Notes under the pieces: generated by a model
Told to the model about the DNA's origin: nothing
What the model saw: the letters and a program-made list of their open reading frames with translations, nothing else
The model's database searches: none
In this document: positions 1 to 64,000 of the stretch, in pieces
How positions within the stretch are numbered: position 1 is the stretch's first letter
How the letters are laid out: the number at the start of each line of letters is the position of its first letter
Made by a program: the position numbers and the translations under genes
Source: Chryseobacterium sp. ISL-80
GTDB taxonomy: Bacteria > Bacillota > Bacilli > Bacillales > Cytobacillaceae
Direction of reading: 5' to 3'
NCBI GenBank assembly: GCA_018613055.1
Contig: JAGGQZ010000004.1
Coordinates: 1-64,000, forward strand
Length of the DNA: 64,000 nucleotides

Positions 1-26
1 TATTACTATGCCTAGCTGAAACATAC

Positions 27-275
27 TTCGGACAGCTTTTGCTTGTTTACCCTGAAACCTGTCCGAACTCAGGGCTACTTCGGACAGCTTTTGCTTGTTT
101 ACGCTGAAACCTGTCCGAACTCAGGGCTACTTCGGACAGCTTTTGCTTGTTTACCCTGAAACCTGTCCGAACTCAGGGCTACTTCGGACAGCTTTTGCTT
201 GTTTAACCTGAAACCTGTCCGAACTCAGGGCTACTTCGGACAGCTTTTGCTTGTTTACCCTGAAACCTGTCCGAA
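27..275. repeat. Tandem array 1: five 52-bp palindromic units
   Basis: Five copies of one unit start at 27, 79, 131, 183 and 235, so the period is exactly 52 bp each time. Each unit opens with TTCGGACAG and carries the reverse complement CTGTCCGAA about 23 bases later, giving a 9-bp inverted repeat. A second pairing is possible between CCCTGA inside the unit and TCAGGG in the linker. The copies differ by only a few single bases. The unit aligns well over its whole length with the reverse complement of the unit at 58.5-59.3 kb. It lies downstream of the broken NERD gene. There are no unique spacers, so it is not a CRISPR. Function unknown. Confidence 0.95.
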
Positions 276-336
276 CCCTTATGCTCCGTCAATTAATAAT
301 AAAAAACCTTTTATGATCAGAGATGATTTTTTTACA

Positions 337-1245
337 TTATTCATAATAAGTATCACAAGTCCTACCAGTTGATACATAATTCTTCTTTAGAATTCTAGTT
401 ATTGTCTTCTTGCTAACTTTTTCTTTGCACCATTCATAGATTATCTGCGTAGTAATTTTAATTTCAGGAAAAAGCACTTTTAATTCCTGGATATATCGCA
501 GAACGGCTTGATCAATCCTTTCCTGTTCACTACATTTACCGCAGACTAAGTCATAGTTTTTAATCACTGTATTAAAAGACCCACAAGCCCTGCAATGCAT
601 CCCCTTTTCCAACCGATCATAATCATATTCGGGCAGAGTGGTAAACGGATTTTTATCCTGGTGCAATGAGAGCAATTTTTGGGCGAGTAATTTATAGTTT
701 TCGTCTAACTTAGAAGGTGTATCATTTAGTTCTTTTAAAAAGCGGTTGATCTGGGTTGGTAGGATGATTGGTTGGTCCATTGGGGCTTGGTAAAGTGTGA
801 ATTCGGGATTGTTGAAAACCACAGAGGCCTGGACGAGTTAATTTAATTTGAGGTTCTGAAGGAGTTGGCGAAAGAGTGTCTCGCTTCGCTTTAATTGTAT
901 GACTGGATTTCTGTATTCTTTGCCACTTTTCAATGAGTAAAATTTGTCTGATTCCAGATAAAAATCACCTTCGTGATATTTCACATCCAATAGATGTATC
1001 AATCCCCCAGAGATTATTACCTTATCAATTTGAAAATAAGAATTGTTCACCTGTAGCAGAAGGTCATCTATTATATACCTTTCCTCAGAGAGCTGTTCAG
1101 TTAACACATCAAATTCAAGCTCCCCTCTATACCCTTTTTCCAAATTCGCATAATGAAATTTATCCCCGGCAGTCAACTCCATTCGCGTATTCAGATAGCG
1201 CATAACTACTAATTCCTTAGATTCACTTCTTTTTTTAAGTAACAT
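337..1245 (-). pseudogene. NERD-domain protein split by an in-frame stop
   Basis: Two open stretches (1245-838 and 822-337) lie in the same reading frame and are separated only by a TAA at 840-838 and five sense codons. Read through, they give a protein of about 300 residues, a usual size for Bacillus NERD (nuclease-related domain) proteins. The N-terminal part has the typical GxxGE-type NERD start (KGYRGELEFD) and a later LLDVKYHEGD segment. The C-terminal part has a zinc-ribbon-like CRAC...CGKC pair followed by a helical segment. The GTG at 822 has no convincing ribosome binding site, so two separate genes are unlikely. I read this as a nonsense mutation; a sequencing error is the main alternative. 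Confidence 0.8.
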
Positions 1246-1330
1246 ACTCCACTTCCTTTCTTTAAGCTTATTTTAATCTAAACTGCCATTTGTTTTTGTG
1301 AATGTTTCGTTAATTTTTTCGTAGGTATTA

Positions 1331-1367
1331 AAAAAAACCGCCTGGAATCATTCCTCCAGACGGGTTT
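1331..1367 (-). terminator. Rho-independent terminator after floT
   Basis: An imperfect stem (AAACCGCCTGGA pairing with TCCAGACGGGTTT) is followed on the minus strand by a run of T. It lies just downstream of the flotillin stop codon. Confidence 0.75.
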
Positions 1368-1373
1368 CCCTTC

Positions 1374-2921
1374 TTATTCTTCCTGCTTAATTGCTGCTTC
1401 GATCCTGTTTTCGGTCTTGTTTTCGCGAATCTCGTCTGCCAGTGCATCGATGCTGTGTCTGACATTGGCTTTTCCTGAGAAGTTCTCGATTAGTTCTTTT
1501 ACGTCGATACCTGATGATGCTTTTAGTGATTCCTGGAGTGTCGACATCAGGTTTGTGGCATAGCCTGTTACTTTGTTTGCTCCGCCATTGGCCTCACTGC
1601 CGCCTGTATCGACAACGGTGATCTTGTCAATATTGCCAAGTGGTGCTGCCACTTGCTTCGCGTATTCAGGAAGCATTTTCACAATCATGTCGAGGATTGC
1701 GGCCTGGCCGAATTGTTCGAATGCTTCTGCAATTTTTTCTTTCGCTTCTGCTTCTGCAAGACCTTTCAGGCGGATGATTTCAGCCTCAGTTTCACCCTGT
1801 GCCCGCTCAGCTTCAGCTTTTGCAAGACCATCCATGCGGACTTTTTCTGCTTCGGCACGGGCCATTGCTTCGATACGATATTTATTTGCATCAGCCTCAG
1901 CGATTTGCCTTGCTTTGTCAGCTGCTGCAGATTGTTCAACAGAATAGCGGTCTGCATCGGCTTTTTTCTTGACCTCGGAATCATACTGGCGTTCACGGCG
2001 CAGGATTTCTTTTTCCTCGAGCTCGATTTGCTTTTGGCGCTCGATGATCTTGACTTGCATTTCCTGCTCTGTTACTTCCTGCTGGGCACGGGCATTTTCG
2101 AGGTCATATGCCTGGTCGGCACGTGCCTTGGCAATGTCTTGCTCACGTCGGAATTCAGCCATTTTCAATCCATTGATTTTTTCAGCTTCGGCGATTTCAG
2201 TCGCACGTTCAAATTCTGCTTTCTTGGCTTCTTTATCTGCTTCCGCTTTTTTGATGCGTGTTTCTTTTTCCGCATCAGCAGTTGCGATATCTGCATCACG
2301 TTTTACCTGGGCAATTCGAGGTTTACCAAGAGAATCAAGGTATCCATTTTTATCCCGGACATCTTTAATCGTAAACGAAACAATCACTAACCCCATTTTT
2401 GCAAGGTCCTGGGAAGCAACACGCTGGACTTCCTGGGAGAATTTATCACGGTTTTTATAGATTTCTTCTACAGTCATCGATCCTAAAATCGACCGGAGAT
2501 GCCCTTCTAATACTTCCTTCGCTTCATTTTCCCTGTCTTCTTTCGTCTTGCCAAGGAACTGTTCGGCAGCTGTGGCGATTTCACTGATGGATCCTCCGAT
2601 TTTGATAATCGCGGTACCGTCAGCCATAACCGGTACACCCTGTTCTGTGTAAACCTCCGGAGTTGTTACCTCAAGCTTGCTGGACAGCAGGCTGAGCGGA
2701 CGTGACTGCTGGAACACCGGGAAGATGAACGTACCGCCACCCCTGATGATTTTTATCTTGTTACTCGATTCATCTGTGTGCACATTGCGGCTTCCGAGGA
2801 AGCTTCCTGTTACAATCAGTGCTTCATCCGGTCCAGCCGTTTTATACTTTGTGATGAAAACGGCGACCAACGCGATGATTAAAAAGACAACAAAACCAAT
2901 AACAATAAACATTAGATCCAT
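1374..2921 (-). CDS. floT: Flotillin-like protein FloT
   Basis: This is a flotillin/SPFH protein of 515 residues, close to B. subtilis FloT (YuaG). Flotillins scaffold functional membrane microdomains and affect membrane fluidity and the assembly of signalling and secretion complexes. An N-terminal membrane segment (about residues 4-25) is followed by the SPFH/band-7 domain and then a long Ala/Glu/Lys-rich coiled coil (about 200-400) with repeated EAEK/AEAE motifs typical of flotillins. The ATG follows GGAGGAGAAGG. It lies 11 bases downstream of an NfeD-type gene, the conserved yuaF-yuaG pairing, so the two are probably co-transcribed. Large open frames antisense to the coiled coil are shadows of its biased composition. 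Confidence 0.95.
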   Translation of the reverse strand: MDLMFIVIGFVVFLIIALVAVFITKYKTAGPDEALIVTGSFLGSRNVHTDESSNKIKIIRGGGTFIFPVFQQSRPLSLLSSKLEVTTPEVYTEQGVPVMADGTAIIKIGGSISEIATAAEQFLGKTKEDRENEAKEVLEGHLRSILGSMTVEEIYKNRDKFSQEVQRVASQDLAKMGLVIVSFTIKDVRDKNGYLDSLGKPRIAQVKRDADIATADAEKETRIKKAEADKEAKKAEFERATEIAEAEKINGLKMAEFRREQDIAKARADQAYDLENARAQQEVTEQEMQVKIIERQKQIELEEKEILRRERQYDSEVKKKADADRYSVEQSAAADKARQIAEADANKYRIEAMARAEAEKVRMDGLAKAEAERAQGETEAEIIRLKGLAEAEAKEKIAEAFEQFGQAAILDMIVKMLPEYAKQVAAPLGNIDKITVVDTGGSEANGGANKVTGYATNLMSTLQESLKASSGIDVKELIENFSGKANVRHSIDALADEIRENKTENRIEAAIKQEE

Positions 2922-2932
2922 ACCTTCTCCTC

Positions 2933-3469
2933 CTAAATATAAGTCTCTAAGTCTTCATATAATTTCACTTGCAGCACCCCGTTTTCGATGTCGATGACGA
3001 GGACTTTTTTTCCATAAGAAATGTTGGTGTTCGTGAAGCTGACTGCCGGTTTGGAGATGCGGCCGCTAATATTCTCAATCAGGACTTCACCATATCCATC
3101 TGCCGGGATCCCGGTAATGACGGTTCCGATTCTTCCCCGCAAGTCACTCTCTTTGTAGACAAGTGACTCCTCGGCATTCGATAAAGGAATCAATACAAAC
3201 ACATTCAATAAAGTGACAAGAATAAGAGCAATAATGGCTGAAGCTCCAGCAATCAACATGCTGTGAAGACCTGTGAAGATTTCTCCTAAATATCCACCTG
3301 CAGAAAAAATCGTCACGAATGAAAAAATCACGGTCGGATTCACAAAAGGAATTCCTTCTGTCAGTCCTTCAAGGGCGTCACCGAAAAATAGATAAAGAAT
3401 CGTGACCACACCTGAAATTACCAATCCGTATAAATAAATCGTTTCTAATGGCATGCCAAACATCTCCAT
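2933..3469 (-). CDS. yuaF: NfeD-family membrane protein (YuaF-like)
   Basis: A membrane protein of 178 residues with about three transmembrane segments in the first 110 residues and a C-terminal soluble beta-rich domain of the NfeD OB-fold type (DLRGRIGTV, GEVLIENISG). Family members sit next to flotillins and are thought to act with them in membrane organisation; B. subtilis yuaF is under sigma-W. I chose the ATG at 3469 because GGGGTG sits at the proper distance; a GTG three codons earlier would overlap that site. It forms an operon with floT. Confidence 0.88.
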   Translation of the reverse strand: MEMFGMPLETIYLYGLVISGVVTILYLFFGDALEGLTEGIPFVNPTVIFSFVTIFSAGGYLGEIFTGLHSMLIAGASAIIALILVTLLNVFVLIPLSNAEESLVYKESDLRGRIGTVITGIPADGYGEVLIENISGRISKPAVSFTNTNISYGKKVLVIDIENGVLQVKLYEDLETYI

Positions 3470-3611
3470 AATTCTCACCCCTTGCTAAAATTGAAATTGG
3501 CACCCTCCCTTATTCCATTTATTTCTTGATATGTAATACGATTGGACTGGAAATAGGTTTCAAAACTTTTAAAAATTTGTAGAATAATAGCTAAATCTTC
3601 CCTGAAACCTA

Positions 3612-3647
3612 TAAAAAGCCTGTTCCCTATTAATGGGCACAGGCTTA
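3612..3647 (-). terminator. Terminator after the fatty acid hydroxylase gene
   Basis: AAGCCTGT...ACAGGCTT stem with an inner CCC/GGG extension, followed by a short T run on the minus strand. Confidence 0.75.
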
Positions 3648-3650
3648 CAA

Positions 3651-4265
3651 TTATAAGGCTCGTTTTTCTAAATCCTTCGCTGTTTTGCTTGTTTCCACTT
3701 TCTTTTCGTCCCGGAAAGTTCCAAATAAGTAATCGGCAAAAGGTGTGCTGACACCGTACCAGAAGTTTTCATTCTTAAAGTGATGGAGAATATGGACCTT
3801 TTTTACCCAACGTCCGAATCTGGTCTTTGGCTTGATCGGCCGGTGGGCAACATAATGCTTCCACTCATAGACCAGCAGCATCGCCATCAGCCCGGTTCCG
3901 AACGCAATAGTCCGACTCACGTTATGGGAAACTAGATAAAAAAGAAATGACAGGACCAAAAAGCCGGGCAAGCTATACCATAATGGCAGAAATAGCAGCT
4001 TGAGGTTATTCGGATCGGTGTGATGGTCATAGTGGATCCTTTTCATGAACCTTAGGAATAATGGGTTCTTCGGTGCTTTGATATGAAAGAAGAAGCGATG
4101 GGTAAAATATTCGCTAAAAGCGAATGTAATCATTCCTATGATGAAAAATAATACCATGTACCATGTCAGGCCTTTCCATATGGACATCCCGATGCCAGTA
4201 AATATTAAAACAATCAAGATACTAATATCGGGAAAAAACAAAAAGTCCTTATATAGCTTCTTCAT
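3651..4265 (-). CDS. Fatty acid hydroxylase superfamily protein
   Basis: An integral membrane protein of 204 residues with four or five hydrophobic segments and the histidine clusters of the fatty acid hydroxylase/sterol desaturase superfamily: HRFFFH (about 57-62), HYDHH (about 78-82), HYVAHRP (about 138-144) and HILHHF (about 159-164). These histidines bind a di-iron centre that oxidises lipids in characterised members. The substrate here is unknown; related Bacillus proteins are only annotated as sterol desaturase-like. The ATG is preceded by GGGGCGGTG. It has its own terminator and appears to be a single-gene unit. Confidence 0.85.
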   Translation of the reverse strand: MKKLYKDFLFFPDISILIVLIFTGIGMSIWKGLTWYMVLFFIIGMITFAFSEYFTHRFFFHIKAPKNPLFLRFMKRIHYDHHTDPNNLKLLFLPLWYSLPGFLVLSFLFYLVSHNVSRTIAFGTGLMAMLLVYEWKHYVAHRPIKPKTRFGRWVKKVHILHHFKNENFWYGVSTPFADYLFGTFRDEKKVETSKTAKDLEKRAL

Positions 4266-4336
4266 AACACCGCCCCTTTTTTACCGTTTAAACCATTATA
4301 ATATTATCTGATTATTCAATCAATATAAAAACAACC

Positions 4337-4360
4337 TGCGAATCACTCTCCGCAGGCGTC
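4337..4360 (-). terminator. Terminator after the DinB-like gene
   Basis: CCTGCG...CGCAGG hairpin just downstream of the stop codon, followed on the minus strand by TTGTTTTT. Confidence 0.7.
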
Positions 4361-4367
4361 AATCATG

Positions 4368-4907
4368 TTATTTAACTAGTTCTTTACTGTAAATTTTCTT
4401 GATCATTCTGATCTGGCCGCGGTGGTTGATTTCATCTTCAAACACATGAAACCATTTGAAGTAATTGTTGCCGGGCTGGTTCCACCACCAATTGGTCTGC
4501 TCAAACAACCATTCATCTGAAAGTGTCTGGAATTTATCATATGTTTCACTTCGGACAGTCTGGAGTTCTTCAAGATAATGCTCTAGCGGAAATCCTTTAA
4601 AAGCTGCTTTTCCTTTCTCGCCCAGTTCAAGTCCGGCAGATAAAGTTTGCTCTTCTTCTTTGGTAGGGTCACGCTTTTCAAAGGTAATAATTTGATAGAT
4701 ACGTTCGACGGCAGCCATGTGGCCAAGCAGCATGCCGATGGAATTTGCATCATCATGAATGAGGTAATCCAACTCCTCGATTGATAGCCCCTCAACTTCC
4801 TCCAGAGTGGTTTTCCGGGTGTAGTTCATCATCGACACCAAATGGCCGAGTGTAGGAGTGAATCCTTCTTTCTGATCAACCAGAAAAATCGTAGACATAT
4901 CAAACAA
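4368..4907 (-). CDS. DinB-like (DUF664) metal-binding protein
   Basis: A four-helix-bundle protein of 179 residues of the DinB/DUF664 superfamily. The candidate metal ligands are a histidine in GHMAAVE (about residue 68) and the HVFEDEINHRGQ segment near the C-terminus, where two histidines sit on one helix, the usual DinB pattern. Some relatives are thiol transferases (BstA/YfiT types), but most, including this one, have no assigned reaction. The start is a TTG at 4907, chosen because GGAGG lies 8 bases upstream; the ATG three codons in would be too far from it. Single-gene unit. Confidence 0.85.
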   Translation of the reverse strand: MFDMSTIFLVDQKEGFTPTLGHLVSMMNYTRKTTLEEVEGLSIEELDYLIHDDANSIGMLLGHMAAVERIYQIITFEKRDPTKEEEQTLSAGLELGEKGKAAFKGFPLEHYLEELQTVRSETYDKFQTLSDEWLFEQTNWWWNQPGNNYFKWFHVFEDEINHRGQIRMIKKIYSKELVK

Positions 4908-5079
4908 TCGTTTTTCCTCCGTTTCTGAAACGTTCTGAGATTAATACTATTCGCCCTTTTCCATGATTATCCTTTAATCTCTTTGGATTTTATTCAATTG
5001 TAACGGAGCGATTGAGCTCCTATCAGGATTAGAAGCCCGGCCAAGGCACTGAAGAACGTTTCTATTCCATAAAAAAAAC

Positions 5080-5103
5080 CCAGCTAAAAAATTAGCTGAG
5101 GCT
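5080..5103 (-). terminator. Terminator after the DUF975 gene
   Basis: CAGCTAA...TTAGCTG hairpin followed on the minus strand by GGG and eight T. Confidence 0.75.
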
Positions 5104-5109
5104 GAAAAG

Positions 5110-5799
5110 TTAGATCGCCAAGTCCGGAGAGTTTGCATCTTCATGGTCCTGGGGAGCGATCAATTCATTATAAAAAGTGGCATTTGCCGTGCTAATGTAC
5201 GGAGCGAGCCACAAGAACCCAATTCCGAAAGTAAAAATCGCAATGAATGCCCATCCTATAAAGCTAAGATTCAGCAGGAAATATTTCCATTTATACCCCT
5301 TCATCCTGATTTTACTTTCTGTGATCGCTTCTAGTGCCGAGAGCTGCGGGTTATCTTTAAGCAGGAAAAACACTTGAGAATAGGAAATTCCTTTGATAAT
5401 GCCAGGGATAATCAATAATAAAGACCACAGGATGGTAAAAAATCCGACGAGGATCGATGTTCCGATGAGCTTCAGTGATAGCTCCCATTTTTTATAAACG
5501 GTAAAGATATCGGAGATTTTCGGATCATTCCACCTGGCAATGACCAGAAAGAACCAGTAACTGGCAACTGTCAGCGGGATAAACAAAAATGAGACAAGAA
5601 GATTAAGCATATCTGCAATGAGAGGGGTTTCCGTCTGATTCGCCCAATCTGAGAAACCGCCACTCAATATAACCTCAACAATACTCGGAACGATTGCTGT
5701 GATCAAAAAGATAATGAACGTTAAGGCGACTCCAATTCCCCACTTTCCTTTCAATGACGCCAGAGACTTCTTTTTAATTTGTGAAATCGATAAACTCAT
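5110..5799 (-). CDS. DUF975 family integral membrane protein
   Basis: A membrane protein of 229 residues with five or six hydrophobic segments and the DUF975 N-terminus (SISQIKKKSLASLKGKWG). The family is widespread in Firmicutes and has no established function. The start is the ATG at 5799, directly after an AGGAGGAAAG site; an earlier in-frame start would place that site inside the gene. The next upstream gene is more than 300 bp away. The gap (5800-6029) holds the presumed promoter but no recognisable regulatory motif. Confidence 0.85.
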   Translation of the reverse strand: MSLSISQIKKKSLASLKGKWGIGVALTFIIFLITAIVPSIVEVILSGGFSDWANQTETPLIADMLNLLVSFLFIPLTVASYWFFLVIARWNDPKISDIFTVYKKWELSLKLIGTSILVGFFTILWSLLLIIPGIIKGISYSQVFFLLKDNPQLSALEAITESKIRMKGYKWKYFLLNLSFIGWAFIAIFTFGIGFLWLAPYISTANATFYNELIAPQDHEDANSPDLAI

Positions 5800-6029
5800 T
5801 TTCTTTCCTCCTATAGTTGTTTGTACCGGCAATACGAAGATACACCATGTATATTTAAAATATGATCAACAAATACATTGAATATTTTATGAAACATTCA
5901 ATGCGTCCCTAAAATCATCGCTGCAAACACACTTTGTTAGGTTTTCATATTGGTTACATGACTATTATATCGGATAATCTTCCTTACCTTTAAATGACTA
6001 ATTTTTTTGAAATCTCTTCAAACAAAAAA

Positions 6030-6070
6030 GACCGCAAAGAGACTCGATGAAAATCGATCTCTCTGCAGTC
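6030..6070 (-). terminator. Terminator after the BCCT transporter
   Basis: Long hairpin (GACCGCAAAGAGA pairing imperfectly with CTCTCTGCAGTC, with an inner ATCGAT stem) followed on the minus strand by TTTTTTG. Confidence 0.8.
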
Positions 6071-6099
6071 TGAATCTGCTTTTTGTTCCTATTCTTGCA

Positions 6100-7662
6100 T
6101 CAGTTTTTCTTTTTTTCCTGTTCCTTGCTTGCCGCTTTCTCAAGTCTCCTGAATCTCCTTAAATCTGCTGGCCTGATTGGCAATGGTTCTTTTTTCAGGA
6201 GCTTAAGGATCGCCAACATCAACAGCAGGAGCAAGACTGTGAATGGAAGTGCGGCAATCAAGGAAGCGGTCTGTAATGCTTCCAGTCCGCCTGCATACAA
6301 GAGGACTGCAGAGATCGCCGCCATTAGTGAACCCCAGACGATTTTTGCGAATATTGGCGGGTTCAGACTTCCCGAGGTCGTCATGCTTGCAAGTATATAG
6401 GTTGCAGAGTCCGCGGATGTTACCAGGAATGTGAAAATCAAGATAATCGATAATATGGACAGAACAGTCGACATAGGCAAGACTTCAAATGTCTTGAATA
6501 AAGCAGAGGTTAAATCCGCATCTACTGCCGCAGCAATACCTGTGTTGTTATTGAGGTCATTCCATAAAGCCGTCCCGCCGAATGCCGCAATCCAAAGGCA
6601 GGCAATCAAAGGTGGAATCACCATTACACCAAAGATGTATTCCCGTATTGTTCTCCCCTTTGAAACCCGGGCTACGAATGCCCCGACAAATGGCGACCAG
6701 GCAATGGCCCATGCCCAGTAGAAGATTGTCCAGTCCCTTGTCCAAGTTCCTTCCTGGTAAGGCTGCAGCCTGAGGCTGTACTGAATGAAGTTGGCAAAAT
6801 AATCCCCGATTGCGAGCGTGAAGCTTTCCATAATGAAAACAGTAGGTCCGGCAATCAGAACGAACAATAAGAGAACCAGGGCAATTCCCAGATTAAGATT
6901 ACTCAACATCGCAATTCCTTTATCAAGCCCTGTGGAAGAAGAAATCATATAGGCAATGAAAATGACTAAAATAATGATCATCTGGATTCCGATAGAATTC
7001 TCCGTATCAAATACAGCGTTCAATCCGCCATTCATTTGCAGGACACCAAGCCCGACAGAGGTAGCAATCCCCATGACAGTTGCGACAACTGCAAGCGTAT
7101 CAATAGTGTTTTTCACTGCAGGCTTTGTGCCTGTAATCGGCTCAAGAGCCGTCGAGACCAAGCCATCTTTTTGTTTCCTGAATTGAAGGAAACCAATTAC
7201 CAATCCCACAATCGCAAAAACGGACCACTGACTAAGCCCCCAGTGGAAAAAGGAATAACCCATAGCAACTCTTGCTGCACTGCGGGATTCTCCTTCAATG
7301 TTTGCAAACGGCGTATTAAAGAAATGGCTCATAGGTTCTGCGATTCCCCAGAACACAAGTCCTGCCCCGAATCCAGCTGAAAAAAGCATGCCGATCCAGG
7401 TGAAAAAGGAAAATTCAGGTTTCTCCCCTTCCCCGCCAAGCCGAATGGCTCCATACTTACTAACAGCCAGTCCAATCAGGAATAAAACAATAATGAACAC
7501 GGCCAGCAAATAGAACCAGCCGAAATTAATCGTGGTAAAACCAAATAACTCACCGGCTACTGAGCCAAACTTTTTTGGCATGACAGCCCCAACTACGACG
7601 AACAATAAAATCACCGCAGCTGACACTGTAAAAACAAAGTTCGATAAAATATTCTTGAGCAT
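6100..7662 (-). CDS. BCCT family betaine/carnitine/choline transporter
   Basis: A secondary transporter of 520 residues with about 12 transmembrane helices, of the BCCT family (OpuD/BetL type), which imports glycine betaine or related osmolytes with sodium or protons. Family signatures include GFGAGLVFWGIAEPM near residue 90, HWGLSQW near 140 and the WTIFYWAWAIAWSPFVG block near 315, which holds the aromatic substrate box. The charged C-terminal tail (EKAASKEQEKKKN) fits the osmosensory tails of this family. I chose the ATG at 7662, which follows GGAGGCTGAC; an upstream TTG would put this site inside the gene. Substrate is inferred from the family only. Confidence 0.93.
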   Translation of the reverse strand: MLKNILSNFVFTVSAAVILLFVVVGAVMPKKFGSVAGELFGFTTINFGWFYLLAVFIIVLFLIGLAVSKYGAIRLGGEGEKPEFSFFTWIGMLFSAGFGAGLVFWGIAEPMSHFFNTPFANIEGESRSAARVAMGYSFFHWGLSQWSVFAIVGLVIGFLQFRKQKDGLVSTALEPITGTKPAVKNTIDTLAVVATVMGIATSVGLGVLQMNGGLNAVFDTENSIGIQMIIILVIFIAYMISSSTGLDKGIAMLSNLNLGIALVLLLFVLIAGPTVFIMESFTLAIGDYFANFIQYSLRLQPYQEGTWTRDWTIFYWAWAIAWSPFVGAFVARVSKGRTIREYIFGVMVIPPLIACLWIAAFGGTALWNDLNNNTGIAAAVDADLTSALFKTFEVLPMSTVLSILSIILIFTFLVTSADSATYILASMTTSGSLNPPIFAKIVWGSLMAAISAVLLYAGGLEALQTASLIAALPFTVLLLLLMLAILKLLKKEPLPIRPADLRRFRRLEKAASKEQEKKKN

Positions 7663-7830
7663 GTCAGCCTCCAAAAGATCTATGATTTTTCAGTTATGTA
7701 ATATGAAATTATTAAATTCATAAAAGGGAAACACTTATTTAGCCTGCTGCCATGTAATTATTCTGCAATCTTTTCCCCTTAAATATCCAAAGAGAAACTA
7801 TTTTTTCACACTTATTCAAAGCCAAAAAAC

Positions 7831-7854
7831 GAACGCTTAGAGACCTAAGCGTTC
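7831..7854 (-). terminator. Terminator of the amino acid ABC operon
   Basis: Perfect 9-bp stem GAACGCTTA/TAAGCGTTC with a 6-base loop, followed on the minus strand by TTTTTTGG. It closes the three-gene ABC transporter operon. Confidence 0.85.
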
Positions 7855-7859
7855 ATCCT

Positions 7860-8582
7860 TTAAAATGTATTGCTTAAAAACTCACGTGTACGTTCTTCAG
7901 TTGGGTTTTCAAAAAATTCTTCAGGGTGACCGACTTCGACGATCCGGCCTCCATGCATGTAGACGACCCAATCAGCCACTTCTCTGGCAAAACCCATTTC
8001 ATGTGTCACGACAACCATGGTCATCCCTTCTTCTGCAAGCTCTTTCATGGTTGCCAAAACTTCTCCGACCAATTCAGGGTCAAGTGCCGATGTTGGTTCA
8101 TCAAACAACATGATGTCTGGTTTCATCGCAAGGGCCCTCGCGATTGCTACCCTTTGCTTCTGTCCGCCCGACAGCTTTGATGGATAAACCTTCTCTTTAT
8201 CAGCCAGTCCGACCTTTGCAAGCAGTTCCTTTGCTTCCTTGATCGCCTGGTCCTTATTGACACCCTTCACATGGACTGGTGCCTCTATAATGTTTTCAAT
8301 CACGTTTTTGTGAGGAAACAGGTTAAAGTGCTGAAATACCATGCCGATTTTCTGGCGCACTTTATTCAAATCATGGCTATCAGCATTTATTTCCTCGCCT
8401 TCAATGATAATTTGGCCATTATCTTTGATTTCCAGGAAATTCAGGCAGCGAAGCAAGGTACTTTTTCCAGATCCGCTTGCACCGATCAGGCAGACTACGT
8501 CGCTTTCTTTTACAGTTATATCGACATCCTTCAAAACATGAAGGTCGCCAAATGATTTATTCAATTTCTTAACATTGATCAT
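7860..8582 (-). CDS. Polar amino acid ABC transporter, ATP-binding protein
   Basis: An ATPase of 240 residues of the GlnQ/ArtM/TcyC type that powers uptake of a polar amino acid. Visible motifs are Walker [10 protein letters not shown] (about 37-45), the Q-loop near [10 protein letters not shown], signature LSGGQKQR (about 142), Walker [13 protein letters not shown] and the H-switch VVTHEMG. It is the last gene of the operon order binding protein, permease, ATPase. The ATG at 8582 matches the usual family N-terminus ([11 protein letters not shown]). A TTG at 8597, preceded by AGGGGG, is a possible alternative start that would add five residues. The coding end of the permease lies about 30 bases upstream. 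Confidence 0.93.
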
Positions 8583-8610
8583 ATCTCGTCCGTCCAAAAT
8601 AGTTTCCCCC

Positions 8611-9270
8611 TTAATCACTTACGGATAGTTTTTTCTCAAGCAATCCAACCAGAACAGAAATCAAGTAAACCAGGAATAGATAGTAAACGGCAACAATGAG
8701 CAGATAGGTCATATTGTCAAAGTCATTTGCACCTTTTGTTGTCGCTACATTGAATAATTCGTACATTCCTATGAAAGCTGCTAGTGATGAATCCTTGAGG
8801 CCAATGATGAATTGATTCCCAAGTGGAGGCAAGGCACGACGGAAAGCCTGCGGAAGGATGATTCTTCTCATAGTAAGCGTCCTGCTCATCCCAAGTGAGC
8901 GGCCGGCTTCCATCTGTCCTTTGTCAATGGACTGGATGGTTCCCCTGAAAATCTCGGCGATATAGGCACCATTGTGGAACGCAAGACCGAGGGCTACTGA
9001 CCAGAATGCAGAAATATTCAGATTGGTCATACCAAAATAGAAGATGAAAATCTGGACAATCAACGGAGTTCCCCTGACCAGATAAATATAGACATCTGCA
9101 ATCCATTCGAGCACTTTAACTCCTGATATTTTTAAGAAGGCAAAAAATAATCCTATGAAAATAGCAATGAAAATGGAGATTGCTGTAACTTGCAATGTGA
9201 GCAGCATGCCTTTGAGGAATATGTCGTACGTGTCAAAAAATACTTCTATAACATGCGATAGACTTGGCAA
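8611..9270 (-). CDS. Polar amino acid ABC transporter, permease
   Basis: An inner-membrane permease of 219 residues of the HisM/GlnP family with about five transmembrane helices. The EAA loop that contacts the ATPase is visible ([29 protein letters not shown], split here as [10 protein letters not shown] and IILPQAFR), as is the family motif [10 protein letters not shown]. The start is a TTG at 9270 with a GGGAG site somewhat far upstream, so the exact start is less sure. It lies between the binding-protein gene and the ATPase gene. Confidence 0.92.
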
Positions 9271-9350
9271 AATTCATTCAACTCCCTATGGGCTCATTAT
9301 CGTTCTTCATTTGTTTGCTCATGTTGGCAAACAGCATTTTTAAGCAGAAA

Positions 9351-9377
9351 CGAATGTGCAGTTATACCGCACATTCG
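9351..9377 (-). other. Intercistronic stem-loop after the binding-protein gene
   Basis: CGAATGTGC and GCACATTCG form a perfect 9-bp stem with a 9-base loop between the binding-protein gene and the permease gene. No T run follows on the minus strand, so it is more likely an mRNA-stabilising or processing hairpin than a full terminator. Such hairpins often keep the binding protein more abundant than its permease; that role is inferred here. Confidence 0.6.
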
Positions 9378-9395
9378 CCCCAGGTTGACAACCTA

Positions 9396-10181
9396 TTACT
9401 CCGGTTTAGCCGTGATGTCTTCACCGAAATATTTTTCACTGATTTCTTTCAACGTTCCATTTTCTCTTAATGTTTCCAATGCTTCGTTGACTTTTTCCAG
9501 TAATTCATCGTTGTCTTTGGCTATGGCAATTGCCTGTTCGCTTCGGCCAAGAAGCTCCTTGCCCTCAATTTTAAGGCCGGCACCCATTGCTTCTTTACCT
9601 GTAATAAAGTCCGTTATAACAGCGTCGTGCCTATTATTGGCCAACGCTTCTAAAGCAGTTACGTCACTGTCATAAAGCACAATATTATCTGTCACTTCTT
9701 CAGCTGTCTTTGCATATGTGGAACCTTTCGAAACTGCAATTTCCAATCCTTTTAAATCTGAAAGCTTCTCAACATCGCTGTCGGGTCTGACAAAAATCTG
9801 CGGACCAGAATAGTAATATGGTGTTGAAAAATCAACAGCCTTCAAACGATCCTCATTGATGGTATGGCTGGCAACAGCAGCATCAAAGCGTCCTGACTTA
9901 ACCCCTTCAACGATACTGGCAAACTTGAACTTCTTTTGGTTTGGTTCAAGACCGAGTTCCTTTGCGACTGCTTCTGCAACATCGATGTCAAAACCGGTCA
10001 TCTTGCCGCTTCCATCCGTTACGCTGAACGGCTTAAACTCACCAGATGATGCAAAAGTGAATTTCCCCTTCTCAGCCAGGTCCATGCCGCCTTCGCCTGA
10101 AGTTTTTTCATCACTGCCACAAGCAGCCAGGAGACCGATCATGGTCACCATTAGAATGAATAATGTTAAAATTTTCTTCAC
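9396..10181 (-). CDS. Polar amino acid ABC transporter, substrate-binding lipoprotein
   Basis: An extracellular solute-binding protein of family 3, 261 residues. A lipoprotein signal peptide ends in LLAAC (Cys about residue 21), so the protein is tethered to the outer face of the membrane. The mature part has family features such as GFDIDVAEAVAKELGL, a VEGVKSGRFDAA segment and GSTYAKTAEE. It captures a polar amino acid (glutamine-, arginine- or cystine-like; not decidable from sequence). The start is a GTG at 10181 with GGGGGAG upstream. First gene of the three-gene operon. Confidence 0.93.
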   Translation of the reverse strand: MKKILTLFILMVTMIGLLAACGSDEKTSGEGGMDLAEKGKFTFASSGEFKPFSVTDGSGKMTGFDIDVAEAVAKELGLEPNQKKFKFASIVEGVKSGRFDAAVASHTINEDRLKAVDFSTPYYYSGPQIFVRPDSDVEKLSDLKGLEIAVSKGSTYAKTAEEVTDNIVLYDSDVTALEALANNRHDAVITDFITGKEAMGAGLKIEGKELLGRSEQAIAIAKDNDELLEKVNEALETLRENGTLKEISEKYFGEDITAKPE

Positions 10182-10661
10182 TGTTTAAAACTCCCCCTCA
10201 TAATCATTAATTTCTTTAAATATTTATTCTGTTAATCGGTCTTCAAAAACTATGTATGAAAAACCGCAACATTCACCCATAAATTCATATACCCGCTTGT
10301 TTCATACAGTAAACTATTATTTTAAAAAACAGTTCTTTCGTACTTTTGGGCAATGAAAATCTAAACATCCAAAAATATGTTTATGAATATAATTGTAACA
10401 ATCGTGTAATATGCTTTCAAAATTCAAATTATCTGATAATTCTTGAAATCACAGGATAATCCACCTTCTCATGCACTCAGCTTGGTGAGCCTCCCTTTTC
10501 CCGCCATATACTCTTCTATGCTCTCGATTCTTCCTCGTCCGACAAGGTGCGCGAAAATATTACATTATACTGGAAAAAGCCAGAACCCTTTGAAAGGGCC
10601 TGGCTTCACTCTAAATATTTTTATATAATTATTTGCTTACATGACAAAAGGACTAAAGCTA
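10182..10661. other. Gene-free stretch between the ABC operon and fdhD
   Basis: About 480 bases with no credible gene. Towards the ABC operon there is an inverted repeat TGTATGAAA (10253-10261) and TTTCATACA (about 10299-10307) that could belong to a leader or operator of the binding-protein gene; I do not recognise it. The fdhD terminator occupies the far end. A 61-codon open frame (10443-10628) lacks a ribosome binding site and family likeness. Confidence 0.5.
10576..10607 (-). terminator. Putative fdhD terminator
   Basis: AAGCCAG...CTGGCTT stem with an inner CCCTTT/AAAGGG extension, followed by TTTCC on the minus strand. It lies about 55 bases beyond the fdhD stop codon. Confidence 0.65.
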
Positions 10662-11450
10662 TTAATCTACAATTCTTTCTGGACAAGAATAGACATTGAA
10701 CGATTTCCCTCTGATAAAACCAACTGCCGTGATATTTAAATCCTTAGCCAGTTTGATTGCCAAATCTGTTGGTGCTGATTTGGAGAGCACGATCCCGACG
10801 CCAATCTTCGCAGCCTTCAACAAAACTTCCGAGGAAATACGGCCGCTGAAAACGATGATTTTATTCCTGACTGGCACCCTGTTTAAAATACTATATCCAT
10901 ATAACTTATCAAGTGCATTATGGCGGCCAATATCCGTTCTGACCGCAATCATTTCCTCAGGAGAACAGAGGGCTGCATTATGCACGCCGCCGGTTTCAAG
11001 GAAAACCTGTGAATTGTTCTGCATCTGGTTCATAAGTTCGATACTCTGGCCAGCGGTGATTCTTGTTTTGGACATGGACGTCTTTGCTGTCCTCGCATCA
11101 TTGTGAAAATAAAACTGCCGGCTTTTCCCGCAGCATGAGCCTATAAAACGCTTTGAATAATATTCCTGGTTTGTCGTCATATTCACTTTCAGCATGACGT
11201 AAGCATAACCCCTGCTCTCGTCGATACTGAGTGAATGGATGTCATTATAGGATCGGATCACCCCTTCGGATGCCAGGAAGCCGACAACCATTTCCTCAAA
11301 ATGAGTCGGAGTGCAAACCATTGTTGCGAACTCCATATCATTCACATAAATCGTCAAAGGGAATTCATTCACAATGACATCCTCTACATCCTGGAATTGT
11401 CCATCATGATATTTCGTAATCGTATATTTATCACTCATATTTTCCAACAT
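10662..11450 (-). CDS. fdhD: Formate dehydrogenase accessory sulfurtransferase FdhD
   Basis: A cytoplasmic protein of 262 residues of the FdhD family, which moves sulfur from a cysteine desulfurase to the molybdenum cofactor and is needed for active formate dehydrogenases. The likely sulfur-carrying cysteines are in GSCCGKSR (about 117-124), the usual position. Also typical are the TGGVHNAAL segment, the ETxxxxTDIGRHNALDK block (DIGRHNALDK seen) and FSGRISSEVLLKAA. I chose the ATG at 11450 after AGGTGA. It is divergent from the OFA carrier and the oxidoreductase genes, which supports a role in maturing that enzyme. Confidence 0.95.
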   Translation of the reverse strand: MLENMSDKYTITKYHDGQFQDVEDVIVNEFPLTIYVNDMEFATMVCTPTHFEEMVVGFLASEGVIRSYNDIHSLSIDESRGYAYVMLKVNMTTNQEYYSKRFIGSCCGKSRQFYFHNDARTAKTSMSKTRITAGQSIELMNQMQNNSQVFLETGGVHNAALCSPEEMIAVRTDIGRHNALDKLYGYSILNRVPVRNKIIVFSGRISSEVLLKAAKIGVGIVLSKSAPTDLAIKLAKDLNITAVGFIRGKSFNVYSCPERIVD

Positions 11451-11640
11451 AGTCTTCACCTGAATCTTGAGAATTTGAGAATACTTAAAATCTAAACACA
11501 GTATTTTCGATTTCTCAAGAAAAATTTACAACACAACTATAGTGTAAAATTGATTTAGCAGGCCTAAAAGGTGTTGCATCTGCATTTGAGAAGTGATAAA
11601 ATTTTTTCGAAGTTCACAAATCTGTAACATTTTGATTCGA

Positions 11641-11800
11641 GATAGCGGCCCTGTCATCGGTTAAGGTGTCACAGAGATGTAAGCGATTAACTGTTGGCCA
11701 TTGAGTAGCGATACCTGCTTGATTCTAACCGTCAATCTTTCTCACGAGGTCCTGTGCTATTTAGCGCTGGGCCGGAAAGATTGGCGGTTTTCTGTTGGTT
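11641..11800 (+). ncRNA. Candidate structured leader with attenuator-like hairpin
   Basis: Within the 467-base gap between fdhD and the OFA carrier there are two nested helices, GGCC (11647-11650) with GGCC (11696-11699) and CGGTTAA (11658-11664) with TTAACTG (11687-11693). About 30 bases later comes a 14-bp stem (11728-11741 with 11775-11788, one G-U pair) capped by a second inner stem and followed by TTTTCTGTT. Helices followed by a terminator-like hairpin on the sense strand of the carrier resemble a riboswitch or attenuator leader. It does not match any riboswitch consensus I know, including Moco, ZTP and THF. The ligand, and even transcription, are unknown. Confidence 0.45.
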
Positions 11801-11926
11801 AAGAAATTAACGCACTTGTGGACAGACCATGTACATAACGACCGGGAATCATAGTTTTCGAGATTCCGAAAGTTTCACTTTGCCATGAGGCAGACTGAAA
11901 AATTAACAAAGTAAAGGGGAAAAAGT

Positions 11927-13189
11927 ATGAAGAAGACGAAAAATCGGTGGCTGATTGCAGCATCTGCAGTGGGCATCCATATTTCCATTGGCTCAGTATA
12001 TGCCTGGAGTAACTTTACTAATCCATTGATTGAGGAGTTCGGGTGGACTTCAAAGCAAGTGCAATTCACCTTCAGCCTGGCAATCCTGTTCTTAGGATTA
12101 TCTGCTGCCTTCCTGGGGCATTTCGTTGAGAAGCATGGTCCAAGAAAAGCCGGACTGCTGGCGGCAGGCTTTTTTGGAGCAGGCATCTTAGGTTCAGGGC
12201 TTGCTGTTAACCTTGGATCCTTGCCATTATTGTATATTACATATGGTGTATTAGGCGGCATTGGACTTGGAGTAGGTTATATTGCTCCTGTCTCCACATT
12301 GGTTAAATGGTTTCCTGACAGACGCGGGCTTGCCACTGGACTTGCGATCATGGGTTTTGGATTCGCGGCCGCCATCAGCAGCCCAATCATGGATTCATTG
12401 ATTAAGTCTGTTGGAACTGCCAATACTTTTTACATTTTAGGCGCAGCTTATTTTATTATCATGTCATTATCATCTTTGTATCTTGAAAAGCCGCCTGTTG
12501 ATTGGGTTCCTGAAGGTTTCAAGGAAAAAGCTAAAGCTGGCAAAGTAAAGGTTAAAAAGGACCTTTCACAGCTGACAGCGAATGAAGCCATCAAGACTTC
12601 ACGCTTTTATTACCTATGGATCATGCTTTTCATCAACGTTACTTGCGGGATTGCCATCCTTTCGGCTGCGAAACCATTAGCAGAAGAAAGTATTGGCCTG
12701 ACGACCGCTGAAGCTGCAGCACTCGTTGGCATCATGGGGCTTTTCAATGGCTTCGGCCGTATTGCCTGGGCTTCGATTTCTGACTATATCGGACGTCCGA
12801 ATACGTATACCATTTTCTTTGCGACTCAAATTGTACTATTCATGCTGCTTCCGCATACAAAGGAAGCTTTCCTTTTCCAAGTAATGCTGGCAGTCGTCTA
12901 TACGATGTATGGCGGAGGTTTTTCAGCAATCCCTGCCTTTATCGGCGACATTTTTGGAACAAAGCAGCTTGGTGCGATTCATGGATATATCCTGACAGCA
13001 TGGGCAGCGGCCGGCCTGGCTGGCCCAATGTTTGCAGCATGGATGAAGGACACTACAGGAAGCTATGCTTCAAGCCTGACATTCTTCAGTGGACTGTTCG
13101 TCGTTGCTCTTGTGGTTTCTATCTTGATTCGCCGTGATATCCAAAAGCTTCGCAACCAAAATGAAGCAAATGAAAGAATGGCTGGTTAA
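11927..13189 (+). CDS. OFA-family MFS transporter (oxalate/formate antiporter-like)
   Basis: A major facilitator protein of 420 residues with 12 predicted transmembrane helices. It has the OFA-family start (SVYAWSNF near residue 25) and the characteristic glycine-rich segments GGIGLGVGY and YGGGFSAIPAF. OFA carriers exchange small carboxylates such as oxalate and formate; YhjX-like members are linked to pyruvate or formate. The substrate here is not fixed by sequence, but fdhD and a formate-dehydrogenase-like enzyme next door make a carboxylate plausible. The ATG follows AAAGGGG. A structured leader precedes it. Confidence 0.9.
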   Translation: MKKTKNRWLIAASAVGIHISIGSVYAWSNFTNPLIEEFGWTSKQVQFTFSLAILFLGLSAAFLGHFVEKHGPRKAGLLAAGFFGAGILGSGLAVNLGSLPLLYITYGVLGGIGLGVGYIAPVSTLVKWFPDRRGLATGLAIMGFGFAAAISSPIMDSLIKSVGTANTFYILGAAYFIIMSLSSLYLEKPPVDWVPEGFKEKAKAGKVKVKKDLSQLTANEAIKTSRFYYLWIMLFINVTCGIAILSAAKPLAEESIGLTTAEAAALVGIMGLFNGFGRIAWASISDYIGRPNTYTIFFATQIVLFMLLPHTKEAFLFQVMLAVVYTMYGGGFSAIPAFIGDIFGTKQLGAIHGYILTAWAAAGLAGPMFAAWMKDTTGSYASSLTFFSGLFVVALVVSILIRRDIQKLRNQNEANERMAG

Positions 13190-13203
13190 TTCTTTTACAA
13201 GTA

Positions 13204-13340
13204 TTAGACATTTCTAGAAATGTCTAACTCGAGCGCCTGCCCACTCCTAGCCGCTTCTGTCCGCCCGGAGAAGTCAAAGAAAGACTTAGCTGGGCGACAT
13301 TTCAGCGCTTGTCGGGGCTGAGCAAGGCGCTTGCGCTTTT
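13204..13340. repeat. Dispersed Bacillaceae-type intergenic repeat
   Basis: The element starts with a perfect 22-bp palindrome (13205-13226, TAGACATTTCT and its complement). It continues with a GC-rich, foldable sequence including GCGCCTGCCC, GAAGTCAAAGAAAGACTT, CAGCGCTTGTCGGGGCTGA and CAAGGCGCTTGCGCTTTTC. From memory this ordered set of motifs is a common repetitive intergenic element in Bacillus and related genomes; I see one copy in this window. It lies between the OFA carrier and the DUF2294 gene. Function unknown; it may act in part as a terminator for the carrier gene. Confidence 0.65.
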
Positions 13341-13407
13341 CCAATTGCCTCACAGTATGGTAAAATACCAATCATCTTATAACCTGTATGGATGACAGGA
13401 GGATAAC

Positions 13408-13767
13408 ATGAATAAATACGAGGCAGAGTTCAGCAATTTGGTCCGTTCCTTCCGTAAAAAGCATATGGGTAAAGGCCCCAGTAAAATAACCACTACATTC
13501 TGCAAAAAGTGGGCGATATGCGAAATGGAAGGGAATCTATCGCCTGTTGAGAAGTTCATTGCTTCAGCCAATGAAGGCAAGCAGGCACTGCGGGCAGCCA
13601 GGACGGAAATGGTAAAAGAAATGTACCGGAAGAATCCTCCGCTGGAAATGGAAGAATTCCTTGGCTGCAAGCTTGTCGAACTTTTTGTAGACATAGATAT
13701 CGACCGTGATTTCGGAATGTCCATCTTTGTTTTTGAGGATGATATTCAAGCGAAGTTCAACAACTGA
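13408..13767 (+). CDS. DUF2294 family protein
   Basis: A protein of 119 residues that fits the DUF2294 family (KYEAEFSNLVRSFRKKHMGKGP start, short of a full-length quote; VEKFIASANEGKQALRAART centre). Members are found in Bacilli and cyanobacteria, with no known biochemical role. The ATG follows ACAGGAGGATAAC. In Bacillus these genes often accompany formate-dehydrogenase-like loci, as here between the OFA carrier and the molybdopterin enzyme, so an accessory role is possible but inferred. No signal peptide or membrane segment. Confidence 0.85.
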   Translation: MNKYEAEFSNLVRSFRKKHMGKGPSKITTTFCKKWAICEMEGNLSPVEKFIASANEGKQALRAARTEMVKEMYRKNPPLEMEEFLGCKLVELFVDIDIDRDFGMSIFVFEDDIQAKFNN

Positions 13768-13803
13768 TTAGGTATGGCACTTGGCAGCGACCCTGCTAAA
13801 GAC

Positions 13804-13855
13804 TAACCACCGTTTATTTCCGAAGCATTGTTTCGGAAAACGGTGGTTTTTTTTT
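13804..13855 (+). terminator. Terminator after the DUF2294 gene
   Basis: AACCACCGTTT pairs with AAACGGTGGTT around an inner TTCCGAA/TTCGGAA stem, then nine T follow. It separates the DUF2294 gene from the downstream oxidoreductase gene. Confidence 0.9.
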
Positions 13856-13887
13856 GACTTAAAGATTTAAAATGGGAGTGTTTCAAA

Positions 13888-16248
13888 TTGGGAAAAACTA
13901 AACATCCAGGACCACAGAAAAAAGCGGCAATGCCTGCACCAGAGCATTGGGTAAGCCCTATACCTTTTGGGCTTGGCAAGGTGAAGCCTAAACATATTAG
14001 AGATACGATGAAAACCCTTTGGGACAATAGGGATAACTTCGGATATGCCACAAATATCCTGACTAAAGGTGTATGCGATGGGTGCGCACTTGGTGTGTCC
14101 GGCCTTCAGGACCAGACATTGACTGGCCCGCATATTTGTACGACAAGATTGAATGTTTTAAGGCTGAATACTGCCGGTGCCATCAAGCCGGAAATCCTTC
14201 ACGCAGACATTGACGAACTCAGAAAATATGACAGCACTCAGCTGCGAAAGCTGGGACGGATCCCATATCCAATGATCCGCAGAAAAGGAGAGCGTAAGTT
14301 TTCACGCATCACCTGGGATGAAGCCATGGACATGATCGCAGAGAAAATGAAAAAGCTTGACCCGAAACAGTATGCTTTTTACCTGACAAGCCGGGGAATC
14401 ACAAATGAATCCTACTATGTCGCGGGAAAAGTTTCCCGTTTTCTTGGAACGAATAATATCGACAATGCCAGCAGGATTTGCCACTCCCCTTCGAAAACAG
14501 CATTGAAACGTTCAATTGGTGTAGGAGCTTCGACTTCAAATTACCAGGATTGGATTGGCACTGATGTTTTATTATTCTGGGGAAGCGTCGCTTCGAACAG
14601 CTCCCCTGTTTCATCGAAGTACATGCTCGAGGCAAAGAAAAAGGGAACGAAAATCATCGTCGTCAACCCATATAAAGAACCTGCAATGGACAAGTACTGG
14701 ATTCCATCTAATCCTGAATCCGCACTATTTGGCACAAAAATCGCAGATGATTTCTACCAGGTAAATATCGGCGGAGACATCGCCTTCATGCATGGAATCA
14801 TCAAGCACTGGTTTGAGATGGAGTCAAATAAGTACGGCTCAGCGATCAATCATGAATTTGTGAATGCTCATGTAAATGGCTATGAAGAATTAAAATCAAA
14901 GGTTCAGGAACAAGAATGGGAAGATATTGTTGCATCTTCAGGCATCTCCAAAGAACGCATCATCGAATTGGCAGAACTGCTCGCTAACAGCAAGAACGCC
15001 GTGTATGCATGGGCTTTAGGCTTAACGATGCATTCATTCGCTACTGACAACATTTCACAAGTGGCTAACCTTGCCCTGCTCCGCGGTCACCTTGGCCGAA
15101 AGCATGCAGGGCTGATGCCTTTCCGCGGACACTCATCAGTCCAGGGGAGCGGCGAAATGGGAGCGGATCCTTTTGTTCTGCCAGGCGGGGATTTCTACGG
15201 CGACAATATTAAGCGCATCGAAAAACTATGGGGATTTGACCTTCCTGAATGGCAAGGTGACATTGTCGGAGTTACTCTTGAAAACATCCTGCTCCCTGAG
15301 GACCACGAACGAAAAATCAAGATGTACTACTTATCGGGCGGCAATTTCCTTGAAACGATGCCAGACCCGAATTTTGTGGAAAAAGCATTATCCGATTTGG
15401 AAATCCGTGTCCACCAGGATATCATCTTAAATACTTCTACTCTTGTAGATGCGAAAGAAGCCGTCCTAGTCCTACCTGCCAAAACACGTTATGAGCAGGA
15501 AGGAGGCGGAACGTCCACTTCTACTGAACGAATGGTTTACTTCAGTCCCGAAATTGAGGGCAACAAAAACCAGGTTGAAGAAGCTCGTGCAGAATGGAAA
15601 ATTTACATTGATTTAGCAAAGCGAGTCAAGCCTGAGACAGCCCACCTGGTGGACTTCAAAGATGCTCAGGAAATCCGGAATGAAATCGCCCTGGCGAATC
15701 CTAATTATGACGGAATCCAACACCTGAAAAAAGCGGGAGACGTTTTCCAATGGGGCGGCGCCTGGTTATGTGAGGATGGCATCTGCCCTACTTCGGATGG
15801 CAGAGGGAACCTGATCTCAGTTGACATCCCAGAACTAGGCAAAAAGGAAGGACAATTCATCGTCACCTCCCGCCGGGGAAAACAGTTCAATTCAATGGTC
15901 TATAATGAAGTCGATCCTCTTAACGGTGCTGGGCGCTATGATGTCCTTATGAATGCTGAGGATGCACAGGACCTTAGCATCGCTGAAGGTGAAGGAATAG
16001 TTCTGTATAATGGCTTTGGTGTTTTCCAGGGAAGGGCGAAATTCGTTGACATTTCCCGTGGTAATGTCCAAGTCCACTTCCCGGAAGGAAACTTCCTGCT
16101 GCCAAGAGGCCGTTATGAGAAGTATGCCGGCATTCCAGACTACAATATTACAGTCACACTGGAAAAAGCTGACCGCTTCAACGCTCGCAAAGATGTGGAA
16201 CACTATGAGAAGCGGGTTGAAGAAGACGAACTTGATGCACCAGCTTAA
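13888..16248 (+). CDS. FdhF/YdeP family molybdopterin oxidoreductase
   Basis: A cytoplasmic molybdopterin enzyme of 786 residues of the FdhF/YdeP type (formate dehydrogenase alpha-like). Cysteines 63, 66 and 84 (CDGC and HIC) lie where an iron-sulfur cluster binds in related enzymes. Cys198 in RICHSPS is in the place of the Mo-binding Cys/Sec of formate dehydrogenases. The C-terminal molydop-binding domain is present (RRGKQFNSMVY, VQVHFPEGN). The reaction is not proven: E. coli YdeP relatives are linked to acid resistance rather than formate use. The start is a TTG after GGGAGTG. The nearby fdhD supports cofactor sulfuration for this enzyme. Confidence 0.92.
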   Translation: MGKTKHPGPQKKAAMPAPEHWVSPIPFGLGKVKPKHIRDTMKTLWDNRDNFGYATNILTKGVCDGCALGVSGLQDQTLTGPHICTTRLNVLRLNTAGAIKPEILHADIDELRKYDSTQLRKLGRIPYPMIRRKGERKFSRITWDEAMDMIAEKMKKLDPKQYAFYLTSRGITNESYYVAGKVSRFLGTNNIDNASRICHSPSKTALKRSIGVGASTSNYQDWIGTDVLLFWGSVASNSSPVSSKYMLEAKKKGTKIIVVNPYKEPAMDKYWIPSNPESALFGTKIADDFYQVNIGGDIAFMHGIIKHWFEMESNKYGSAINHEFVNAHVNGYEELKSKVQEQEWEDIVASSGISKERIIELAELLANSKNAVYAWALGLTMHSFATDNISQVANLALLRGHLGRKHAGLMPFRGHSSVQGSGEMGADPFVLPGGDFYGDNIKRIEKLWGFDLPEWQGDIVGVTLENILLPEDHERKIKMYYLSGGNFLETMPDPNFVEKALSDLEIRVHQDIILNTSTLVDAKEAVLVLPAKTRYEQEGGGTSTSTERMVYFSPEIEGNKNQVEEARAEWKIYIDLAKRVKPETAHLVDFKDAQEIRNEIALANPNYDGIQHLKKAGDVFQWGGAWLCEDGICPTSDGRGNLISVDIPELGKKEGQFIVTSRRGKQFNSMVYNEVDPLNGAGRYDVLMNAEDAQDLSIAEGEGIVLYNGFGVFQGRAKFVDISRGNVQVHFPEGNFLLPRGRYEKYAGIPDYNITVTLEKADRFNARKDVEHYEKRVEEDELDAPA

Positions 16249-16265
16249 AACGGCTTAAAAAAGAT

Positions 16266-16302
16266 AACAGCCTGCAGCGATCAAAGCTTGCAGGCTGTTT
16301 TA
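16266..16302 (+). terminator. Terminator after the FdhF/YdeP-like gene
   Basis: AACAGCCTGCA pairs with TGCAGGCTGTT, followed by TTTAT, 18 bases after the stop codon. Confidence 0.85.
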
Positions 16303-16399
16303 TATTGAAGAAAGTTATTTTACATTTTATCAGCTTACTCTACCAAGGGTCCCCACTAAAGGACACAATCATGCTTCATTGAAGGCCAAATTCAACCTC

Positions 16400-16639
16400 C
16401 TAAAACCACCTAAAACCTCTGCGCCTTTCTTCATGTCCCCCTTCAGAACTGCTTTCATCTTTCCTATGATGCTCATCATCCATTTTCCGTTCTATCCTTC
16501 TTCTAGGACCAAAAAAATCTAAAGGGTGTCTCCTTTCCTCATGGTGTTCTCTTGACCTATCGTGAACGATTTTTACATCTTTGGCATGGATGGTGAGATG
16601 ATCGACGTGGATCTCCTTGCCTGCTTTTTTTCCGGACAT
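16400..16639 (-). CDS. Small His/Arg/Glu-rich protein of unknown function
   Basis: I do not recognise this 79-residue protein. The first third (EIHVDHLTIHAKDVKIVHD) looks beta-like and alternates charged and hydrophobic residues. The rest is very rich in Arg, His and Glu and ends in RRRGFRWF. The ATG has a strong AGGAGG site (CAGGAGGCGAAATT), so it is probably real. Its composition would suit binding to metals, nucleic acid or a spore layer, but nothing in the sequence decides this. Confidence 0.7.
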   Translation of the reverse strand: MSGKKAGKEIHVDHLTIHAKDVKIVHDRSREHHEERRHPLDFFGPRRRIERKMDDEHHRKDESSSEGGHEERRRGFRWF

Positions 16640-16847
16640 AATTTCGCCTCCTGTATTTTTGTTCAGTATTATCCTATTCTTACTCCCAGAAAGGGGTATA
16701 GGCGGAATTGTTTTATATTTCCATTCACTGACAATAATAAGGATGATATGTCATATTTTTCAGTTTCCAGGTTCGTTTATGATCATATCGCCCGGGTATA
16801 ACTTGTACATCGACAATTCAAAATACAAAGAAGGAGGTTCTGACTTC

Positions 16848-17327
16848 ATGTTCGGCTTTTCAGATTTTATAGGTTTTCTATTTGCCCTTCTATTGATATA
16901 TCCTATCGTTTCACTCGTCCATGAATTAGGCCATTCCTTCTTCGCATGGCTGTTTGGCGGCAAATTCAGTTTTTCACTTGGAAGAGGAAGACAAATTTTT
17001 AAAAAAGGCCCATTCATCTTAAATAGCATGTATTTTTTAGATGCCTTTTGTGAATATGAACAATTAAAATGGAATAACCGGCTCACCCACTTTCTTGTAC
17101 ATGCCGGAGGAGTTATTTTTAATCTCGGATCCGTACTAGTATTAAACCTGCTCATTTCACAAAACATACTTGAACCTCACACGATTTTTGTCCGCTATTC
17201 CTATTTCTCTGTCTGGCTTGCGACTTTTTCATTGGTGCCAGTTGATTATGGAAACGAAAATTACAGTGATGGACTGTCCATTTATCAGGTCATTCGTCAT
17301 AAAAAATGGCCAAAATTAACCGGGTAA
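16848..17327 (+). CDS. M50-type zinc metalloprotease-like membrane protein
   Basis: A membrane protein of 159 residues with three or four hydrophobic segments and an HELGH motif (about residues 26-30, preceded by SLV) on the first long helix, the zinc-binding motif of site-2 protease (M50) relatives. A second conserved-looking segment, PVDYGNENYSDGLSIY, could supply the third ligand as in the NxxPxxxxDG region. It is short compared with true S2P enzymes and lacks a PDZ domain. I chose the ATG at 16848 after AAGGAGG; upstream codons in this frame are not supported. Substrate unknown. Confidence 0.75.
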   Translation: MFGFSDFIGFLFALLLIYPIVSLVHELGHSFFAWLFGGKFSFSLGRGRQIFKKGPFILNSMYFLDAFCEYEQLKWNNRLTHFLVHAGGVIFNLGSVLVLNLLISQNILEPHTIFVRYSYFSVWLATFSLVPVDYGNENYSDGLSIYQVIRHKKWPKLTG

Positions 17328-17379
17328 GTTAAAATTAAGCAACTATGATCATTGCAGGTGCTTTTTTAACCAATAAAAC

Positions 17380-17412
17380 AAGAGGCATTCCTGACTACAG
17401 GGATGCCTCATC
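17380..17412 (+). terminator. Terminator after the M50-like gene
   Basis: GAGGCATTCC...GGATGCCTC stem followed by ATCTTCTTG; the T run is broken, so strength is uncertain. Confidence 0.55.
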
Positions 17413-17591
17413 TTCTTGAGTGGTCGATTTTCCTACAGTTAGTTCAAGGATATAAACTAAAGGCTTGTTCAGCTTTATTTCGATTAGCTTTATGTACTTA
17501 GATCAATCTCAATGATTTTCCTTTAAGACTGTCGATAAATCTGCATGGTCTTACCTCCTATCTCATATGATGGTGAAAAGGAGGACAGTCC

Positions 17592-18164
17592 ATGTTCATT
17601 TTCAATGCTTTTGTATTTTTCACTCTTTCAGCTGCTTTACTTGTATCCATTATATTGATTCGCCGCAACAGGGTGAGGTTGTCTGGCATGAGCGGGATGA
17701 TTATCTCAATGTACATAGGAATGAATATAGGGTTAACATCCGGCATTCTGCTTGGAACTGTTTATCGTGGCGACCTTTTTATTTCCACTGTACTTTCAAT
17801 GTTGATTGGAGCTGCCAGTGGGTGCATTTTAGGAGTTTTTTTCAATACTATCTCCTCAATCGAGGGACTTATGTCCGGTATTATGGGCGGCATGATGGGG
17901 GCTATGCTAGGTGAAATGCTTTTACCTGAAAAGTCACATATCATGATTAATATTTTTTTAACGATTACACTTTCTGCTTTATTCCTTTTTAAAATCCTGC
18001 TAGCTAATTCCTCAACGATTAATTCATTAAAGGATATTATCAAACCAGCAATCTTTTTTGTTTTGCTCGCAGTTTATCTGTTATCAGGCAGTCTATTAGG
18101 ATTCCAATGGGTTGCCGATCTTCAGCCTGCACAGGATCCACCTCATCACATGAAGCATCCGTGA
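17592..18164 (+). CDS. Multi-spanning membrane protein of unknown function
   Basis: A protein of 190 residues with about five or six hydrophobic segments and very methionine- and glycine-rich stretches (SGMSGMIISMYIGMNIG, GLMSGIMGGMMGAMLGEML). The tail has HHMKHP. The Met/His pattern recalls membrane proteins that occur with copper or cupredoxin genes, but I cannot name a family. The ATG follows AAAAGGAGGACAGTCC. No operon partner: the next gene faces it. The 270 bases downstream (18165-18436) show nothing I can name. Confidence 0.7.
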   Translation: MFIFNAFVFFTLSAALLVSIILIRRNRVRLSGMSGMIISMYIGMNIGLTSGILLGTVYRGDLFISTVLSMLIGAASGCILGVFFNTISSIEGLMSGIMGGMMGAMLGEMLLPEKSHIMINIFLTITLSALFLFKILLANSSTINSLKDIIKPAIFFVLLAVYLLSGSLLGFQWVADLQPAQDPPHHMKHP

Positions 18165-18436
18165 AATGAAACTAAAACGCCAAGCCAGTTAGTTTTCCAT
18201 TACATAGATATTGATTCACAAAACCCTGCAAAACGGATACTAAGATTGTCGCCCGTTAATCTCAGCATTTTATATATAAGAAAGTGCGCTCAGGGACCAC
18301 CCAAGCGCTTATTTATTCATGACCTAATCAATATTGAAAGAATATTTTTCGCAAAAGCAGCCGATCCAGCAGTTCTAGAGCTTGACTTAATCCTATTCAA
18401 TAAGCCCGGTCCGTATCCTTAATAACCCTTAATGCC

Positions 18437-20032
18437 TTACTCACTGATTGGTACATCAATTAATACAATTCCTTCCTGGGAAGAAATTTCATGTGCAAGA
18501 AGATTGTCAAGCTCAATAAGGTTATTCACCCTAACACCCTTGACCCCAAAGCTACCTGCCAGTTGAACAAAATTTGGATTGCTGAAATTCACACCATAAC
18601 TGTGGCCAAACTGCTTTTCCATCATCTGTTTTTCAATCTTCAGCATCGAATCATTCAGACAAATGATCACAAAAGCTAACCCTAATCTTTTTGCTGTTTC
18701 GATTTCCGCCACGTTCATCAGGAGTCCTCCGTCTCCTGTTATACATATTACATTTTTATTTGGCGCAGCCAATTTTGCCCCTATTGATCCTGGCAACGCG
18801 ATTCCCATGGATGCAAGTCCATTTGAAATGATTAATTGCCCTGGCCTATCAGGTTGGAAGTGACGTGCTATTTTCATTTTGTGTTCGCCAACATCAGATA
18901 ATATGATGGTGTTTTCGTCAGTGTGCTTTTCGATTATATGGAGAATATTTCTGGTCGTTAGTGGCTGTTTACTTATCGTTTCTTCATTCCAGGAGACTTG
19001 ACTTTCTTGCAAAATCCTCTCTTTAAGACTATTGGCGGGGACCCATTCTTTAGAAACAATTTCCCGATTTTTTAATAGCTTAAAGATTTGATTCAACTCA
19101 CCGGTTAATTGACTGCGAACTGGATAATATTCATCATACTCTGCTTCTTGAGAATGAATATGCACAACCGGAACTTTGTTTTTATTCCAGTTTTTCGGGA
19201 GGCTTTCAATCAGATCGAAACCTATCACAATCAGTAAGTCTGCCTCCGCTATTCCCTCTGGTACTAAATCATGGTCTTTGAATCCAAAGGTAAAGTAGTT
19301 AAGAGGATGATTTTTTGGTAAGACCCCTTTGGACATAAAGCTGTTTGCCACTGGTACTTTAAGCAGTTCAGCAAAGCTTTGGAATGCTTCGCTAGCTCCT
19401 TGCCTAATTACGCCGTTTCCAATCAGGATAAAAGGTTTTTGACACTTTTTAAGAACTGCTTCTGTTTCATTAATTTCCTCCATCGATGGGACGACACTTG
19501 GTGCAGTTCTTTTAGGCATAGCTTTTCTGGAAATTGTCTCTGAAGCCAGGTTCTCTGGTAACTCTACCAGCACTGCTCCAGGCTTTTCACTTGCTGCTCT
19601 TCGAAAAGCGTTATGGATAATTTCTGGGACCGTGTCTGATTGTTTAATTTGAACGGACCATTTCGTTGCTGGTTCAAAGATTTTTACTATATCAATAAAT
19701 TGATGAGACTGTTTATGCTGTCTTTCCATTCCGGCTTGTCCAGTTATCGCTACAACAGGTGACCCATCCAATGTGGCACTTGCAACTCCTGTTAATAAAT
19801 TTGTGGCACCAGGGCCCAGGGTAGCCAGGCAAACTCCAGGTTTCCCCGCTACCCTTCCATATACATCTGCCATAAATGCTGCGCCTTGCTCGTGGCGAAC
19901 AGGAACATATTGGATTTCTGTTGATCTGGACAACGAGTCTGCTAGATCTAATACTTCCTTGCCGAATATCCCAAATACGTACCTTACTCCTTCTGTTTCT
20001 AAACATTGAACAAGCAAATCAGAAGTTTTCAT
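18437..20032 (-). CDS. Acetolactate synthase-like thiamine diphosphate enzyme
   Basis: A thiamine diphosphate enzyme of 531 residues resembling acetolactate synthase large subunits, which join two pyruvates to acetolactate and CO2. The N-terminal PYR domain has the catalytic glutamate in RHEQGAAFMADVYGR (about 47-61) and GPGATNLLTG. The C-terminal PP domain has the cofactor motif GDGGLLMN followed about 25 residues on by NDSMLKIEKQM. No ilvN or alsD gene is adjacent, so it may be a stand-alone catabolic or paralogous enzyme; other ThDP decarboxylases remain possible. Start set at the second of two adjacent ATGs, six bases after GGAGG. Confidence 0.85.
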   Translation of the reverse strand: MKTSDLLVQCLETEGVRYVFGIFGKEVLDLADSLSRSTEIQYVPVRHEQGAAFMADVYGRVAGKPGVCLATLGPGATNLLTGVASATLDGSPVVAITGQAGMERQHKQSHQFIDIVKIFEPATKWSVQIKQSDTVPEIIHNAFRRAASEKPGAVLVELPENLASETISRKAMPKRTAPSVVPSMEEINETEAVLKKCQKPFILIGNGVIRQGASEAFQSFAELLKVPVANSFMSKGVLPKNHPLNYFTFGFKDHDLVPEGIAEADLLIVIGFDLIESLPKNWNKNKVPVVHIHSQEAEYDEYYPVRSQLTGELNQIFKLLKNREIVSKEWVPANSLKERILQESQVSWNEETISKQPLTTRNILHIIEKHTDENTIILSDVGEHKMKIARHFQPDRPGQLIISNGLASMGIALPGSIGAKLAAPNKNVICITGDGGLLMNVAEIETAKRLGLAFVIICLNDSMLKIEKQMMEKQFGHSYGVNFSNPNFVQLAGSFGVKGVRVNNLIELDNLLAHEISSQEGIVLIDVPISE

Positions 20033-20035
20033 CAT

Positions 20036-20433
20036 TTCCCTCCAAAAAAATGTACTAATTTAATGGTTTCCTTTGATAACTGATTCATTCAGGGGAAATG
20101 ATAAATTTTCAAAAACTAAAAAGCAGTATATAAGTCATTCATCACAGCTTTGCGGAGAAAACCGAAAATGCTGATGAATTTTTTCTGATTTCTCGTTCAT
20201 AATGGTTCACACTCAATTCACTCACAGAAAAGCTTATATAGGCCACCTGCATTTATAAAATAATGAAATGGAATGAGGAAAAGCCCCAGCCAAACAAATT
20301 TCTCATATGCGCTTAACTTACCTGGTTCTGCTGCTTTATAGCTGAGAAAAGCCTTAACCTAATCCATGACCCTATTCTGGTACTGTTAGAGGATTCCTGA
20401 CCATATTCTTATAAAAGAAAACAATAAGCTGAG
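20036..20433. other. Gene-free divergent promoter region
   Basis: About 400 bases between the acetolactate-synthase-like gene and the sugar dehydrogenase gene, which point away from each other. It is AT-rich and should hold both promoters. I see no operator palindrome, repeat or small gene that I can support. Confidence 0.5.
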
Positions 20434-20445
20434 GTGAATATTTAC

Positions 20446-21849
20446 TTGGAAAAAGTTAAGGTAAGTTTACGTCCAGTTGTAAGCAAGATCAATTTACCCA
20501 CCGTTATGAAAACAGCCCTTTTACCGGGAGACTCAATTGAAAGATTATTTATTGCAACCCAAATAGGAGAAATTTTTTATATAGGTAACGGAGACATTAA
20601 AACTTTTTTAGATATTCGACCGCAAGTCCTTAAACTTGGTGATCAAGGTGGTGGATACGATGAACGGGGATTATTAGGGCTTGCATTTCATCCCCAGTTT
20701 TATTACAACGGTCTATTCTATCTTCATTATTCAGTAGCTGGGTCACAAGGGCAAGGTGCACTTCCTGATACTTCTATGCCTGACCCTTGTGACCCAAACA
20801 CCCTAAATCGAAAATGGGTTAATAGAGAAGTTCAATTTGATCATATAGATACAGTAGAAGAATGGATTCTTCAAACGAATGGACAGCCTCAAAAAAGACG
20901 AACATTGCTGAACTTAAGAAGGCCCTTTTTTAATCATAATGGTGTCAATAGCTTAAACTTTTCACCTGAAACAGGAAAACTGGTTTTAACAACAGGAGAT
21001 GGCGGTTTAGGATATGATCCATTTAATTTGAGTCAGGATGATATGGAAATCGCCGGTAAAATAATTGAAATTGATGTAGTTAAAAATACATCTTTCAATA
21101 ATCTACTCGTAGTTACTCGTTTTCCTGAACTGCCTGCACCAATCCAGGAAATACTAACGGTGATTGCCAAAGGAGTTCGCAATATACCAGGGATATCATT
21201 TCAAAGGAATTACAATCATTATATTAAATATGTGGGTAATGTCGGACAGGATTTGGCAGAATCGATTTTTTCATTCATTCATTATAGACCGATACCGGTC
21301 CCTGAACTTGTAATGAACTCCAGGACCACTCAGGAAATGTATATTAACTTTGGCTGGCGTGGCTGGGAAGGTGCTTTTCCTACTTCGATTATGAATGTCT
21401 GCTCTGCTAATTCGAATTCGGATAAGAAAACCATTGTTTATTACGATGAAGCAATTGAAACATCAGTTAGGCGGATCCAGCCATTAACTAGTTATTATCA
21501 TAAAGATCCACGACCAGATAAGTTTGGCGGCACTGCCCTTACAGGAGTCCATCCATATATGGGAAAAGGGATACCGGCTTTAACGGGAAGCGTTTTGTTT
21601 ACGGATTTAGCCCGCAAGGATGAATCGGCCACTTCAGTTAAAGGAGTATTAGCTTATACTAGGGTAAGGCCAGACTGTAAACTAAATGATTATAGTATTA
21701 TTGAAACTGACTACAATTTTAGAACTGAATCTGCCTATTATGTTAGTTTGGGAGCGAATCTGGACCAAACCAGATTATTTTTGGGGGTTTATGGCTCGAT
21801 GAAAGTGACTGACTTTAACCAGGGTACAATTTTTGAAATCATTCCTTGA
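20446..21849 (+). CDS. PQQ-type glucose/sorbosone dehydrogenase-like protein
   Basis: A protein of 467 residues with the six-bladed propeller of the soluble glucose/sorbosone dehydrogenase (GSDH) family. Recognisable parts are ERGLLGLAFHPQFYYNG (about 75-91), FNHNGVNSLNFSPE, TTGDGG and the late NFGWRGWEGAFP segment. Family members oxidise sugars with PQQ and are normally exported, but I see no signal peptide here and no PQQ synthesis genes. In animals the same fold occurs in HHIP-like proteins with no known reaction. The start is a TTG with GAGGTGA 8 bases upstream. Catalysis is therefore unproven. Confidence 0.82.
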   Translation: MEKVKVSLRPVVSKINLPTVMKTALLPGDSIERLFIATQIGEIFYIGNGDIKTFLDIRPQVLKLGDQGGGYDERGLLGLAFHPQFYYNGLFYLHYSVAGSQGQGALPDTSMPDPCDPNTLNRKWVNREVQFDHIDTVEEWILQTNGQPQKRRTLLNLRRPFFNHNGVNSLNFSPETGKLVLTTGDGGLGYDPFNLSQDDMEIAGKIIEIDVVKNTSFNNLLVVTRFPELPAPIQEILTVIAKGVRNIPGISFQRNYNHYIKYVGNVGQDLAESIFSFIHYRPIPVPELVMNSRTTQEMYINFGWRGWEGAFPTSIMNVCSANSNSDKKTIVYYDEAIETSVRRIQPLTSYYHKDPRPDKFGGTALTGVHPYMGKGIPALTGSVLFTDLARKDESATSVKGVLAYTRVRPDCKLNDYSIIETDYNFRTESAYYVSLGANLDQTRLFLGVYGSMKVTDFNQGTIFEIIP

Positions 21850-21915
21850 ATCTTGAACCCTTTCTGATTTCTGAGGGCTTTATCTGCCAGGCAATAGTGA
21901 GAGATTTGGCAGACA

Positions 21916-22476
21916 CTAAATTATTAACCTTTTTAATCTTTTAAAAATGTTTAATGCAATTTCAACCCATAACCAGCTATAAAGGAAAGCAAATAAAAAG
22001 ATCCCTGCGGTTGTAAGAAATGAAAAGGAATCTGAAACAACTGGTCCTAAAACGGGAAAGTCGAAGATAAATAGCAGAATGATAATTCCCAGCATTAAAA
22101 AAATTGTACCTGCCGCAATAATGCTTAATCTCTTCCTAAATAAGCAAAATGCTGCTCCTATCCCCAGTCCCAACAGTCCTGTTGTAAAGGCGAATACAAT
22201 TAATTCACTTGGCTGCAGAATAAATAACAAGATAATGGTCAGCAAGTAAGACATTACTCCAAGTGGAATGGAAAACATTGAACATAACAAAATAGGTGCA
22301 GTGGCGAGCGGACTAAAAAATAATCCTATACCTGGCAAAAAGCCTCCAGCTGCCTGTAGCATAACTGATATACAGGCCAAAAAAGACCCCAAAATGAGCT
22401 TCATCGTTTTTTTGCGTTTTTTGAATATCAGTTTAGATAAACGCACTTCATTAGAAATAGGCTTAAAAAAATACAA
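21916..22476 (-). CDS. Multi-spanning membrane protein of unknown function
   Basis: I do not recognise this protein of 186 residues. After a basic N-terminal 25 residues it has about five hydrophobic segments, the first rich in small residues (GGFLPGIGLFFSPLATAPI), reminiscent of small membrane proteins of the ECF-S/DUF2232 kind, but this is only a resemblance. The start is a TTG at 22476 five bases after GAGGTGG. The plus-strand sugar dehydrogenase ends 66 bases away, so the two genes converge; a weak TCTGCCA...TGGCAGA hairpin (21883-21914) lies between them. Confidence 0.72.
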   Translation of the reverse strand: MYFFKPISNEVRLSKLIFKKRKKTMKLILGSFLACISVMLQAAGGFLPGIGLFFSPLATAPILLCSMFSIPLGVMSYLLTIILLFILQPSELIVFAFTTGLLGLGIGAAFCLFRKRLSIIAAGTIFLMLGIIILLFIFDFPVLGPVVSDSFSFLTTAGIFLFAFLYSWLWVEIALNIFKRLKRLII

Positions 22477-22585
22477 CTTTCCACCTCATCTTAAATGATA
22501 TATGGCTTACCGTACATTATATTTATCATTATTAGAAGTGGAACTACTCTTACTATTTTAAACAAAAAAGGAGCATGGATGGGAC

Positions 22586-22621
22586 ACCCAAAAAGTTAGA
22601 TTTCACTCTAACTTTTTGGGT
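22586..22621. terminator. Bidirectional hairpin after the cupredoxin gene
   Basis: A perfect 15-bp stem (ACCCAAAAAGTTAGA with its complement) around a 6-base loop. The A and T runs are inside the stem, so it may work as a terminator on the minus strand, 27 bases past the cupredoxin stop. No target-site duplication was evident to mark it as a mobile element. Confidence 0.65.
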
Positions 22622-22647
22622 ACTCAGTACATTATTGTCCCTGCTTT

Positions 22648-23037
22648 TTAATTAACATTTACTTTCCCAACCATACCTTCCTGGAAGTGATACCGGCATA
22701 TCAATTCATAAGTACCCTTCTGTTCTGGTTTCACAGAAATGTTTTTTTCTTTTCCTGGCTGGAGCTCGATGTCAATCCCCAGCTTTTCCACTGTAAAGGT
22801 ATGCTCTTTCTTCCCTTTGTTTCTCAATATCAAGGTTGTAGTGATTCCGTTTGGAATGTTGATAACTTTAGGATTAAAATAATCATCATTCAACTCTACC
22901 TCAATCATTTTAGCATTCTCCATAGGTTTAGTTGCAGCAACGGATTCGGCAAAACCACTATGTAACCCTATAGTTGTCACAACCGTGAACATAGCTACAA
23001 ACAAAATCAATCCTGTAACCCACTTTTTCACAGGCAT
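22648..23037 (-). CDS. Secreted cupredoxin-domain protein
   Basis: An exported protein of 129 residues. An N-terminal hydrophobic segment (about 7-28, probably cleaved after a small residue near SGFA) precedes a cupredoxin domain. Type-1 copper ligands can be assigned to His in KKEHTF (about 98), Cys in LICRYH (about 113), His (about 116) and Met in GMVGKV (about 121), the classic H...C-x2-H-x4-M spacing. It could carry electrons or bind copper at the outer membrane face. The ATG follows GGAAAGGAGGG. No copper operon partner is adjacent. Confidence 0.88.
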   Translation of the reverse strand: MPVKKWVTGLILFVAMFTVVTTIGLHSGFAESVAATKPMENAKMIEVELNDDYFNPKVINIPNGITTTLILRNKGKKEHTFTVEKLGIDIELQPGKEKNISVKPEQKGTYELICRYHFQEGMVGKVNVN

Positions 23038-23282
23038 TTGCTATCCCTCCTTTCCTAATCCTTATTTTTTTCAAAGTTAAATTAAATTATCACTCTAAAT
23101 TAACGGGAAGCAGCAAGAAGGTATAATATCAGTAGCTAATAATAAAAAAGCTCTGTTAAGTATTGTTCTTAACTGAACATTTTTGAACGGAAACGGCAAT
23201 AAGTTTTAATAAGGTAGCGGCTGATTGAATTACGCCTACTTGTCTGTTAAATGAGCAAAAAATGTTAGCAAAAAAAACAAAA

Positions 23283-23324
23283 AAAGCCTCCATCCCCTGT
23301 TATATAAGGGATGGAGGCTTTTTC
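23283..23324 (-). terminator. Terminator of the tRNA-Val gene
   Basis: AAAAGCCTCCATCCC pairs with GGGATGGAGGCTTTT with a short loop; T-rich sequence follows on the minus strand just after the tRNA. Confidence 0.9.
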
Positions 23325-23331
23325 AAAAGTA

Positions 23332-23404
23332 TGATTCCTACTGGGTTCGAACCAGCGACCTCTACCCTGTCAAGGTAGCGCTCTCCCAGCTGAGCTAAGG
23401 AATC
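23332..23404 (-). tRNA. tRNA-Val (anticodon GAC)
   Basis: The minus strand folds as a standard 73-nt tRNA. The acceptor stem is GATTCCT/AGGAATC with discriminator A. The D arm is GCTC...GAGC. The anticodon stem CTACC/GGTAG holds loop TTGACAG with anticodon GAC (reads GUC/GUU, valine). The T arm is CTGG-TTCGAAC-CCAG. The 3' CCA is not encoded. It stands alone with its own terminator. Confidence 0.95.
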
Positions 23405-23495
23405 GTTCTAAGTTGTCCTATTTAATGAGGACATAAATTAATATATACTGGATTCAGTATAAAGTCAATAATTTTTCCCCATAAAGTTTTCTGGA

Positions 23496-24113
23496 TTATG
23501 AATTTCTTATACTTTGGATGATCCTATTAATATACTCATCTTCATGAGGTACAAAATCCTTTTTGGAGACCAGCATCTCTTTTGGTTTCTTTTCGCCTTC
23601 CTCACTTACCATGAAACCTTTGAGCCTTATTTCATTGGATTTGGCAAACCATAGATCTTCAAAATCGGTCATGCTTGCCACCATGATCCCTGAGACCTCA
23701 TCCTTTTGAAGCTGGAATTTTTCAATAGGCTGATGTTTCTTGTACAAGAAAACATGGCATAGCTCTCGGTCAATGAATTCTGGGCTGATTAGTGAATCTT
23801 TGATGGTACCTAAAGATTGTAAATCTTCAACAGTCACGTCGATTCCGAGTTCTTCCTTTACTTCCCTCAAGCCATCAAGAGGAGTTTCATGCGCCAGAAT
23901 ATGCCCTGCTGCGGTGATATCCAGCAAACCGGAATAATCCTTCTTGGCGGAACTCCGAACTTGAAAATAAAGAAAGTCCTCCCCGTTTATCCGCTCTGTA
24001 AACCAGCAATGGAATGTCTCATGCCAGTGGCCAGCTTTATGGACATCGGACCTCGGTGCTGTTCCCAGGCAAGTCCCATGTTGATCAAAAATTCTAAGCA
24101 TTTCACTCTCCAT
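23496..24113 (-). CDS. Nudix hydrolase, IPP-isomerase-like
   Basis: A cytoplasmic Nudix protein of 205 residues. The Nudix box runs from GHILAHETP to LREVKEELGI (about residues 69-90) with the REVxEELG core that binds magnesium. The start (RIFDQHGTCLGTAPRSDVHKAG) and the WHETFHCWF segment resemble the Nudix group near isopentenyl-diphosphate isomerase, typical of several uncharacterised Bacillus enzymes. The substrate is unknown. The ATG lies 8 bases after GGAGG. It is divergent from the LexA-box gene, and LexA box 1 lies only about 55 bases upstream of its start codon, so shared SOS control is possible. Confidence 0.88.
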   Translation of the reverse strand: MESEMLRIFDQHGTCLGTAPRSDVHKAGHWHETFHCWFTERINGEDFLYFQVRSSAKKDYSGLLDITAAGHILAHETPLDGLREVKEELGIDVTVEDLQSLGTIKDSLISPEFIDRELCHVFLYKKHQPIEKFQLQKDEVSGIMVASMTDFEDLWFAKSNEIRLKGFMVSEEGEKKPKEMLVSKKDFVPHEDEYINRIIQSIRNS

Positions 24114-24166
24114 CCTTCACACCTCCATTCCAAATTATACCACCATTTACCTTTCAAAAAAAATAA

Positions 24167-24217
24167 CGAACAAACGTTCCAAAAAAATTGAATAGAGAAC
24201 AAATGTTCGGGTATAAT
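24167..24217 (+). promoter_or_regulatory. Two LexA (SOS) boxes with overlapping sigma-A promoter
   Basis: Box 1, CGAACAAACGTTCC (24167-24180), and box 2, GAACAAATGTTCG (24197-24209), both fit the Bacillus LexA/DinR consensus CGAAC-N4-GTTCG with one or no mismatch. Box 2 lies between a TTGAAT -35 (24188-24193) and a perfect TATAAT -10 (24212-24217), spacing 18, which is the right place for repression. The gene downstream starts at 24249. Confidence 0.85.
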
Positions 24218-24248
24218 ATAATTATTAAAAGATAAGGAGTGAATACAC

Positions 24249-24470
24249 ATGAATTTTCTTTTGGAAAAATCACTAAAAGAAAACCAGCCTGTTGAAATGA
24301 TTTATTTTGCAGTCGATAACCAGATCACACAGCGAAGGATCATTGTAAAAGAGATCAGGGGGAATTACTTTAAAGCATTTTGTTTTCTTAGAAACGAGGA
24401 ACGTTTATTCAAGGTTGAAAACATCCTATCCATCATGCCAGAAAAACGGCACTTCCTTAAAATCAGTTAA
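24249..24470 (+). CDS. Small WYL-like protein under SOS control
   Basis: A protein of 73 residues resembling an isolated WYL-type module: EMIYFAVDNQITQRRIIVKEI, a KAFCFLRNEERLFKVENIL segment and short ends. WYL modules often bind nucleotides or nucleic acid and regulate damage or phage-defence responses; here the DNA-binding domain is missing. The promoter carries two LexA boxes, one inside the spacer, so it should be induced by DNA damage. Ribosome site AAGGAGTG 7 bases before the ATG. Function not established. Confidence 0.8.
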   Translation: MNFLLEKSLKENQPVEMIYFAVDNQITQRRIIVKEIRGNYFKAFCFLRNEERLFKVENILSIMPEKRHFLKIS

Positions 24471-24503
24471 AAAAGAAGCCCCCGGAATGAGGACTTCTTA
24501 AAA

Positions 24504-26462
24504 TTAACTAACTGTACTTGGCTCAGGTGTATTGTTTCTCTTGATCAGTATTTGCAAAGCAATGAGTAGAACAAAGGAACCAAGTCCGATTATATCCGTA
24601 ATTTTCTCAGGATAAATCAGCATTAAGCCGCTTACAACTCCAATTATTCTCTCGTACCAGAACAATTTCCTCAGCCAGAAACCAATAATACCTGCACCAA
24701 TAAGCATCATGCCGGCAAGTGCTGTAAACACCACCCAGATTAAGTAATACCATGTTGTATCAATCATTAACAATTCTGGAGACAATACGAACATATAAGG
24801 GATGATGAACGCCGCTATTGCCAGCTTTGCTGAGTTAACCCCTGTTTTTATTGGTTCACCGCCTGACACACCAGCTGCCGCAAAAGCCGCCAGCGCTACT
24901 GGAGGTGTAATATCAGCGATGATCCCGAAATAGAATACAAATAAATGTGCAGATAAATCAGGTACTCCCAGCAAAATGATGGCCGGTGCTGCAATGGTTG
25001 ACGTAATGACATAGTTTGCTGTTGTCGGTGACCCCATTCCTAACACCAGGGATGCAACCATTGTAAACGCCAGGGTCAGGAGTAAATGTCCTCCGGCAAG
25101 ATCCAACAATCCATTGGCGAGCTTCAGGCCAAGGCCGGTTTTCGTCACTACCCCTACAATGATCCCTGCAGCAGCAGTTGCAGCCGCAACACCTAACGCC
25201 GTGCGTGCCCCATCGACAAGCGCATCAATTACATCTCTGAAACCAATCCGGGTTTCTTTCTTTATCGCACTAACCACAACGGTAATAACAATACTCCATA
25301 GAGCGGCTCTCATAACACTCATTCCGCTTACCATCAGGACAATGACAGCCAATATTGGCAATAGCAAATAGATTTTAGCCATAACTTCTTTGCGGTCAGG
25401 CATTTCTTCAACCTTCAATCCCCGCAGGCCGACCCTTTTTGCTTCAAAATGTGTCATGATCCAAATCCCGGTAAAATAAAGCAGCGCTGGAATTGCTGCA
25501 GCCTTAGCGATATCCCAGTAAGTGATGCCACCGCCAATGAATTCTACCATCAAGAAGGCAGCTGCACCCATGATAGGCGGCATAAGCTGGCCACCGGTAG
25601 AAGCAGCTGCTTCTACTGCACCTGCAAATTCTTTACGATATCCGAGCTTTTTCATCATCGGAATCGTGAATGAGCCAGATGTAACAACGTTAGCTACAGA
25701 ACTGCCGCTGATTGTTCCTTGCAGGGCACTAGAAAAAATCGCAACTTTAGCAGGACCGCCGACTCTTTTTCCGGCAATGGAAACAGCAAGATCGTTAAAA
25801 TATTGGCCAACGCCTGTTTTCACTAGAAACGCGCCAAATAACAAGAATAAGAAGATAAACGTAGAAGAAACCCCCAATGGTGTTCCTAGGATCCCTTCAG
25901 TTGTGAAAAACATTGTCTGGATCAAGCTGTCAAGTTCAAGTCCTCTGTGTGCGAGGAAACCCGGCATATATGGACCATACAATGCATAACCCAAAAACAG
26001 AACCGCAATAATCGTAATCGGCAGACCTACCGTTCTCCTTGTCGCTTCGAGGACGAGTAAAACAGCAGCAAGCCCAATGTAAAAATCAACCGGGGTCAGA
26101 CGGCCAACCCTGTTGACTAGTTCATCAATCATCAGCGGCCAATAAGCACCAACAGCAATCGCAATAATCGCTAATAGGATATCGTACCAGGCGACTTTAT
26201 GATGAACACGGTCTTTTTTTCGGGCAGGAAATAAAATAAAAATCAGTGCAAGCGCAAAGCCCAGATGGATGGATCTTTGCAACTGTGCAGTCAATACTCC
26301 AAAAATTGATGTGTATAACTGGAATAGTGAGAATGACAGCAGCAAGATGAATGCAATCATGCCCATTATCCCTTTTAATTTCCTTGATGCAGCTTCAGGA
26401 TCGTATTTTTCCAACAGCTCCTGCTGTTCCTGTTCTGTTAATGTTTCATTCTTCATGCTCAA
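24504..26462 (-). CDS. TRAP transporter fused 4TM/12TM permease (TAXI type)
   Basis: An integral membrane protein of 652 residues with about 17 or more hydrophobic segments, in which the small DctQ-like and large DctM-like TRAP subunits are fused, as is usual for TAXI-type TRAP carriers. Characteristic segments include ISGSSVANVVTSGSFTIPMMK and GMGSPTTANYV. With the binding protein upstream it takes up an organic acid using a sodium gradient; the substrate is unknown. A TTG at 26462 seven bases after GGAGTG is the likely start and overlaps the end of the DUF1850 gene by 17 bases, implying translational coupling. Confidence 0.93.
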   Translation of the reverse strand: MSMKNETLTEQEQQELLEKYDPEAASRKLKGIMGMIAFILLLSFSLFQLYTSIFGVLTAQLQRSIHLGFALALIFILFPARKKDRVHHKVAWYDILLAIIAIAVGAYWPLMIDELVNRVGRLTPVDFYIGLAAVLLVLEATRRTVGLPITIIAVLFLGYALYGPYMPGFLAHRGLELDSLIQTMFFTTEGILGTPLGVSSTFIFLFLLFGAFLVKTGVGQYFNDLAVSIAGKRVGGPAKVAIFSSALQGTISGSSVANVVTSGSFTIPMMKKLGYRKEFAGAVEAAASTGGQLMPPIMGAAAFLMVEFIGGGITYWDIAKAAAIPALLYFTGIWIMTHFEAKRVGLRGLKVEEMPDRKEVMAKIYLLLPILAVIVLMVSGMSVMRAALWSIVITVVVSAIKKETRIGFRDVIDALVDGARTALGVAAATAAAGIIVGVVTKTGLGLKLANGLLDLAGGHLLLTLAFTMVASLVLGMGSPTTANYVITSTIAAPAIILLGVPDLSAHLFVFYFGIIADITPPVALAAFAAAGVSGGEPIKTGVNSAKLAIAAFIIPYMFVLSPELLMIDTTWYYLIWVVFTALAGMMLIGAGIIGFWLRKLFWYERIIGVVSGLMLIYPEKITDIIGLGSFVLLIALQILIKRNNTPEPSTVS

Positions 26463-26982
26463 GGATATTCACTCCTTTCATTTGCTGAATAACATTAATT
26501 TTCATTACTTTTATCCTTACTCTCGTTCCAGGTTTTATTGCCTGAGCAAGCGGAAAGGAGATCTTACCTTGCAAAAACGTGTGATTTGCCCTCACTTTGC
26601 CGACGCGGAGGTCAAAGTGCTTAAATCTTCTATCCATATTCTTAATAAGGTACTTGCCATCCTGCATCTCAAAATGTTCACCTTCCGCAATTTCTGATGG
26701 CATACCAATCGCAAAATCTTCATACTCCAATTCATATTGCTGAATCTCATTTTGTTCGGTAATTTTATAGCTTTCAATTACGTCGGACAAATGGATGGAA
26801 TGTGTATACTTTATCTTAAACTTGTCCCCTTGTGCAATAGGTACATAGCATAGTACATCTTCTTCTTCAGGTTGAAGAAAAACAAGAGCTTGTTTATAAG
26901 GAATATTGATTGAGATTAATAAAATGAACATAATGAGGAGCAACAGAACGAAGATCTTTTTATTAAAATTAATTAAGTTCAT
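26446..26982 (-). CDS. DUF1850 family membrane-anchored protein
   Basis: A protein of 178 residues with one N-terminal membrane segment (about 8-27) and an outside domain of the DUF1850 type (KIKYTHSIHLSDVIESY; FAIGMPSEIAEGE). DUF1850 genes nearly always lie between TAXI-TRAP binding-protein and permease genes, as here, so a role in that transporter is likely, though the mechanism is unknown. The ATG at 26982 has GAGG 10 bases upstream; an ATG three codons earlier is too close to it. Confidence 0.85.
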   Translation of the reverse strand: MNLINFNKKIFVLLLLIMFILLISINIPYKQALVFLQPEEEDVLCYVPIAQGDKFKIKYTHSIHLSDVIESYKITEQNEIQQYELEYEDFAIGMPSEIAEGEHFEMQDGKYLIKNMDRRFKHFDLRVGKVRANHTFLQGKISFPLAQAIKPGTRVRIKVMKINVIQQMKGVNILEHEE

Positions 26983-27042
26983 ATAACCCATGCCTCGCCT
27001 GTCCTATAACGTTCAAAGAGGTTTGATTAATATTCAGTAAAA

Positions 27043-27068
27043 AAAGACCGGAATAGGGTTCGGTCTGT
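27043..27068 (-). terminator. Partial terminator inside the TRAP operon
   Basis: AGACCG(G)AA...TTCGGTCT hairpin followed on the minus strand by seven T, between the binding-protein gene and DUF1850. It should end a share of transcripts after the binding-protein gene. Confidence 0.75.
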
Positions 27069-27119
27069 TCTGTCGTGGAACCGCCGAAGTAACAAATGCA
27101 CTCCAGAAATATTAATTGA

Positions 27120-27151
27120 CCGGGCAAAATCCAATGATGGATTTTGTCCGG
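27120..27151 (-). other. Stem-loop after the TRAP binding-protein gene
   Basis: A 14-bp stem (CCGGGCAAAATCCA with TGGATTTTGTCCGG, one G-U pair) with a 4-base loop and no T run. Probably protects the 3' end of the binding-protein message, together with the terminator that follows. Confidence 0.65.
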
Positions 27152-27165
27152 CCAGAGTTTGAATA

Positions 27166-28158
27166 TTACTCAGCAGCTTTGATTCCTTTTTCATCAAAAT
27201 ACTTCTGTGCTCCTGGGTGTACATCAATTCCTACACCATTCAAAGCATTTTCAGGCTTGATCTGCTTAGCTTTTGCATGTTGTACCTGGTCAAGGTTTTC
27301 AAAAATTGATTTAGTGATATCGTAAACAACTTCATCTGAAAGATCCGCCTTTACTACCAGCATTGCCAGAACAGCAACTGTTGGCACATCAGAACCCAAT
27401 TTGTAAGTTCCTGTTGGCACCACTTCTTTTGCGTAGTATGGATATTTTTCAATTAGTTTATCAGCCTTATCAGCATCTATAGGAACAATCACAACTTTTT
27501 CTGTTGCTGAAAGTTCTTCAACAGCCGCAGTTGGATGTCCGGCTGTTACGAATGCAGCATCAATATTGCCGTCTTTAATGCCATTTACCGATTCATCAAA
27601 GCTTAGATCCTGCTTTTTGATATCATCAATTGACATTCCATAAGCTTCAAGTATTTGCTCTGCATTCGCTGCAGTACCAGATCCTGGTGCACCTATCGAT
27701 ACCTTTTTGCCTTTAAGGTCATCGACAGACTTGATACCTGATTTTTCAGTTGTAACGATTTGGATTGTTTCAGGATAAAGCGTACCAATCGCTTTAATAT
27801 TATCGATTTTGTTTCCATCAAACATCAGCTTTCCTTCAGTTGCATAAGAAGCGATATCTGTTTGAGTGAAGGCGATTTCACCTTTACCATCTTTAATGCT
27901 CTGCATGTTTTCAGCAGATGCTCCTGTTGTTTCCGCATTTGTATCGATACCTGTTGCATCAGACACAATCTTGGCAAAAGCTCCGCCAAGCGGGAAGTAT
28001 GTACCACCCGTACCGCCAGTAAGGATGCTCATGAATTTAGGTTTTTCTTGTGATTTTCCTTCTCCGCCCTTTTCGTCAGAGCTGCTGCCACAAGCTGATA
28101 GCACCATCGAAAGTACTAGCACAAGTGCAGTGAACAAAAGAAACTTTCTTTTTTTCAT
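27166..28158 (-). CDS. TAXI family TRAP transporter binding lipoprotein
   Basis: An exported binding protein of 330 residues. The signal peptide ends in the lipobox LSAC (Cys about 23). The mature part has TAXI-family features: TGGTGGTYFPLGGAFA (about 48-63), the SIGAPGSGTAANAEQIL block and SFDESVNGIKDGNIDAAFVT. It captures a carboxylate substrate outside the cell and hands it to the fused permease; the substrate cannot be told. ATG after a GGGGGAAAT site. First gene of the three-gene TRAP operon. Confidence 0.93.
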   Translation of the reverse strand: MKKRKFLLFTALVLVLSMVLSACGSSSDEKGGEGKSQEKPKFMSILTGGTGGTYFPLGGAFAKIVSDATGIDTNAETTGASAENMQSIKDGKGEIAFTQTDIASYATEGKLMFDGNKIDNIKAIGTLYPETIQIVTTEKSGIKSVDDLKGKKVSIGAPGSGTAANAEQILEAYGMSIDDIKKQDLSFDESVNGIKDGNIDAAFVTAGHPTAAVEELSATEKVVIVPIDADKADKLIEKYPYYAKEVVPTGTYKLGSDVPTVAVLAMLVVKADLSDEVVYDITKSIFENLDQVQHAKAKQIKPENALNGVGIDVHPGAQKYFDEKGIKAAE

Positions 28159-28359
28159 CAGATTTCCCCCTTTGATATATAATTGTTCACCATAATTCTA
28201 CCATAAGACTTCACACAATTGTCAAACATGTTACTTGCTTACTAATTTCATGCCGGCTTATAATACATTACCTGAAAAGCTTTTTGAAAATACATATGCT
28301 AAAATCGTCTTGACGGCAAAAATGTAAAATAGCAAATCTAAGGTTTTGGAGGTAAATAA

Positions 28360-29085
28360 ATGGATTTTCCAATGGGCAAAATTGAAGAAATCACACTCCA
28401 AAGCAAGGAGCTGGGCGAAGAAATAACGATGCTGGTATACCTGCCTGCCAATTATTCCCCATTGTATAAATACTCCTTGCTGATCGCACAGGATGGACGC
28501 GATTATTTCCAATTGGGGCGGATAGGCAGGGTTGCGGATGAATTCCTTGCAAAAAAAGAAATTGAAAACGTCATCATCGTTGGAATCCCATATGATTCTG
28601 TCGAAGACCGACGCCAAAAATACCATCCGAAAGGAGAGCAGCACCAAGCCTATATTCGCTTTTTGGCCCATGAGCTTGTCCCTTATCTCGATGAACGCTA
28701 TCCAACCTACCAAATGGGGATGGGACGCGCTTTGGTCGGTGATTCGCTTGCAGCAACCGTTTCACTGCTTGCAGCTATCCAGTATCCTCATACTTTTGGA
28801 AAAGTTCTGCTTCAATCACCTTATGTGAATGAGGAAGTATTTTCGGCGGTTAAGAACTTCAATCAACCTGAGTTGCTGAATATATACCACAGTGTCGGCG
28901 AACAGGAGACAGTTGTTAAGACGACATCATCCAAAAACAAAGATTTCCTTACACCAAACAGGGAGCTTTCAAAGATGTTCAAGGAAAAAAGCTTTGGCTA
29001 TTTTTATGAAGAATTTAGTGGAGACCATACATGGACTCATTGGCAGCCCAACCTTAAGCGGGCAATGAAAAGAATGTTTTCCTAA
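28360..29085 (+). CDS. yjcH: Esterase-family alpha/beta hydrolase YjcH
   Basis: A cytoplasmic alpha/beta hydrolase of 241 residues of the enterochelin-esterase (Esterase D) type. The nucleophile is Ser in VGDSLAATVSL (about residue 128, G-x-S-x-A-like); the late His is in SGDHTWTHW. The early DGRDYFQLGRI segment is typical. The natural substrate is unknown. ATG after TTGGAGGTAAATAA. It starts the yjcH-yjcG-yjcF run, in the order found (reversed) in B. subtilis. Confidence 0.9.
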   Translation: MDFPMGKIEEITLQSKELGEEITMLVYLPANYSPLYKYSLLIAQDGRDYFQLGRIGRVADEFLAKKEIENVIIVGIPYDSVEDRRQKYHPKGEQHQAYIRFLAHELVPYLDERYPTYQMGMGRALVGDSLAATVSLLAAIQYPHTFGKVLLQSPYVNEEVFSAVKNFNQPELLNIYHSVGEQETVVKTTSSKNKDFLTPNRELSKMFKEKSFGYFYEEFSGDHTWTHWQPNLKRAMKRMFS

Positions 29086-29201
29086 TGAATGCTTCTTTAT
29101 ATTATATATTTCAAAAATTTGTTATAATGAATGGTAAATCATAATTTTCAGTTTTCTTAACTGAACGAGAAGCAACACTATAATGAAACGGGGGTATTTA
29201 G

Positions 29202-29711
29202 ATGAAATTCGGTATTGTCATTTTTCCATCAAAGAAGATCCAGGATTATGCTAATTCGATGAGAAGGCGCTATGACCCACATTATGCATTAATCCCGCCA
29301 CACATCACTTTAAAATCTCCATTTGAAGCGACAGAAGAGGAGATTAAGGATATCGCCAATAAGATCGATTCGATTGCCAGGAATTTCAAACCAGTCAAAC
29401 TGAACATCAAGAAGATTGGTTCTTTTAAACCCGTAAATAATGTCATATACCTGAAGGTTGAATCACCTGAAGATTTAGGCTCACTCCATAATGAACTAAA
29501 TTCAGCATTCGATGGAAATCAGGAATATAACTTTGTACCGCATATCACTATTGGGCAAAAAATGTCCGACGATGAGCACTCGGATGTCTATGGTTCATTA
29601 GGGATGACAAAAGTTGAATTCGAAGATACTGCCGACCGCATTCATTTGCTGTACCAGCTGGACAACGGTTCATGGACTGTATATGAAACATTCAGGCTTG
29701 GAAAGGAATAA
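29202..29711 (+). CDS. yjcG: 2H phosphoesterase-family protein YjcG
   Basis: A protein of 169 residues of the 2H (2'-5' RNA ligase-like) phosphoesterase family. The two catalytic HxT motifs are intact: HITLKSPF (about 45-52) and HITIGQ (about 120-125). Such enzymes act on 2'-5' or cyclic phosphodiester bonds in RNA or nucleotides; the substrate for YjcG is not established. It is followed after 6 bases by yjcF, so both are one operon. Confidence 0.93.
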
Positions 29712-29717
29712 ATAATC

Positions 29718-30143
29718 GTGGAAGTAAAAATTGTAAATAGCGAACAAGAATTAGCAGACGCATTTGAAGTACGTAAGACCGTTTTCATTCATGAACAAAA
29801 CGTTCCGGAAGAAGAAGAAATTGACCAATACGAATCAGACTCTGTTCACTTCGTATTATATGATGACCACAAAAAAGCAGCAGGTGCCGGCAGGTTCCGT
29901 GTCCTGGAAAGTGTCGGCAAGGTTGAGCGGATTTGTGTACTAAAAGAAAACCGCAAAACCGGAGCGGGTGTCGCCGTCATGAATAAAATCGAGGAATATG
30001 CAAAGTCCCAGGGCATCTCAACCTTGAAATTGAATGCACAGACACACGCCATCCCCTTTTACAGCAGGCTAGGATATGAAACAGTTTCAGAGGAATTCAT
30101 GGATGCCGGTATCCCACATAAGACAATGAAAAAATCAATATGA
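29718..30143 (+). CDS. yjcF: GNAT N-acetyltransferase YjcF
   Basis: A GNAT-fold acetyltransferase of 141 residues. The acetyl-CoA loop is seen in VERICVLKENRKTGAGVAVMNKI (central R-x2-G-x-G/A pattern KTGAGV), followed by LNAQTHAIPFYSRLGYE, the usual motif-B segment. The acceptor is unknown. The start is the GTG at 29718, 6 bases after yjcG; a terminator follows. Confidence 0.9.
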   Translation: MEVKIVNSEQELADAFEVRKTVFIHEQNVPEEEEIDQYESDSVHFVLYDDHKKAAGAGRFRVLESVGKVERICVLKENRKTGAGVAVMNKIEEYAKSQGISTLKLNAQTHAIPFYSRLGYETVSEEFMDAGIPHKTMKKSI

Positions 30144-30148
30144 AGCTC

Positions 30149-30182
30149 AAACCCCCCATTCTAAGTTGAATGGGGGGTTTTG
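30149..30182 (+). terminator. Terminator after yjcF
   Basis: AAACCCCCCATT...AATGGGGGGTTTT hairpin directly after the yjcF stop codon. Confidence 0.9.
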
Positions 30183-30308
30183 TATGTAAGACTCTTTCCG
30201 TTAACGATGTTTTCACACCCTATTGACTCTGTTTTTTTCATTAATGTAAGTGTTCGTATAGCAACATCCCCTGCGAATAACAGCAAAGAAAAAAGCACTG
30301 CAGCTAGT

Positions 30309-30641
30309 TTAAATTGACTCGCTGTAGTGCCTTCCCTTACCCGTGATTTCAGCATACGCCTGGCTGACAACCGATGGATTTACCTTTTTCTTATAAACCC
30401 GATCCATTCCAGGAAAACTTGATTCTGATGCTGCGAGCTGCATGCGTGACAGAGGCTGATGCTCCTTCTGCTTCTGCATAGGCGCTGTTGCTTGCTCTTG
30501 TTGTTCGTGTCCCTTCAGCACCGGGTCTTCTTTTCGAATCCTATTCACGCTATTAATCATAAACGGGTCATAATCCAATCCGATTTCCCGCTCAGCATAT
30601 TGTATATATTGATAATTTGTCACTGGAAGAATGTATCCCAT
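30309..30641 (-). CDS. Hypothetical protein between yjcF and yjcD
   Basis: A protein of 110 residues that I cannot assign to a named family. It begins MGYILPVTNYQYIQYAER, then has a charged Gln-rich middle and the end NPSVVSQAYAEITGKG. No membrane segment. The ATG at 30641 follows GGGGGATATC; 13 earlier codons in the frame have no ribosome site. Its position suggests it could correspond to B. subtilis yjcE, but I cannot verify that by sequence. It is divergent from yjcD. Confidence 0.75.
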   Translation of the reverse strand: MGYILPVTNYQYIQYAEREIGLDYDPFMINSVNRIRKEDPVLKGHEQQEQATAPMQKQKEHQPLSRMQLAASESSFPGMDRVYKKKVNPSVVSQAYAEITGKGRHYSESI

Positions 30642-30869
30642 TTTTGATATCCCCCAATTCACGTTTAGTGAATTTCTCACTATAATCTTCTATTCTTCTT
30701 CCCTGTTTATGACCGTAGTAAACTGCTATTTTTAAAATTTTATCTGCTGCGGAAACCATGAATAAAACTGTATCAGCTGCCTTTCCTTATCTGAAAACAT
30801 CTTTTGTTAGAAATTCTATTCTGGTATGATAAAGATTGTGCTATTTTTTGGCCGGAGATGAGGGAAAAC

Positions 30870-33155
30870 ATGAAAACAGCTAAGTATAACCAGCAGATAA
30901 TAAACCTTGACCAATATGATCGCAGTGACTATCAAAAGCTTTATGATGACGGGAAGAAAGGAATGCTTGCCTGTACAGTATGCGGAAATCCTGTTCGTCT
31001 TTACCTTGGCATACAGGAACAGCCGCATTTCTATCATCATCTTTCCGGAAAAGAAGATTGTCAGGAAGAGAGTTTGCCAACGCCATCGTCTCCGCCTTCT
31101 GAAAAAACGGAATATATTGAGCGAAATGGGTTCAAAATCCCCAAATCGCGTTCGATCACAGCTGAGGCAGTAAAAGAAGATACATTCATATTTCCGCGGG
31201 AAGTTAAGGTCCCCTCCCCCTTCACTTCGCATCCTCCGGTTACGCCGGGAGTCAAGTTGGATTACATAAAACAGCTTAAGCAGGCCGGCATCCATTTTGA
31301 CGGAAACCAGGAAAAAGCGGTTGTGTCGACCGACGGCCCGTTATTGATTTTAGCAGGAGCGGGAAGCGGGAAGACAAGGGTTCTTACCGCGAGGACTGCG
31401 TTCATGCTTGAAGAACAGAAAATAGATCCAGGTTCAATCATGCTTGTTACCTTTACGGCAAAGGCTGCCGCTGAGATGAAAAAAAGGATTTCCCATTATC
31501 CAAACATGTCGCCTTCTAAAGTCAACAGGCTGATTTCCGGTACGTTCCACAGCATTTTCTACCGGATTCTTTGTTTTCACGAACGTGAAAAATGGACATC
31601 GGACAAGCTGATGAAAAAAGAATGGCAACGGGAACAGATTCTGAAGGAAGCCGGGAGAAAGCTTCAGCTGGACGAAAAAGAGTTTGCCTATGATCTCGCT
31701 CTCCAGCAGATCGGTTTATGGAAGAATACATTGATCATGCCCCATGAGGTTAAGCCTGAATCACCATGGGAAGAGAAGGTTGCATTGCTTTACAAAGACT
31801 ATGAGTCTGCTAAGGACAGACAGGGATTATTTGATTTTGATGATATGCTCATTGGATGTTTTAAGCTTTTTATAGATCAGCCTTCTATACTGGAAATCTA
31901 CCAGAACCGTTTTCAATATCTATTGATCGATGAGTTTCAGGATATTAATAAAGTGCAGTATGAACTCGTGAAGATGCTTTCAAGAAAACACGGAAATGTT
32001 TGCGCAGTGGGCGATGATGATCAGTCAATCTACTCTTTCCGGGGAAGCGACCCTGCCTACCTGTTCAACTTCAAAGCGGATTTTAAAAATACCGAAGTGA
32101 TCATTCTTAACCAAAATTATCGATCGCCTCATGAAATTGTTGAAACGGCTAACACTTTGATTTCAGCTAATCAGATTCGCCATGAAAAAGAAATGCGCGC
32201 CCAGTATTCAGGTGAGTGCCCGCCAGTCATCTTCCACCCTTATGATGAAGAAGAGGAAGCGACGATGATCCTGACAGACATCAAAGAGCGGATTGAACAA
32301 GGAGAACGTCCCGGTGATTTTGCTATTTTGTTCAGGACCAACGCAGCAAGCCGGGCGGTATTCGAGAGGCTGGCGAATTCAAGCCTTCCATTCCGGCTTG
32401 ACCAGGACATCGAATCCTTCTATGAACGATTCATGGTAAAAGGAATGCTCTCCTTCTTGCGGCTTAGTTTAAATCCTGATGATTCAGATGCGATCAGGAA
32501 TATCCTGCCATCGCTGTTCTTGAAACAGTCGGCCTTCAGGGATTTACAAGCGAACAGTATCCTGAATGATTGTTCCATGCTTGAAGCACTTACTTACGTT
32601 AAAACAGGCTTCGCCTTCCAGGAACAAAAATTGAAGAGGCTAATCCCAATAGTCAGGTCCCTGTCATCCCTGTCCCCTGTCGCTGCCATTGACATTGTGG
32701 AAAAAGACCTGGGCTATCAGGATTTCATTAAAAAACGCGGCAATGAAGGCAATCAGCTGGAAAAAGGCTCTGATGATGTCCGTGACCTGAAAGTGGCAGC
32801 CCGAAACTTTAAATCGGTTGCAGAATTCATTGAGCATGTTGACCATATGATTGCAATGAACTCCGAAATCAAGCGGACAAGTAAAACAATTTCTGATGCC
32901 ATAACACTGAGTACCATCCACCGATCCAAGGGTCTTGAATTCGGGAATGTCTATATAATCGGAACAGTGGATGGAAGCATTCCGCATGACTATGCTTTGG
33001 ATGCCTACCGGAATGGCGACCGCCAGCCACTTGAAGAAGAACGGCGACTGCTTTATGTAGCGGTAACAAGGGCAGAAAAAAGGCTGTTCATTTCCGTCCC
33101 GCAACGGAGAAGAGGTCGGAAAGCCAACCCTTCCCGTTTCCTAGGAAGAATTTGA
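30870..33155 (+). CDS. yjcD: UvrD/Rep-type helicase YjcD
   Basis: A superfamily 1A DNA helicase of 761 residues. The N-terminal 60 residues carry a CoiA-like zinc site (CTVCGNP...HFYHH), unlike classical UvrD. Helicase motifs follow: Walker A AGAGSGKTRV, Walker B LLIDEFQDIN, motif III GDDDQSIYSFRG, motif IV QNYRSP, motif V TIHRSKGLEF and motif VI YVAVTRAEKR. It should unwind DNA with 3'-5' polarity and ATP. ATG at 30870 after GATGAGG; the longer frame upstream has no ribosome site. Its exact repair role is unknown. Confidence 0.93.
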   Translation: MKTAKYNQQIINLDQYDRSDYQKLYDDGKKGMLACTVCGNPVRLYLGIQEQPHFYHHLSGKEDCQEESLPTPSSPPSEKTEYIERNGFKIPKSRSITAEAVKEDTFIFPREVKVPSPFTSHPPVTPGVKLDYIKQLKQAGIHFDGNQEKAVVSTDGPLLILAGAGSGKTRVLTARTAFMLEEQKIDPGSIMLVTFTAKAAAEMKKRISHYPNMSPSKVNRLISGTFHSIFYRILCFHEREKWTSDKLMKKEWQREQILKEAGRKLQLDEKEFAYDLALQQIGLWKNTLIMPHEVKPESPWEEKVALLYKDYESAKDRQGLFDFDDMLIGCFKLFIDQPSILEIYQNRFQYLLIDEFQDINKVQYELVKMLSRKHGNVCAVGDDDQSIYSFRGSDPAYLFNFKADFKNTEVIILNQNYRSPHEIVETANTLISANQIRHEKEMRAQYSGECPPVIFHPYDEEEEATMILTDIKERIEQGERPGDFAILFRTNAASRAVFERLANSSLPFRLDQDIESFYERFMVKGMLSFLRLSLNPDDSDAIRNILPSLFLKQSAFRDLQANSILNDCSMLEALTYVKTGFAFQEQKLKRLIPIVRSLSSLSPVAAIDIVEKDLGYQDFIKKRGNEGNQLEKGSDDVRDLKVAARNFKSVAEFIEHVDHMIAMNSEIKRTSKTISDAITLSTIHRSKGLEFGNVYIIGTVDGSIPHDYALDAYRNGDRQPLEEERRLLYVAVTRAEKRLFISVPQRRRGRKANPSRFLGRI

Positions 33156-33224
33156 ACTTGGACTATTTCAACCAGGCAACTGGAACATGAGAACAACAGC
33201 TTTGTACACATAGTCAAATAAAAA

Positions 33225-33270
33225 TGCCAAATCAGGACCCGGGTACCGAAACTCGGGTCCTGATTTGGCA
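33225..33270. terminator. Bidirectional terminator between yjcD and spoVIF
   Basis: A perfect 16-bp stem (TGCCAAATCAGGACCC and complement) with a 14-base loop, between two converging genes. Confidence 0.85.
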
Positions 33271-33283
33271 TTCAAGAATGTGA

Positions 33284-33538
33284 TTATTTCTTGTTGATCA
33301 TTTTGGAAATCTGGCCGAAATCAAGCTGCTTTCCATCCTTTACGATGGATTCGACAATCTTGTCTTCCATTTCTTTGTTCACCGGCTTGTTGGCCAATTG
33401 GGAAACACGGCGGATTACCCCTCTTACAGTTTTCTCATCTTTAAAGTTCGCATTTTGTAATGAATTAGCCAGCTCAAATACATCTTTCATATTGACGCCA
33501 GTCTTTTTCTCTATATTCTTGAAAAAATTATTATCCAT
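33284..33538 (-). CDS. spoVIF: Stage VI sporulation protein F
   Basis: A protein of 84 residues matching SpoVIF (YjcC): NNFFKNIEKKTGVNMKDVF start and the charged GVIRRVSQLANKPVNKEME centre. In B. subtilis it acts late in the mother cell on assembly of outer spore layers and works with GerE-dependent coat gene expression. ATG at 33538 nine bases after AAGGAGG. A sigma-K-like promoter lies immediately upstream, as expected for a late mother-cell gene. Confidence 0.93.
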   Translation of the reverse strand: MDNNFFKNIEKKTGVNMKDVFELANSLQNANFKDEKTVRGVIRRVSQLANKPVNKEMEDKIVESIVKDGKQLDFGQISKMINKK

Positions 33539-33567
33539 ATAAATCACGCCTCCTTCTTTAACTACTC

Positions 33568-33594
33568 TATAGTATGAAGGAAGACGAAAATGGT
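33568..33594 (-). promoter_or_regulatory. Sigma-K-like promoter of spoVIF
   Basis: On the minus strand the -10 CATACTATA (33576-33568) fits the sigma-K consensus CATANNNTA exactly, with ACC 15 bases upstream as the -35. It lies about 30 bases before the spoVIF start. Confidence 0.75.
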
Positions 33595-33639
33595 GAAAGA
33601 CAGTGCCTGGATGATTTATTATTCACTCGTGACGCAGCA

Positions 33640-33667
33640 AAAGCTGCTCCGGACGCGGAACAGCTTT
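33640..33667 (-). terminator. Terminator after the yjcZ gene
   Basis: AAAGCTG.TCC...GGA.CAGCTTT hairpin with TTTGC following on the minus strand, just past the yjcZ stop codon. Confidence 0.7.
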
Positions 33668-33682
33668 CGCCAGTGTTTTCAA

Positions 33683-33808
33683 TTAGTTGTAGAAACTTGC
33701 TCCTACAATAATCAACAAAATGAACAATACGACGATCAATACGAAAGTGGAGCCGTAATATCCGCCACCACCGTAGCCGTAGCCGCCGCCACACCAACCG
33801 TAGCCCAT
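33683..33808 (-). CDS. YjcZ family sporulation protein
   Basis: A small protein of 41 residues. It starts [19 protein letters not shown], then one hydrophobic helix ([16 protein letters not shown]) and ends SFYN. This Gly/Tyr head plus single membrane helix is the YjcZ family, made during sporulation and probably placed in a spore membrane or coat; function unknown. ATG seven bases after GAGGTG. Too short for most gene callers. It lies next to the spoVA-type operon. Confidence 0.9.
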
Positions 33809-33902
33809 TCTTCTTCACCTCACTTTTGATTACTCATTAACAATATATGAGAGGTGTTTGGGATTTGTATGGGCGAGCCCCTACCCAATTTGAAGAACAG
33901 GA

Positions 33903-34619
33903 TTAAATTTCGTCAAAGTCCGGAAAATGGGACCTTAAATACTCATCATATAGATCGATGCTTATATCCCCGTTTTTGTCGATTTCTGCATAAAAAACAT
34001 TATCTTGTTCATAGCCTTTATCTTTAATAAGTTTTAAAAACTGTACTTTATCCATTTTTGCCTTTTGTAGATTCTCCTCGACCAATTCCCCGTCCATAAT
34101 CAAGGTGACCGGAACATTGTTATCCACTGTAATGTGACTGATGTCCTCATACTTTACTGGCTGTTTTTCCTTTTTTAAAAGAACACTCAGTTCTCCGTTC
34201 GAATCAAGCGATGCAAATTCTACATCTGCTACCTTGAAAACACTTTTTTTGCGGAGCTGCTCAAGGAGTTCATCAAGACTATATTTTTCGTTGCGCATAT
34301 TTTTTTCAATGATATTGCCGTGTTCAATAAAGGTTGTGGACTTTCCTTCAACGATCGTCCGAAAGGCCCTGTTTTTTAATGAAATTAATGAAATGGCGAA
34401 CGGGACGAATGACCAGATAATCAAGCTGGCAATTCCGTCCCCAAGACTCAAGTCTGGATCCATTGACAATGTTCCAGCAATATCACCGACAGTGATTCCA
34501 ACGATATATTCAAAAAATGACAGGCTTGATAACTGCTTTTTGCCAAGAAGCTTTGTAATGACGAATAAACCAATAATCAATAAGATGGACCTTATGATAG
34601 TTCTAAAGATATCCGACAT
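33903..34619 (-). CDS. DUF421 membrane protein (YetF-type) of the spoVA2-like operon
   Basis: A protein of 238 residues with three N-terminal membrane helices, the DUF421 signature GKKQLSSLSFFEYIVGITVG (about 25-44) and two copies of a cytoplasmic DUF421 C-terminal region. Family members occur as the last gene of spoVA2-type operons and are relatives of YetF/YrbG; their exact action is unknown, but they are linked to germination and heat resistance of spores. ATG 4 bases after GGGATGAT. It lies 19 bases after spoVAEb, in the same operon. Confidence 0.9.
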   Translation of the reverse strand: MSDIFRTIIRSILLIIGLFVITKLLGKKQLSSLSFFEYIVGITVGDIAGTLSMDPDLSLGDGIASLIIWSFVPFAISLISLKNRAFRTIVEGKSTTFIEHGNIIEKNMRNEKYSLDELLEQLRKKSVFKVADVEFASLDSNGELSVLLKKEKQPVKYEDISHITVDNNVPVTLIMDGELVEENLQKAKMDKVQFLKLIKDKGYEQDNVFYAEIDKNGDISIDLYDEYLRSHFPDFDEI

Positions 34620-34638
34620 TGGATCATCCCTTATAGAA

Positions 34639-34995
34639 TTAGCCTTTAGGTTTAAAAATCAGTGCCCCGATAAAACCGAAAATGACAGCAGCCGATATAC
34701 CAGAACTTGTAATTTCGAACATCCCAGTCAAGACGCCTACCAGCCCATGCTGCTCGGCTTCCTGTAACGCACCGTGGACCAGCGAGTTTCCAAAGCTGGT
34801 AATTGGAATAGTTGCACCGGCTCCTGCAAAGTCAATTAAAGGCTCATAAAGTCCAAAGCCATCAAGGATTGCTCCGATTACTACAAGCAAGCTCATCGTA
34901 TGGCCAGGTGTCAATTTTGCGATATCGAACAGCAGCTGGCCAAATACACAAATCAAACCTCCGACAACAAAGGCCCAGAAAAACATTGGCAGCAT
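34639..34995 (-). CDS. spoVAEb: Stage V sporulation protein AE (SpoVAEb)
   Basis: A membrane protein of 118 residues with four hydrophobic segments and the SpoVAC/SpoVAEb signatures [35 protein letters not shown] and [13 protein letters not shown]. SpoVA membrane proteins form the channel that moves dipicolinic acid into the forespore and out at germination. ATG after AAAGGAGGAAACGAA. 15 bases downstream of spoVAD. Confidence 0.95.
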
Positions 34996-35010
34996 TTCGT
35001 TTCCTCCTTT

Positions 35011-36024
35011 CTATTTCATTTCAATCGCAACAGCATGCGCAATACAAGGTATGGTTTCCTTCTGCTGGAATGAAAGCGGTGAAAGCAATGCTCCTGTTGC
35101 GACAACAAGTATCTTCCTATAAATGCCATTTTTCATTTGGTTCAATAAGTGGCCATACAAGACAGAAGCCGAACAGCCGGCACCGCTGCCGCCAGACTGA
35201 ACCGGCTGATCCTCCTTATAGATCAACAGTCCGCAATCCTGAAACTTCTCTCTCGCAATTTCAAGTCCAGCCTGCTGCAGTAGGTCGTATGTAGTAGCCT
35301 GGCCAATCCTTCCGAGGTCTCCCGTAACTATTAAATCATAATAGGACGGCTGACGATTTAAATCTTTAAAGTGGGCGATGATTGTATCAGCTGCTGCTGG
35401 AGCCATCGCTCCCCCCATATTAAACGGATCCGATATCCCCATATCGACCACCTTCCCAATGGTAGCCGATGTCGTGACGATCTTCCCCCGCTTATCCGAG
35501 TTATCTGTCAGCACTGCCGCCCCTGCTCCTGTCACTGTCCATTGTGCCGTCGGAGGCTTTTGCCCGCCATATTCTGTCGGGTATCTGAACTGTTTTTCCG
35601 CTGCAGAGTTGTGGCTGGATGCGCCCGTTACCACCTTTTTTGCTCCTTGATAGTTGATGATAAAGGATGCAAGCGCAAGTCCCTCCATTGATGTGGAGCA
35701 TGCGCCAAAAAGTCCGAAATAAGGAATTGCCATTGTCCTTGCAGTAAAGCTGGTAGGTGTGATTTGATTAATCAGATCGCCAGCCAGCATGAATTGCATA
35801 TCTTCCTTTTGGAATTCCCCTTTTTGCAATGCCGAATTGATTGCCTCTTCAAGCAAGACTCGATGAGCTTTCTCATACGATTCTTCCCCCATCCAAAGAT
35901 CGTCATGGAGGACATCGAAATCTGCCGCAAGCTTCCCTTCCGCCTCAAAGGGACCTCCAGATGAACCCCAGGATTCAATGACCGGGCTATTGTTGAATTG
36001 CCATGACTGCTTTCCAGTCAACAT
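35011..36024 (-). CDS. spoVAD: Stage V sporulation protein AD
   Basis: A thiolase-fold protein of 337 residues, the SpoVAD subunit that binds dipicolinic acid on the outside of the inner spore membrane. Visible features are GKQSWQFNNSP at the start, FGACSTSMEGLALA (about 90-103, the thiolase-like nucleophile region) and VTGDLGRIGQATTYDLL. The ATG directly follows the spoVAC stop codon, so the genes are translationally coupled. Third gene of the operon. Confidence 0.96.
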   Translation of the reverse strand: MLTGKQSWQFNNSPVIESWGSSGGPFEAEGKLAADFDVLHDDLWMGEESYEKAHRVLLEEAINSALQKGEFQKEDMQFMLAGDLINQITPTSFTARTMAIPYFGLFGACSTSMEGLALASFIINYQGAKKVVTGASSHNSAAEKQFRYPTEYGGQKPPTAQWTVTGAGAAVLTDNSDKRGKIVTTSATIGKVVDMGISDPFNMGGAMAPAAADTIIAHFKDLNRQPSYYDLIVTGDLGRIGQATTYDLLQQAGLEIAREKFQDCGLLIYKEDQPVQSGGSGAGCSASVLYGHLLNQMKNGIYRKILVVATGALLSPLSFQQKETIPCIAHAVAIEMK

Positions 36025-36513
36025 TTAAAGCACCCCCATCATTGTCAATAAAGTCTTAATCAGCGCAACGACAAAAGCTGCAAAGACGCCAAACAATATG
36101 ACGCTCCCGGCCAGCTTGAACATATTTCCCCCAACTCCGAGGACAAAGCCTTCCGTCCTGTGTTCAATCGCTGCCGAGATGACCGAATTCCCGAATCCAG
36201 TCACCGGCACAGCACTGCCTGCCCCGGCAAATTGGCCGATATGGTCATACACTCCGAAACCTGTCAACAGCATTGAAAGGAAAATCATCGTCGCTACAGT
36301 CGGGTTCCCGGCTGTCTGTTCGGTAAAATCAAAGAAGTATATATAAAAATAAGTGATCGCTTGTCCAATTGTGCAAATCAGTCCGCCAACCAAAAATGCC
36401 TTTATACAATTTTTCAATACAGGCCGCTTGAGTTCGTGCTTTTGTTCAAGCTGCTGATACTGCTGCTGTTCTGGAGTCATCTTTTGCTTCTTTTTATCCC
36501 CCATCTCACCCAT
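36025..36513 (-). CDS. spoVAC: Stage V sporulation protein AC
   Basis: A membrane protein of 162 residues. A charged Gln-rich head (about 1-33) is followed by four or five helices with the SpoVAC signatures FLVGGLICTIGQAITY and LTGFGVYDHIGQFAGAGSAVPV. It forms the mechanosensitive part of the dipicolinic acid channel. The ATG at 36513 has a modest AAGG site; an ATG three codons on is a possible alternative. It lies 6 bases after the lipoprotein gene. Confidence 0.95.
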   Translation of the reverse strand: MGEMGDKKKQKMTPEQQQYQQLEQKHELKRPVLKNCIKAFLVGGLICTIGQAITYFYIYFFDFTEQTAGNPTVATMIFLSMLLTGFGVYDHIGQFAGAGSAVPVTGFGNSVISAAIEHRTEGFVLGVGGNMFKLAGSVILFGVFAAFVVALIKTLLTMMGVL

Positions 36514-36519
36514 CCTTTC

Positions 36520-37005
36520 TTAAGTCATTTCTTTTTTCAATGAAATAATCCGCTGCAATTCTTTTTCTGCTTTCTTATCAGGATAGGCCGGATCTTTCAT
36601 TCTTTCACGCAGCTCGACCGCTTCAATAAAGATCTTGAAATCACTAGAAACAATGAAATTCTCGCCAGGATAATTTTTTTCCAGCTTCTTATTAATTTCC
36701 TTTTCGATCGCTTTCATGTTAAACCGCTTCATATGCTTTACTTTGTATGCAACCAGCGTATCTTTTTTACCAGCGATAACGGCGACATCGAAAATCTCAT
36801 CAAGTCCAGCAATATCTTTTTTCACCCTCGCAGCAAGCTCGAGATCCTTTTCCTCAAGATCATTTGTCGCTCCCGGATCAGGATTGACCGACTGGATCAT
36901 GGACGCCCTGCTCTCCGGGGATGTCTTTCCGAAGGAACATCCAGCAATACCGGTTACAAGCATCGTCAGTACTGCGATAATTTTGATTGTCTGTTTTATA
37001 TTCAT
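36520..37005 (-). CDS. YhcN/YlaJ-type sporulation lipoprotein
   Basis: A lipoprotein of 161 residues. The signal peptide ends in the lipobox TGIAGC (Cys about 23). The rest is a YhcN/YlaJ-type domain (ELAARVKKDIAGLDEIFDVAVIAGKKD, shown in part; later VAYKVKHMKRFNMKAIEKEI). These proteins sit in the spore inner membrane and are linked to germination. ATG at 37005 seven bases after AAGGGG; earlier in-frame codons are unlikely. It is the first gene of the spoVA2-like operon. Confidence 0.88.
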   Translation of the reverse strand: MNIKQTIKIIAVLTMLVTGIAGCSFGKTSPESRASMIQSVNPDPGATNDLEEKDLELAARVKKDIAGLDEIFDVAVIAGKKDTLVAYKVKHMKRFNMKAIEKEINKKLEKNYPGENFIVSSDFKIFIEAVELRERMKDPAYPDKKAEKELQRIISLKKEMT

Positions 37006-37151
37006 CCTTAATCCCCTTCTATGATTCATCTGATTGGTTAAAATTATTTTCCACGTCCAAAACCTAATTTATGAATTTTTTATTGCGGGTTTTATTTCCA
37101 TATCATTGTAAGGACAAGTTTAATATCCCCCAGCTTTCACACCCTGAATAC

Positions 37152-37183
37152 AAAAATCGCCTGCCAGTTGTTTGGCAGACGAT
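37152..37183 (-). terminator. Terminator after the small CGCG protein gene
   Basis: TCGTCTGCCA...TGGCAGGCGA hairpin on the minus strand followed by TTTTTG, immediately downstream of the 43-codon gene. Confidence 0.8.
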
Positions 37184-37187
37184 GAAT

Positions 37188-37319
37188 TTATGCTTTCTTT
37201 CTCTTTTTGCCGCAGCCACATCCGCCTTTTCTGCGTACCCGGCGGCGGGTTGAGGCTGTTTTGCTTTTAGTGCTTTCTTCGTTTGGATTGCTGCTATTTG
37301 GTTTTTGCTTTTCCTCCAT
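37188..37319 (-). CDS. Small basic cysteine-containing protein (43 aa)
   Basis: A 43-residue frame too short for most callers. A Glu/Lys/Ser/Asn-rich head leads to a strongly basic end, TRRRVRRKGGCGCGKKRKKA. It is probably real because AGGGG lies 8 bases before the ATG and a terminator follows its stop. The CGCG core in a basic tail resembles small spore or coat-associated peptides of Bacillus; no family name can be given. It lies between two sporulation genes. Confidence 0.65.
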   Translation of the reverse strand: MEEKQKPNSSNPNEESTKSKTASTRRRVRRKGGCGCGKKRKKA

Positions 37320-37407
37320 GATGACAACCCCTTCATTAAGAGTCCATATGATAGTCTATGAACAAGTCTCATCAGGGGTTCTGGACGGTCTCACTAATTC
37401 CTGCTGG

Positions 37408-37752
37408 TTAATCCTTAATCAGGACATGTTGTATAATGGAGGCCATCCCGGCAATAGCCAGTATGGTGATAACCGGCATCGCAAGCAGAGGATACAACAA
37501 ATATCCAAAATACAAAAATGCTGCTGCCCAAATGCCGGTGCACCAATGGCAGCTTAACAGCTCACCGATCCAATACCTCAAACCTGCACCTTTAATTTCT
37601 ATATAGGTTTCCGTGCTACCATCCTCAAGCGTTTCCACCACTGTTTCGTGGAATGGCTGACGGAGAAATTCAGTAATCACGTCGTATACAATGAGTCTCG
37701 TCAGGCGAAAGCTCGCCATCCCCAGAAGAAATAAATCCAGCCAATTACCCAT
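37408..37752 (-). CDS. yjcA: DUF1360 sporulation protein (YjcA-like)
   Basis: A membrane protein of 114 residues with the DUF1360 signature: FRLTRLIVYDVITEFLRQPFHE near the start (shown in part) and LLSCHWCTGIWAA (about 77-89), followed by two helices. B. subtilis yjcA is a sporulation gene near cotZ with this domain. Its function is unknown. ATG at 37752 after AGGTGG. It is divergent from cotZ. Confidence 0.82.
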   Translation of the reverse strand: MGNWLDLFLLGMASFRLTRLIVYDVITEFLRQPFHETVVETLEDGSTETYIEIKGAGLRYWIGELLSCHWCTGIWAAAFLYFGYLLYPLLAMPVITILAIAGMASIIQHVLIKD

Positions 37753-37882
37753 ATTCTCACCCACCTGTATTATTGGATTCAATACAGCTTATGCTGGGCA
37801 ATTTCCTATGGATAGGCACGAGCCTGTCCGCTTCTGTCATAAATTTTTGTTGCAACGTGTTGAAAATTAGACAAACACCCAC

Positions 37883-37909
37883 ACCATTAGGAGGGCGATT
37901 CATATTCTA
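37883..37909 (+). promoter_or_regulatory. Sigma-K-like promoter of cotZ
   Basis: ACC (37883-37885), 15 bases, then CATATTCTA (37901-37909), which fits CATANNNTA. It lies about 45 bases before the cotZ start, at the spacing seen for spoVIF and cotO. Confidence 0.75.
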
Positions 37910-37953
37910 TTAAGGACAATAGGTCATATCAACAAAAAGGAGATGAACTTATT

Positions 37954-38478
37954 ATGGGTTGCAGAAATAAGAAACATGATGGCGATAGCTGTGTATGCGA
38001 AGTCCTCAGAGCAGTAGCAGATGCACAGGACGAAGTGGATGTAGACAATGATTGTGATGTAAGCTGTCATAAATCTATCCAGGAATTGCTTGCAGGTGCA
38101 CAAACTCCTACGACAGATTTGGATACAATCCCGTTAATTTTATATTGCGGTGACTGCCAACCATTCGAAGGATTTGGAACTCGCATCCGCACAACAAATG
38201 GTAATGGTCCACAAATGCTTGACTGCTTCAACTCTTTCTTCTTCCGTGTAACTTCCGTGGATGATAACTGCTGCGCAAAGCTTGAGTTGCTGGCTACACG
38301 GGGAGGAAATCCTGAAGATAGCACTCCTTGCGAGCAAATCACAACTGGCGGATCTAGAAATGAATTCTTCAGAACAGGAATCTGCCTCACTGTAGACTTG
38401 GATTGCTTCTGTGCAGTCACATGCCTTGACCCGGTTGCAGCTTTACCACTTTCAAGCCTTCCTGGCAATACAAAATAA
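37954..38478 (+). CDS. cotZ: Spore coat protein CotZ/CotY family
   Basis: A cysteine-rich protein of 174 residues (about 14 Cys) of the CotY/CotZ/ExsY family, which self-assembles into the crust or exosporium layer of the spore. Features are GCRNKKHDGDSCVCEVLRA at the start, ILYCGDCQPFEGFGTRI and the CFCAVTCLDP end. In B. subtilis CotZ is the crust morphogen. ATG 9 bases after AAAGGAG. Only one copy of the cotY/cotZ type is present here and the cotV-W-X genes are absent. Confidence 0.93.
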   Translation: MGCRNKKHDGDSCVCEVLRAVADAQDEVDVDNDCDVSCHKSIQELLAGAQTPTTDLDTIPLILYCGDCQPFEGFGTRIRTTNGNGPQMLDCFNSFFFRVTSVDDNCCAKLELLATRGGNPEDSTPCEQITTGGSRNEFFRTGICLTVDLDCFCAVTCLDPVAALPLSSLPGNTK

Positions 38479-38496
38479 CAAAGGCTGGAAAATCAG

Positions 38497-38522
38497 GCTT
38501 ACCTAAATGGTAAGCCTATTTT
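38497..38522. terminator. Terminator between cotZ and cotO
   Basis: TAGGCTTACC/GGTAAGCCTA hairpin with T-rich flank on the plus strand, between converging genes. Confidence 0.75.
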
Positions 38523-39010
38523 TATAACCCAACCCTCTTGATATCGATTAAATCCTCTTTCGGGATGCTGACACTTTTCTTCCTCGGAGTTACAGATTGG
38601 ATGAACAATACTTCCCCCTTCAATTCGATAAAATAACCTTTATATGACCTTCCCATGGTAATGAATTCGTATTTCACCTTAGCTACAGATGCGGGGACAA
38701 GCTTTAAATGTTTAATTTTTTCCTCTAGTGTATAATCATTGAAACTTCTCTTCCCTCGGTTCTTGGACTGGTCAGATTGGATGTCTTCTTCCTCTTCTGC
38801 TTGGTGATTGACTTCCTCTTCAGATGATTCTTTTGCGTCAAGATTTATTTCATCAGTTACTGGGCTATCATCGTGGTCTTCCAGAATTTCAGACGTATCG
38901 GGTTCATTTTTAATACTATATTTATTTTGCATTTCGGGTTGTGGCAGATCAATAACAGGCTGATTGATGTAAAACAAAGGAGATTGCTTACGACTTCGCT
39001 TCCTTCCCAT
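38522..39010 (-). CDS. cotO: Spore coat protein CotO
   Basis: A protein of 162 residues, shorter than B. subtilis CotO (YjbX). A basic head (MGRKRSRKQSPLFYINQP) precedes a long acidic low-complexity part (about 30-90, Glu/Asp/Ser) and a conserved C-terminal domain starting near TLEEKIKHLKLVP. CotO is a late coat morphogen linked to coat/crust or exosporium attachment. ATG after GAGGTG. It converges with cotZ, as in B. subtilis the two are neighbours. Confidence 0.85.
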   Translation of the reverse strand: MGRKRSRKQSPLFYINQPVIDLPQPEMQNKYSIKNEPDTSEILEDHDDSPVTDEINLDAKESSEEEVNHQAEEEEDIQSDQSKNRGKRSFNDYTLEEKIKHLKLVPASVAKVKYEFITMGRSYKGYFIELKGEVLFIQSVTPRKKSVSIPKEDLIDIKRVGL

Positions 39011-39040
39011 TTACGGCACCTCCATAACTTCGCTCACCCT

Positions 39041-39067
39041 ATATGTATGCGGCCGCCCAGGATAGGT
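39041..39067 (-). promoter_or_regulatory. Candidate sigma-K promoter of cotO
   Basis: On the minus strand ACC, 15 bases, then CATACATAT (39049-39041), one step from the CATANNNTA consensus, about 30 bases before the cotO start. A sigma-E reading of the -10 is also possible. Confidence 0.5.
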
Positions 39068-39123
39068 GCCGGAATCGTCTATGGAATTGGTTGAAAGAAA
39101 TTATAAATCGAGAAAATAAATAA

Positions 39124-39144
39124 GGCCCGCTCATGTGGCGGGCC
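39124..39144 (-). terminator. Terminator after fabI
   Basis: GGCCCGC/GCGGGCC 7-bp GC stem followed on the minus strand by TTATTTATTTT, just past the fabI stop. Confidence 0.85.
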
Positions 39145-39152
39145 AGATGTTT

Positions 39153-39920
39153 CTATAAGATATGGAATCCAGAATCAACGTGGATGTTTTCGCCAGTGAT
39201 TCCTCTGGACATATCACTGAAAAGGAATACAGCTGTATCGCCGACTTCTTCTGGAGTCGTATTGCGTCGAAGCGGAGCTTTCTCTTCAATTTCCTTCAAA
39301 ATCGAGTTGAAATCACTTACGCCTTTAGCAGATAGTGTGCGGATAGGGCCTGCTGAAATCGAGTTAACACGGATATTGTGTTTTCCTAAATCGGCAGCAA
39401 GATAGCGGACACTTGCATCAAGTGATGCTTTTGCCACTCCCATGACATTGTAATTCTGGATCGCACGCTCTCCGCCCAGATAAGTCAAGGTCACGATGCT
39501 TCCGCCTTCTGCCATCAGTTCCTTCGCTTCCTTGGCAACAGCAGTCAGTGAGTATGCACTGATGTTATGAGCCAGAAGGAAACCATCGCGTGTTACATTC
39601 AAATAGTCCCCCTGCAGTTCTTCCTTGTTCGCGAATGCGATACAGTGGGCAACACCGTAAATCGAACCTGCTGCCTCCTTAATTTCTTTAAAGCATTTCG
39701 CTACATCTTCGTCACTTGTAACGTCACATGGCAAAACTAAATAGTTTTGATCAAGTGATTCGGCAAGTTCGCGGACACTTTTCTCCAGACGCTCACCGGC
39801 ATAAGTGAAAATTAAATTCGCCCCGGCATTGTGGAGAGATTGAGCAATACCCCAGGCGATGCTCCTTTTATTGGCTACACCCATTACTACATATGTTTTA
39901 CCGTTCAATGAAAGAGTCAT
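39153..39920 (-). CDS. fabI: Enoyl-ACP reductase (NADH) FabI
   Basis: A short-chain reductase of 255 residues that carries out the last step of each fatty acid elongation cycle, reducing trans-2-enoyl-ACP with NADH. It shows the FabI start VVMGVANKRSIAWGIAQ (about 12-28) and the catalytic pair Tyr...Lys in YNVMGVAK (Y-x6-K, about residues 157-164). It is the usual triclosan target. ATG after AGGGGGATATTT. A FapR-type operator lies about 30-50 bases upstream, so control by malonyl-CoA through FapR is expected. Confidence 0.97.
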   Translation of the reverse strand: MTLSLNGKTYVVMGVANKRSIAWGIAQSLHNAGANLIFTYAGERLEKSVRELAESLDQNYLVLPCDVTSDEDVAKCFKEIKEAAGSIYGVAHCIAFANKEELQGDYLNVTRDGFLLAHNISAYSLTAVAKEAKELMAEGGSIVTLTYLGGERAIQNYNVMGVAKASLDASVRYLAADLGKHNIRVNSISAGPIRTLSAKGVSDFNSILKEIEEKAPLRRNTTPEEVGDTAVFLFSDMSRGITGENIHVDSGFHIL

Positions 39921-39950
39921 TTTTAAAATATCCCCCTGTTAATACAAGTT

Positions 39951-39969
39951 ATTAGTACCTAGTGCTAAT
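39951..39969. promoter_or_regulatory. FapR-type operator upstream of fabI
   Basis: ATTAGTACCTAGTGCTAAT, a near-perfect inverted repeat matching the known Bacillus FapR box (TTAGTACCTA...TACTAA type), 31-49 bases before the fabI start. FapR represses fatty acid synthesis genes when malonyl-CoA is low. Confidence 0.88.
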
Positions 39970-40000
39970 TCTACACCATATTTTTTCATTTGAAAAGGAA

Positions 40001-40022
40001 AACCCGCCGGGAAGGCGGGTTT
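40001..40022 (-). terminator. Terminator after yjbQ
   Basis: AACCCGCC/GGCGGGTT stem with a 6-base loop and TTTTCC after it on the minus strand. Confidence 0.85.
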
Positions 40023-40031
40023 AGTTTCAAA

Positions 40032-41891
40032 TCAGCACCAAAAACAGAATTCGAGTTCCCTTTTCAGTTCATCGACATATTCCTTTGATCCTGTAACAAT
40101 CAAACGGTCATTCAGCCTCAGCTCGGTATCTCCATGAGGCACGATCGATTCATTTTCACGAAGGATCCTGACAAAGATGACATCTCCGGTGAATGGAAAA
40201 CGCCTTAGTGTCATACCGTCAAAGTGATCATTGAGCATTCTGATTTCATGCAGGGAATTTTCCTGATGCGTCAAAATGGTCATGACTCCTGGTGATTCAA
40301 TCATTGCACGCAGCAGCGACTCAGTTGAACGGAGGACAGAGAATACTTCAATTCCCTCTTCTTGGGCTTGCTCAGCAAGGTCTGGACTTTCAATCCTCGC
40401 GATGACCCGTTCAACTCCACGTTCTTTTGCGCTGACCGCGATGGTCGCATTGAGATCGGGATCTCCCGTAGAGATTACAATGATATCCGCATCATACACT
40501 TCAACCTTATCGAGTGTATCAATATCATAATTCTCAATTTCAACGATTTCAAAAACAGTGTCAGCTAATTTTTCCGCTTTATCCTGTTTCGTATGATAAA
40601 TAACCGGTTCGTATAAAGAAGATTGAAGTGCTCTTGATACGGGAAGTGTCATCTGGTTGGCGCCAATAAACGCCACCTTTACTTTAATTTCCTCTGCTTT
40701 TTCTTCAGGGAACAACTTTTTGAATAAAATTGGCGTCAAAACACTGGAGATGACTGCCACCAGAATCAGTGTTCCGCTCATCTGAGGCGAGATCATTTCC
40801 ATTCTTTCACCAATCGTTGCTGCAGCAATGACGAGTGACAATGTGGAGGTCAACAGGAAGCCAGCCGCGAGAACCGTCTTTGTGTCGTACCATTTTTTCA
40901 AAAGATATACTGGAACCATTTTTGACAAAAACAAAGCCAAAAGTAATAGCGGTATCAATAATAAGAGCTTTTTTTCAGTGAACAGGGACCATAAATCGAG
41001 TTCGACACCCACCATTACGAAAAAGATGGGAATCAGGAAGCCATAACCAAATGAATCAAGTTTATGGACCATTTCCTGGTCCGGTGCCAGCAGGGAAACA
41101 AGGACACCTGCAAGGAATGCTCCCAGGATATTTTCCGCGCCAACCGTTTCTGAGATGGCAACCAGTAAAATGATCAAGGCAAAAACCGCACGGGTGCCAA
41201 TTTGTGTGGTACCTGTAGACAATGCATTAATGAATGTCCTATTTTTGAAGGATCTGCCGATGAAATAAAGTGCTACACCAGCAGCAAAAAGCACGAGCAG
41301 CAGCCATGTATTGCCACCGCCAGTATCATAAAGGGATACAAAGACAGCAAGCAGGATCATGGTGGCAAGGTCTGCAATGACAGCAACCAATAAGATGATC
41401 TGCCCTATATTCGTTTTCATTAAATGCGCGTCCTTTAGAGTAGGAACTACCACTCCAAGAGAGATTGTCGAGATGATCAAGGTCATCAAAAATACATTCT
41501 CAATGAAACCTGCAAGCACGAATAAATACGACAATCCAAGAGAGGCAATGAATATCCCGACAAATATGACAGAAGCGACGACAAACGTATTTGGTTCTTT
41601 TTTGCTGTTGGATTTTGCTCTGCCTTTATTTTTCCCGCTGGAGAATGCAGTGAAGTCAATCTCCAACCCACTCAAAAACATCAGGAACAAGAATCCCAGG
41701 GTGGAAAGTGTGCTGAGCCATGCATCCTCATGGACAATGTTGAAGCCGCTTTTACCGATAAGCAAACCCATGATGATTTCAGCTACAACGACGGGTATGA
41801 AACTCAATTTTAAGCGGTGCAATATAATAGGTGTTAAAAATGCAACAATAATGACGATTACCAGTGATGTAATCGAAGCATGCTGTTCCAT
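40032..41891 (-). CDS. yjbQ: CPA2 cation/proton antiporter YjbQ
   Basis: A membrane protein of 619 residues. About 12 transmembrane helices (residues 1-385) form a Kef/CPA2 exchanger (GLLIGKSGF, FLFLMFLSGLEID). They are followed by an RCK/TrkA-N nucleotide-binding domain (VKVAFIGANQMTLPVSRAL) and a TrkA-C domain (LHEIRMLNDHFDGMTLRRFP). Probably exchanges K+ or Na+ for H+ under ligand control. ATG at 41891 after GGAGGGAGCGG; the longer frame is not supported. It lies 72 bases downstream of mgtE and may be co-transcribed. Confidence 0.93.
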   Translation of the reverse strand: MEQHASITSLVIVIIVAFLTPIILHRLKLSFIPVVVAEIIMGLLIGKSGFNIVHEDAWLSTLSTLGFLFLMFLSGLEIDFTAFSSGKNKGRAKSNSKKEPNTFVVASVIFVGIFIASLGLSYLFVLAGFIENVFLMTLIISTISLGVVVPTLKDAHLMKTNIGQIILLVAVIADLATMILLAVFVSLYDTGGGNTWLLLVLFAAGVALYFIGRSFKNRTFINALSTGTTQIGTRAVFALIILLVAISETVGAENILGAFLAGVLVSLLAPDQEMVHKLDSFGYGFLIPIFFVMVGVELDLWSLFTEKKLLLLIPLLLLALFLSKMVPVYLLKKWYDTKTVLAAGFLLTSTLSLVIAAATIGERMEMISPQMSGTLILVAVISSVLTPILFKKLFPEEKAEEIKVKVAFIGANQMTLPVSRALQSSLYEPVIYHTKQDKAEKLADTVFEIVEIENYDIDTLDKVEVYDADIIVISTGDPDLNATIAVSAKERGVERVIARIESPDLAEQAQEEGIEVFSVLRSTESLLRAMIESPGVMTILTHQENSLHEIRMLNDHFDGMTLRRFPFTGDVIFVRILRENESIVPHGDTELRLNDRLIVTGSKEYVDELKRELEFCFWC

Positions 41892-41963
41892 CCGCTCCCT
41901 CCTTTTTATAAAAGAATGACGTAAAACAAAGATTTTTTGCATTACACAAAGTTCGACTAATCA

Positions 41964-43343
41964 CTAAGTAAGATAACTCATAAAAGCTGTAGCAATTCCA
42001 AAATAAATCAAAATACTAATAATATCATTGATGGTTGTGATAAAGGGGCCTGATGCAACTGCAGGGTCAATTTTCAACCTGTGCATCAGCAGCGGAACAA
42101 GCGAACCGGCCAGTGTCGCGAAAATCAGTGTAACAAAGATCGATATGCCGACTAAAACCCCAAGAAAAAATTCGCCTTTCCAAAAATAAACGACAAATGC
42201 AACCAGGATCCCGCATACAGCACCGGTTATCAAACCTGTACCAGCTTCCCTAATGATAATGCTCCATTTGTTTTCTTTTTCAAGGTCTCCAGTAGCAATT
42301 CCCCTGACTGCTACTGCCAGGGCCTGTGTTCCGGTGTTGCCAGCCATCCCGGCAATCAAAGGAATAAATACAGCCAAAATTGCAACCTTATCCAATGTAT
42401 CCTCAAACCTTCCAATCAGACTCGCTGTGAACATCCCTAAAAACAGTAAAATGATCAGCCAAGGCAGCCGCTTCTTGGCGGCAGTAAATGGATTTCGGTC
42501 GACCGTGTCAAGATCTGCAATACCCGCCAGCTTAGAGTAGTCATCCGACGCTTCTTCTTCCATAACGTCAATGATGTCATCGACCGTTATGATTCCAAGG
42601 AGATGGTTTTGAAAATCAATGACAGGAAGGGCAAGGAAGTTGTAATCACGCATCATCCGCGCTACTTCTTCCTGGTCCTCTCCTACTGAAACGGAGACTA
42701 CCCGATCATTCATCACTTCACCGATCATCGTCTCGTCATCCGCCACGATCAAATCTCTCAAGGAAATGACCCCAGCCAGTCTCTTCTCCTCATCGACAAC
42801 AAAAATATAATAAATCGTCTCAGCCCTGGGTGCTTCTTTTTTCAGGATATACATGGCCGATCTGACCGTCTGGTTGGCAGAAATCGCAATGAATTCTGTC
42901 GTCATGATACTTCCTGCTGTGTATTCTTCATAATGCAGCAAGTCCTTGATTTCCTGTGCTGCTTCCTCATCCATGATTGTCAAATAACTGGCAACCTGGT
43001 CTTTGTCAAGCTCATTCAAGACATCCACCGCGTCATCGGCATACATATTTGACAGCATGTCGGCCGCGTAATTCGGATTCATCTGCGCCAATACATCCTT
43101 AAAATCCTCTTCATCCGCTTCCAGGTTCTCGAACAGATCAGCCATCTCTTCAGGTGAGAGAAAATTATAAACTTTCGCACGATCTTCGTCATCAAGTTCA
43201 CTGAAAAATTCAGCCTGGTCATATGGATGCAGGTCTAAAAATTCCTCACGAAAATCATCAATTTTTTCAGAGTAAAGTGCTTCCAACAGCAATTCAGAAT
43301 TAATTTGCTGCCTGGATGCTGATTCTTGACGTTCTTCAGACAT
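41964..43343 (-). CDS. mgtE: Magnesium transporter MgtE
   Basis: A Mg2+ channel of 459 residues. The N domain (about 1-130) is followed by a CBS pair (about 135-255; TAGSIMTTEFIAI, VIDFQNHLLGIITVDDIIDV) that senses cytoplasmic Mg2+ and five membrane helices with GMAGNTGTQALAV and ASGPFITTINDIISI, the pore signatures. ATG at 43343 after AAGGGGG; the longer frame is not supported. I see no M-box riboswitch in the short upstream gap. In B. subtilis mgtE is elsewhere, so its place between yjbQ and prpE is a local difference. Confidence 0.95.
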   Translation of the reverse strand: MSEERQESASRQQINSELLLEALYSEKIDDFREEFLDLHPYDQAEFFSELDDEDRAKVYNFLSPEEMADLFENLEADEEDFKDVLAQMNPNYAADMLSNMYADDAVDVLNELDKDQVASYLTIMDEEAAQEIKDLLHYEEYTAGSIMTTEFIAISANQTVRSAMYILKKEAPRAETIYYIFVVDEEKRLAGVISLRDLIVADDETMIGEVMNDRVVSVSVGEDQEEVARMMRDYNFLALPVIDFQNHLLGIITVDDIIDVMEEEASDDYSKLAGIADLDTVDRNPFTAAKKRLPWLIILLFLGMFTASLIGRFEDTLDKVAILAVFIPLIAGMAGNTGTQALAVAVRGIATGDLEKENKWSIIIREAGTGLITGAVCGILVAFVVYFWKGEFFLGVLVGISIFVTLIFATLAGSLVPLLMHRLKIDPAVASGPFITTINDIISILIYFGIATAFMSYLT

Positions 43344-43540
43344 CCACCTTACCCCCTTTCCTTTAGTACATTTCATTATACTAGCATTTATTGAAATCTT
43401 TGTCTTTTATCTTCTCTTTTTCATGTGAAATTAAAATGGGTAATATAAATTTGCCTTTTCTATAACATTCCCTTTTTTAAATTTAAACTTGTCTTTTTTT
43501 CGGCAGCGGGAATGATAAAAGATAAAAGGAGGATTGCTCC

Positions 43541-44278
43541 ATGAAACTAGACATTATTGGCGATATTCACGGCTGTTATGCTGAATTTGAAAAGCTTACC
43601 CAACAGCTTGGATATGACTGGGATTCTGGTCTACCGATCCACCCCGATGGCCGGAAGCTTGCTTTTGTCGGCGACCTGACAGACCGGGGACCGGAATCGC
43701 TGAAAACCGCTGAGCTGGTTTGGGAACTTGTCGTGAAAAAAAAGGCCGCTTATTATGTTCCTGGAAACCATTGCAATAAGCTGTATCGATATCTTTTGGG
43801 CAATAAAGTACAGACTACTCACGGGCTTGAGACTACGGTTGCTGAATTTCTGTCACTGAGTACTGGACAGAAAAATTCATTCCGGGATAAATTTTTGAGT
43901 TTATATGACTCAGCGCCTTTGTACCATGTACTAAATGAAGGACGTCTTGTCATCGCCCATGCAGGAATCCGCGAAGATTACATAGGGAAAAACAATTCAA
44001 AAGTTAAAACGTTTGTCCTTTATGGTGATATCACCGGCCAGAACAATCAAGACGGGACTCCCGTACGGCGTGATTGGGCGAAGAATTATCAAGGGAAGGC
44101 GGTCATCGTTTATGGCCATACACCTGTAAAGGAGCCGAGAATCCTGAATAATACCTATAATATAGATACAGGCGCTGTTTTTGGCGGTAAACTGTCAGCT
44201 CTTCGTTATCCTGAAATGGAATTAATGTGCGTTCCATCCACCATGCCTTTTGTACCCGAAAAATTCAGGGAGATATAA
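43541..44278 (+). CDS. prpE: Bis(5'-nucleosyl)-tetraphosphatase PrpE
   Basis: A metallophosphatase of 245 residues that splits symmetric dinucleoside tetraphosphates such as Ap4A; B. subtilis PrpE also dephosphorylates proteins and affects spore germination. Motifs for the two-metal centre are GDIHG (about 7-11), [16 protein letters not shown] (Asn-His), AHAGI and GHTPV. ATG after AAAGGAGGATTGCTCC. It is divergent from mgtE. Confidence 0.95.
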
Positions 44279-44300
44279 TAATTACCCAAATAAAAAACGA

Positions 44301-44324
44301 GCTAACCACGGGAATGGTGGTTAG
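44301..44324. terminator. Bidirectional terminator between prpE and the CAP gene
   Basis: GCTAACCAC/GTGGTTAGC stem with a 6-base loop; T-rich on both sides, between converging genes. Confidence 0.85.
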
Positions 44325-44333
44325 CTTTGTTCT

Positions 44334-45470
44334 TTATTTTCCAATAAACATTTGTGTCCAATAATTACCTTGTGTTGTATGGCCTACACCGATATGGGTG
44401 TAATTCGGGCTTAAGATGTTTTTTCGGTGTCCTTCGCTGTTCATCCATGCATTGACGACTTCTTCAGCACTTTGCTGTCCCATTGCGATGTTCTCTCCAG
44501 CTGAATTATAAGAAACGCCGAAGTCCCTCATCATATCGAATGGTGATCCATAGGTAGGGCTTGTATGCGAGAAATAATTCTTCGCCTGCATATCATTTGA
44601 TTTTTCCTGTGCAACATTACTTAAAGCTGTATCGGGCTGCAGGTTTGGCAGACCATTTTTACGACGCTGTTCATTCGTCAGGTCAATGACTTTTGATTCA
44701 AAATCACTGATCTCGGTCCCACTTGGCGCTGCCTTTTGCTCTGGAGCTGGGGCAGCCTCCTGCTGTGGTGCTGGTCTTTCTTGTGGTGCTGGTGCAGCTT
44801 CCTGTTCAGGTGCCTGTTTTTCTTGTGGTGCTGGTGCAGCTTCCTGTTCAGGTGCCTGTCGTTCTTGTGGTGCTGGTGCTGGGGCTGCTCCTTGCTCAGG
44901 TACAGGCGCTGGCGCAGGTGCAGCTCCTTGCTGAGGTGCTGGTGCTCCCTGTTCAGGTGCTGGTGCTTCTTGCTGTGGCGCAGGAGCGGTTCCTTCCGTT
45001 GGTGCAGGAATCCCTCCCCTTTGAAAATCAGGAAGTTCAACGTCGGTGCGGCGCTGCAGATCTGCAAGCATTTTATCCAGATCGGCCTGCTGTCCTTCTG
45101 TAAGTGTCAATCTACCTTGCATCATTTCTGTATGAGGATATTTTGAACTTGGAATCCCAGTACTGTATGAGTTAGGGTCGACTGTAATATACCCATCAGG
45201 CATTTGCATGATTTCACTTGTTCCATTCATGCCATTTTGGTTAATCTTAGGTCCTTTTGTATTTCCTTTAGCAGCATTTATTTCAGCTCTTCTTCTTTGC
45301 TGCTTCATTCTGTTCGCATCATTATCCCAATAACTTGCCTGGTCTTTCCCCAGGGTGGTCACCCTGTTGTCACGCGTATCCATCGCTTCATTGTTATTGT
45401 TGCATGCTGCAAGGCCTAATACCATGACAGCAGATACTGCCATAATTTTTCCGTGTTTATAGATGTTCAA
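44334..45470 (-). CDS. CAP-domain lipoprotein with Pro/Ala/Gln/Glu-rich repeats
   Basis: An exported protein of 378 residues. The signal peptide ends in the lipobox LGLAAC (Cys about 23). A long low-complexity linker (about 145-245) has repeats of APAPQE(R/K) and APEQEA. The C-terminal part is a CAP/SCP domain (about 250-378; LTNEQRRKNGLP, YFSHTSPTYGSPFDMM, GENIAMGQ, WMNSEGHRKNIL), as in Bacillus YkwD and related spore or cell-wall proteins. Function of bacterial CAP proteins is mostly unknown; a cell-wall role is likely. It differs from the B. subtilis gene order, where yjbO and prpE are adjacent. Confidence 0.9.
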   Translation of the reverse strand: MNIYKHGKIMAVSAVMVLGLAACNNNNEAMDTRDNRVTTLGKDQASYWDNDANRMKQQRRRAEINAAKGNTKGPKINQNGMNGTSEIMQMPDGYITVDPNSYSTGIPSSKYPHTEMMQGRLTLTEGQQADLDKMLADLQRRTDVELPDFQRGGIPAPTEGTAPAPQQEAPAPEQGAPAPQQGAAPAPAPVPEQGAAPAPAPQERQAPEQEAAPAPQEKQAPEQEAAPAPQERPAPQQEAAPAPEQKAAPSGTEISDFESKVIDLTNEQRRKNGLPNLQPDTALSNVAQEKSNDMQAKNYFSHTSPTYGSPFDMMRDFGVSYNSAGENIAMGQQSAEEVVNAWMNSEGHRKNILSPNYTHIGVGHTTQGNYWTQMFIGK

Positions 45471-45564
45471 GTGCTGCTTCCTCCTTCATCTTTCATTTAT
45501 TACTTCTATATCCTTTGATTTTTTGCGTGGAATTATCTGATGAAATATTTGAGAGAAATGTAAA

Positions 45565-45594
45565 AAGGCAAATCGCTTTTATAACGATTTGCCT
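45565..45594 (-). terminator. Terminator after yjbO
   Basis: AAGGCAAATCG/CGATTTGCCTT stem overlapping the end of yjbO, with TTTTACATT after it on the minus strand. Confidence 0.8.
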
Positions 45595-46484
45595 TCTTTC
45601 AGCACTTCCTGCATATCCTTGGGGAGACTTGCGGTAAAATGCATTTCTTTATGTAAAAAAGGGTGGGTGAAAAGGAGTTCCCGGCAGTGCAATGCTTGTC
45701 TCGTTATTTTACTTTTATTGCCCCCATATAAAGTATCCCCGAGCAGCGGATGGCCAATAAAGCTCATGTGTACTCGGATTTGATGGGTTCTCCCGGTCTT
45801 TAGCCTGAGGTGTAGATGAGTGAAGGCACGATAACGTTCTCCAACCTTGTAGAGAGTACAAGCGTATTGACCATTGGGATGCACTTCTCGTTCGATGATG
45901 CTGTCGGGTTTCCTAGCAATCGGGGCTTCAATTGTTCCCTCATCCTTTTCGACGATTCCTTCGGCAAATGCCTCATAGCTCCGATTAACACCGCCAGAAC
46001 GCTGCTGCTTGCTGAGTAAATGATGGACATGACTATGTTTTGCAATCAGGACCAGCCCTGAAGTATCCCTGTCAAGCCTGGTAACAATATGGGTAGTCGC
46101 AGATATTTCGTGATCTTCATAATACCCGATCAGCCCGTTCGCCAGACTGCCAAAAGGATGCTCCCTTGAAGGGATCGTATTCATGCCAGAAGGCTTATTG
46201 ACCACCAGTAAATATTCATCCTCATAGATAATTGAAAGAGAAATCTTTTCTCCCTTCATCCCCTCAGACGGAATTTCAGGAGGGAAGTCAATTCTGACTC
46301 GATCATCAGCCTTCATTATGTACCTGACATTCACTTCCTGGTCATTTACGGAAATTAATCCGCCCTTAAACTTAATATCAGTCAGAGCCGATTTAGAGAT
46401 TTCCATCTGTTTGAGAAAATCCCTGAGCATCTTTCCCTCGTCAGAAATCCCGGCAGTAAAGTCCAATGTGAAGTTTTTCGCCAT
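45579..46484 (-). CDS. yjbO: RluA-family pseudouridine synthase YjbO
   Basis: A pseudouridine synthase of 301 residues related to RluD. The N-terminal S4-like region (about 1-90) is followed by the catalytic domain with THIVTRLDRDTSGLVLIAK (catalytic Asp in RLDRDTSG, about 135-142) and the RTHQIRVHMSFIGHPLLGD block. It isomerises uridine in an RNA, presumably rRNA; the exact site is not known. ATG after AGGAGCC. The 52-bp array 2 lies between it and nadF upstream. Confidence 0.95.
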   Translation of the reverse strand: MAKNFTLDFTAGISDEGKMLRDFLKQMEISKSALTDIKFKGGLISVNDQEVNVRYIMKADDRVRIDFPPEIPSEGMKGEKISLSIIYEDEYLLVVNKPSGMNTIPSREHPFGSLANGLIGYYEDHEISATTHIVTRLDRDTSGLVLIAKHSHVHHLLSKQQRSGGVNRSYEAFAEGIVEKDEGTIEAPIARKPDSIIEREVHPNGQYACTLYKVGERYRAFTHLHLRLKTGRTHQIRVHMSFIGHPLLGDTLYGGNKSKITRQALHCRELLFTHPFLHKEMHFTASLPKDMQEVLKEGKSL

Positions 46485-46560
46485 ATCAACGGCTCCTGTC
46501 TTCGTTGTTTCGTTTATGTTGTGTCATTATGTCCCATGGTTAAAATTAAATCCGGTTTCT

Positions 46561-46920
46561 TAGACATTTCAGTCATCCTCAAAGTTGAAAACGTCCATTA
46601 AAACGGGTTTCTTAGACATTTTGAGCATGCTCGAGCGTTGAAATGTTCATTAAGATGGGTTGCTTAGACATTCTGGCCGTGCTCTTGCGTAAAAATGTCC
46701 ATTAAAACAGGTTTCTTAGACATTTCAGCCTTGCTCGGACATTAAAATGTCCATTAAAACAGGTTTCTTAGACATTTTGGCCGTGCTCGGACATTAAAAT
46801 GTCCATTAAAACCGGGTTCTTAGACATTTCGGCCTTACTCCAGCGTAAAAATGTCCATTAAAACAGGTTTCTTCGACATTTTGGCCCTAAACGAGCGTTG
46901 AAATGTCCATTAAAGGACAC
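46561..46920. repeat. Tandem array 2: seven 52-bp palindromic units
   Basis: Units begin with TTAGACATT (last copy TTCGACATT) at 46561, 46613, 46665, 46717, 46769, 46821 and 46873 by the T before AGACA, all exactly 52 bp apart, and a decayed partial unit precedes them (from about 46525). Each has GACATTT and its complement AAATGTC about 20 bases later, and some have a second small palindrome GGACAT-TAAA-ATGTCC. The middle is variable, the ends are conserved. The sequence differs from arrays 1 and 3, but the period and the GACA...TGTC positions are the same. It lies between nadF and yjbO, both on the minus strand, so it may be part of that transcript. Confidence 0.95.
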
Positions 46921-46947
46921 TTCAATGCTCGGTCGCCGGATTCACCA

Positions 46948-47748
46948 TTAGTCACTATCAGAGATAAAGGAATCATGCACCCTTTTCCAGAATGGGAATG
47001 GGCGGAATCGGGCGAAACGGATTTTTTCATCCGCTACCCGGAATTGGATTGATTTCACGTCTTTATGCAATAAGGTTAAATGGTCCACTGTCACCTGGAA
47101 ATCCGGCCTGTTTACAGGTTTCAAGGTACACGTATGGTGGTCAGGCAGGATTAGCGGGGATCCAACTGTCCTGAACACCCGGTTATTAATCGATGCCATT
47201 TCTGCTACCTGGATCGCTCTCAGGGATGGATGCAGGATTGCCCCGCCCAATGCTTTGTTATAAGCTGTGCTTCCGGAAGGCGTGGATACACATAAACCAT
47301 CTCCGCGGAAGCGTTCGAAATGCTGGCCCCTGATTTCAACATCCATGACCAGTGTACCTTCCACTGATTTTACAGTAGATTCATTCAGGGCCAGATACCT
47401 GGTTTCCCTGCCGCCATGCTGATACCTGATGATGACTTCAAGCAGCGGATACTCAATCACCTGGTACGGTGTTTTTGCCACTGCGATGACAAGCTTTTCG
47501 ATTTCTTCAGGAACCCAGTCGGCATAAAAGCCAAGGTGTCCTGTATGTACTCCAATGAATGCGGTTTTATCCAGCCTGCTGCTGTACCGGTGGAAGGCAT
47601 ACAAAAGCGTTCCATCCCCTCCGACAGAGATACAGATGTCCGGCTGGTCTTCATCATATTCTAGATCAAAGTCCAAAAGATACGTCCTCATTTTATGCAT
47701 CAATGTATTGGACCGGGAATCCCCCTTTGAAGTAATCGCAAATTTCAT
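46948..47748 (-). CDS. nadF: NAD kinase
   Basis: A cytoplasmic enzyme of 266 residues (YjbN/PpnK) that phosphorylates NAD+ to NADP+ with ATP or polyphosphate. The Gly-rich motif [15 protein letters not shown] (about 42-56) and the NE/S motif [10 protein letters not shown], as well as [19 protein letters not shown], are intact. ATG after AGGGGTGTTTGATAC. In the order relQ-nadF-yjbO as in B. subtilis, with the array inserted before yjbO. Confidence 0.97.
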
Positions 47749-47779
47749 GTATCAAACACCCCTGCATATCGGATTTAAA

Positions 47780-48418
47780 CTATTTCTTCCCATCCTGCTG
47801 CATTTCTTTTTTCCGTGTGAAAAATGCTTGTGCGTCCTGGATTTCTCCCCTGATAGTCGACATTTCTTCATCAAGGCGGAACGCAGCCTCGGCCGCCCGC
47901 TGCAGCCTGGTTTTAATATCTTCAGGAAAAAGTCCTTTGTACTTATAGTTCAATGAATGCTCCACCGTTGCCCAGAAATTCATGGCCAGCGTCCTGATCT
48001 GGATTTCGGCAAGAATCTTTCTTTCTCCCCTGATCGTCTGGACTGGATAGCGGATGACTACATGGTAAGAGCGGTAACCGCTTGCTTTTTTATGGGAAAT
48101 ATAATCCCTTTCCTCGATAATCTCAAAATCATTCCGGCTCCTTAACAGTTCAACGACTGTCTTGATATCGTCCACGAACTGGCACATGATTCTCAAGCCT
48201 GCGATATCCTGCATTTCAGAATCGAGTTTATCGAGTGAAATCCCCTTTTGATGGGCTTTGTCCAGTATGCTTGCAATTGGCTTTACCCTCCCCGTGACAA
48301 ATTCAATCGGGGAATGGTCGGAATGAAGCTCATATTGGCTCCTGATTCCTTTAAGCTTTACCTTCATTTCTTCCACAGCGTGCTTATAAGGTTCTAAAAA
48401 TTGATCCCAGTGTTTCAC
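47780..48418 (-). CDS. relQ: Small alarmone synthetase RelQ (YjbM)
   Basis: A single-domain (p)ppGpp synthetase of 212 residues that makes ppGpp and pppGpp from ATP and GDP/GTP; it lacks the hydrolase domain. RelA/SpoT synthetase motifs are VTGRVKPIASILDKA (about 41-55), MQDIAGLRIMCQF and EIQIRTLAMNFWATVEHSLNYK. A GTG at 48418 eight bases after GAGG fits the B. subtilis YjbM start; another GTG lies three codons upstream. In operon with nadF. Confidence 0.95.
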   Translation of the reverse strand: MKHWDQFLEPYKHAVEEMKVKLKGIRSQYELHSDHSPIEFVTGRVKPIASILDKAHQKGISLDKLDSEMQDIAGLRIMCQFVDDIKTVVELLRSRNDFEIIEERDYISHKKASGYRSYHVVIRYPVQTIRGERKILAEIQIRTLAMNFWATVEHSLNYKYKGLFPEDIKTRLQRAAEAAFRLDEEMSTIRGEIQDAQAFFTRKKEMQQDGKK

Positions 48419-48452
48419 ATCAGTCACCTCATCCGGTTCTTTTCACGAAAGC

Positions 48453-48833
48453 TTAAGCGGAGGGTGCGGCAAAAACCTGTTCCACTTTCGTGACCATTTC
48501 CTCTCCATAGTTGCTGTTCCCTGTTATATTTTCAATCAGATATTCCATTTCACCACGGAAGCTTTCCAATTTAAGCTTGCCGCCGGCATTTGCCAGAAAA
48601 ACTTCAAGTCCGCCCTGAATCCCTTGCTGAATGGCACTCCAGGCAGATTCAGGAATGGTGACATATTGATATCCATCTTCATTATCAACAATATAAATAA
48701 AGGATAATTGATCAGAATCCACAAGCATTTGCCCGGTGGCTGAAAGGCTTGTTATTTCTGTCTCCATGTCTGTAAAAAGCAGGAGCTCATTTCTTTCTAC
48801 TTTTGCATCTGTAACGATAATCTTTTTACTCAT
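48453..48833 (-). CDS. yjbL: UPF0738 family protein YjbL
   Basis: A protein of 126 residues of the UPF0738 family (SKKIIVTDAKVERNELLLF start; QYVTIPESAWSAIQQGI centre). Function unknown. ATG at 48833 after GGAGGTTGAAAA; the longer frame is not supported. It is the first gene of the yjbL-relQ-nadF group and divergent from yjbK, matching B. subtilis order. Confidence 0.9.
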   Translation of the reverse strand: MSKKIIVTDAKVERNELLLFTDMETEITSLSATGQMLVDSDQLSFIYIVDNEDGYQYVTIPESAWSAIQQGIQGGLEVFLANAGGKLKLESFRGEMEYLIENITGNSNYGEEMVTKVEQVFAAPSA

Positions 48834-48952
48834 TTTTTCAACCTCCATAATCTTTTTTATTTTATCATATCGAACCATTTTCTACTAAAGATTGAAGCCA
48901 ACAGGATTTCGCGAGATAATAAGGACAACTTATTTGGAAAGGGCGGACGGAC

Positions 48953-49540
48953 GTGAGCCAGAATATCGAAATCGAATTCAAGAACATGCTGACGGAAAAA
49001 GAATTTAACTTCCTGTCAAGTTACTTCAAACTGGAGCAGGTTCACTTTAAAAAACAGATCAATCATTATTTCGATACCCCTTCTTTTACCTTGAAGGATA
49101 AAGGGTCCGCACTGCGGATCAGGGAAAAAGGCAATGAGTTTGAACTGACTTTAAAACAGCCTGCACAACAGGGATTGCTCGAAACGAACCAGATCCTGAC
49201 TGAAGGACAGGCAAACGAAGCCTTGAAAACTGGCAAATTGCCTGATGGTGAGGTGAAGGGCGCTGTTTCATATTTAATGTCCGATATGGATCAACTGCAA
49301 TACTTCGGCTCGCTGACAACGGTGCGCGCCGAGGTTGAGTATAAAGAAGGACTGCTAGTCCTGGACCATAGTTACTATTTAAATACAGAAGATTTTGAGC
49401 TAGAATATGAAGTGACAGATGAGTTAGAAGGATTTCGAAATTATTCCAATTTACTCACTGAACTAAAAATACCTGTTCGACAAACCGATAATAAGATCAA
49501 ACGCTTTTACGCTAAAAAATATAATCTTTTAAGAGAATAG
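48953..49540 (+). CDS. yjbK: CYTH-domain protein YjbK
   Basis: A CYTH/triphosphate tunnel enzyme of 195 residues. The ExExK signature EIEFK is at about residues 5-9, with [19 protein letters not shown] (about 56-74) and later EVEYKEG, EYEVTDE. Such enzymes hydrolyse triphosphates (tripolyphosphate or similar); the true substrate here is unknown. The start is a GTG at 48953 after GGGCGG. It is followed 19 bases later by yjbJ. Confidence 0.93.
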
Positions 49541-49559
49541 ACCAGGCAGGAGAATCACG

Positions 49560-50204
49560 ATGAATGTTGATCAGTTAAAAGCCATGCTTGAATTGCAGGC
49601 GCTTCAAAATTTCAATCGGACCCCAGGACAATCGGGAAACGGCCTATTTCAGGAAATGCTTTCCGGCATTTTAAATGACCAGAGCGATGCCCTTGGCGCC
49701 ACGGCAACAAAGCTGGAAGAGCTGTTCGAAGATGCTCAGGCTGCAGTCAGCTCATATGATTTAACCAAACAGAACATTGCCCAAATGCTCCCTCCCATTC
49801 AACTGACAAAGGTAGCGGCCAAGAATAACACTGATTTTGATGGTATGATTGACCAGGCGGCTGCTATGTTCAATATACCAGCCAAGCTGATCAAGTCAGT
49901 CATTCAAAAGGAATCCAATTTCAATCCCAATGCCGTAAGCCATGCCGGGGCATCCGGATTGATGCAGCTAATGCCTTCTACAGCAAGGGGCCTTGGAGTT
50001 AAAAATGTCTTTGATCCCGCAGATAATATCCTAGGAGGCGCTAAATACCTCAAGCAAATGCTCGACAGATATGACAATAATATTGAACTTGCCCTCGCAG
50101 CTTATAATGCAGGACCTGGTAATGTTGATAAATATGGAGGAATTCCCCCATTCAAGGAAACCCAGAACTATGTACGAAAAGTGACCGATGTTTTTTACAG
50201 TTAA
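49560..50204 (+). CDS. yjbJ: Lytic transglycosylase YjbJ (SLT domain)
   Basis: A protein of 214 residues with a C-terminal soluble lytic transglycosylase domain (about 97-214). The catalytic Glu lies in [19 protein letters not shown] and the family motifs [15 protein letters not shown] and [17 protein letters not shown] follow. It cleaves peptidoglycan glycan strands. No signal peptide is seen, so its export is unclear, as in its B. subtilis relative. ATG after GGCAGGAGAATCACG. Second gene after yjbK. Confidence 0.93.
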
Positions 50205-50228
50205 AAGGATAATACTTCCAATTTTTTT

Positions 50229-50262
50229 GCCCGCCTGTCAGTGGTAACAGGCGGCTTTTTTG
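50229..50262 (+). terminator. Terminator after yjbJ
   Basis: GCCCGCCTGT...ACAGGCGGC hairpin followed by TTTTTTGTG. Confidence 0.85.
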
Positions 50263-50423
50263 TGTAAATTAGTAAAGCAAACCGAAATTAATCAAACCAG
50301 AGACAGTTTTCACAGAACACAAGCCGATTTGTTTGAGATATAAATATAGCATTGCTACAATAAATAGCATAACTATCAAAGCAGAATGAAATTTCTAAAA
50401 TCTATTTTAAAGGAGTTATCAAT

Positions 50424-50825
50424 ATGGTTGAGAATAAGACCTTACCATTCGAAGCCATTGGCGAAGGGACACTTCACCGGCTGGTCGATGCTTTTTACCA
50501 CCGCGTTGGAATGCATCCTGATCTTGCTCCTATATTCCCGGACGACTTAACGGAAACTGCCCGTAAACAAAAGCAGTTTTTGACTCAATATTTAGGCGGG
50601 CCGCCTTTATATACGAACGAACATGGCCATCCAATGCTTCGCGCCAGACATCTGCCTTTCGAAATCACGCCGGTCAGGGCTAAAGCTTGGCTCGGCTGCA
50701 TGGCAGAGGCCATGGATGAAGTGGGTCTCGATGGTTCTGTCAGGGAGGATTTTTACGCCAGGCTCTACCTTACCGCTCAGCATATGATTAATACACCAGA
50801 CGATGAAACCGGTGAGAACTCATGA
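50424..50825 (+). CDS. yjbI: Group II truncated haemoglobin (trHbO) YjbI
   Basis: A haem protein of 133 residues of the group II truncated haemoglobin family. Key residues are Tyr in FYHRVG (B10, about 25), the proximal His in RARHLPF (F8, about 77) and Trp in KAWLGCM (G8, about 89). It may bind oxygen or act as a peroxidase; its neighbour spxH suggests a link to thiol stress. ATG after AAAGGAGTTATC. The end overlaps spxH by 4 bases (ATGA), so they are coupled. Confidence 0.95.
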
Positions 50826-51703
50826 GACTCAGCCGTGAAAATCTTTTAAGCTATGACCCGTCAGAATACTGTCATAACATAGACAAGAAGCCTCTAGAAA
50901 TTTATATGTTCGTTGATCCGCTTTGTCCTGAATGCTGGGCACTAGAGCCAATCATAAAAAAGCTGCAGATCGAATATGGCAAGTATTTTTCAATCAAACA
51001 TGTATTGAGCGGCCGTCTTGCCACCTTGAACATGAACCGAAAGAAACGCTACGAAACCATAGCAGAGCTATGGGAAAAAACAGCAAGCAGAACAGGCATG
51101 TCCTGTGACGGTTCGCTTTGGTTTGAAAACCCTGTTTCGTCTCCCTATTTGGCTTCGATTGCCATTAAATCGGCAGAACTTCAGGGAAAAAAGAAAGGCA
51201 TCCGCTTCCTGCGCAAGCTCCAGGAAGTGTTGTTTCTTGAAAAACAAAATGTCTCGAGTTTTGAGGTGCTGAAAAACTGTGCCCGAAGCGTGGGGCTGGA
51301 TGTTGAGGAATTCGTGACGGATATCCATTCTGAGACAGCCGCAAAGGCGTTCCAGTGTGATTTAAAAATCACCAATGAAATGGACGTCCAAGAAATTCCG
51401 ACGCTTGTCTTTTTCAATGCCAATGTTGAAGAAGAAGGCATCAAGATTACCGGACTTTATCCATATGAGGTATACGTACAGATTCTTGAAGAAATGCTCC
51501 AGCAAAAACCAGACGCAACCCAGCCGCCAAGCCTGGAACAGTTTTTGAAGCAGTATAAAATGGTTGCCTCAAAGGAAGTGGCTGTTGTATACGACATGAC
51601 AGTTCCTCAGGCTGAGAAGGAATTAAAGAAACTGATGTTAAAGCAAATGGTCGAACAAATCCCCGCAAAATACGGGATGTTCTGGCGTTATCTAGAAGGA
51701 TGA
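50822..51703 (+). CDS. spxH: ClpXP adaptor SpxH (YjbH)
   Basis: A protein of 293 residues of the DsbA/FrnE-like family. It binds Spx and speeds its degradation by ClpXP; after stress it is inactivated or aggregates and Spx accumulates. The CPEC redox motif (about 38-41) of the thioredoxin-like fold is in [16 protein letters not shown]; the cis-Pro region is [13 protein letters not shown] overlaps the yjbI stop. Its target gene spxA lies about 8 kb away in this window. Confidence 0.95.
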
Positions 51704-51730
51704 CCGTGCAGATGCTCGGTCATTTTTTTA
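51700..51730 (+). terminator. Terminator overlapping the spxH stop
   Basis: ATGACCG...CGGTCAT stem followed by seven T. The spxH stop codon lies inside the stem. Confidence 0.85.
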
Positions 51731-52224
51731 TTAGTCCGCTTCATTGTTTTTTGCAGACTTTAATGCTTTCTATTGAATTGTTCGAAATAATTGGGAATAT
51801 GGTCGAAAAACCTTAATAAATGGTCTAATTAATTAAAAATGTGCAGCAATAATCCATAATCCGGATCGCAGCAAGTAAAAACTGCCACTTTTTTTACTCC
51901 TGACTGCAATTCAGAATGATTGCACTTGAATGTAACCTTCAATCAGCGCTAATCTAACATTGCACGCAGAAAAAGGCCTTGCAGCTCTCCAACTGCAAGG
52001 CCTTTTTTCTATTTTATACGAACAAAGGGGATGGGAGAAATTTTTCACGGTCAAACAAAGGGGTAAATGTTTGCTTGTGATCAACTTCACGCCATAAATA
52101 TACCATAGGCACTACCAGTATAACAATATACTTGTGTGTTATTTCACAATATTGTCAAATACCATTCATGATTATATGGACAGAAGCATATATATCAAGT
52201 ATTAAGCGATCCGGAGTGATGTAC
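51731..52224. other. AT-rich gene-free stretch after spxH
   Basis: About 490 bases with no supported gene. It holds a second terminator-like hairpin at 51972-52010 (AAAGGCCTTGCAG...CTGCAAGGCCTTTTTT) but no gene ending nearby, so an undetected small RNA may end here; otherwise nothing recognisable. The last part should hold the promoter of the small membrane-protein gene at 52225. Confidence 0.5.
51972..52010 (+). terminator. Orphan terminator-like hairpin
   Basis: A 13-bp stem AAAGGCCTTGCAG/CTGCAAGGCCTTT with TTTTTCT after it on the plus strand, about 270 bases past spxH. The gene it would terminate is not evident. Confidence 0.7.
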
Positions 52225-52398
52225 GTGGACAAAATAGGTCTCTTCTTTATGGCGCTATTCATCGTTTTTTCATTTGTTCTTCATATCGGAGGATTAATGC
52301 ATCTTATCCCTTTATATCTGACCTCCCCCATCCTGTTTTTCTCCCTTTTTATTTTACTGATATATTTAAATAACCGAAAAAAGTTCAGAGGATTCTAA
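52225..52398 (+). CDS. Small two-helix membrane protein
   Basis: A hypothetical protein of 57 residues with two hydrophobic helices (about 4-22 and 28-49) and a basic end (NNRKKFRGF). I set the start at the GTG at 52225, about 6 bases after GGAGTGA; the ATG two codons earlier is too close to that site. It has no family name that I know. It converges with pepF and shares a terminator with it. Confidence 0.6.
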   Translation: MDKIGLFFMALFIVFSFVLHIGGLMHLIPLYLTSPILFFSLFILLIYLNNRKKFRGF

Positions 52399-52401
52399 TG
52401 A

Positions 52402-52432
52402 AAAAACCGGCTGCACCCTTGCAGCCGGTTCT
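52402..52432. terminator. Bidirectional terminator of pepF and the small gene
   Basis: AACCGGCTGCA/TGCAGCCGGTT stem with A-run before and T-rich after; works for pepF on the minus strand. Confidence 0.85.
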
Positions 52433-52437
52433 TCGTT

Positions 52438-54255
52438 TTATGAAAGCAATGCTTCCATTTCGTTTAGCTTTTCTTCGAATACCTTCAAGGCTTCCTCGAT
52501 TGGCTGCGAGCTTGTCATATCTACTCCTGCCTTTTTCAGGACTTCGATTGGATAGTCTGAGCTTCCTGATTTCAGGAATTCAATATAGCGCTCGACAGCC
52601 GGCTGTCCTTCATCAAGGATCTGTTTGCTCAGCGCTGTTGCTGCACTGAAACCTGTGGCATACTGATACACATAGTAATTGTAATAGAAATGCGGGATCC
52701 TTGACCACTCCAGTCCGATTTCCTCATCAATAATGATGTCTTCTTCGCCGAAGTACTTTTTGTTGAGCTCATAATAATCCTTTGTCAGAGAATCAGCTGT
52801 CAAAGCTTCGTTATTCTGTGCTTTCTGGTGAATCATATGTTCAAATTCAGCAAACATGGTCTGTCTGAACACAGTTCCCCTGAAACCTTCGAGATAGTGA
52901 TTCAATAGATACAGGCGCTTCTGCTCATCATCGATCGTTTTCAGCATATAGTCATTCAGCAGCGCTTCATTGCATGTGGAAGCCACTTCTGCAACAAAAA
53001 TGGAGTAGTTTCCATATGGATATGGCTGAGTTTTCCTAGTGTAGTAGCTATGGACGGAATGTCCGAACTCATGCGCAAGCGTGAATAAATTATTTACATT
53101 GTCCTGCCAGTTCATCAGGATGTATGGATTTGTGCCATATGCACCTGAAGAATAGGCTCCGCTGCGCTTCCCTTTGTTCTCATACACATCCACCCAGCGA
53201 TTTTCGAACCCTTCTTTTAGGATTTTGTTATATTCATCACCAAGGGGTTCTAATCCTTTTAGAACGTATTCTTTTGCTTCTCCATAAGGAATTTCCATTT
53301 TAACATCCTTGACCAACGGTGTATAAAGATCATACATATGCAGCTTATCAAGACCCAGGACCTTTCTGCGAAGCTTTACATATCTGTGAAGCAGGTGCAG
53401 ATTGTCATTCACCGTATTCACAAGGTTTTCATAGACACTTTCAGGGATATTATTTGCAGCAAGCGCAGCATGCCTCGCAGAATCATATTTACGGATTCTC
53501 GCATTGAAGTTATCCTTCTTGATATTGCCGCTCAAAGTGCTTGAAAAGGTATTTTTGAAGCTGCCATATGTTTTGTAAACAGCTTTGAAAGCATCCTCGC
53601 GCACCCTGCGATCTTCACTTTCTAGGAAACGGATGTAACGGCCATGAGTGATTTCCACATCTTCACCGTTCTCGTCCTTAATCGAAGGGAATTCCAAATC
53701 CGCATTGTTGAGCATACCAAAAGTATTTGATGGCGAGCTCATTACCTCTCCTGCCTGGGCAAGCAAGGCTTCTTCTTCGGCAGACAGGACGTGCGGCCGC
53801 TGAAGATTGATTTCCTCCAATGCATGCTCATAAAGCTTCAGCTCTTCTTTTTCCTGCAAAAAGCCTTTGATCTTTTCTTCTTCAACAGCAAGGATTTCCG
53901 GCACAATATAAGCCAGTGCACTTCCCGCCTGGGAATAGAGATTCTTGATACGGTCATCTAGTCCCTGATAAAAAGAATTCGTCGTATCCTGGTCATAGCG
54001 CATATGTGCATATGTATAAAGTCTGCCAAGACGCTCTAACAGCTTATCCTGCAATTGGAGTGCATCGTAAAGCTGATCAGCACTTTCCCCAAGTTTTCCC
54101 TGATACTCCTGGACAGAAGGAAGTAAGCTCTTCACTTCATTGAATTCTTTTTCCCAGGCATCATCACTCGCGAAAATATCTTCAAGTCTCCACGTATTCT
54201 CGGTGGCAGCCTCATCTCTTGATGGCAATTTTTTAACTGCTGATTCATTAGACAT
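52438..54255 (-). CDS. pepF: Oligoendopeptidase F
   Basis: A zinc metallopeptidase of 605 residues (family M3B) that cuts peptides of about 7 to 17 residues in the cytoplasm. The active site is HEFGHSVHSYY (HExxH), with the third ligand Glu in the following ASTCNEALLND segment. In B. subtilis overproduction blocks sporulation by hydrolysing PhrA-like signals. ATG at 54255 after GGAGGATCC; 48 extra codons in the frame before it are not supported. Neighbours as in B. subtilis (coiA next). Confidence 0.96.
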   Translation of the reverse strand: MSNESAVKKLPSRDEAATENTWRLEDIFASDDAWEKEFNEVKSLLPSVQEYQGKLGESADQLYDALQLQDKLLERLGRLYTYAHMRYDQDTTNSFYQGLDDRIKNLYSQAGSALAYIVPEILAVEEEKIKGFLQEKEELKLYEHALEEINLQRPHVLSAEEEALLAQAGEVMSSPSNTFGMLNNADLEFPSIKDENGEDVEITHGRYIRFLESEDRRVREDAFKAVYKTYGSFKNTFSSTLSGNIKKDNFNARIRKYDSARHAALAANNIPESVYENLVNTVNDNLHLLHRYVKLRRKVLGLDKLHMYDLYTPLVKDVKMEIPYGEAKEYVLKGLEPLGDEYNKILKEGFENRWVDVYENKGKRSGAYSSGAYGTNPYILMNWQDNVNNLFTLAHEFGHSVHSYYTRKTQPYPYGNYSIFVAEVASTCNEALLNDYMLKTIDDEQKRLYLLNHYLEGFRGTVFRQTMFAEFEHMIHQKAQNNEALTADSLTKDYYELNKKYFGEEDIIIDEEIGLEWSRIPHFYYNYYVYQYATGFSAATALSKQILDEGQPAVERYIEFLKSGSSDYPIEVLKKAGVDMTSSQPIEEALKVFEEKLNEMEALLS

Positions 54256-54407
54256 ATGGATCCTCCTAACAAAATTTCGGAATTCGAAAAACTTTTCTAC
54301 TATCATATTATTCGATAATAGCTCCTTATTTCCTTCATAAAAAAAGAAAGGGATGAAAAGTTTTTTCGCTAACTTCCTTATTTTACTCTTGAACTTCATT
54401 TTTCATG

Positions 54408-55610
54408 TTATTGGAATACCGATTGAGCAATTTTATTTTCATACTCAGCAAAAAACTTGGCTTCCGCCTCCAACTGGCGGTCGATTGAAGATGGAATCTC
54501 AATCTCTTTTTGTACTTTTACCATCCCTGAATTAATCTTTTCCAGGTACCCCACCTTTGTTAAAAGAAAAACGTATTCTGCTAAAGCATACCAGGCATCT
54601 CTTTCCCCGGCGGCAGGCAGGACCCTGAGCCTGATATCACCTTTTTTGACCCTTTTGGCAAAAGCATCCTGGATTTGTGGATAATGAATGAATTCCCCTA
54701 TTTTATGTTGACGAAATACATCGAGATAGAGGTATGTTTGCCAGATGAAGGACGGTGTTTCAATATAGGGACTGAAGTGGACAGGCAATCCGAGGACAGG
54801 GGGAAGAGTTAGAAGGCTGAGACGATTGCGGTATAATTCTTTTAGGAAACGATTTTGCCAGGCGCCGGGATTCATCAAATAGCGGGATTTTAGTTTTTGA
54901 TTTTCTGTTTGCCAAATTTTTATGAAAGGTTGGTGTCTTGCTTTTGGATTAAGGAGATCCTCGATTGAAGTTTGACTCAGATTTTTCACTTCTAGAATTG
55001 CGATCGCCTTTCTTGTGGAAATTGGAATACTGCCATGAAGGTTGATGAGCTGGCCTGAGATCGGGCAAAAAGCAGGAAAATTCCAGTCATTGTGGGGTCT
55101 TCGCAAAAAAAGATAGAGGAAATGATTCATGGAAACAACCATATGGGACTTACGTTTGATCAGGTTTTCGGCTGCAATCCATATGGGGATCACATCATGT
55201 TCCAGGTAGGTTTTTGTTCTTTTTTCGAAAATATCTGCATGGATGATTGAACATTGGAATTCAATTGCATATTTTTGACCGTTCCAATCAAATGCAATAT
55301 CCGGTTTTTGTCTCATCTGCTGATCGAACTTTTCAAGCTCCGCATAGATTCCCTGTTTCTTCAGCCAATTATATAGTTTTAGCTTGCCAGAAAGGTGGTA
55401 CTCAGATTCTCGATCATACTCATATTGGCAGCTTCCGCTTGCAGTATGGGAGAAATGCCAGATTTTCTTACTGCCGAGTTTCATGATTACCTCCTCGCCA
55501 CAATCAGGACAATAAAACTTTTCCCGGGATCTGATTTTCTCTAATTCTTTCTTGGCCTTACCGTTCGCGAGTGAAAATACTTCCCCATTACTCTTATTTG
55601 CCACTAGCAT
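54408..55610 (-). CDS. coiA: Competence protein CoiA
   Basis: A protein of 400 residues of the CoiA family, needed in transformation after DNA uptake, at the recombination stage. The N-terminal zinc-finger-like part has CPDCGEEV and KIWHFSH (about 33-57), followed by a PD-(D/E)xK nuclease-like core (KPDIAFDWNGQKYAIEFQCS, with D, ExQ residues). ATG at 55610 after AAAGGAGG. In B. subtilis (YjbF) it lies between mecA and pepF; here cls is inserted between mecA and coiA. Confidence 0.93.
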   Translation of the reverse strand: MLVANKSNGEVFSLANGKAKKELEKIRSREKFYCPDCGEEVIMKLGSKKIWHFSHTASGSCQYEYDRESEYHLSGKLKLYNWLKKQGIYAELEKFDQQMRQKPDIAFDWNGQKYAIEFQCSIIHADIFEKRTKTYLEHDVIPIWIAAENLIKRKSHMVVSMNHFLYLFLRRPHNDWNFPAFCPISGQLINLHGSIPISTRKAIAILEVKNLSQTSIEDLLNPKARHQPFIKIWQTENQKLKSRYLMNPGAWQNRFLKELYRNRLSLLTLPPVLGLPVHFSPYIETPSFIWQTYLYLDVFRQHKIGEFIHYPQIQDAFAKRVKKGDIRLRVLPAAGERDAWYALAEYVFLLTKVGYLEKINSGMVKVQKEIEIPSSIDRQLEAEAKFFAEYENKIAQSVFQ

Positions 55611-55699
55611 ATAATGAACCTCCTTTCTCCTCCTATTATTCTGGAGTACAGGAGTGATCACCTCTTATAATTGAAACAATTAACAAAATGTTCACAGAA

Positions 55700-55727
55700 A
55701 AAACAGCCCGTAACACCTACGGACTGC
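55700..55727 (-). terminator. Terminator after cls
   Basis: CAGCCCGTA...TACGGACTG stem (one G-U) overlapping the cls stop, followed by TTTTTTCTG on the minus strand. Confidence 0.75.
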
Positions 55728-57238
55728 TAAAGCATGGGCGACAGAAGTCTTGATGTTGATTCGAGAAGCCTGTAACCGATATTGCGTTTATTGAAGTCTT
55801 TCAAATCAATTTCGTTTGATTGATGGATATCATTTTGGTACTCTTCCACCAATTTCAATGTGCTGCTTGTTTTATAGAGGAAAGCATTGACCTCGAAGTT
55901 CAGATGGAAACTTCTCATGTCCATATTGGACGTGCCAATGGAAGCAAGCTGGCCGTCAACAATGACGATTTTGCTGTGCATGAACCCTTTTTCGTATTCA
56001 TAAATTTTTACCCCCGCTTCAAGTAGCTCTGGAAAATACGACCTCGAAGCATAGAAAACGATTTTTTTATCCGGCTTTTTTGGGACAAGCAGCCTGACGT
56101 CAAGCCCGCTGAGAGCAGCCACCTTGATTGCACTGAAAATATCTTCGTCCGGGATGAAATACGGAGACGCAATCCAGACTGACTTATCGGCCGACGAAAT
56201 CATCGAGAAAAAGATATTCTTGATCACACTCCACTCGTTGTCTGGGCCGCCGGCAATCATCTGGACCCCTCCATGGGTGTTAACCTCCAGTGCGGGTGAT
56301 AAATATTCTGCTGTCAAAAAGCTGTTATTCGTCATGTAGTACCAATCCTGCAGGAAAATCAGCTGCAGGCTCCTTACTGCTTCTCCTTTTGCCATTAAGT
56401 GAGTGTCACGCCAAAAACCAAAATCCTTATTTCTTCCGAGGTACTCATCACCGATATTCAGCCCTCCGACAAAGCCAACTGTCCCATCAATCACAATGAT
56501 TTTACGGTGGTTCCGGAAATTGAACTTGCTGTTCAGGAACGGCAGGCGGACAGGGCCAAATTCGACCACTTCGACACCCGCGTCAATCAAATCCGCGATA
56601 TACTTTTTTGAAAGCTTCCATGACCCAACCGAATCATACAGGAACCGCACCTTCACTCCTTTTTTGGCTTTTTCGATCAGAACATCCTTGATTTCATGGC
56701 CGATTTCGTCATCGCGCACAATATAATATTCCATATGGATATGGTGGGTTGCCTTTTCCAATTCTTGGAGAATATGACTAAAGGTTTCATCACCATTTGT
56801 CAGCACTTTTGTCGAAGTTGCAAAGGAAATAGGGCTATTCCCGAGCTTCTGGGCAAGATTGAACAAACGACGGTGATCTTCTTCCATTTCAAGCATCCGT
56901 GCTTTGTTCGCACTTTCACTGTCCCCTTCAATTCGTGTAAAAGTTTGTTTATCAAGAAAGTATTTTCGGCGGAACATCTTTTCTTTCCGATGATTGCGGC
57001 CAAATAATAAATAAAATATGAAACCCACAACGGGGAAACCACCGAGAACCACTATCCAGGTTAAAGTCTGGGCAGGATGACGATTCTCAAGGAAGATCAC
57101 AAAACTGATAAAAATCACCGTCAATGTCATGAAAATACTTATGTATCCCAGATAAACAGCATCAAGTTTTTCATAAAACAAATAATAAATGCCTGACAAA
57201 ATGAATAAAAACGTTAAAATCCGAACTGTATTCTTCAT
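55727..57238 (-). CDS. cls: Cardiolipin synthase
   Basis: A membrane enzyme of 503 residues that joins two phosphatidylglycerols to cardiolipin. Two N-terminal membrane helices are followed by two phospholipase D HKD motifs: NHRKIIVIDG (about 235) and MHSKIVIVDG (about 415), each with downstream GGLNIGDEYLG or GTSNMDMRSF. ATG at 57238 after AGGTGG; the longer frame is not supported. The insertion between mecA and coiA differs from the B. subtilis order I recall. Its own terminator follows. Confidence 0.95.
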   Translation of the reverse strand: MKNTVRILTFLFILSGIYYLFYEKLDAVYLGYISIFMTLTVIFISFVIFLENRHPAQTLTWIVVLGGFPVVGFIFYLLFGRNHRKEKMFRRKYFLDKQTFTRIEGDSESANKARMLEMEEDHRRLFNLAQKLGNSPISFATSTKVLTNGDETFSHILQELEKATHHIHMEYYIVRDDEIGHEIKDVLIEKAKKGVKVRFLYDSVGSWKLSKKYIADLIDAGVEVVEFGPVRLPFLNSKFNFRNHRKIIVIDGTVGFVGGLNIGDEYLGRNKDFGFWRDTHLMAKGEAVRSLQLIFLQDWYYMTNNSFLTAEYLSPALEVNTHGGVQMIAGGPDNEWSVIKNIFFSMISSADKSVWIASPYFIPDEDIFSAIKVAALSGLDVRLLVPKKPDKKIVFYASRSYFPELLEAGVKIYEYEKGFMHSKIVIVDGQLASIGTSNMDMRSFHLNFEVNAFLYKTSSTLKLVEEYQNDIHQSNEIDLKDFNKRNIGYRLLESTSRLLSPML

Positions 57239-57422
57239 GGTAACCACCTGTTTTCCCGCTTCTGATTTCCAAACCACTGTATATATACGTTTCTATTTAG
57301 TGATGGGATTCATACAAATTATATCAAAAAAACTGCAAGTACCCTGTACAAAGCCTGCCGGTGAAATCGTATTTTGATTTCAATGGAAGTGTCGCAGAGA
57401 TCTCGCTGCCTGGATTAAAAAA

Positions 57423-57446
57423 GCCGATTTCATTTCTGAAATCGGC
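57423..57446 (-). terminator. Terminator after mecA
   Basis: Perfect 10-bp stem GCCGATTTCA/TGAAATCGGC, followed on the minus strand by TTTTTTAATCC. Confidence 0.9.
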
Positions 57447-57453
57447 CCTGCAA

Positions 57454-58125
57454 TCAGGAAAAATGCTTCCTTATAACATTGAATACATCGTTTTCGATAA
57501 TCTTGTTGCCATATTCATCAAGACGATGAATTGTCACGCTTGATTCCTGCCCATATTCGAGAAGGACACTTAGAATATTATCAATTTCCTCTTCGTCTTC
57601 GAAATCTTGCTCAGGAAATTCAATGTATAAATAATACTTGTCAGAATAACTATACAAGCTTGTTTTAATCTTATCGATCCCCGGCCGTTTTGATAGCGAG
57701 ATGACATCCTCGAAATCCTTAAAATGCAATAAGAATTCAAGATCATCCTCGAACGAATTCTCTTCATCATCAAATCCTTTTGGATTAAATTGATGGTCAA
57801 GCAGCTCTTCGATTCGCTCATCAACTGGCATATCCTTCATTTTATCGTTTGGAAGCGGCAGTTCAAATTTCGGCCCATCCTTCGACAATTGAGCCTTTGT
57901 AACCAATACCTCCAGACCTTTTTCCAGGGCCTGGACCTGGATCCATAATGGACCTTCAACAGTAAACTCTTCTTCTGCATGGACTTCATCCATCATCTCC
58001 CAGAAGAGTTCCTCACTGCGATCGCGGTTATACCAGATTTCTTCCCGGTCAAACCCGCGTTCCTCTATGTCCATATATGAAATGTAGAACTTTACCGTAT
58101 TCTCATTAATGCGCTCGATTTCCAT
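57454..58125 (-). CDS. mecA: ClpC adaptor MecA
   Basis: An adaptor of 223 residues that brings ComK and Spx-related or other targets to ClpCP and helps ClpC assemble. The N-terminal domain (MEIERINENTVKFYISYMD) binds the substrate, an acidic linker follows (DDEENSFEDDLEFLLHFKDFED, in part) and the C-terminal domain ends near NVIRKHFS. ATG at 58125 after AAGGGAGAG; 33 further codons in the frame are not supported. Array 3 lies immediately upstream of this gene. Confidence 0.95.
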   Translation of the reverse strand: MEIERINENTVKFYISYMDIEERGFDREEIWYNRDRSEELFWEMMDEVHAEEEFTVEGPLWIQVQALEKGLEVLVTKAQLSKDGPKFELPLPNDKMKDMPVDERIEELLDHQFNPKGFDDEENSFEDDLEFLLHFKDFEDVISLSKRPGIDKIKTSLYSYSDKYYLYIEFPEQDFEDEEEIDNILSVLLEYGQESSVTIHRLDEYGNKIIENDVFNVIRKHFS

Positions 58126-58496
58126 TCGCTTTCTCTCCCTTCCAGGCAAAGATTTGAAGGGACTAAATACCCCCAAAAGCAGTTGGTCCATATCTTTTAC
58201 CCTTAATAAATGAGTCTGAATCACCTTGTGTTTATTAAAGGAAGGTAAATAGAATAATCTTGTACTTTCATTTTATGTTATAATCAGCCATTTTGGAAAT
58301 AAAATATGCACCCATTTTTACAAAAGGCTTTTTTATTATTGTTTAGAGTCCTGCGTGCAATGCACTGGTTTGATACCAGAGAAATTTCACGCAAACAAAG
58401 GCAACTATAAAATTAAAGTATTCTTTACATTTTAGCAGAAACCTGCCTTGATTTCAATTTGTCTGACTGTCTTTGATATGCGGTATAACATGTATA

Positions 58497-59305
58497 GTGG
58501 TAAACGATGAAATGTTGTCCGAAGTAAGCCTGGATTCGGACAGCTTTCGTGGTAAACGAAGATAAGTTGTCCGAAGTAAGTGCAAGTTCGGACAGCTTTT
58601 GCGGTAAACGAAGATAAGTTGTCCGAAGTTAGCCCAGGTTCGGACAGCTTTTGTAGCAAATGAAGAAAAGCTGTCCGAAGTAAGTGCAAGTTCGGACAGC
58701 TTTCGTGGTAAACGAAGATAAGTTGTCCGAAGTAAGCCTGGGTTCGGACAGCTTTCGTGGTAAACGAAGATAAGTTGTCCGAAGTATGCCTGGGTTCGGA
58801 CAGCTTTCGTGGTAAACGAAGAGAAGTTGTCCGAAGTATGCCCAGGTTCGGACAGCTTTTGTAGCAAATGAAGAAAAGCTGTCCGAAGTATGCCCAGGTT
58901 CGGACAGCTTTTGTAGCAAATGAAGAAAAGCTGTCCGAAGTAAGTGCAAGTTCGGACAGCTTTCGTGGTAAACGAAGAGAAGTTGTCCGAAGTTAGCCTG
59001 GGTTCGGACAGCTTTCGTGGTAAACGAAGAGAAGTTGTCCGAAGTAAGCCTGGGTTCGGACAGCTTTCGTGGTAAACGAAGATAACCTGTCTGAAGTAAG
59101 TGCAAGTTCGGACAGCTTTCGTGGTAAACGAAGATAAGTTGTCCGAAGTAAGCCCAGGTTCGGACAGCTTTTGTGGTAAACGAAGAGAAGTTGTCCGAAG
59201 TTAGCCCAGGTTCGGACAGCTTTTGTGGTAAACAAAGATAAGCTGTCCGAAGTAAGTGCAGGTTCGGTCAGCTCCTGTGGTAAACAAAGAAAAGCTGTCT
59301 AAAGT
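58497..59305. repeat. Tandem array 3: about fifteen 52-bp palindromic units
   Basis: GTCCGAAG-type boxes occur at 58517, 58569, 58621, 58673, 58725, 58777, 58829, 58881, 58933, 58985, 59037, 59089, 59141, 59193, 59245 and 59297, always 52 bases apart without one indel. Each unit has TTCGGACAG and (C/T)TGTCCGAA arms. Two kinds of loop alternate (CGTGGTAAACG and GTAGCAAATG) and three kinds of linker (AAGTGCAAG, AAGCCTGGG, AAGCCCAGG), in mosaic order. In the units with the second loop the arms extend to a perfect 14-bp stem. It lies between spxA and mecA, both on the minus strand. The open frames crossing it result from absence of stops only; there is no start site. Function unknown. Confidence 0.95.
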
Positions 59306-59346
59306 ATTAGTGAAAATAACAAGCTGGACAAAAGCCCAAATCAAAA

Positions 59347-59369
59347 AAAGCTCCCAAAATTGGGAGCTT
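59347..59369 (-). terminator. Terminator after spxA
   Basis: AAAGCTCCCAA/TTGGGAGCTTT stem directly downstream of spxA with a T run on the minus strand. It separates spxA transcription from array 3. Confidence 0.85.
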
Positions 59370-59375
59370 TATAAT

Positions 59376-59771
59376 TTAATTGACTAAGCGCTGTGCTTCG
59401 CGCAATTGGAATGTGCGTACTTTGCGCGGAAGGAAACGTCTGATTTCATCTTCATTATAACCAACCTGCAGGCGCTTTTCGTCGATGATGATCGGGCGGC
59501 GAAGTAATCCTGGGTTTTCTTTGATTACTTCGAACAATTCCTGTAAAGGCATTGTCTCTAAGTTAACATCTAATTTTTGGAATGTCTTCGAACGGGTTGA
59601 AATGATTTCATCAGTTCCATCCTCGGTCATTCGAAGTATTTCCTTTATTTCATCAATTGATAAAGGCTCAGAAAATATGTTTCTTTCAGTGTATGGAATT
59701 TCATGTTCTTCAAGCCATGATTTTGCTTTTCTGCATGAAGTACAACTTGGTGAAGTGTATAAAGTGACCAT
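59376..59771 (-). CDS. spxA: Transcriptional regulator Spx
   Basis: The ArsC-like regulator Spx, 131 residues. It binds the alpha C-terminal domain of RNA polymerase and turns on thiol-stress genes when its CxxC switch is oxidised. The redox pair is in [11 protein letters not shown] (Cys10 and Cys13). The sequence ends in the segment that ClpXP recognises with SpxH. ATG at 59771 after AAGGAGTG. In this window its adaptor spxH (50.8 kb) and mecA lie close by. The upstream gene yjbC is 430 bases away. Confidence 0.97.
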
Positions 59772-60164
59772 TGGTAATTCACACTCCTTAAGATTTACTT
59801 ATATATTATTTGCTTCAAATGAGCTGTCATTTATTAAATAATAATAAGTTTAATTTTATAATTCATATTGTTTATTATACACCATGAAGAGGATAAAAGG
59901 TATCCTTTTCATAAATTTAACGCGGTGACTATGTAAGAATTTTTGTCCTTCTTTATATATAACGAATGAAATAGAAAAAAGTTTCAATAAAAAAGAATAA
60001 TTTTCATCTCCCTCTGATTTCAATCTATATAAATATTCGTGAAATTCCAGGCGGGTCTGTCCGTCAGTGCACAAAATCATAATTTAATTATATTTACCCG
60101 CATTTGATCTGCTTAAACATTTTTTTATTAATTTTTTTGATTCTCAATTAAAACTATCAAAATG
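59772..60164. other. Long promoter region of spxA
   Basis: About 390 AT-rich bases between spxA and the yjbC terminator with no supported gene. On the minus strand a TATAAT -10 lies at 59879-59874, with only a weak -35. B. subtilis spxA has several promoters and repressor sites here, so the length fits complex control; I cannot place the PerR or YodB sites with confidence. A 74-codon frame (59856-60080) has no ribosome site. Confidence 0.5.
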
Positions 60165-60165
60165 A

Positions 60166-60200
60166 AAACGCAATCAGGTCAAATACACCTGATTGCGTTT
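60166..60200 (-). terminator. Terminator after yjbC
   Basis: Perfect 14-bp stem AAACGCAATCAGGT/ACCTGATTGCGTTT with a 7-base loop; TTCATTTTG follows on the minus strand. Confidence 0.9.
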
Positions 60201-60204
60201 AGGA

Positions 60205-60774
60205 TCAAAGGTCTTCCAGTAAATCATCCCGTCTATCTTCAACCGTCAATACTTCGTCTACCGGCTGGTAGGACTCTCCGTAGAATGTCTTGTCTTTGTA
60301 GGTATGGATCATATTATAGGTCTTCTTCATTGCTTCATACACTATATCTTCAGAAGCTTCGTTTGGCGACCAATATAAAATTTCCATTTCATTGATTTCA
60401 TTTGTTGCCAATGACCTGCGTCTGTATCCAACCGTCCTGGCATGCTCAAACCCTTCCCTTTTGTAAAAGCGAAGACGTTTTTCCGTATCTGTGTCTTCAT
60501 AATTCACCGGCTCCACTTCGAGGATGATCGGCTTCCCTTTATCCTTGAGCTTTTCAATCAGTTTATGTCCAAGCCCCTGGCCACGAGTATCCTTTGAGAC
60601 AAAAAGGTAATCAATGAATACGAAATCGTCGGTTTCAACATACATAAGGACATGTCCTGGTCCCTCGTCCTTATGATAAATTTCCGGACGCTCCTTTAAT
60701 AATGTTTCCATGTGTTCCTTCGATTTCATTTCCTCAATAGGGAAATACTGATTTAATTTTTCATACCAATGCAT
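60205..60774 (-). CDS. yjbC: GNAT acetyltransferase YjbC
   Basis: A GNAT-like protein of 189 residues, next to spxA as in B. subtilis. The acetyl-CoA loop is VSKDTRGQGLGHKLIEKL (about 59-76), with later LRFYKREGFEHA. The acceptor is unknown. In B. subtilis yjbC is transcribed under stress sigma factors and reads into spxA. ATG after AAGGAGATAAGC. Here a strong terminator follows, so read-through into spxA would be limited. Confidence 0.93.
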   Translation of the reverse strand: MHWYEKLNQYFPIEEMKSKEHMETLLKERPEIYHKDEGPGHVLMYVETDDFVFIDYLFVSKDTRGQGLGHKLIEKLKDKGKPIILEVEPVNYEDTDTEKRLRFYKREGFEHARTVGYRRRSLATNEINEMEILYWSPNEASEDIVYEAMKKTYNMIHTYKDKTFYGESYQPVDEVLTVEDRRDDLLEDL

Positions 60775-60975
60775 TGCTTATCTCCTTTTCATTTTTATTC
60801 CATCCCGATAAGCACCCAGCTTTTCTTATATACTCATGATCACAATGCTCGTATTATTTTTTCTTTATAAAGTTCTTTTAATACGCTTACAATTCTTTTA
60901 AAATAAAGATGTACGGATCATGCATTTATATTTACCACAATCATGAAATTGTGAAAAAAAAGGTGGAGGTTTATC

Positions 60976-61161
60976 ATGGGCGGTTACATAATGGATTTAA
61001 CTATCGTTGCTTTGCTGATCGTGGGAATTACCGCAACAATTGGTGTCATTACGAATGGAGTCGGCACCAGATTCTTTAGTGGGAATAAAAGAAATGAATT
61101 CGTCAATCAATCAACCAGGTTGCAAAACGGCTGGAAAAATGTTGGCGGCAGCAAGAAGTAA
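60976..61161 (+). CDS. Small single-helix membrane protein
   Basis: A hypothetical protein of 61 residues with one hydrophobic helix (about 6-28) and a polar basic tail (RLQNGWKNVGGSKK). No family name is known to me. It has a strong ribosome site (GGTGGAGG about 6 bases before the ATG) and a terminator directly after, so it is probably real. It lies alone between yjbC and the DUF4015 gene. Confidence 0.72.
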   Translation: MGGYIMDLTIVALLIVGITATIGVITNGVGTRFFSGNKRNEFVNQSTRLQNGWKNVGGSKK

Positions 61162-61214
61162 TCCACATCATCTAATATTATAACTTATTATAATGGCGAT
61201 TATCTAATAATATG

Positions 61215-61253
61215 AAAAGCCTGGACGGATTCATCAATCCGTTCAGGCTTTTT
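61215..61253. terminator. Bidirectional terminator
   Basis: AAAAGCCTGGACGGATT...AATCCGTTCAGGCTTTT hairpin between the small membrane gene and the DUF4015 gene, which converge. Confidence 0.85.
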
Positions 61254-61259
61254 GTTTGC

Positions 61260-62459
61260 TTATGGTGTGTAATCCACATTCGGAGAATATCTGTTGCTGG
61301 CATTCCATAATAAGTATTCATTGATGCCCTGATCCTTAAGTGCTCTTATCTGGTCTTCTACTTCCTTTTTGCCATACACAATGTAATTCCCGCTGCCAAG
61401 CCACGATGCTGTGAAATCCTGAAGCCACGGACGTGATACCGGAGGAGTCTTCAATTCAGCCAGTTTGTTTTTCTCCATCTTGGCATATTCCTCGACAAGA
61501 CGGTATGGCTGAGTGTCAGGCTTTGCAATTCCAAAATATGAAGTCCAATGGCTAGGATAAATCATCGAAGAAATGACATCGACATTTTCCGAGATTTTCG
61601 AGAAATTCTGGCCAATGCCCGGAGCTTCCGGAAGTGTTGCTGTATAACCGAATATATCTACAGATACCTTCACATCATAAGGTTTTAATTCTTCACGAGC
61701 ATAAGCGACGAAATCGGTCACAGCTTTTACTCGTTTTTGGATATTATCCATCTCGATATTCTTGTAATCTCCCATTGAATACTTAAGGGTGCTGTCTCGC
61801 CGTTCAAACCCTTCAGGGAATCGGACATAGTCAAATTGGATTTCCTTGAAACCCATTTTAGCGGCTTCTTTCGCGATTTGGACATTATAATCCCAAACAT
61901 CTTTGACAAACGGATTGACAAAAGCTTCTCCTCTGCCGTTCTTCCAAACTTCATTTCCATCCTTATATGACCATTCAGGCTTCTTATTTGCCAGTGCAGT
62001 ATCTTTAAAAACAACCACCCTGGCAATCGGATAGATTTTCTTTTCTTCCATAGTCTTTAGCATTTTTTTGGGGTCCTTGATATATGGCTTTCCAATCTCT
62101 TTAAATGGAGAGTCATCACCCGGCTTGTATGTAAGAAAACCATGATCGTCTTTTATATCGATTACCATCGCATTTAAATCCGTCTCATCGACTAGTTTCA
62201 CCAGACTGGAAAACTTCTCCCCTCCTGCTGAATTACCGGTAACATAGATTCCCCTGACTGCATCCGGATACTCAAACTGATAACCAGAGTCAAATTTGAA
62301 CCTTTCCAGCTGTTCTGGTATTTCCCTGACCAATGACTGGTGTTCCCTGACTGGAAGTTTCTCCGTTTCCAGGGGTTTCGATTCAGCAAAAACTGTTCCG
62401 CCTGCTTGCGAAAAAGAGGCAGCCAAGAGTGCTGCTGCTGCGATTTTTTTAAACTGCAC
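61260..62459 (-). CDS. Secreted putative glycoside hydrolase (DUF4015)
   Basis: An exported protein of 399 residues with a signal peptide (about 1-25, AAAALLAASFSQAGGTVFA) and a TIM-barrel DUF4015 domain. Visible segments are RGIYVTGNSAGGEKF, VIDIKDDHGFLTY, IQFDYVRFPEG and VDIFGYTATL, which fit a glycoside hydrolase-like barrel with catalytic acids in the FDYVRFPE and VDIFG strands. The sugar substrate is unknown. The start is a GTG at 62459 after GGAGAGG. It lies between oppF and the small membrane gene. Confidence 0.88.
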   Translation of the reverse strand: MQFKKIAAAALLAASFSQAGGTVFAESKPLETEKLPVREHQSLVREIPEQLERFKFDSGYQFEYPDAVRGIYVTGNSAGGEKFSSLVKLVDETDLNAMVIDIKDDHGFLTYKPGDDSPFKEIGKPYIKDPKKMLKTMEEKKIYPIARVVVFKDTALANKKPEWSYKDGNEVWKNGRGEAFVNPFVKDVWDYNVQIAKEAAKMGFKEIQFDYVRFPEGFERRDSTLKYSMGDYKNIEMDNIQKRVKAVTDFVAYAREELKPYDVKVSVDIFGYTATLPEAPGIGQNFSKISENVDVISSMIYPSHWTSYFGIAKPDTQPYRLVEEYAKMEKNKLAELKTPPVSRPWLQDFTASWLGSGNYIVYGKKEVEDQIRALKDQGINEYLLWNASNRYSPNVDYTP

Positions 62460-62605
62460 AAACACCTCTCCTTTCAAAACGCACATCAATTATTTCTATA
62501 TATATATTGTTATTTCTATTTTACCCACTTTCGACAGATTTAGATATTATAGAGTAATATTTTCATATGGAATTTATTCCCTCTTACTGAATTAAGCAAA
62601 AAAAA

Positions 62606-62632
62606 GGCGATCTCAAATTAAGAGATCGCTTT
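62606..62632 (-). terminator. Terminator after oppF
   Basis: GCGATCTC/GAGATCGC stem with a T run on the minus strand (TTTTTTTTGC), just after the oppF stop codon. It closes the opp operon. Confidence 0.9.
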
Positions 62633-62634
62633 AA

Positions 62635-63576
62635 TTATTTTACATATTGTTGCTGATATTGTTTTAGTTCTTTTTCAGAGCAATAAACATAATGCCCCGG
62701 GACAACCTCACGCATCTTCACTTCTTCTCCATCAGCATACTGATGTACATTCGGATCATATGTTTTGCGGCGGCGTGTACGCTCAGATTCAGGATCTGGA
62801 AGCGGAATTGCCGACAGCAAGGATTGAGTATAAGGATGCAGTGGATTTTTGTACAATTCTTCAGCAGTCGTTAATTCAACCAGCTTACCAAAGTACATTA
62901 CACCAATTCGATCACTGATATATTTTACCATTGAAAGGTCGTGTGCGATAAACAAGTATGTTAACCCTTTTTCACGCTGCAGTTTCTTCATCAGGTTTAC
63001 AACCTGTGCCTGAATGGAAACGTCTAATGCGGAAATTGGTTCGTCTGCAATAATAAATTCCGGCTGCACGGCAAGTGCACGTGCAATTCCGATACGCTGC
63101 CTTTGGCCGCCTGAAAATTCATGTGGGTATCGGTTGGCGTGTTCTCTGTTTAAGCCAACAGTTTCAAGGAGTTCATATACCCTTTCCATTCTTTCCTTCT
63201 TGCTTGTGGCCAGGCCATGAATATCGATGCCTTCAGCAATAACATCGGATACTTTCATCCTTGGATTCAGGGATGCATAAGGATCTTGGAAAATCATTTG
63301 CATACTTCTGTTGAATTTCTTTAAATCTTTTTTACTTTTCTTGCCGTGTACGTTTTCACCTTTGTAAAGGACATCTCCATCTGTTGCTTCGTAAAGCCTG
63401 ATGATTGTGCGTCCAGTTGTGGACTTGCCACAGCCTGATTCTCCAACCAGTCCAAGAGTCTCTCCTTTAAAGATATCAAAAGTAATTCCGTCAATCGCTT
63501 TTACTTCATTTGGTTGACCAATATTGAAGTATTGCTTCAGATTCTTTATTTCAAGAAGTTTTTCTCTATTTTCCAT
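62635..63576 (-). CDS. oppF: Oligopeptide ABC transporter ATP-binding protein OppF
   Basis: An ATPase of 313 residues of the oligopeptide (Opp) permease. Walker A GESGCGKST (about 43-51), signature FSGGQRQR (about 157), Walker B IIADEPISALD and the oligo_HPY C-terminal domain (YKNPLHPYTQSLLSAIP) are intact. Opp imports peptides, including signal peptides for competence and sporulation. ATG after AGGAGGAGGACTGGCTG. It is the last gene of the operon, 22 bases after oppD. Confidence 0.96.
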   Translation of the reverse strand: MENREKLLEIKNLKQYFNIGQPNEVKAIDGITFDIFKGETLGLVGESGCGKSTTGRTIIRLYEATDGDVLYKGENVHGKKSKKDLKKFNRSMQMIFQDPYASLNPRMKVSDVIAEGIDIHGLATSKKERMERVYELLETVGLNREHANRYPHEFSGGQRQRIGIARALAVQPEFIIADEPISALDVSIQAQVVNLMKKLQREKGLTYLFIAHDLSMVKYISDRIGVMYFGKLVELTTAEELYKNPLHPYTQSLLSAIPLPDPESERTRRRKTYDPNVHQYADGEEVKMREVVPGHYVYCSEKELKQYQQQYVK

Positions 63577-63598
63577 CAGCCAGTCCTCCTCCTACAGT

Positions 63599-64000
63599 TT
63601 ATTTCATGCCCATGAATTTGCGCATTCTGCTCTTCACAGCTTCCGGTGGTTCTACCTTAGGAGCATCCGGATGCAACAGCCATGTAGCAGCATAATGTGT
63701 ATCGGACACTTTAAACATTGGAGGCTGTTCTTCTAGATCAATTTGCATTGCATATTCATTTCGTGGTGCAAAGGCATCACCCTTCGGCGGATGCAATAAG
63801 TTTGGCGGTGTTCCAGGAATTGCATATAGCTCTTCTTCCTTAGCATCAAGACTTGGCATTGAACTGATCAATCCCCAAGTATAAGGATGCTGCGGATTGT
63901 AAAACACTTCGTCAACAGTTCCAATTTCAACTATTTTACCACCATACATTACGGCAACCCTGTCTGCTACGTTCGCGACAACACCAAGGTCATGAGTAAT
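63599..64000 (-). CDS. oppD: Oligopeptide ABC transporter ATP-binding protein OppD, C-terminal part
   Basis: The C-terminal 133 residues of OppD; the gene runs off the window edge. From the edge inward it reads ITHDLGVVANVADRVAVMYGG (H-switch region, in part), then the oligo_HPY domain with NPQHPYTWGLISSMPS. The Walker motifs are outside the window. OppD works with OppF and the OppBC permease, expected further along on the same strand. Confidence 0.95.
   Translation of the reverse strand: MTHDLGVVANVADRVAVMYGGKIVEIGTVDEVFYNPQHPYTWGLISSMPSLDAKEEELYAIPGTPPNLLHPPKGDAFAPRNEYAMQIDLEEQPPMFKVSDTHYAATWLLHPDAPKVEPPEAVKSRMRKFMGMK

Follow-up and report, generated by a model that had tools for sequence, protein, structure and literature searches.

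What does a WYL domain do when it is encoded on its own, behind what look like LexA boxes? The question is raised by one locus in a 64-kb window (the whole stretch of 64,000 nucleotides analysed here) from a Mesobacillus-like genome of 4.75 Mb, whose nearest named matches are mostly Mesobacillus. A preliminary description had noted two near-consensus LexA boxes, one of them within the -35/-10 spacer of a promoter, upstream of a 73-residue WYL-like gene, and had called the gene a strong SOS candidate, possibly a sensor or inhibitor at work during DNA damage. Boxes, promoter and reading frame are all present as described (Table 1), and the predicted fold of the product is that of a WYL domain.

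A lone WYL gene and its LexA boxes

The two boxes are the only sites in the window with at most one mismatch to CGAAC-N4-GTTCG, and two boxes no more than 100 bp apart appeared in none of 20 simulations under a first-order Markov model of the window. Across the whole genome, GAACNNNNGTTCGNNTATAAT has an exact match at the window WYL site only, and the same is true of the combination GAAC-N4-GTTCG-NN-TATAAT. The genome also encodes lexA, with matching boxes at its divergent promoter.

Table 1. Features of the window locus and of LexA-type partner genes at related loci
Feature	Position	Strand	Remarks
tRNA-Val (gac)	23332-23404	minus	adjoins NUDIX gene
NUDIX hydrolase gene	23496-24113		divergent from WYL gene
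Distal LexA box CGAACaaacGTTCc	24167-24180		1 mismatch to CGAAC-N4-GTTCG
Promoter TTGAAT-18-TATAAT	24188-24217		
-35 TTGAAT	24188-24193	+	from sequence
Proximal LexA box aGAACaaatGTTCG	24196-24209		within promoter spacer; 1 mismatch to CGAAC-N4-GTTCG
-10 TATAAT	24212-24217	+	18-nt spacer; from sequence
Ribosome binding site AAGGAG	24234-24239	+	read from sequence
ORF of 73-aa stand-alone WYL-domain protein	24249-24470	+	
LexA DNA-binding-domain-only ORFs right after WYL (phages and plasmids)	L111 ~4219-4425; L105 4213-4416; L108 4221-4436; L126 ~4221-4433		

Protein searches found homologues of the 73-aa protein in 79 of 101 relatives, leaving about a fifth without the gene. A family profile matched 166 of 299 Bacilli genomes, representing 72 of 118 genera, and had few matches outside the class; a narrower contig profile scan returned 12 named loci, mostly from Mesobacillus, Robertmurraya and other Bacillaceae. 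Viral contigs searched with the window protein itself yielded no relatives, and no SPbeta match appeared among the phages of the collection. The profile of PHROG 6785, which the window protein matches at E 5e-14, also gave a match in B. subtilis 168, reported without coordinates. This PHROG is an existing bin for the phage copies, annotated as of unknown function and carrying no description of SOS control or operon structure.

The box travels with the gene. We scored LexA-like boxes with at most two mismatches within 120 bp upstream of 105 sampled homologues, at loci that are related to one another and whose counts are not independent. Such a box preceded 96 of the 105, compared with 64 of 2473 background windows (2.6%) from these loci; when no more than one mismatch was allowed, the figures were 75 of 105 and 6 of 2473 (0.24%). 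A search for the gene plus its boxes in relatives, which the preliminary description had proposed as a check, thus found both kept: 54 of the 96 homologues have two boxes, usually with starts 29-31 bp apart. A TATAAT-like element follows the box in 85 of the 105. The association holds down to ~30% protein identity and in further families of Bacilli, and no LexA box was seen at two homologues outside the class (L176 and L177).

Within the genus, the WYL gene has a pN/pS of 0.14-0.33 and is under purifying selection. In loci from several families it adjoins a TRAP transporter gene or an esterase gene (28360-29085 in the window), and because this placement is kept across families, the locus is an old chromosomal one rather than a recent arrival. 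The lone WYL family is widely conserved in Bacilli and has been overlooked. Membership of the gene in the LexA regulon is well supported by the promoter-overlapping box kept in orthologues, and on the same sequence evidence we consider LexA binding and induction very likely. The strong SOS candidacy first claimed for the gene is, in this sense, upheld by conservation.

At the window locus, the start of the NUDIX gene lies ~54 bp from the distal box, so co-regulation of this neighbour could occur within the genus. A conserved WYL-NUDIX partnership was rejected because the adjacency was found in the genus only.

Fold and predicted ssDNA-binding residues

The window protein scores 18.7 bits against Pfam WYL (PF13280), under the 21.8 cut-off, and has no NCBIfam model. 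Among 53 aligned homologues, however, 46 match Pfam WYL at E<=0.1, the best at 2.6e-8. A 2019 survey of WYL proteins took domain scores above 27 (PMC6789036); since Pfam WYL gives only low scores to the window protein and to several of its relatives, such members would have been missed. AlphaFold2, run with the 53 homologues, predicts a helix and five strands forming an Sm/SH3 barrel (pLDDT 92). The best structural matches by Foldseek and VIA are the WYL domains of PafBC, CapW, BrxR and DriD (Foldseek E 1.4e-4 to PafBC; VIA Z 10.2, rmsd 1.7 over 67 residues), while Hfq and Sm proteins reach Z 8-9. From this model we are confident that the protein is an Sm-like SH3 barrel of the WYL type.

PafBC, DriD, BrxR and CapW share with it the Sm-type WYL fold and the groove arginines, but they carry an N-terminal helix-turn-helix (HTH) and further C-terminal domains. 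The 73-aa chain consists of WYL alone, with both HTH and WCX absent, and we therefore rejected its identity as an HTH-WYL(-WCX) regulator of the PafBC, DriD or BrxR kind. PafBC and DriD bind ssDNA and act in a DNA-damage response that is independent of LexA.

YolD/YqjX (PF08863) resembles the lone WYL protein in other ways, being LexA-controlled, a proposed partner of UvrX/YqjW, predicted to be Sm-like, and a recurrent neighbour of the WYL gene. Makarova et al. 2014 placed YolD in the WYL superfamily (PMC4012209), and Timinskas and Venclovas 2019 treated it as a UmuD counterpart (PMC6511836); the available passages of these two papers contain no mention of a lone WYL protein. Unlike the window protein, YolD is longer and has a DRG-KW-MMLPEH N-terminal arm. 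We rejected YolD identity because this arm is absent from the window protein, PF08863 gives no match, and the profile comparison is not significant (against an alignment of five YolD sequences, hhalign gives a probability of 0.8%). No description of a stand-alone SOS WYL protein was found in the literature searched, which included a minority of subscription papers.

The conserved residues speak for ssDNA binding. Y19, R29, C45 and R52 are invariant in the 53 sequences, R48 and F54 are near-invariant (the R48 position is R or K in 52 of 53), and the K55 position is basic in 60%. A groove lined by conserved basic residues together with a cysteine is described as a feature of the WYL superfamily (PMC4012209), and this feature is present in the lone WYL family as R29, C45, R48, R52 and K55. 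Among solved entries, the closest sequences are the WYL domains at the C-terminus of Pif1 helicases from thermophiles, namely Deferribacter (DdPif1, 8bnv, E 3.8e-10) and Sulfurihydrogenibium (SsPif1, 8bns), with TePif1 also alike and the same arginine pattern modelled on ssDNA. In DdPif1, residues R464, R491, R495, R498 and R501 were placed on ssDNA in a model, the crystallised Pif1 cores having been truncated before the WYL domain (PMC9964779). Counted along the HMMER alignment, these five residues correspond to R29, R48, R52, K55 and N58. In Pif1 the WYL domain is fused to the helicase, whereas the window WYL is a free protein, putatively under LexA control.

The DdPif1 spacing R-4-R-3-R-3-R equals that of PafB R204, R208, R211 and R214. 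In PafB, the variants R181A, R211A/R214A, R181A/R204A/R208A and Y196A lose ssDNA binding (PMC11804915). Judged by spacing, PafB R181 and Y196 would correspond to R29 and Y40, and the window protein has Asn at the R214 equivalent. Because three invariant or near-invariant arginines are kept and a fourth position is mostly basic, we infer from these residues that the lone WYL protein probably binds ssDNA.

Neighbours in phages and chromosomes

In five related prophage contigs (L113-L117), the WYL stop overlaps the UvrX start by four bases, and in two of them (L116 and L117) YolD follows UvrX. Psychrobacillus phage PVJ1 has the order WYL, LexA-type HTH DNA-binding domain, UvrX, YolD. WYL is followed by YolD in Mimir87, L124, L048, L052, L061, L071, L157 and L159, and in L066, L077, L081, L126 and L129 YolD lies on the other side of the boxes, divergent from WYL. 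At one chromosomal locus (L072, 1206-3811), WYL is followed by an unknown ORF of 127 aa and then a Y-family polymerase, and an SRAP gene (of the ssDNA abasic-site protein family) lies divergent from this cluster. In L112, L118 and L119 the place of the 127-aa ORF after WYL is taken by a 113-aa ORF, and a Pfam search with the L112 copy found nothing.

Because YolD occurs in 99 of 101 relatives, a test of co-occurrence by presence and absence has no power. The number of YolD genes in most relatives is one to three, and YolD lies within about 1 kb of WYL at 9 of some 83 relative loci, which would be roughly a hundredfold over chance by a rough estimate that ignores relatedness. Adjacency to UvrX or YolD occurs in prophages and in a minority of chromosomes. 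At the window locus there is neither a UvrX/YolD nor an HTH neighbour, and the gene stands alone, as in most sampled chromosomes.

A further kind of partner appears in mobile-element and some chromosomal copies, where the WYL gene overlaps an HTH gene of 67-85 aa. Two of the three partners examined match LexA_DNA_bind at E ~1e-20, and these proteins are LexA-type winged helices without the protease domain. Similar WYL-HTH pairs occur in L065, L073, L075, L126-L130, L175 and L181. In the L111 partner the recognition helix, SSSTVHGHL, is the one found in the window-genome LexA, and this partner might occupy LexA boxes without being cleavable. In L158 (G167 contig C7, 1270-1710, minus strand), WYL and a LexA-type DNA-binding domain are joined in one 146-aa ORF that matches both Pfam domains, WYL below its cut-off; the order is WYL then HTH, the reverse of the usual HTH-WYL regulators.

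Proposed role and its rivals

We propose that the WYL protein is repressed by LexA, binds ssDNA and assists in translesion or gap repair, a reading to which we give an even chance overall. A minimal Sm-like WYL module would be kept silent by LexA and released upon DNA damage. LexA bound in the spacer would block RNA polymerase, probably with help from another dimer some three helical turns further upstream, and RecA-triggered cleavage of LexA would free the promoter. The protein would then probably use its groove (R29, R48, R52, K55 and the aromatic Y40) to bind ssDNA where forks stall or gaps are left, and would serve there as a damage-tolerance accessory, most likely modulating or recruiting a translesion polymerase of the UvrX/YqjW type, which acts together with YolD. 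A role beside such a polymerase, to which neighbourhood is the one guide and for which the window locus offers no such neighbour, is possible yet falls somewhat short of probable. Against the proposal as a whole count the solitary position of the gene in the window and in most sampled chromosomes, its absence from about a fifth of relatives, the Asn at the PafB R214 equivalent, and the ability of WYL domains to engage proteins or ligands of other kinds; in B. subtilis, even YqjX, the homologue of YolD, shows little phenotype in mutagenesis (PMC13335488).

The main rival sees a transcription regulator split in two, with the WYL protein as the half that senses the ligand. It would pair with a separate LexA-type winged-helix protein or with LexA, sense ssDNA and tune transcription at LexA boxes; a brake or a phage switch would be examples. 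The overlapping HTH genes with their LexA_DNA_bind matches, the fusion in L158 and the host-type helix of the L111 partner all fit this idea. However, lexA is the sole LexA_DNA_bind match in the window genome and most chromosomal copies lack an HTH neighbour, and we regard a split regulator as unlikely. The Z scores of Hfq and Sm proteins on the model would also suit an SOS-induced, Hfq-like RNA binder working on transcripts rather than DNA; yet the sequence profile and the best Z favour WYL domains, several of which have been shown to bind ssDNA, and the informative neighbours are DNA-repair genes, making this reading improbable.

We think it highly improbable that the protein belongs to an anti-phage system as a WYL accessory kept ready during DNA damage. 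The PADLOC RTasWYL-YodC profile does match through its WYL part (E 3.8e-7), but no defence genes were seen beside the WYL gene in the window, synteny with the TRAP transporter and esterase extends across families, and phages themselves carry the gene. Least credible is a passenger role, with the boxes there for the sake of the divergent NUDIX gene: the distal box is close to the NUDIX start and the NUDIX-WYL pair is kept in the genus, but throughout the class the box remains with the WYL gene.

The accessory role in translesion or gap repair can be taken a step further, if only tentatively and with considerable doubt. The WYL module may be the missing ssDNA-binding part of a Gram-positive Pol V-like system, bringing UvrX/YqjW-YolD to ssDNA gaps, or it may sense ssDNA and set SOS output together with LexA-type DNA-binding proteins. 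Recent work in B. subtilis (2026) called the question of a Gram-positive Pol V-type mutasome, and of the accessory factors that would steer it, open (PMC13335488), and a conserved LexA-controlled candidate for ssDNA binding within overlapping UvrX/YolD operons of phages makes the question of a mutasome accessory testable. If the proposal is true, ssDNA sensing by WYL domains, known from the LexA-independent PafBC and DriD responses, would also be a part of the LexA regulon.

Elsewhere, the window genome has a UvrX-YolD operon with a box near it (L088), and this separate location also counts against the proposed role. It also has a second YolD gene without an adjacent UvrX (L089, 1489-1836, contig C23), before which a perfect LexA box, CGAACAAACGTTCG, lies at position 1868.
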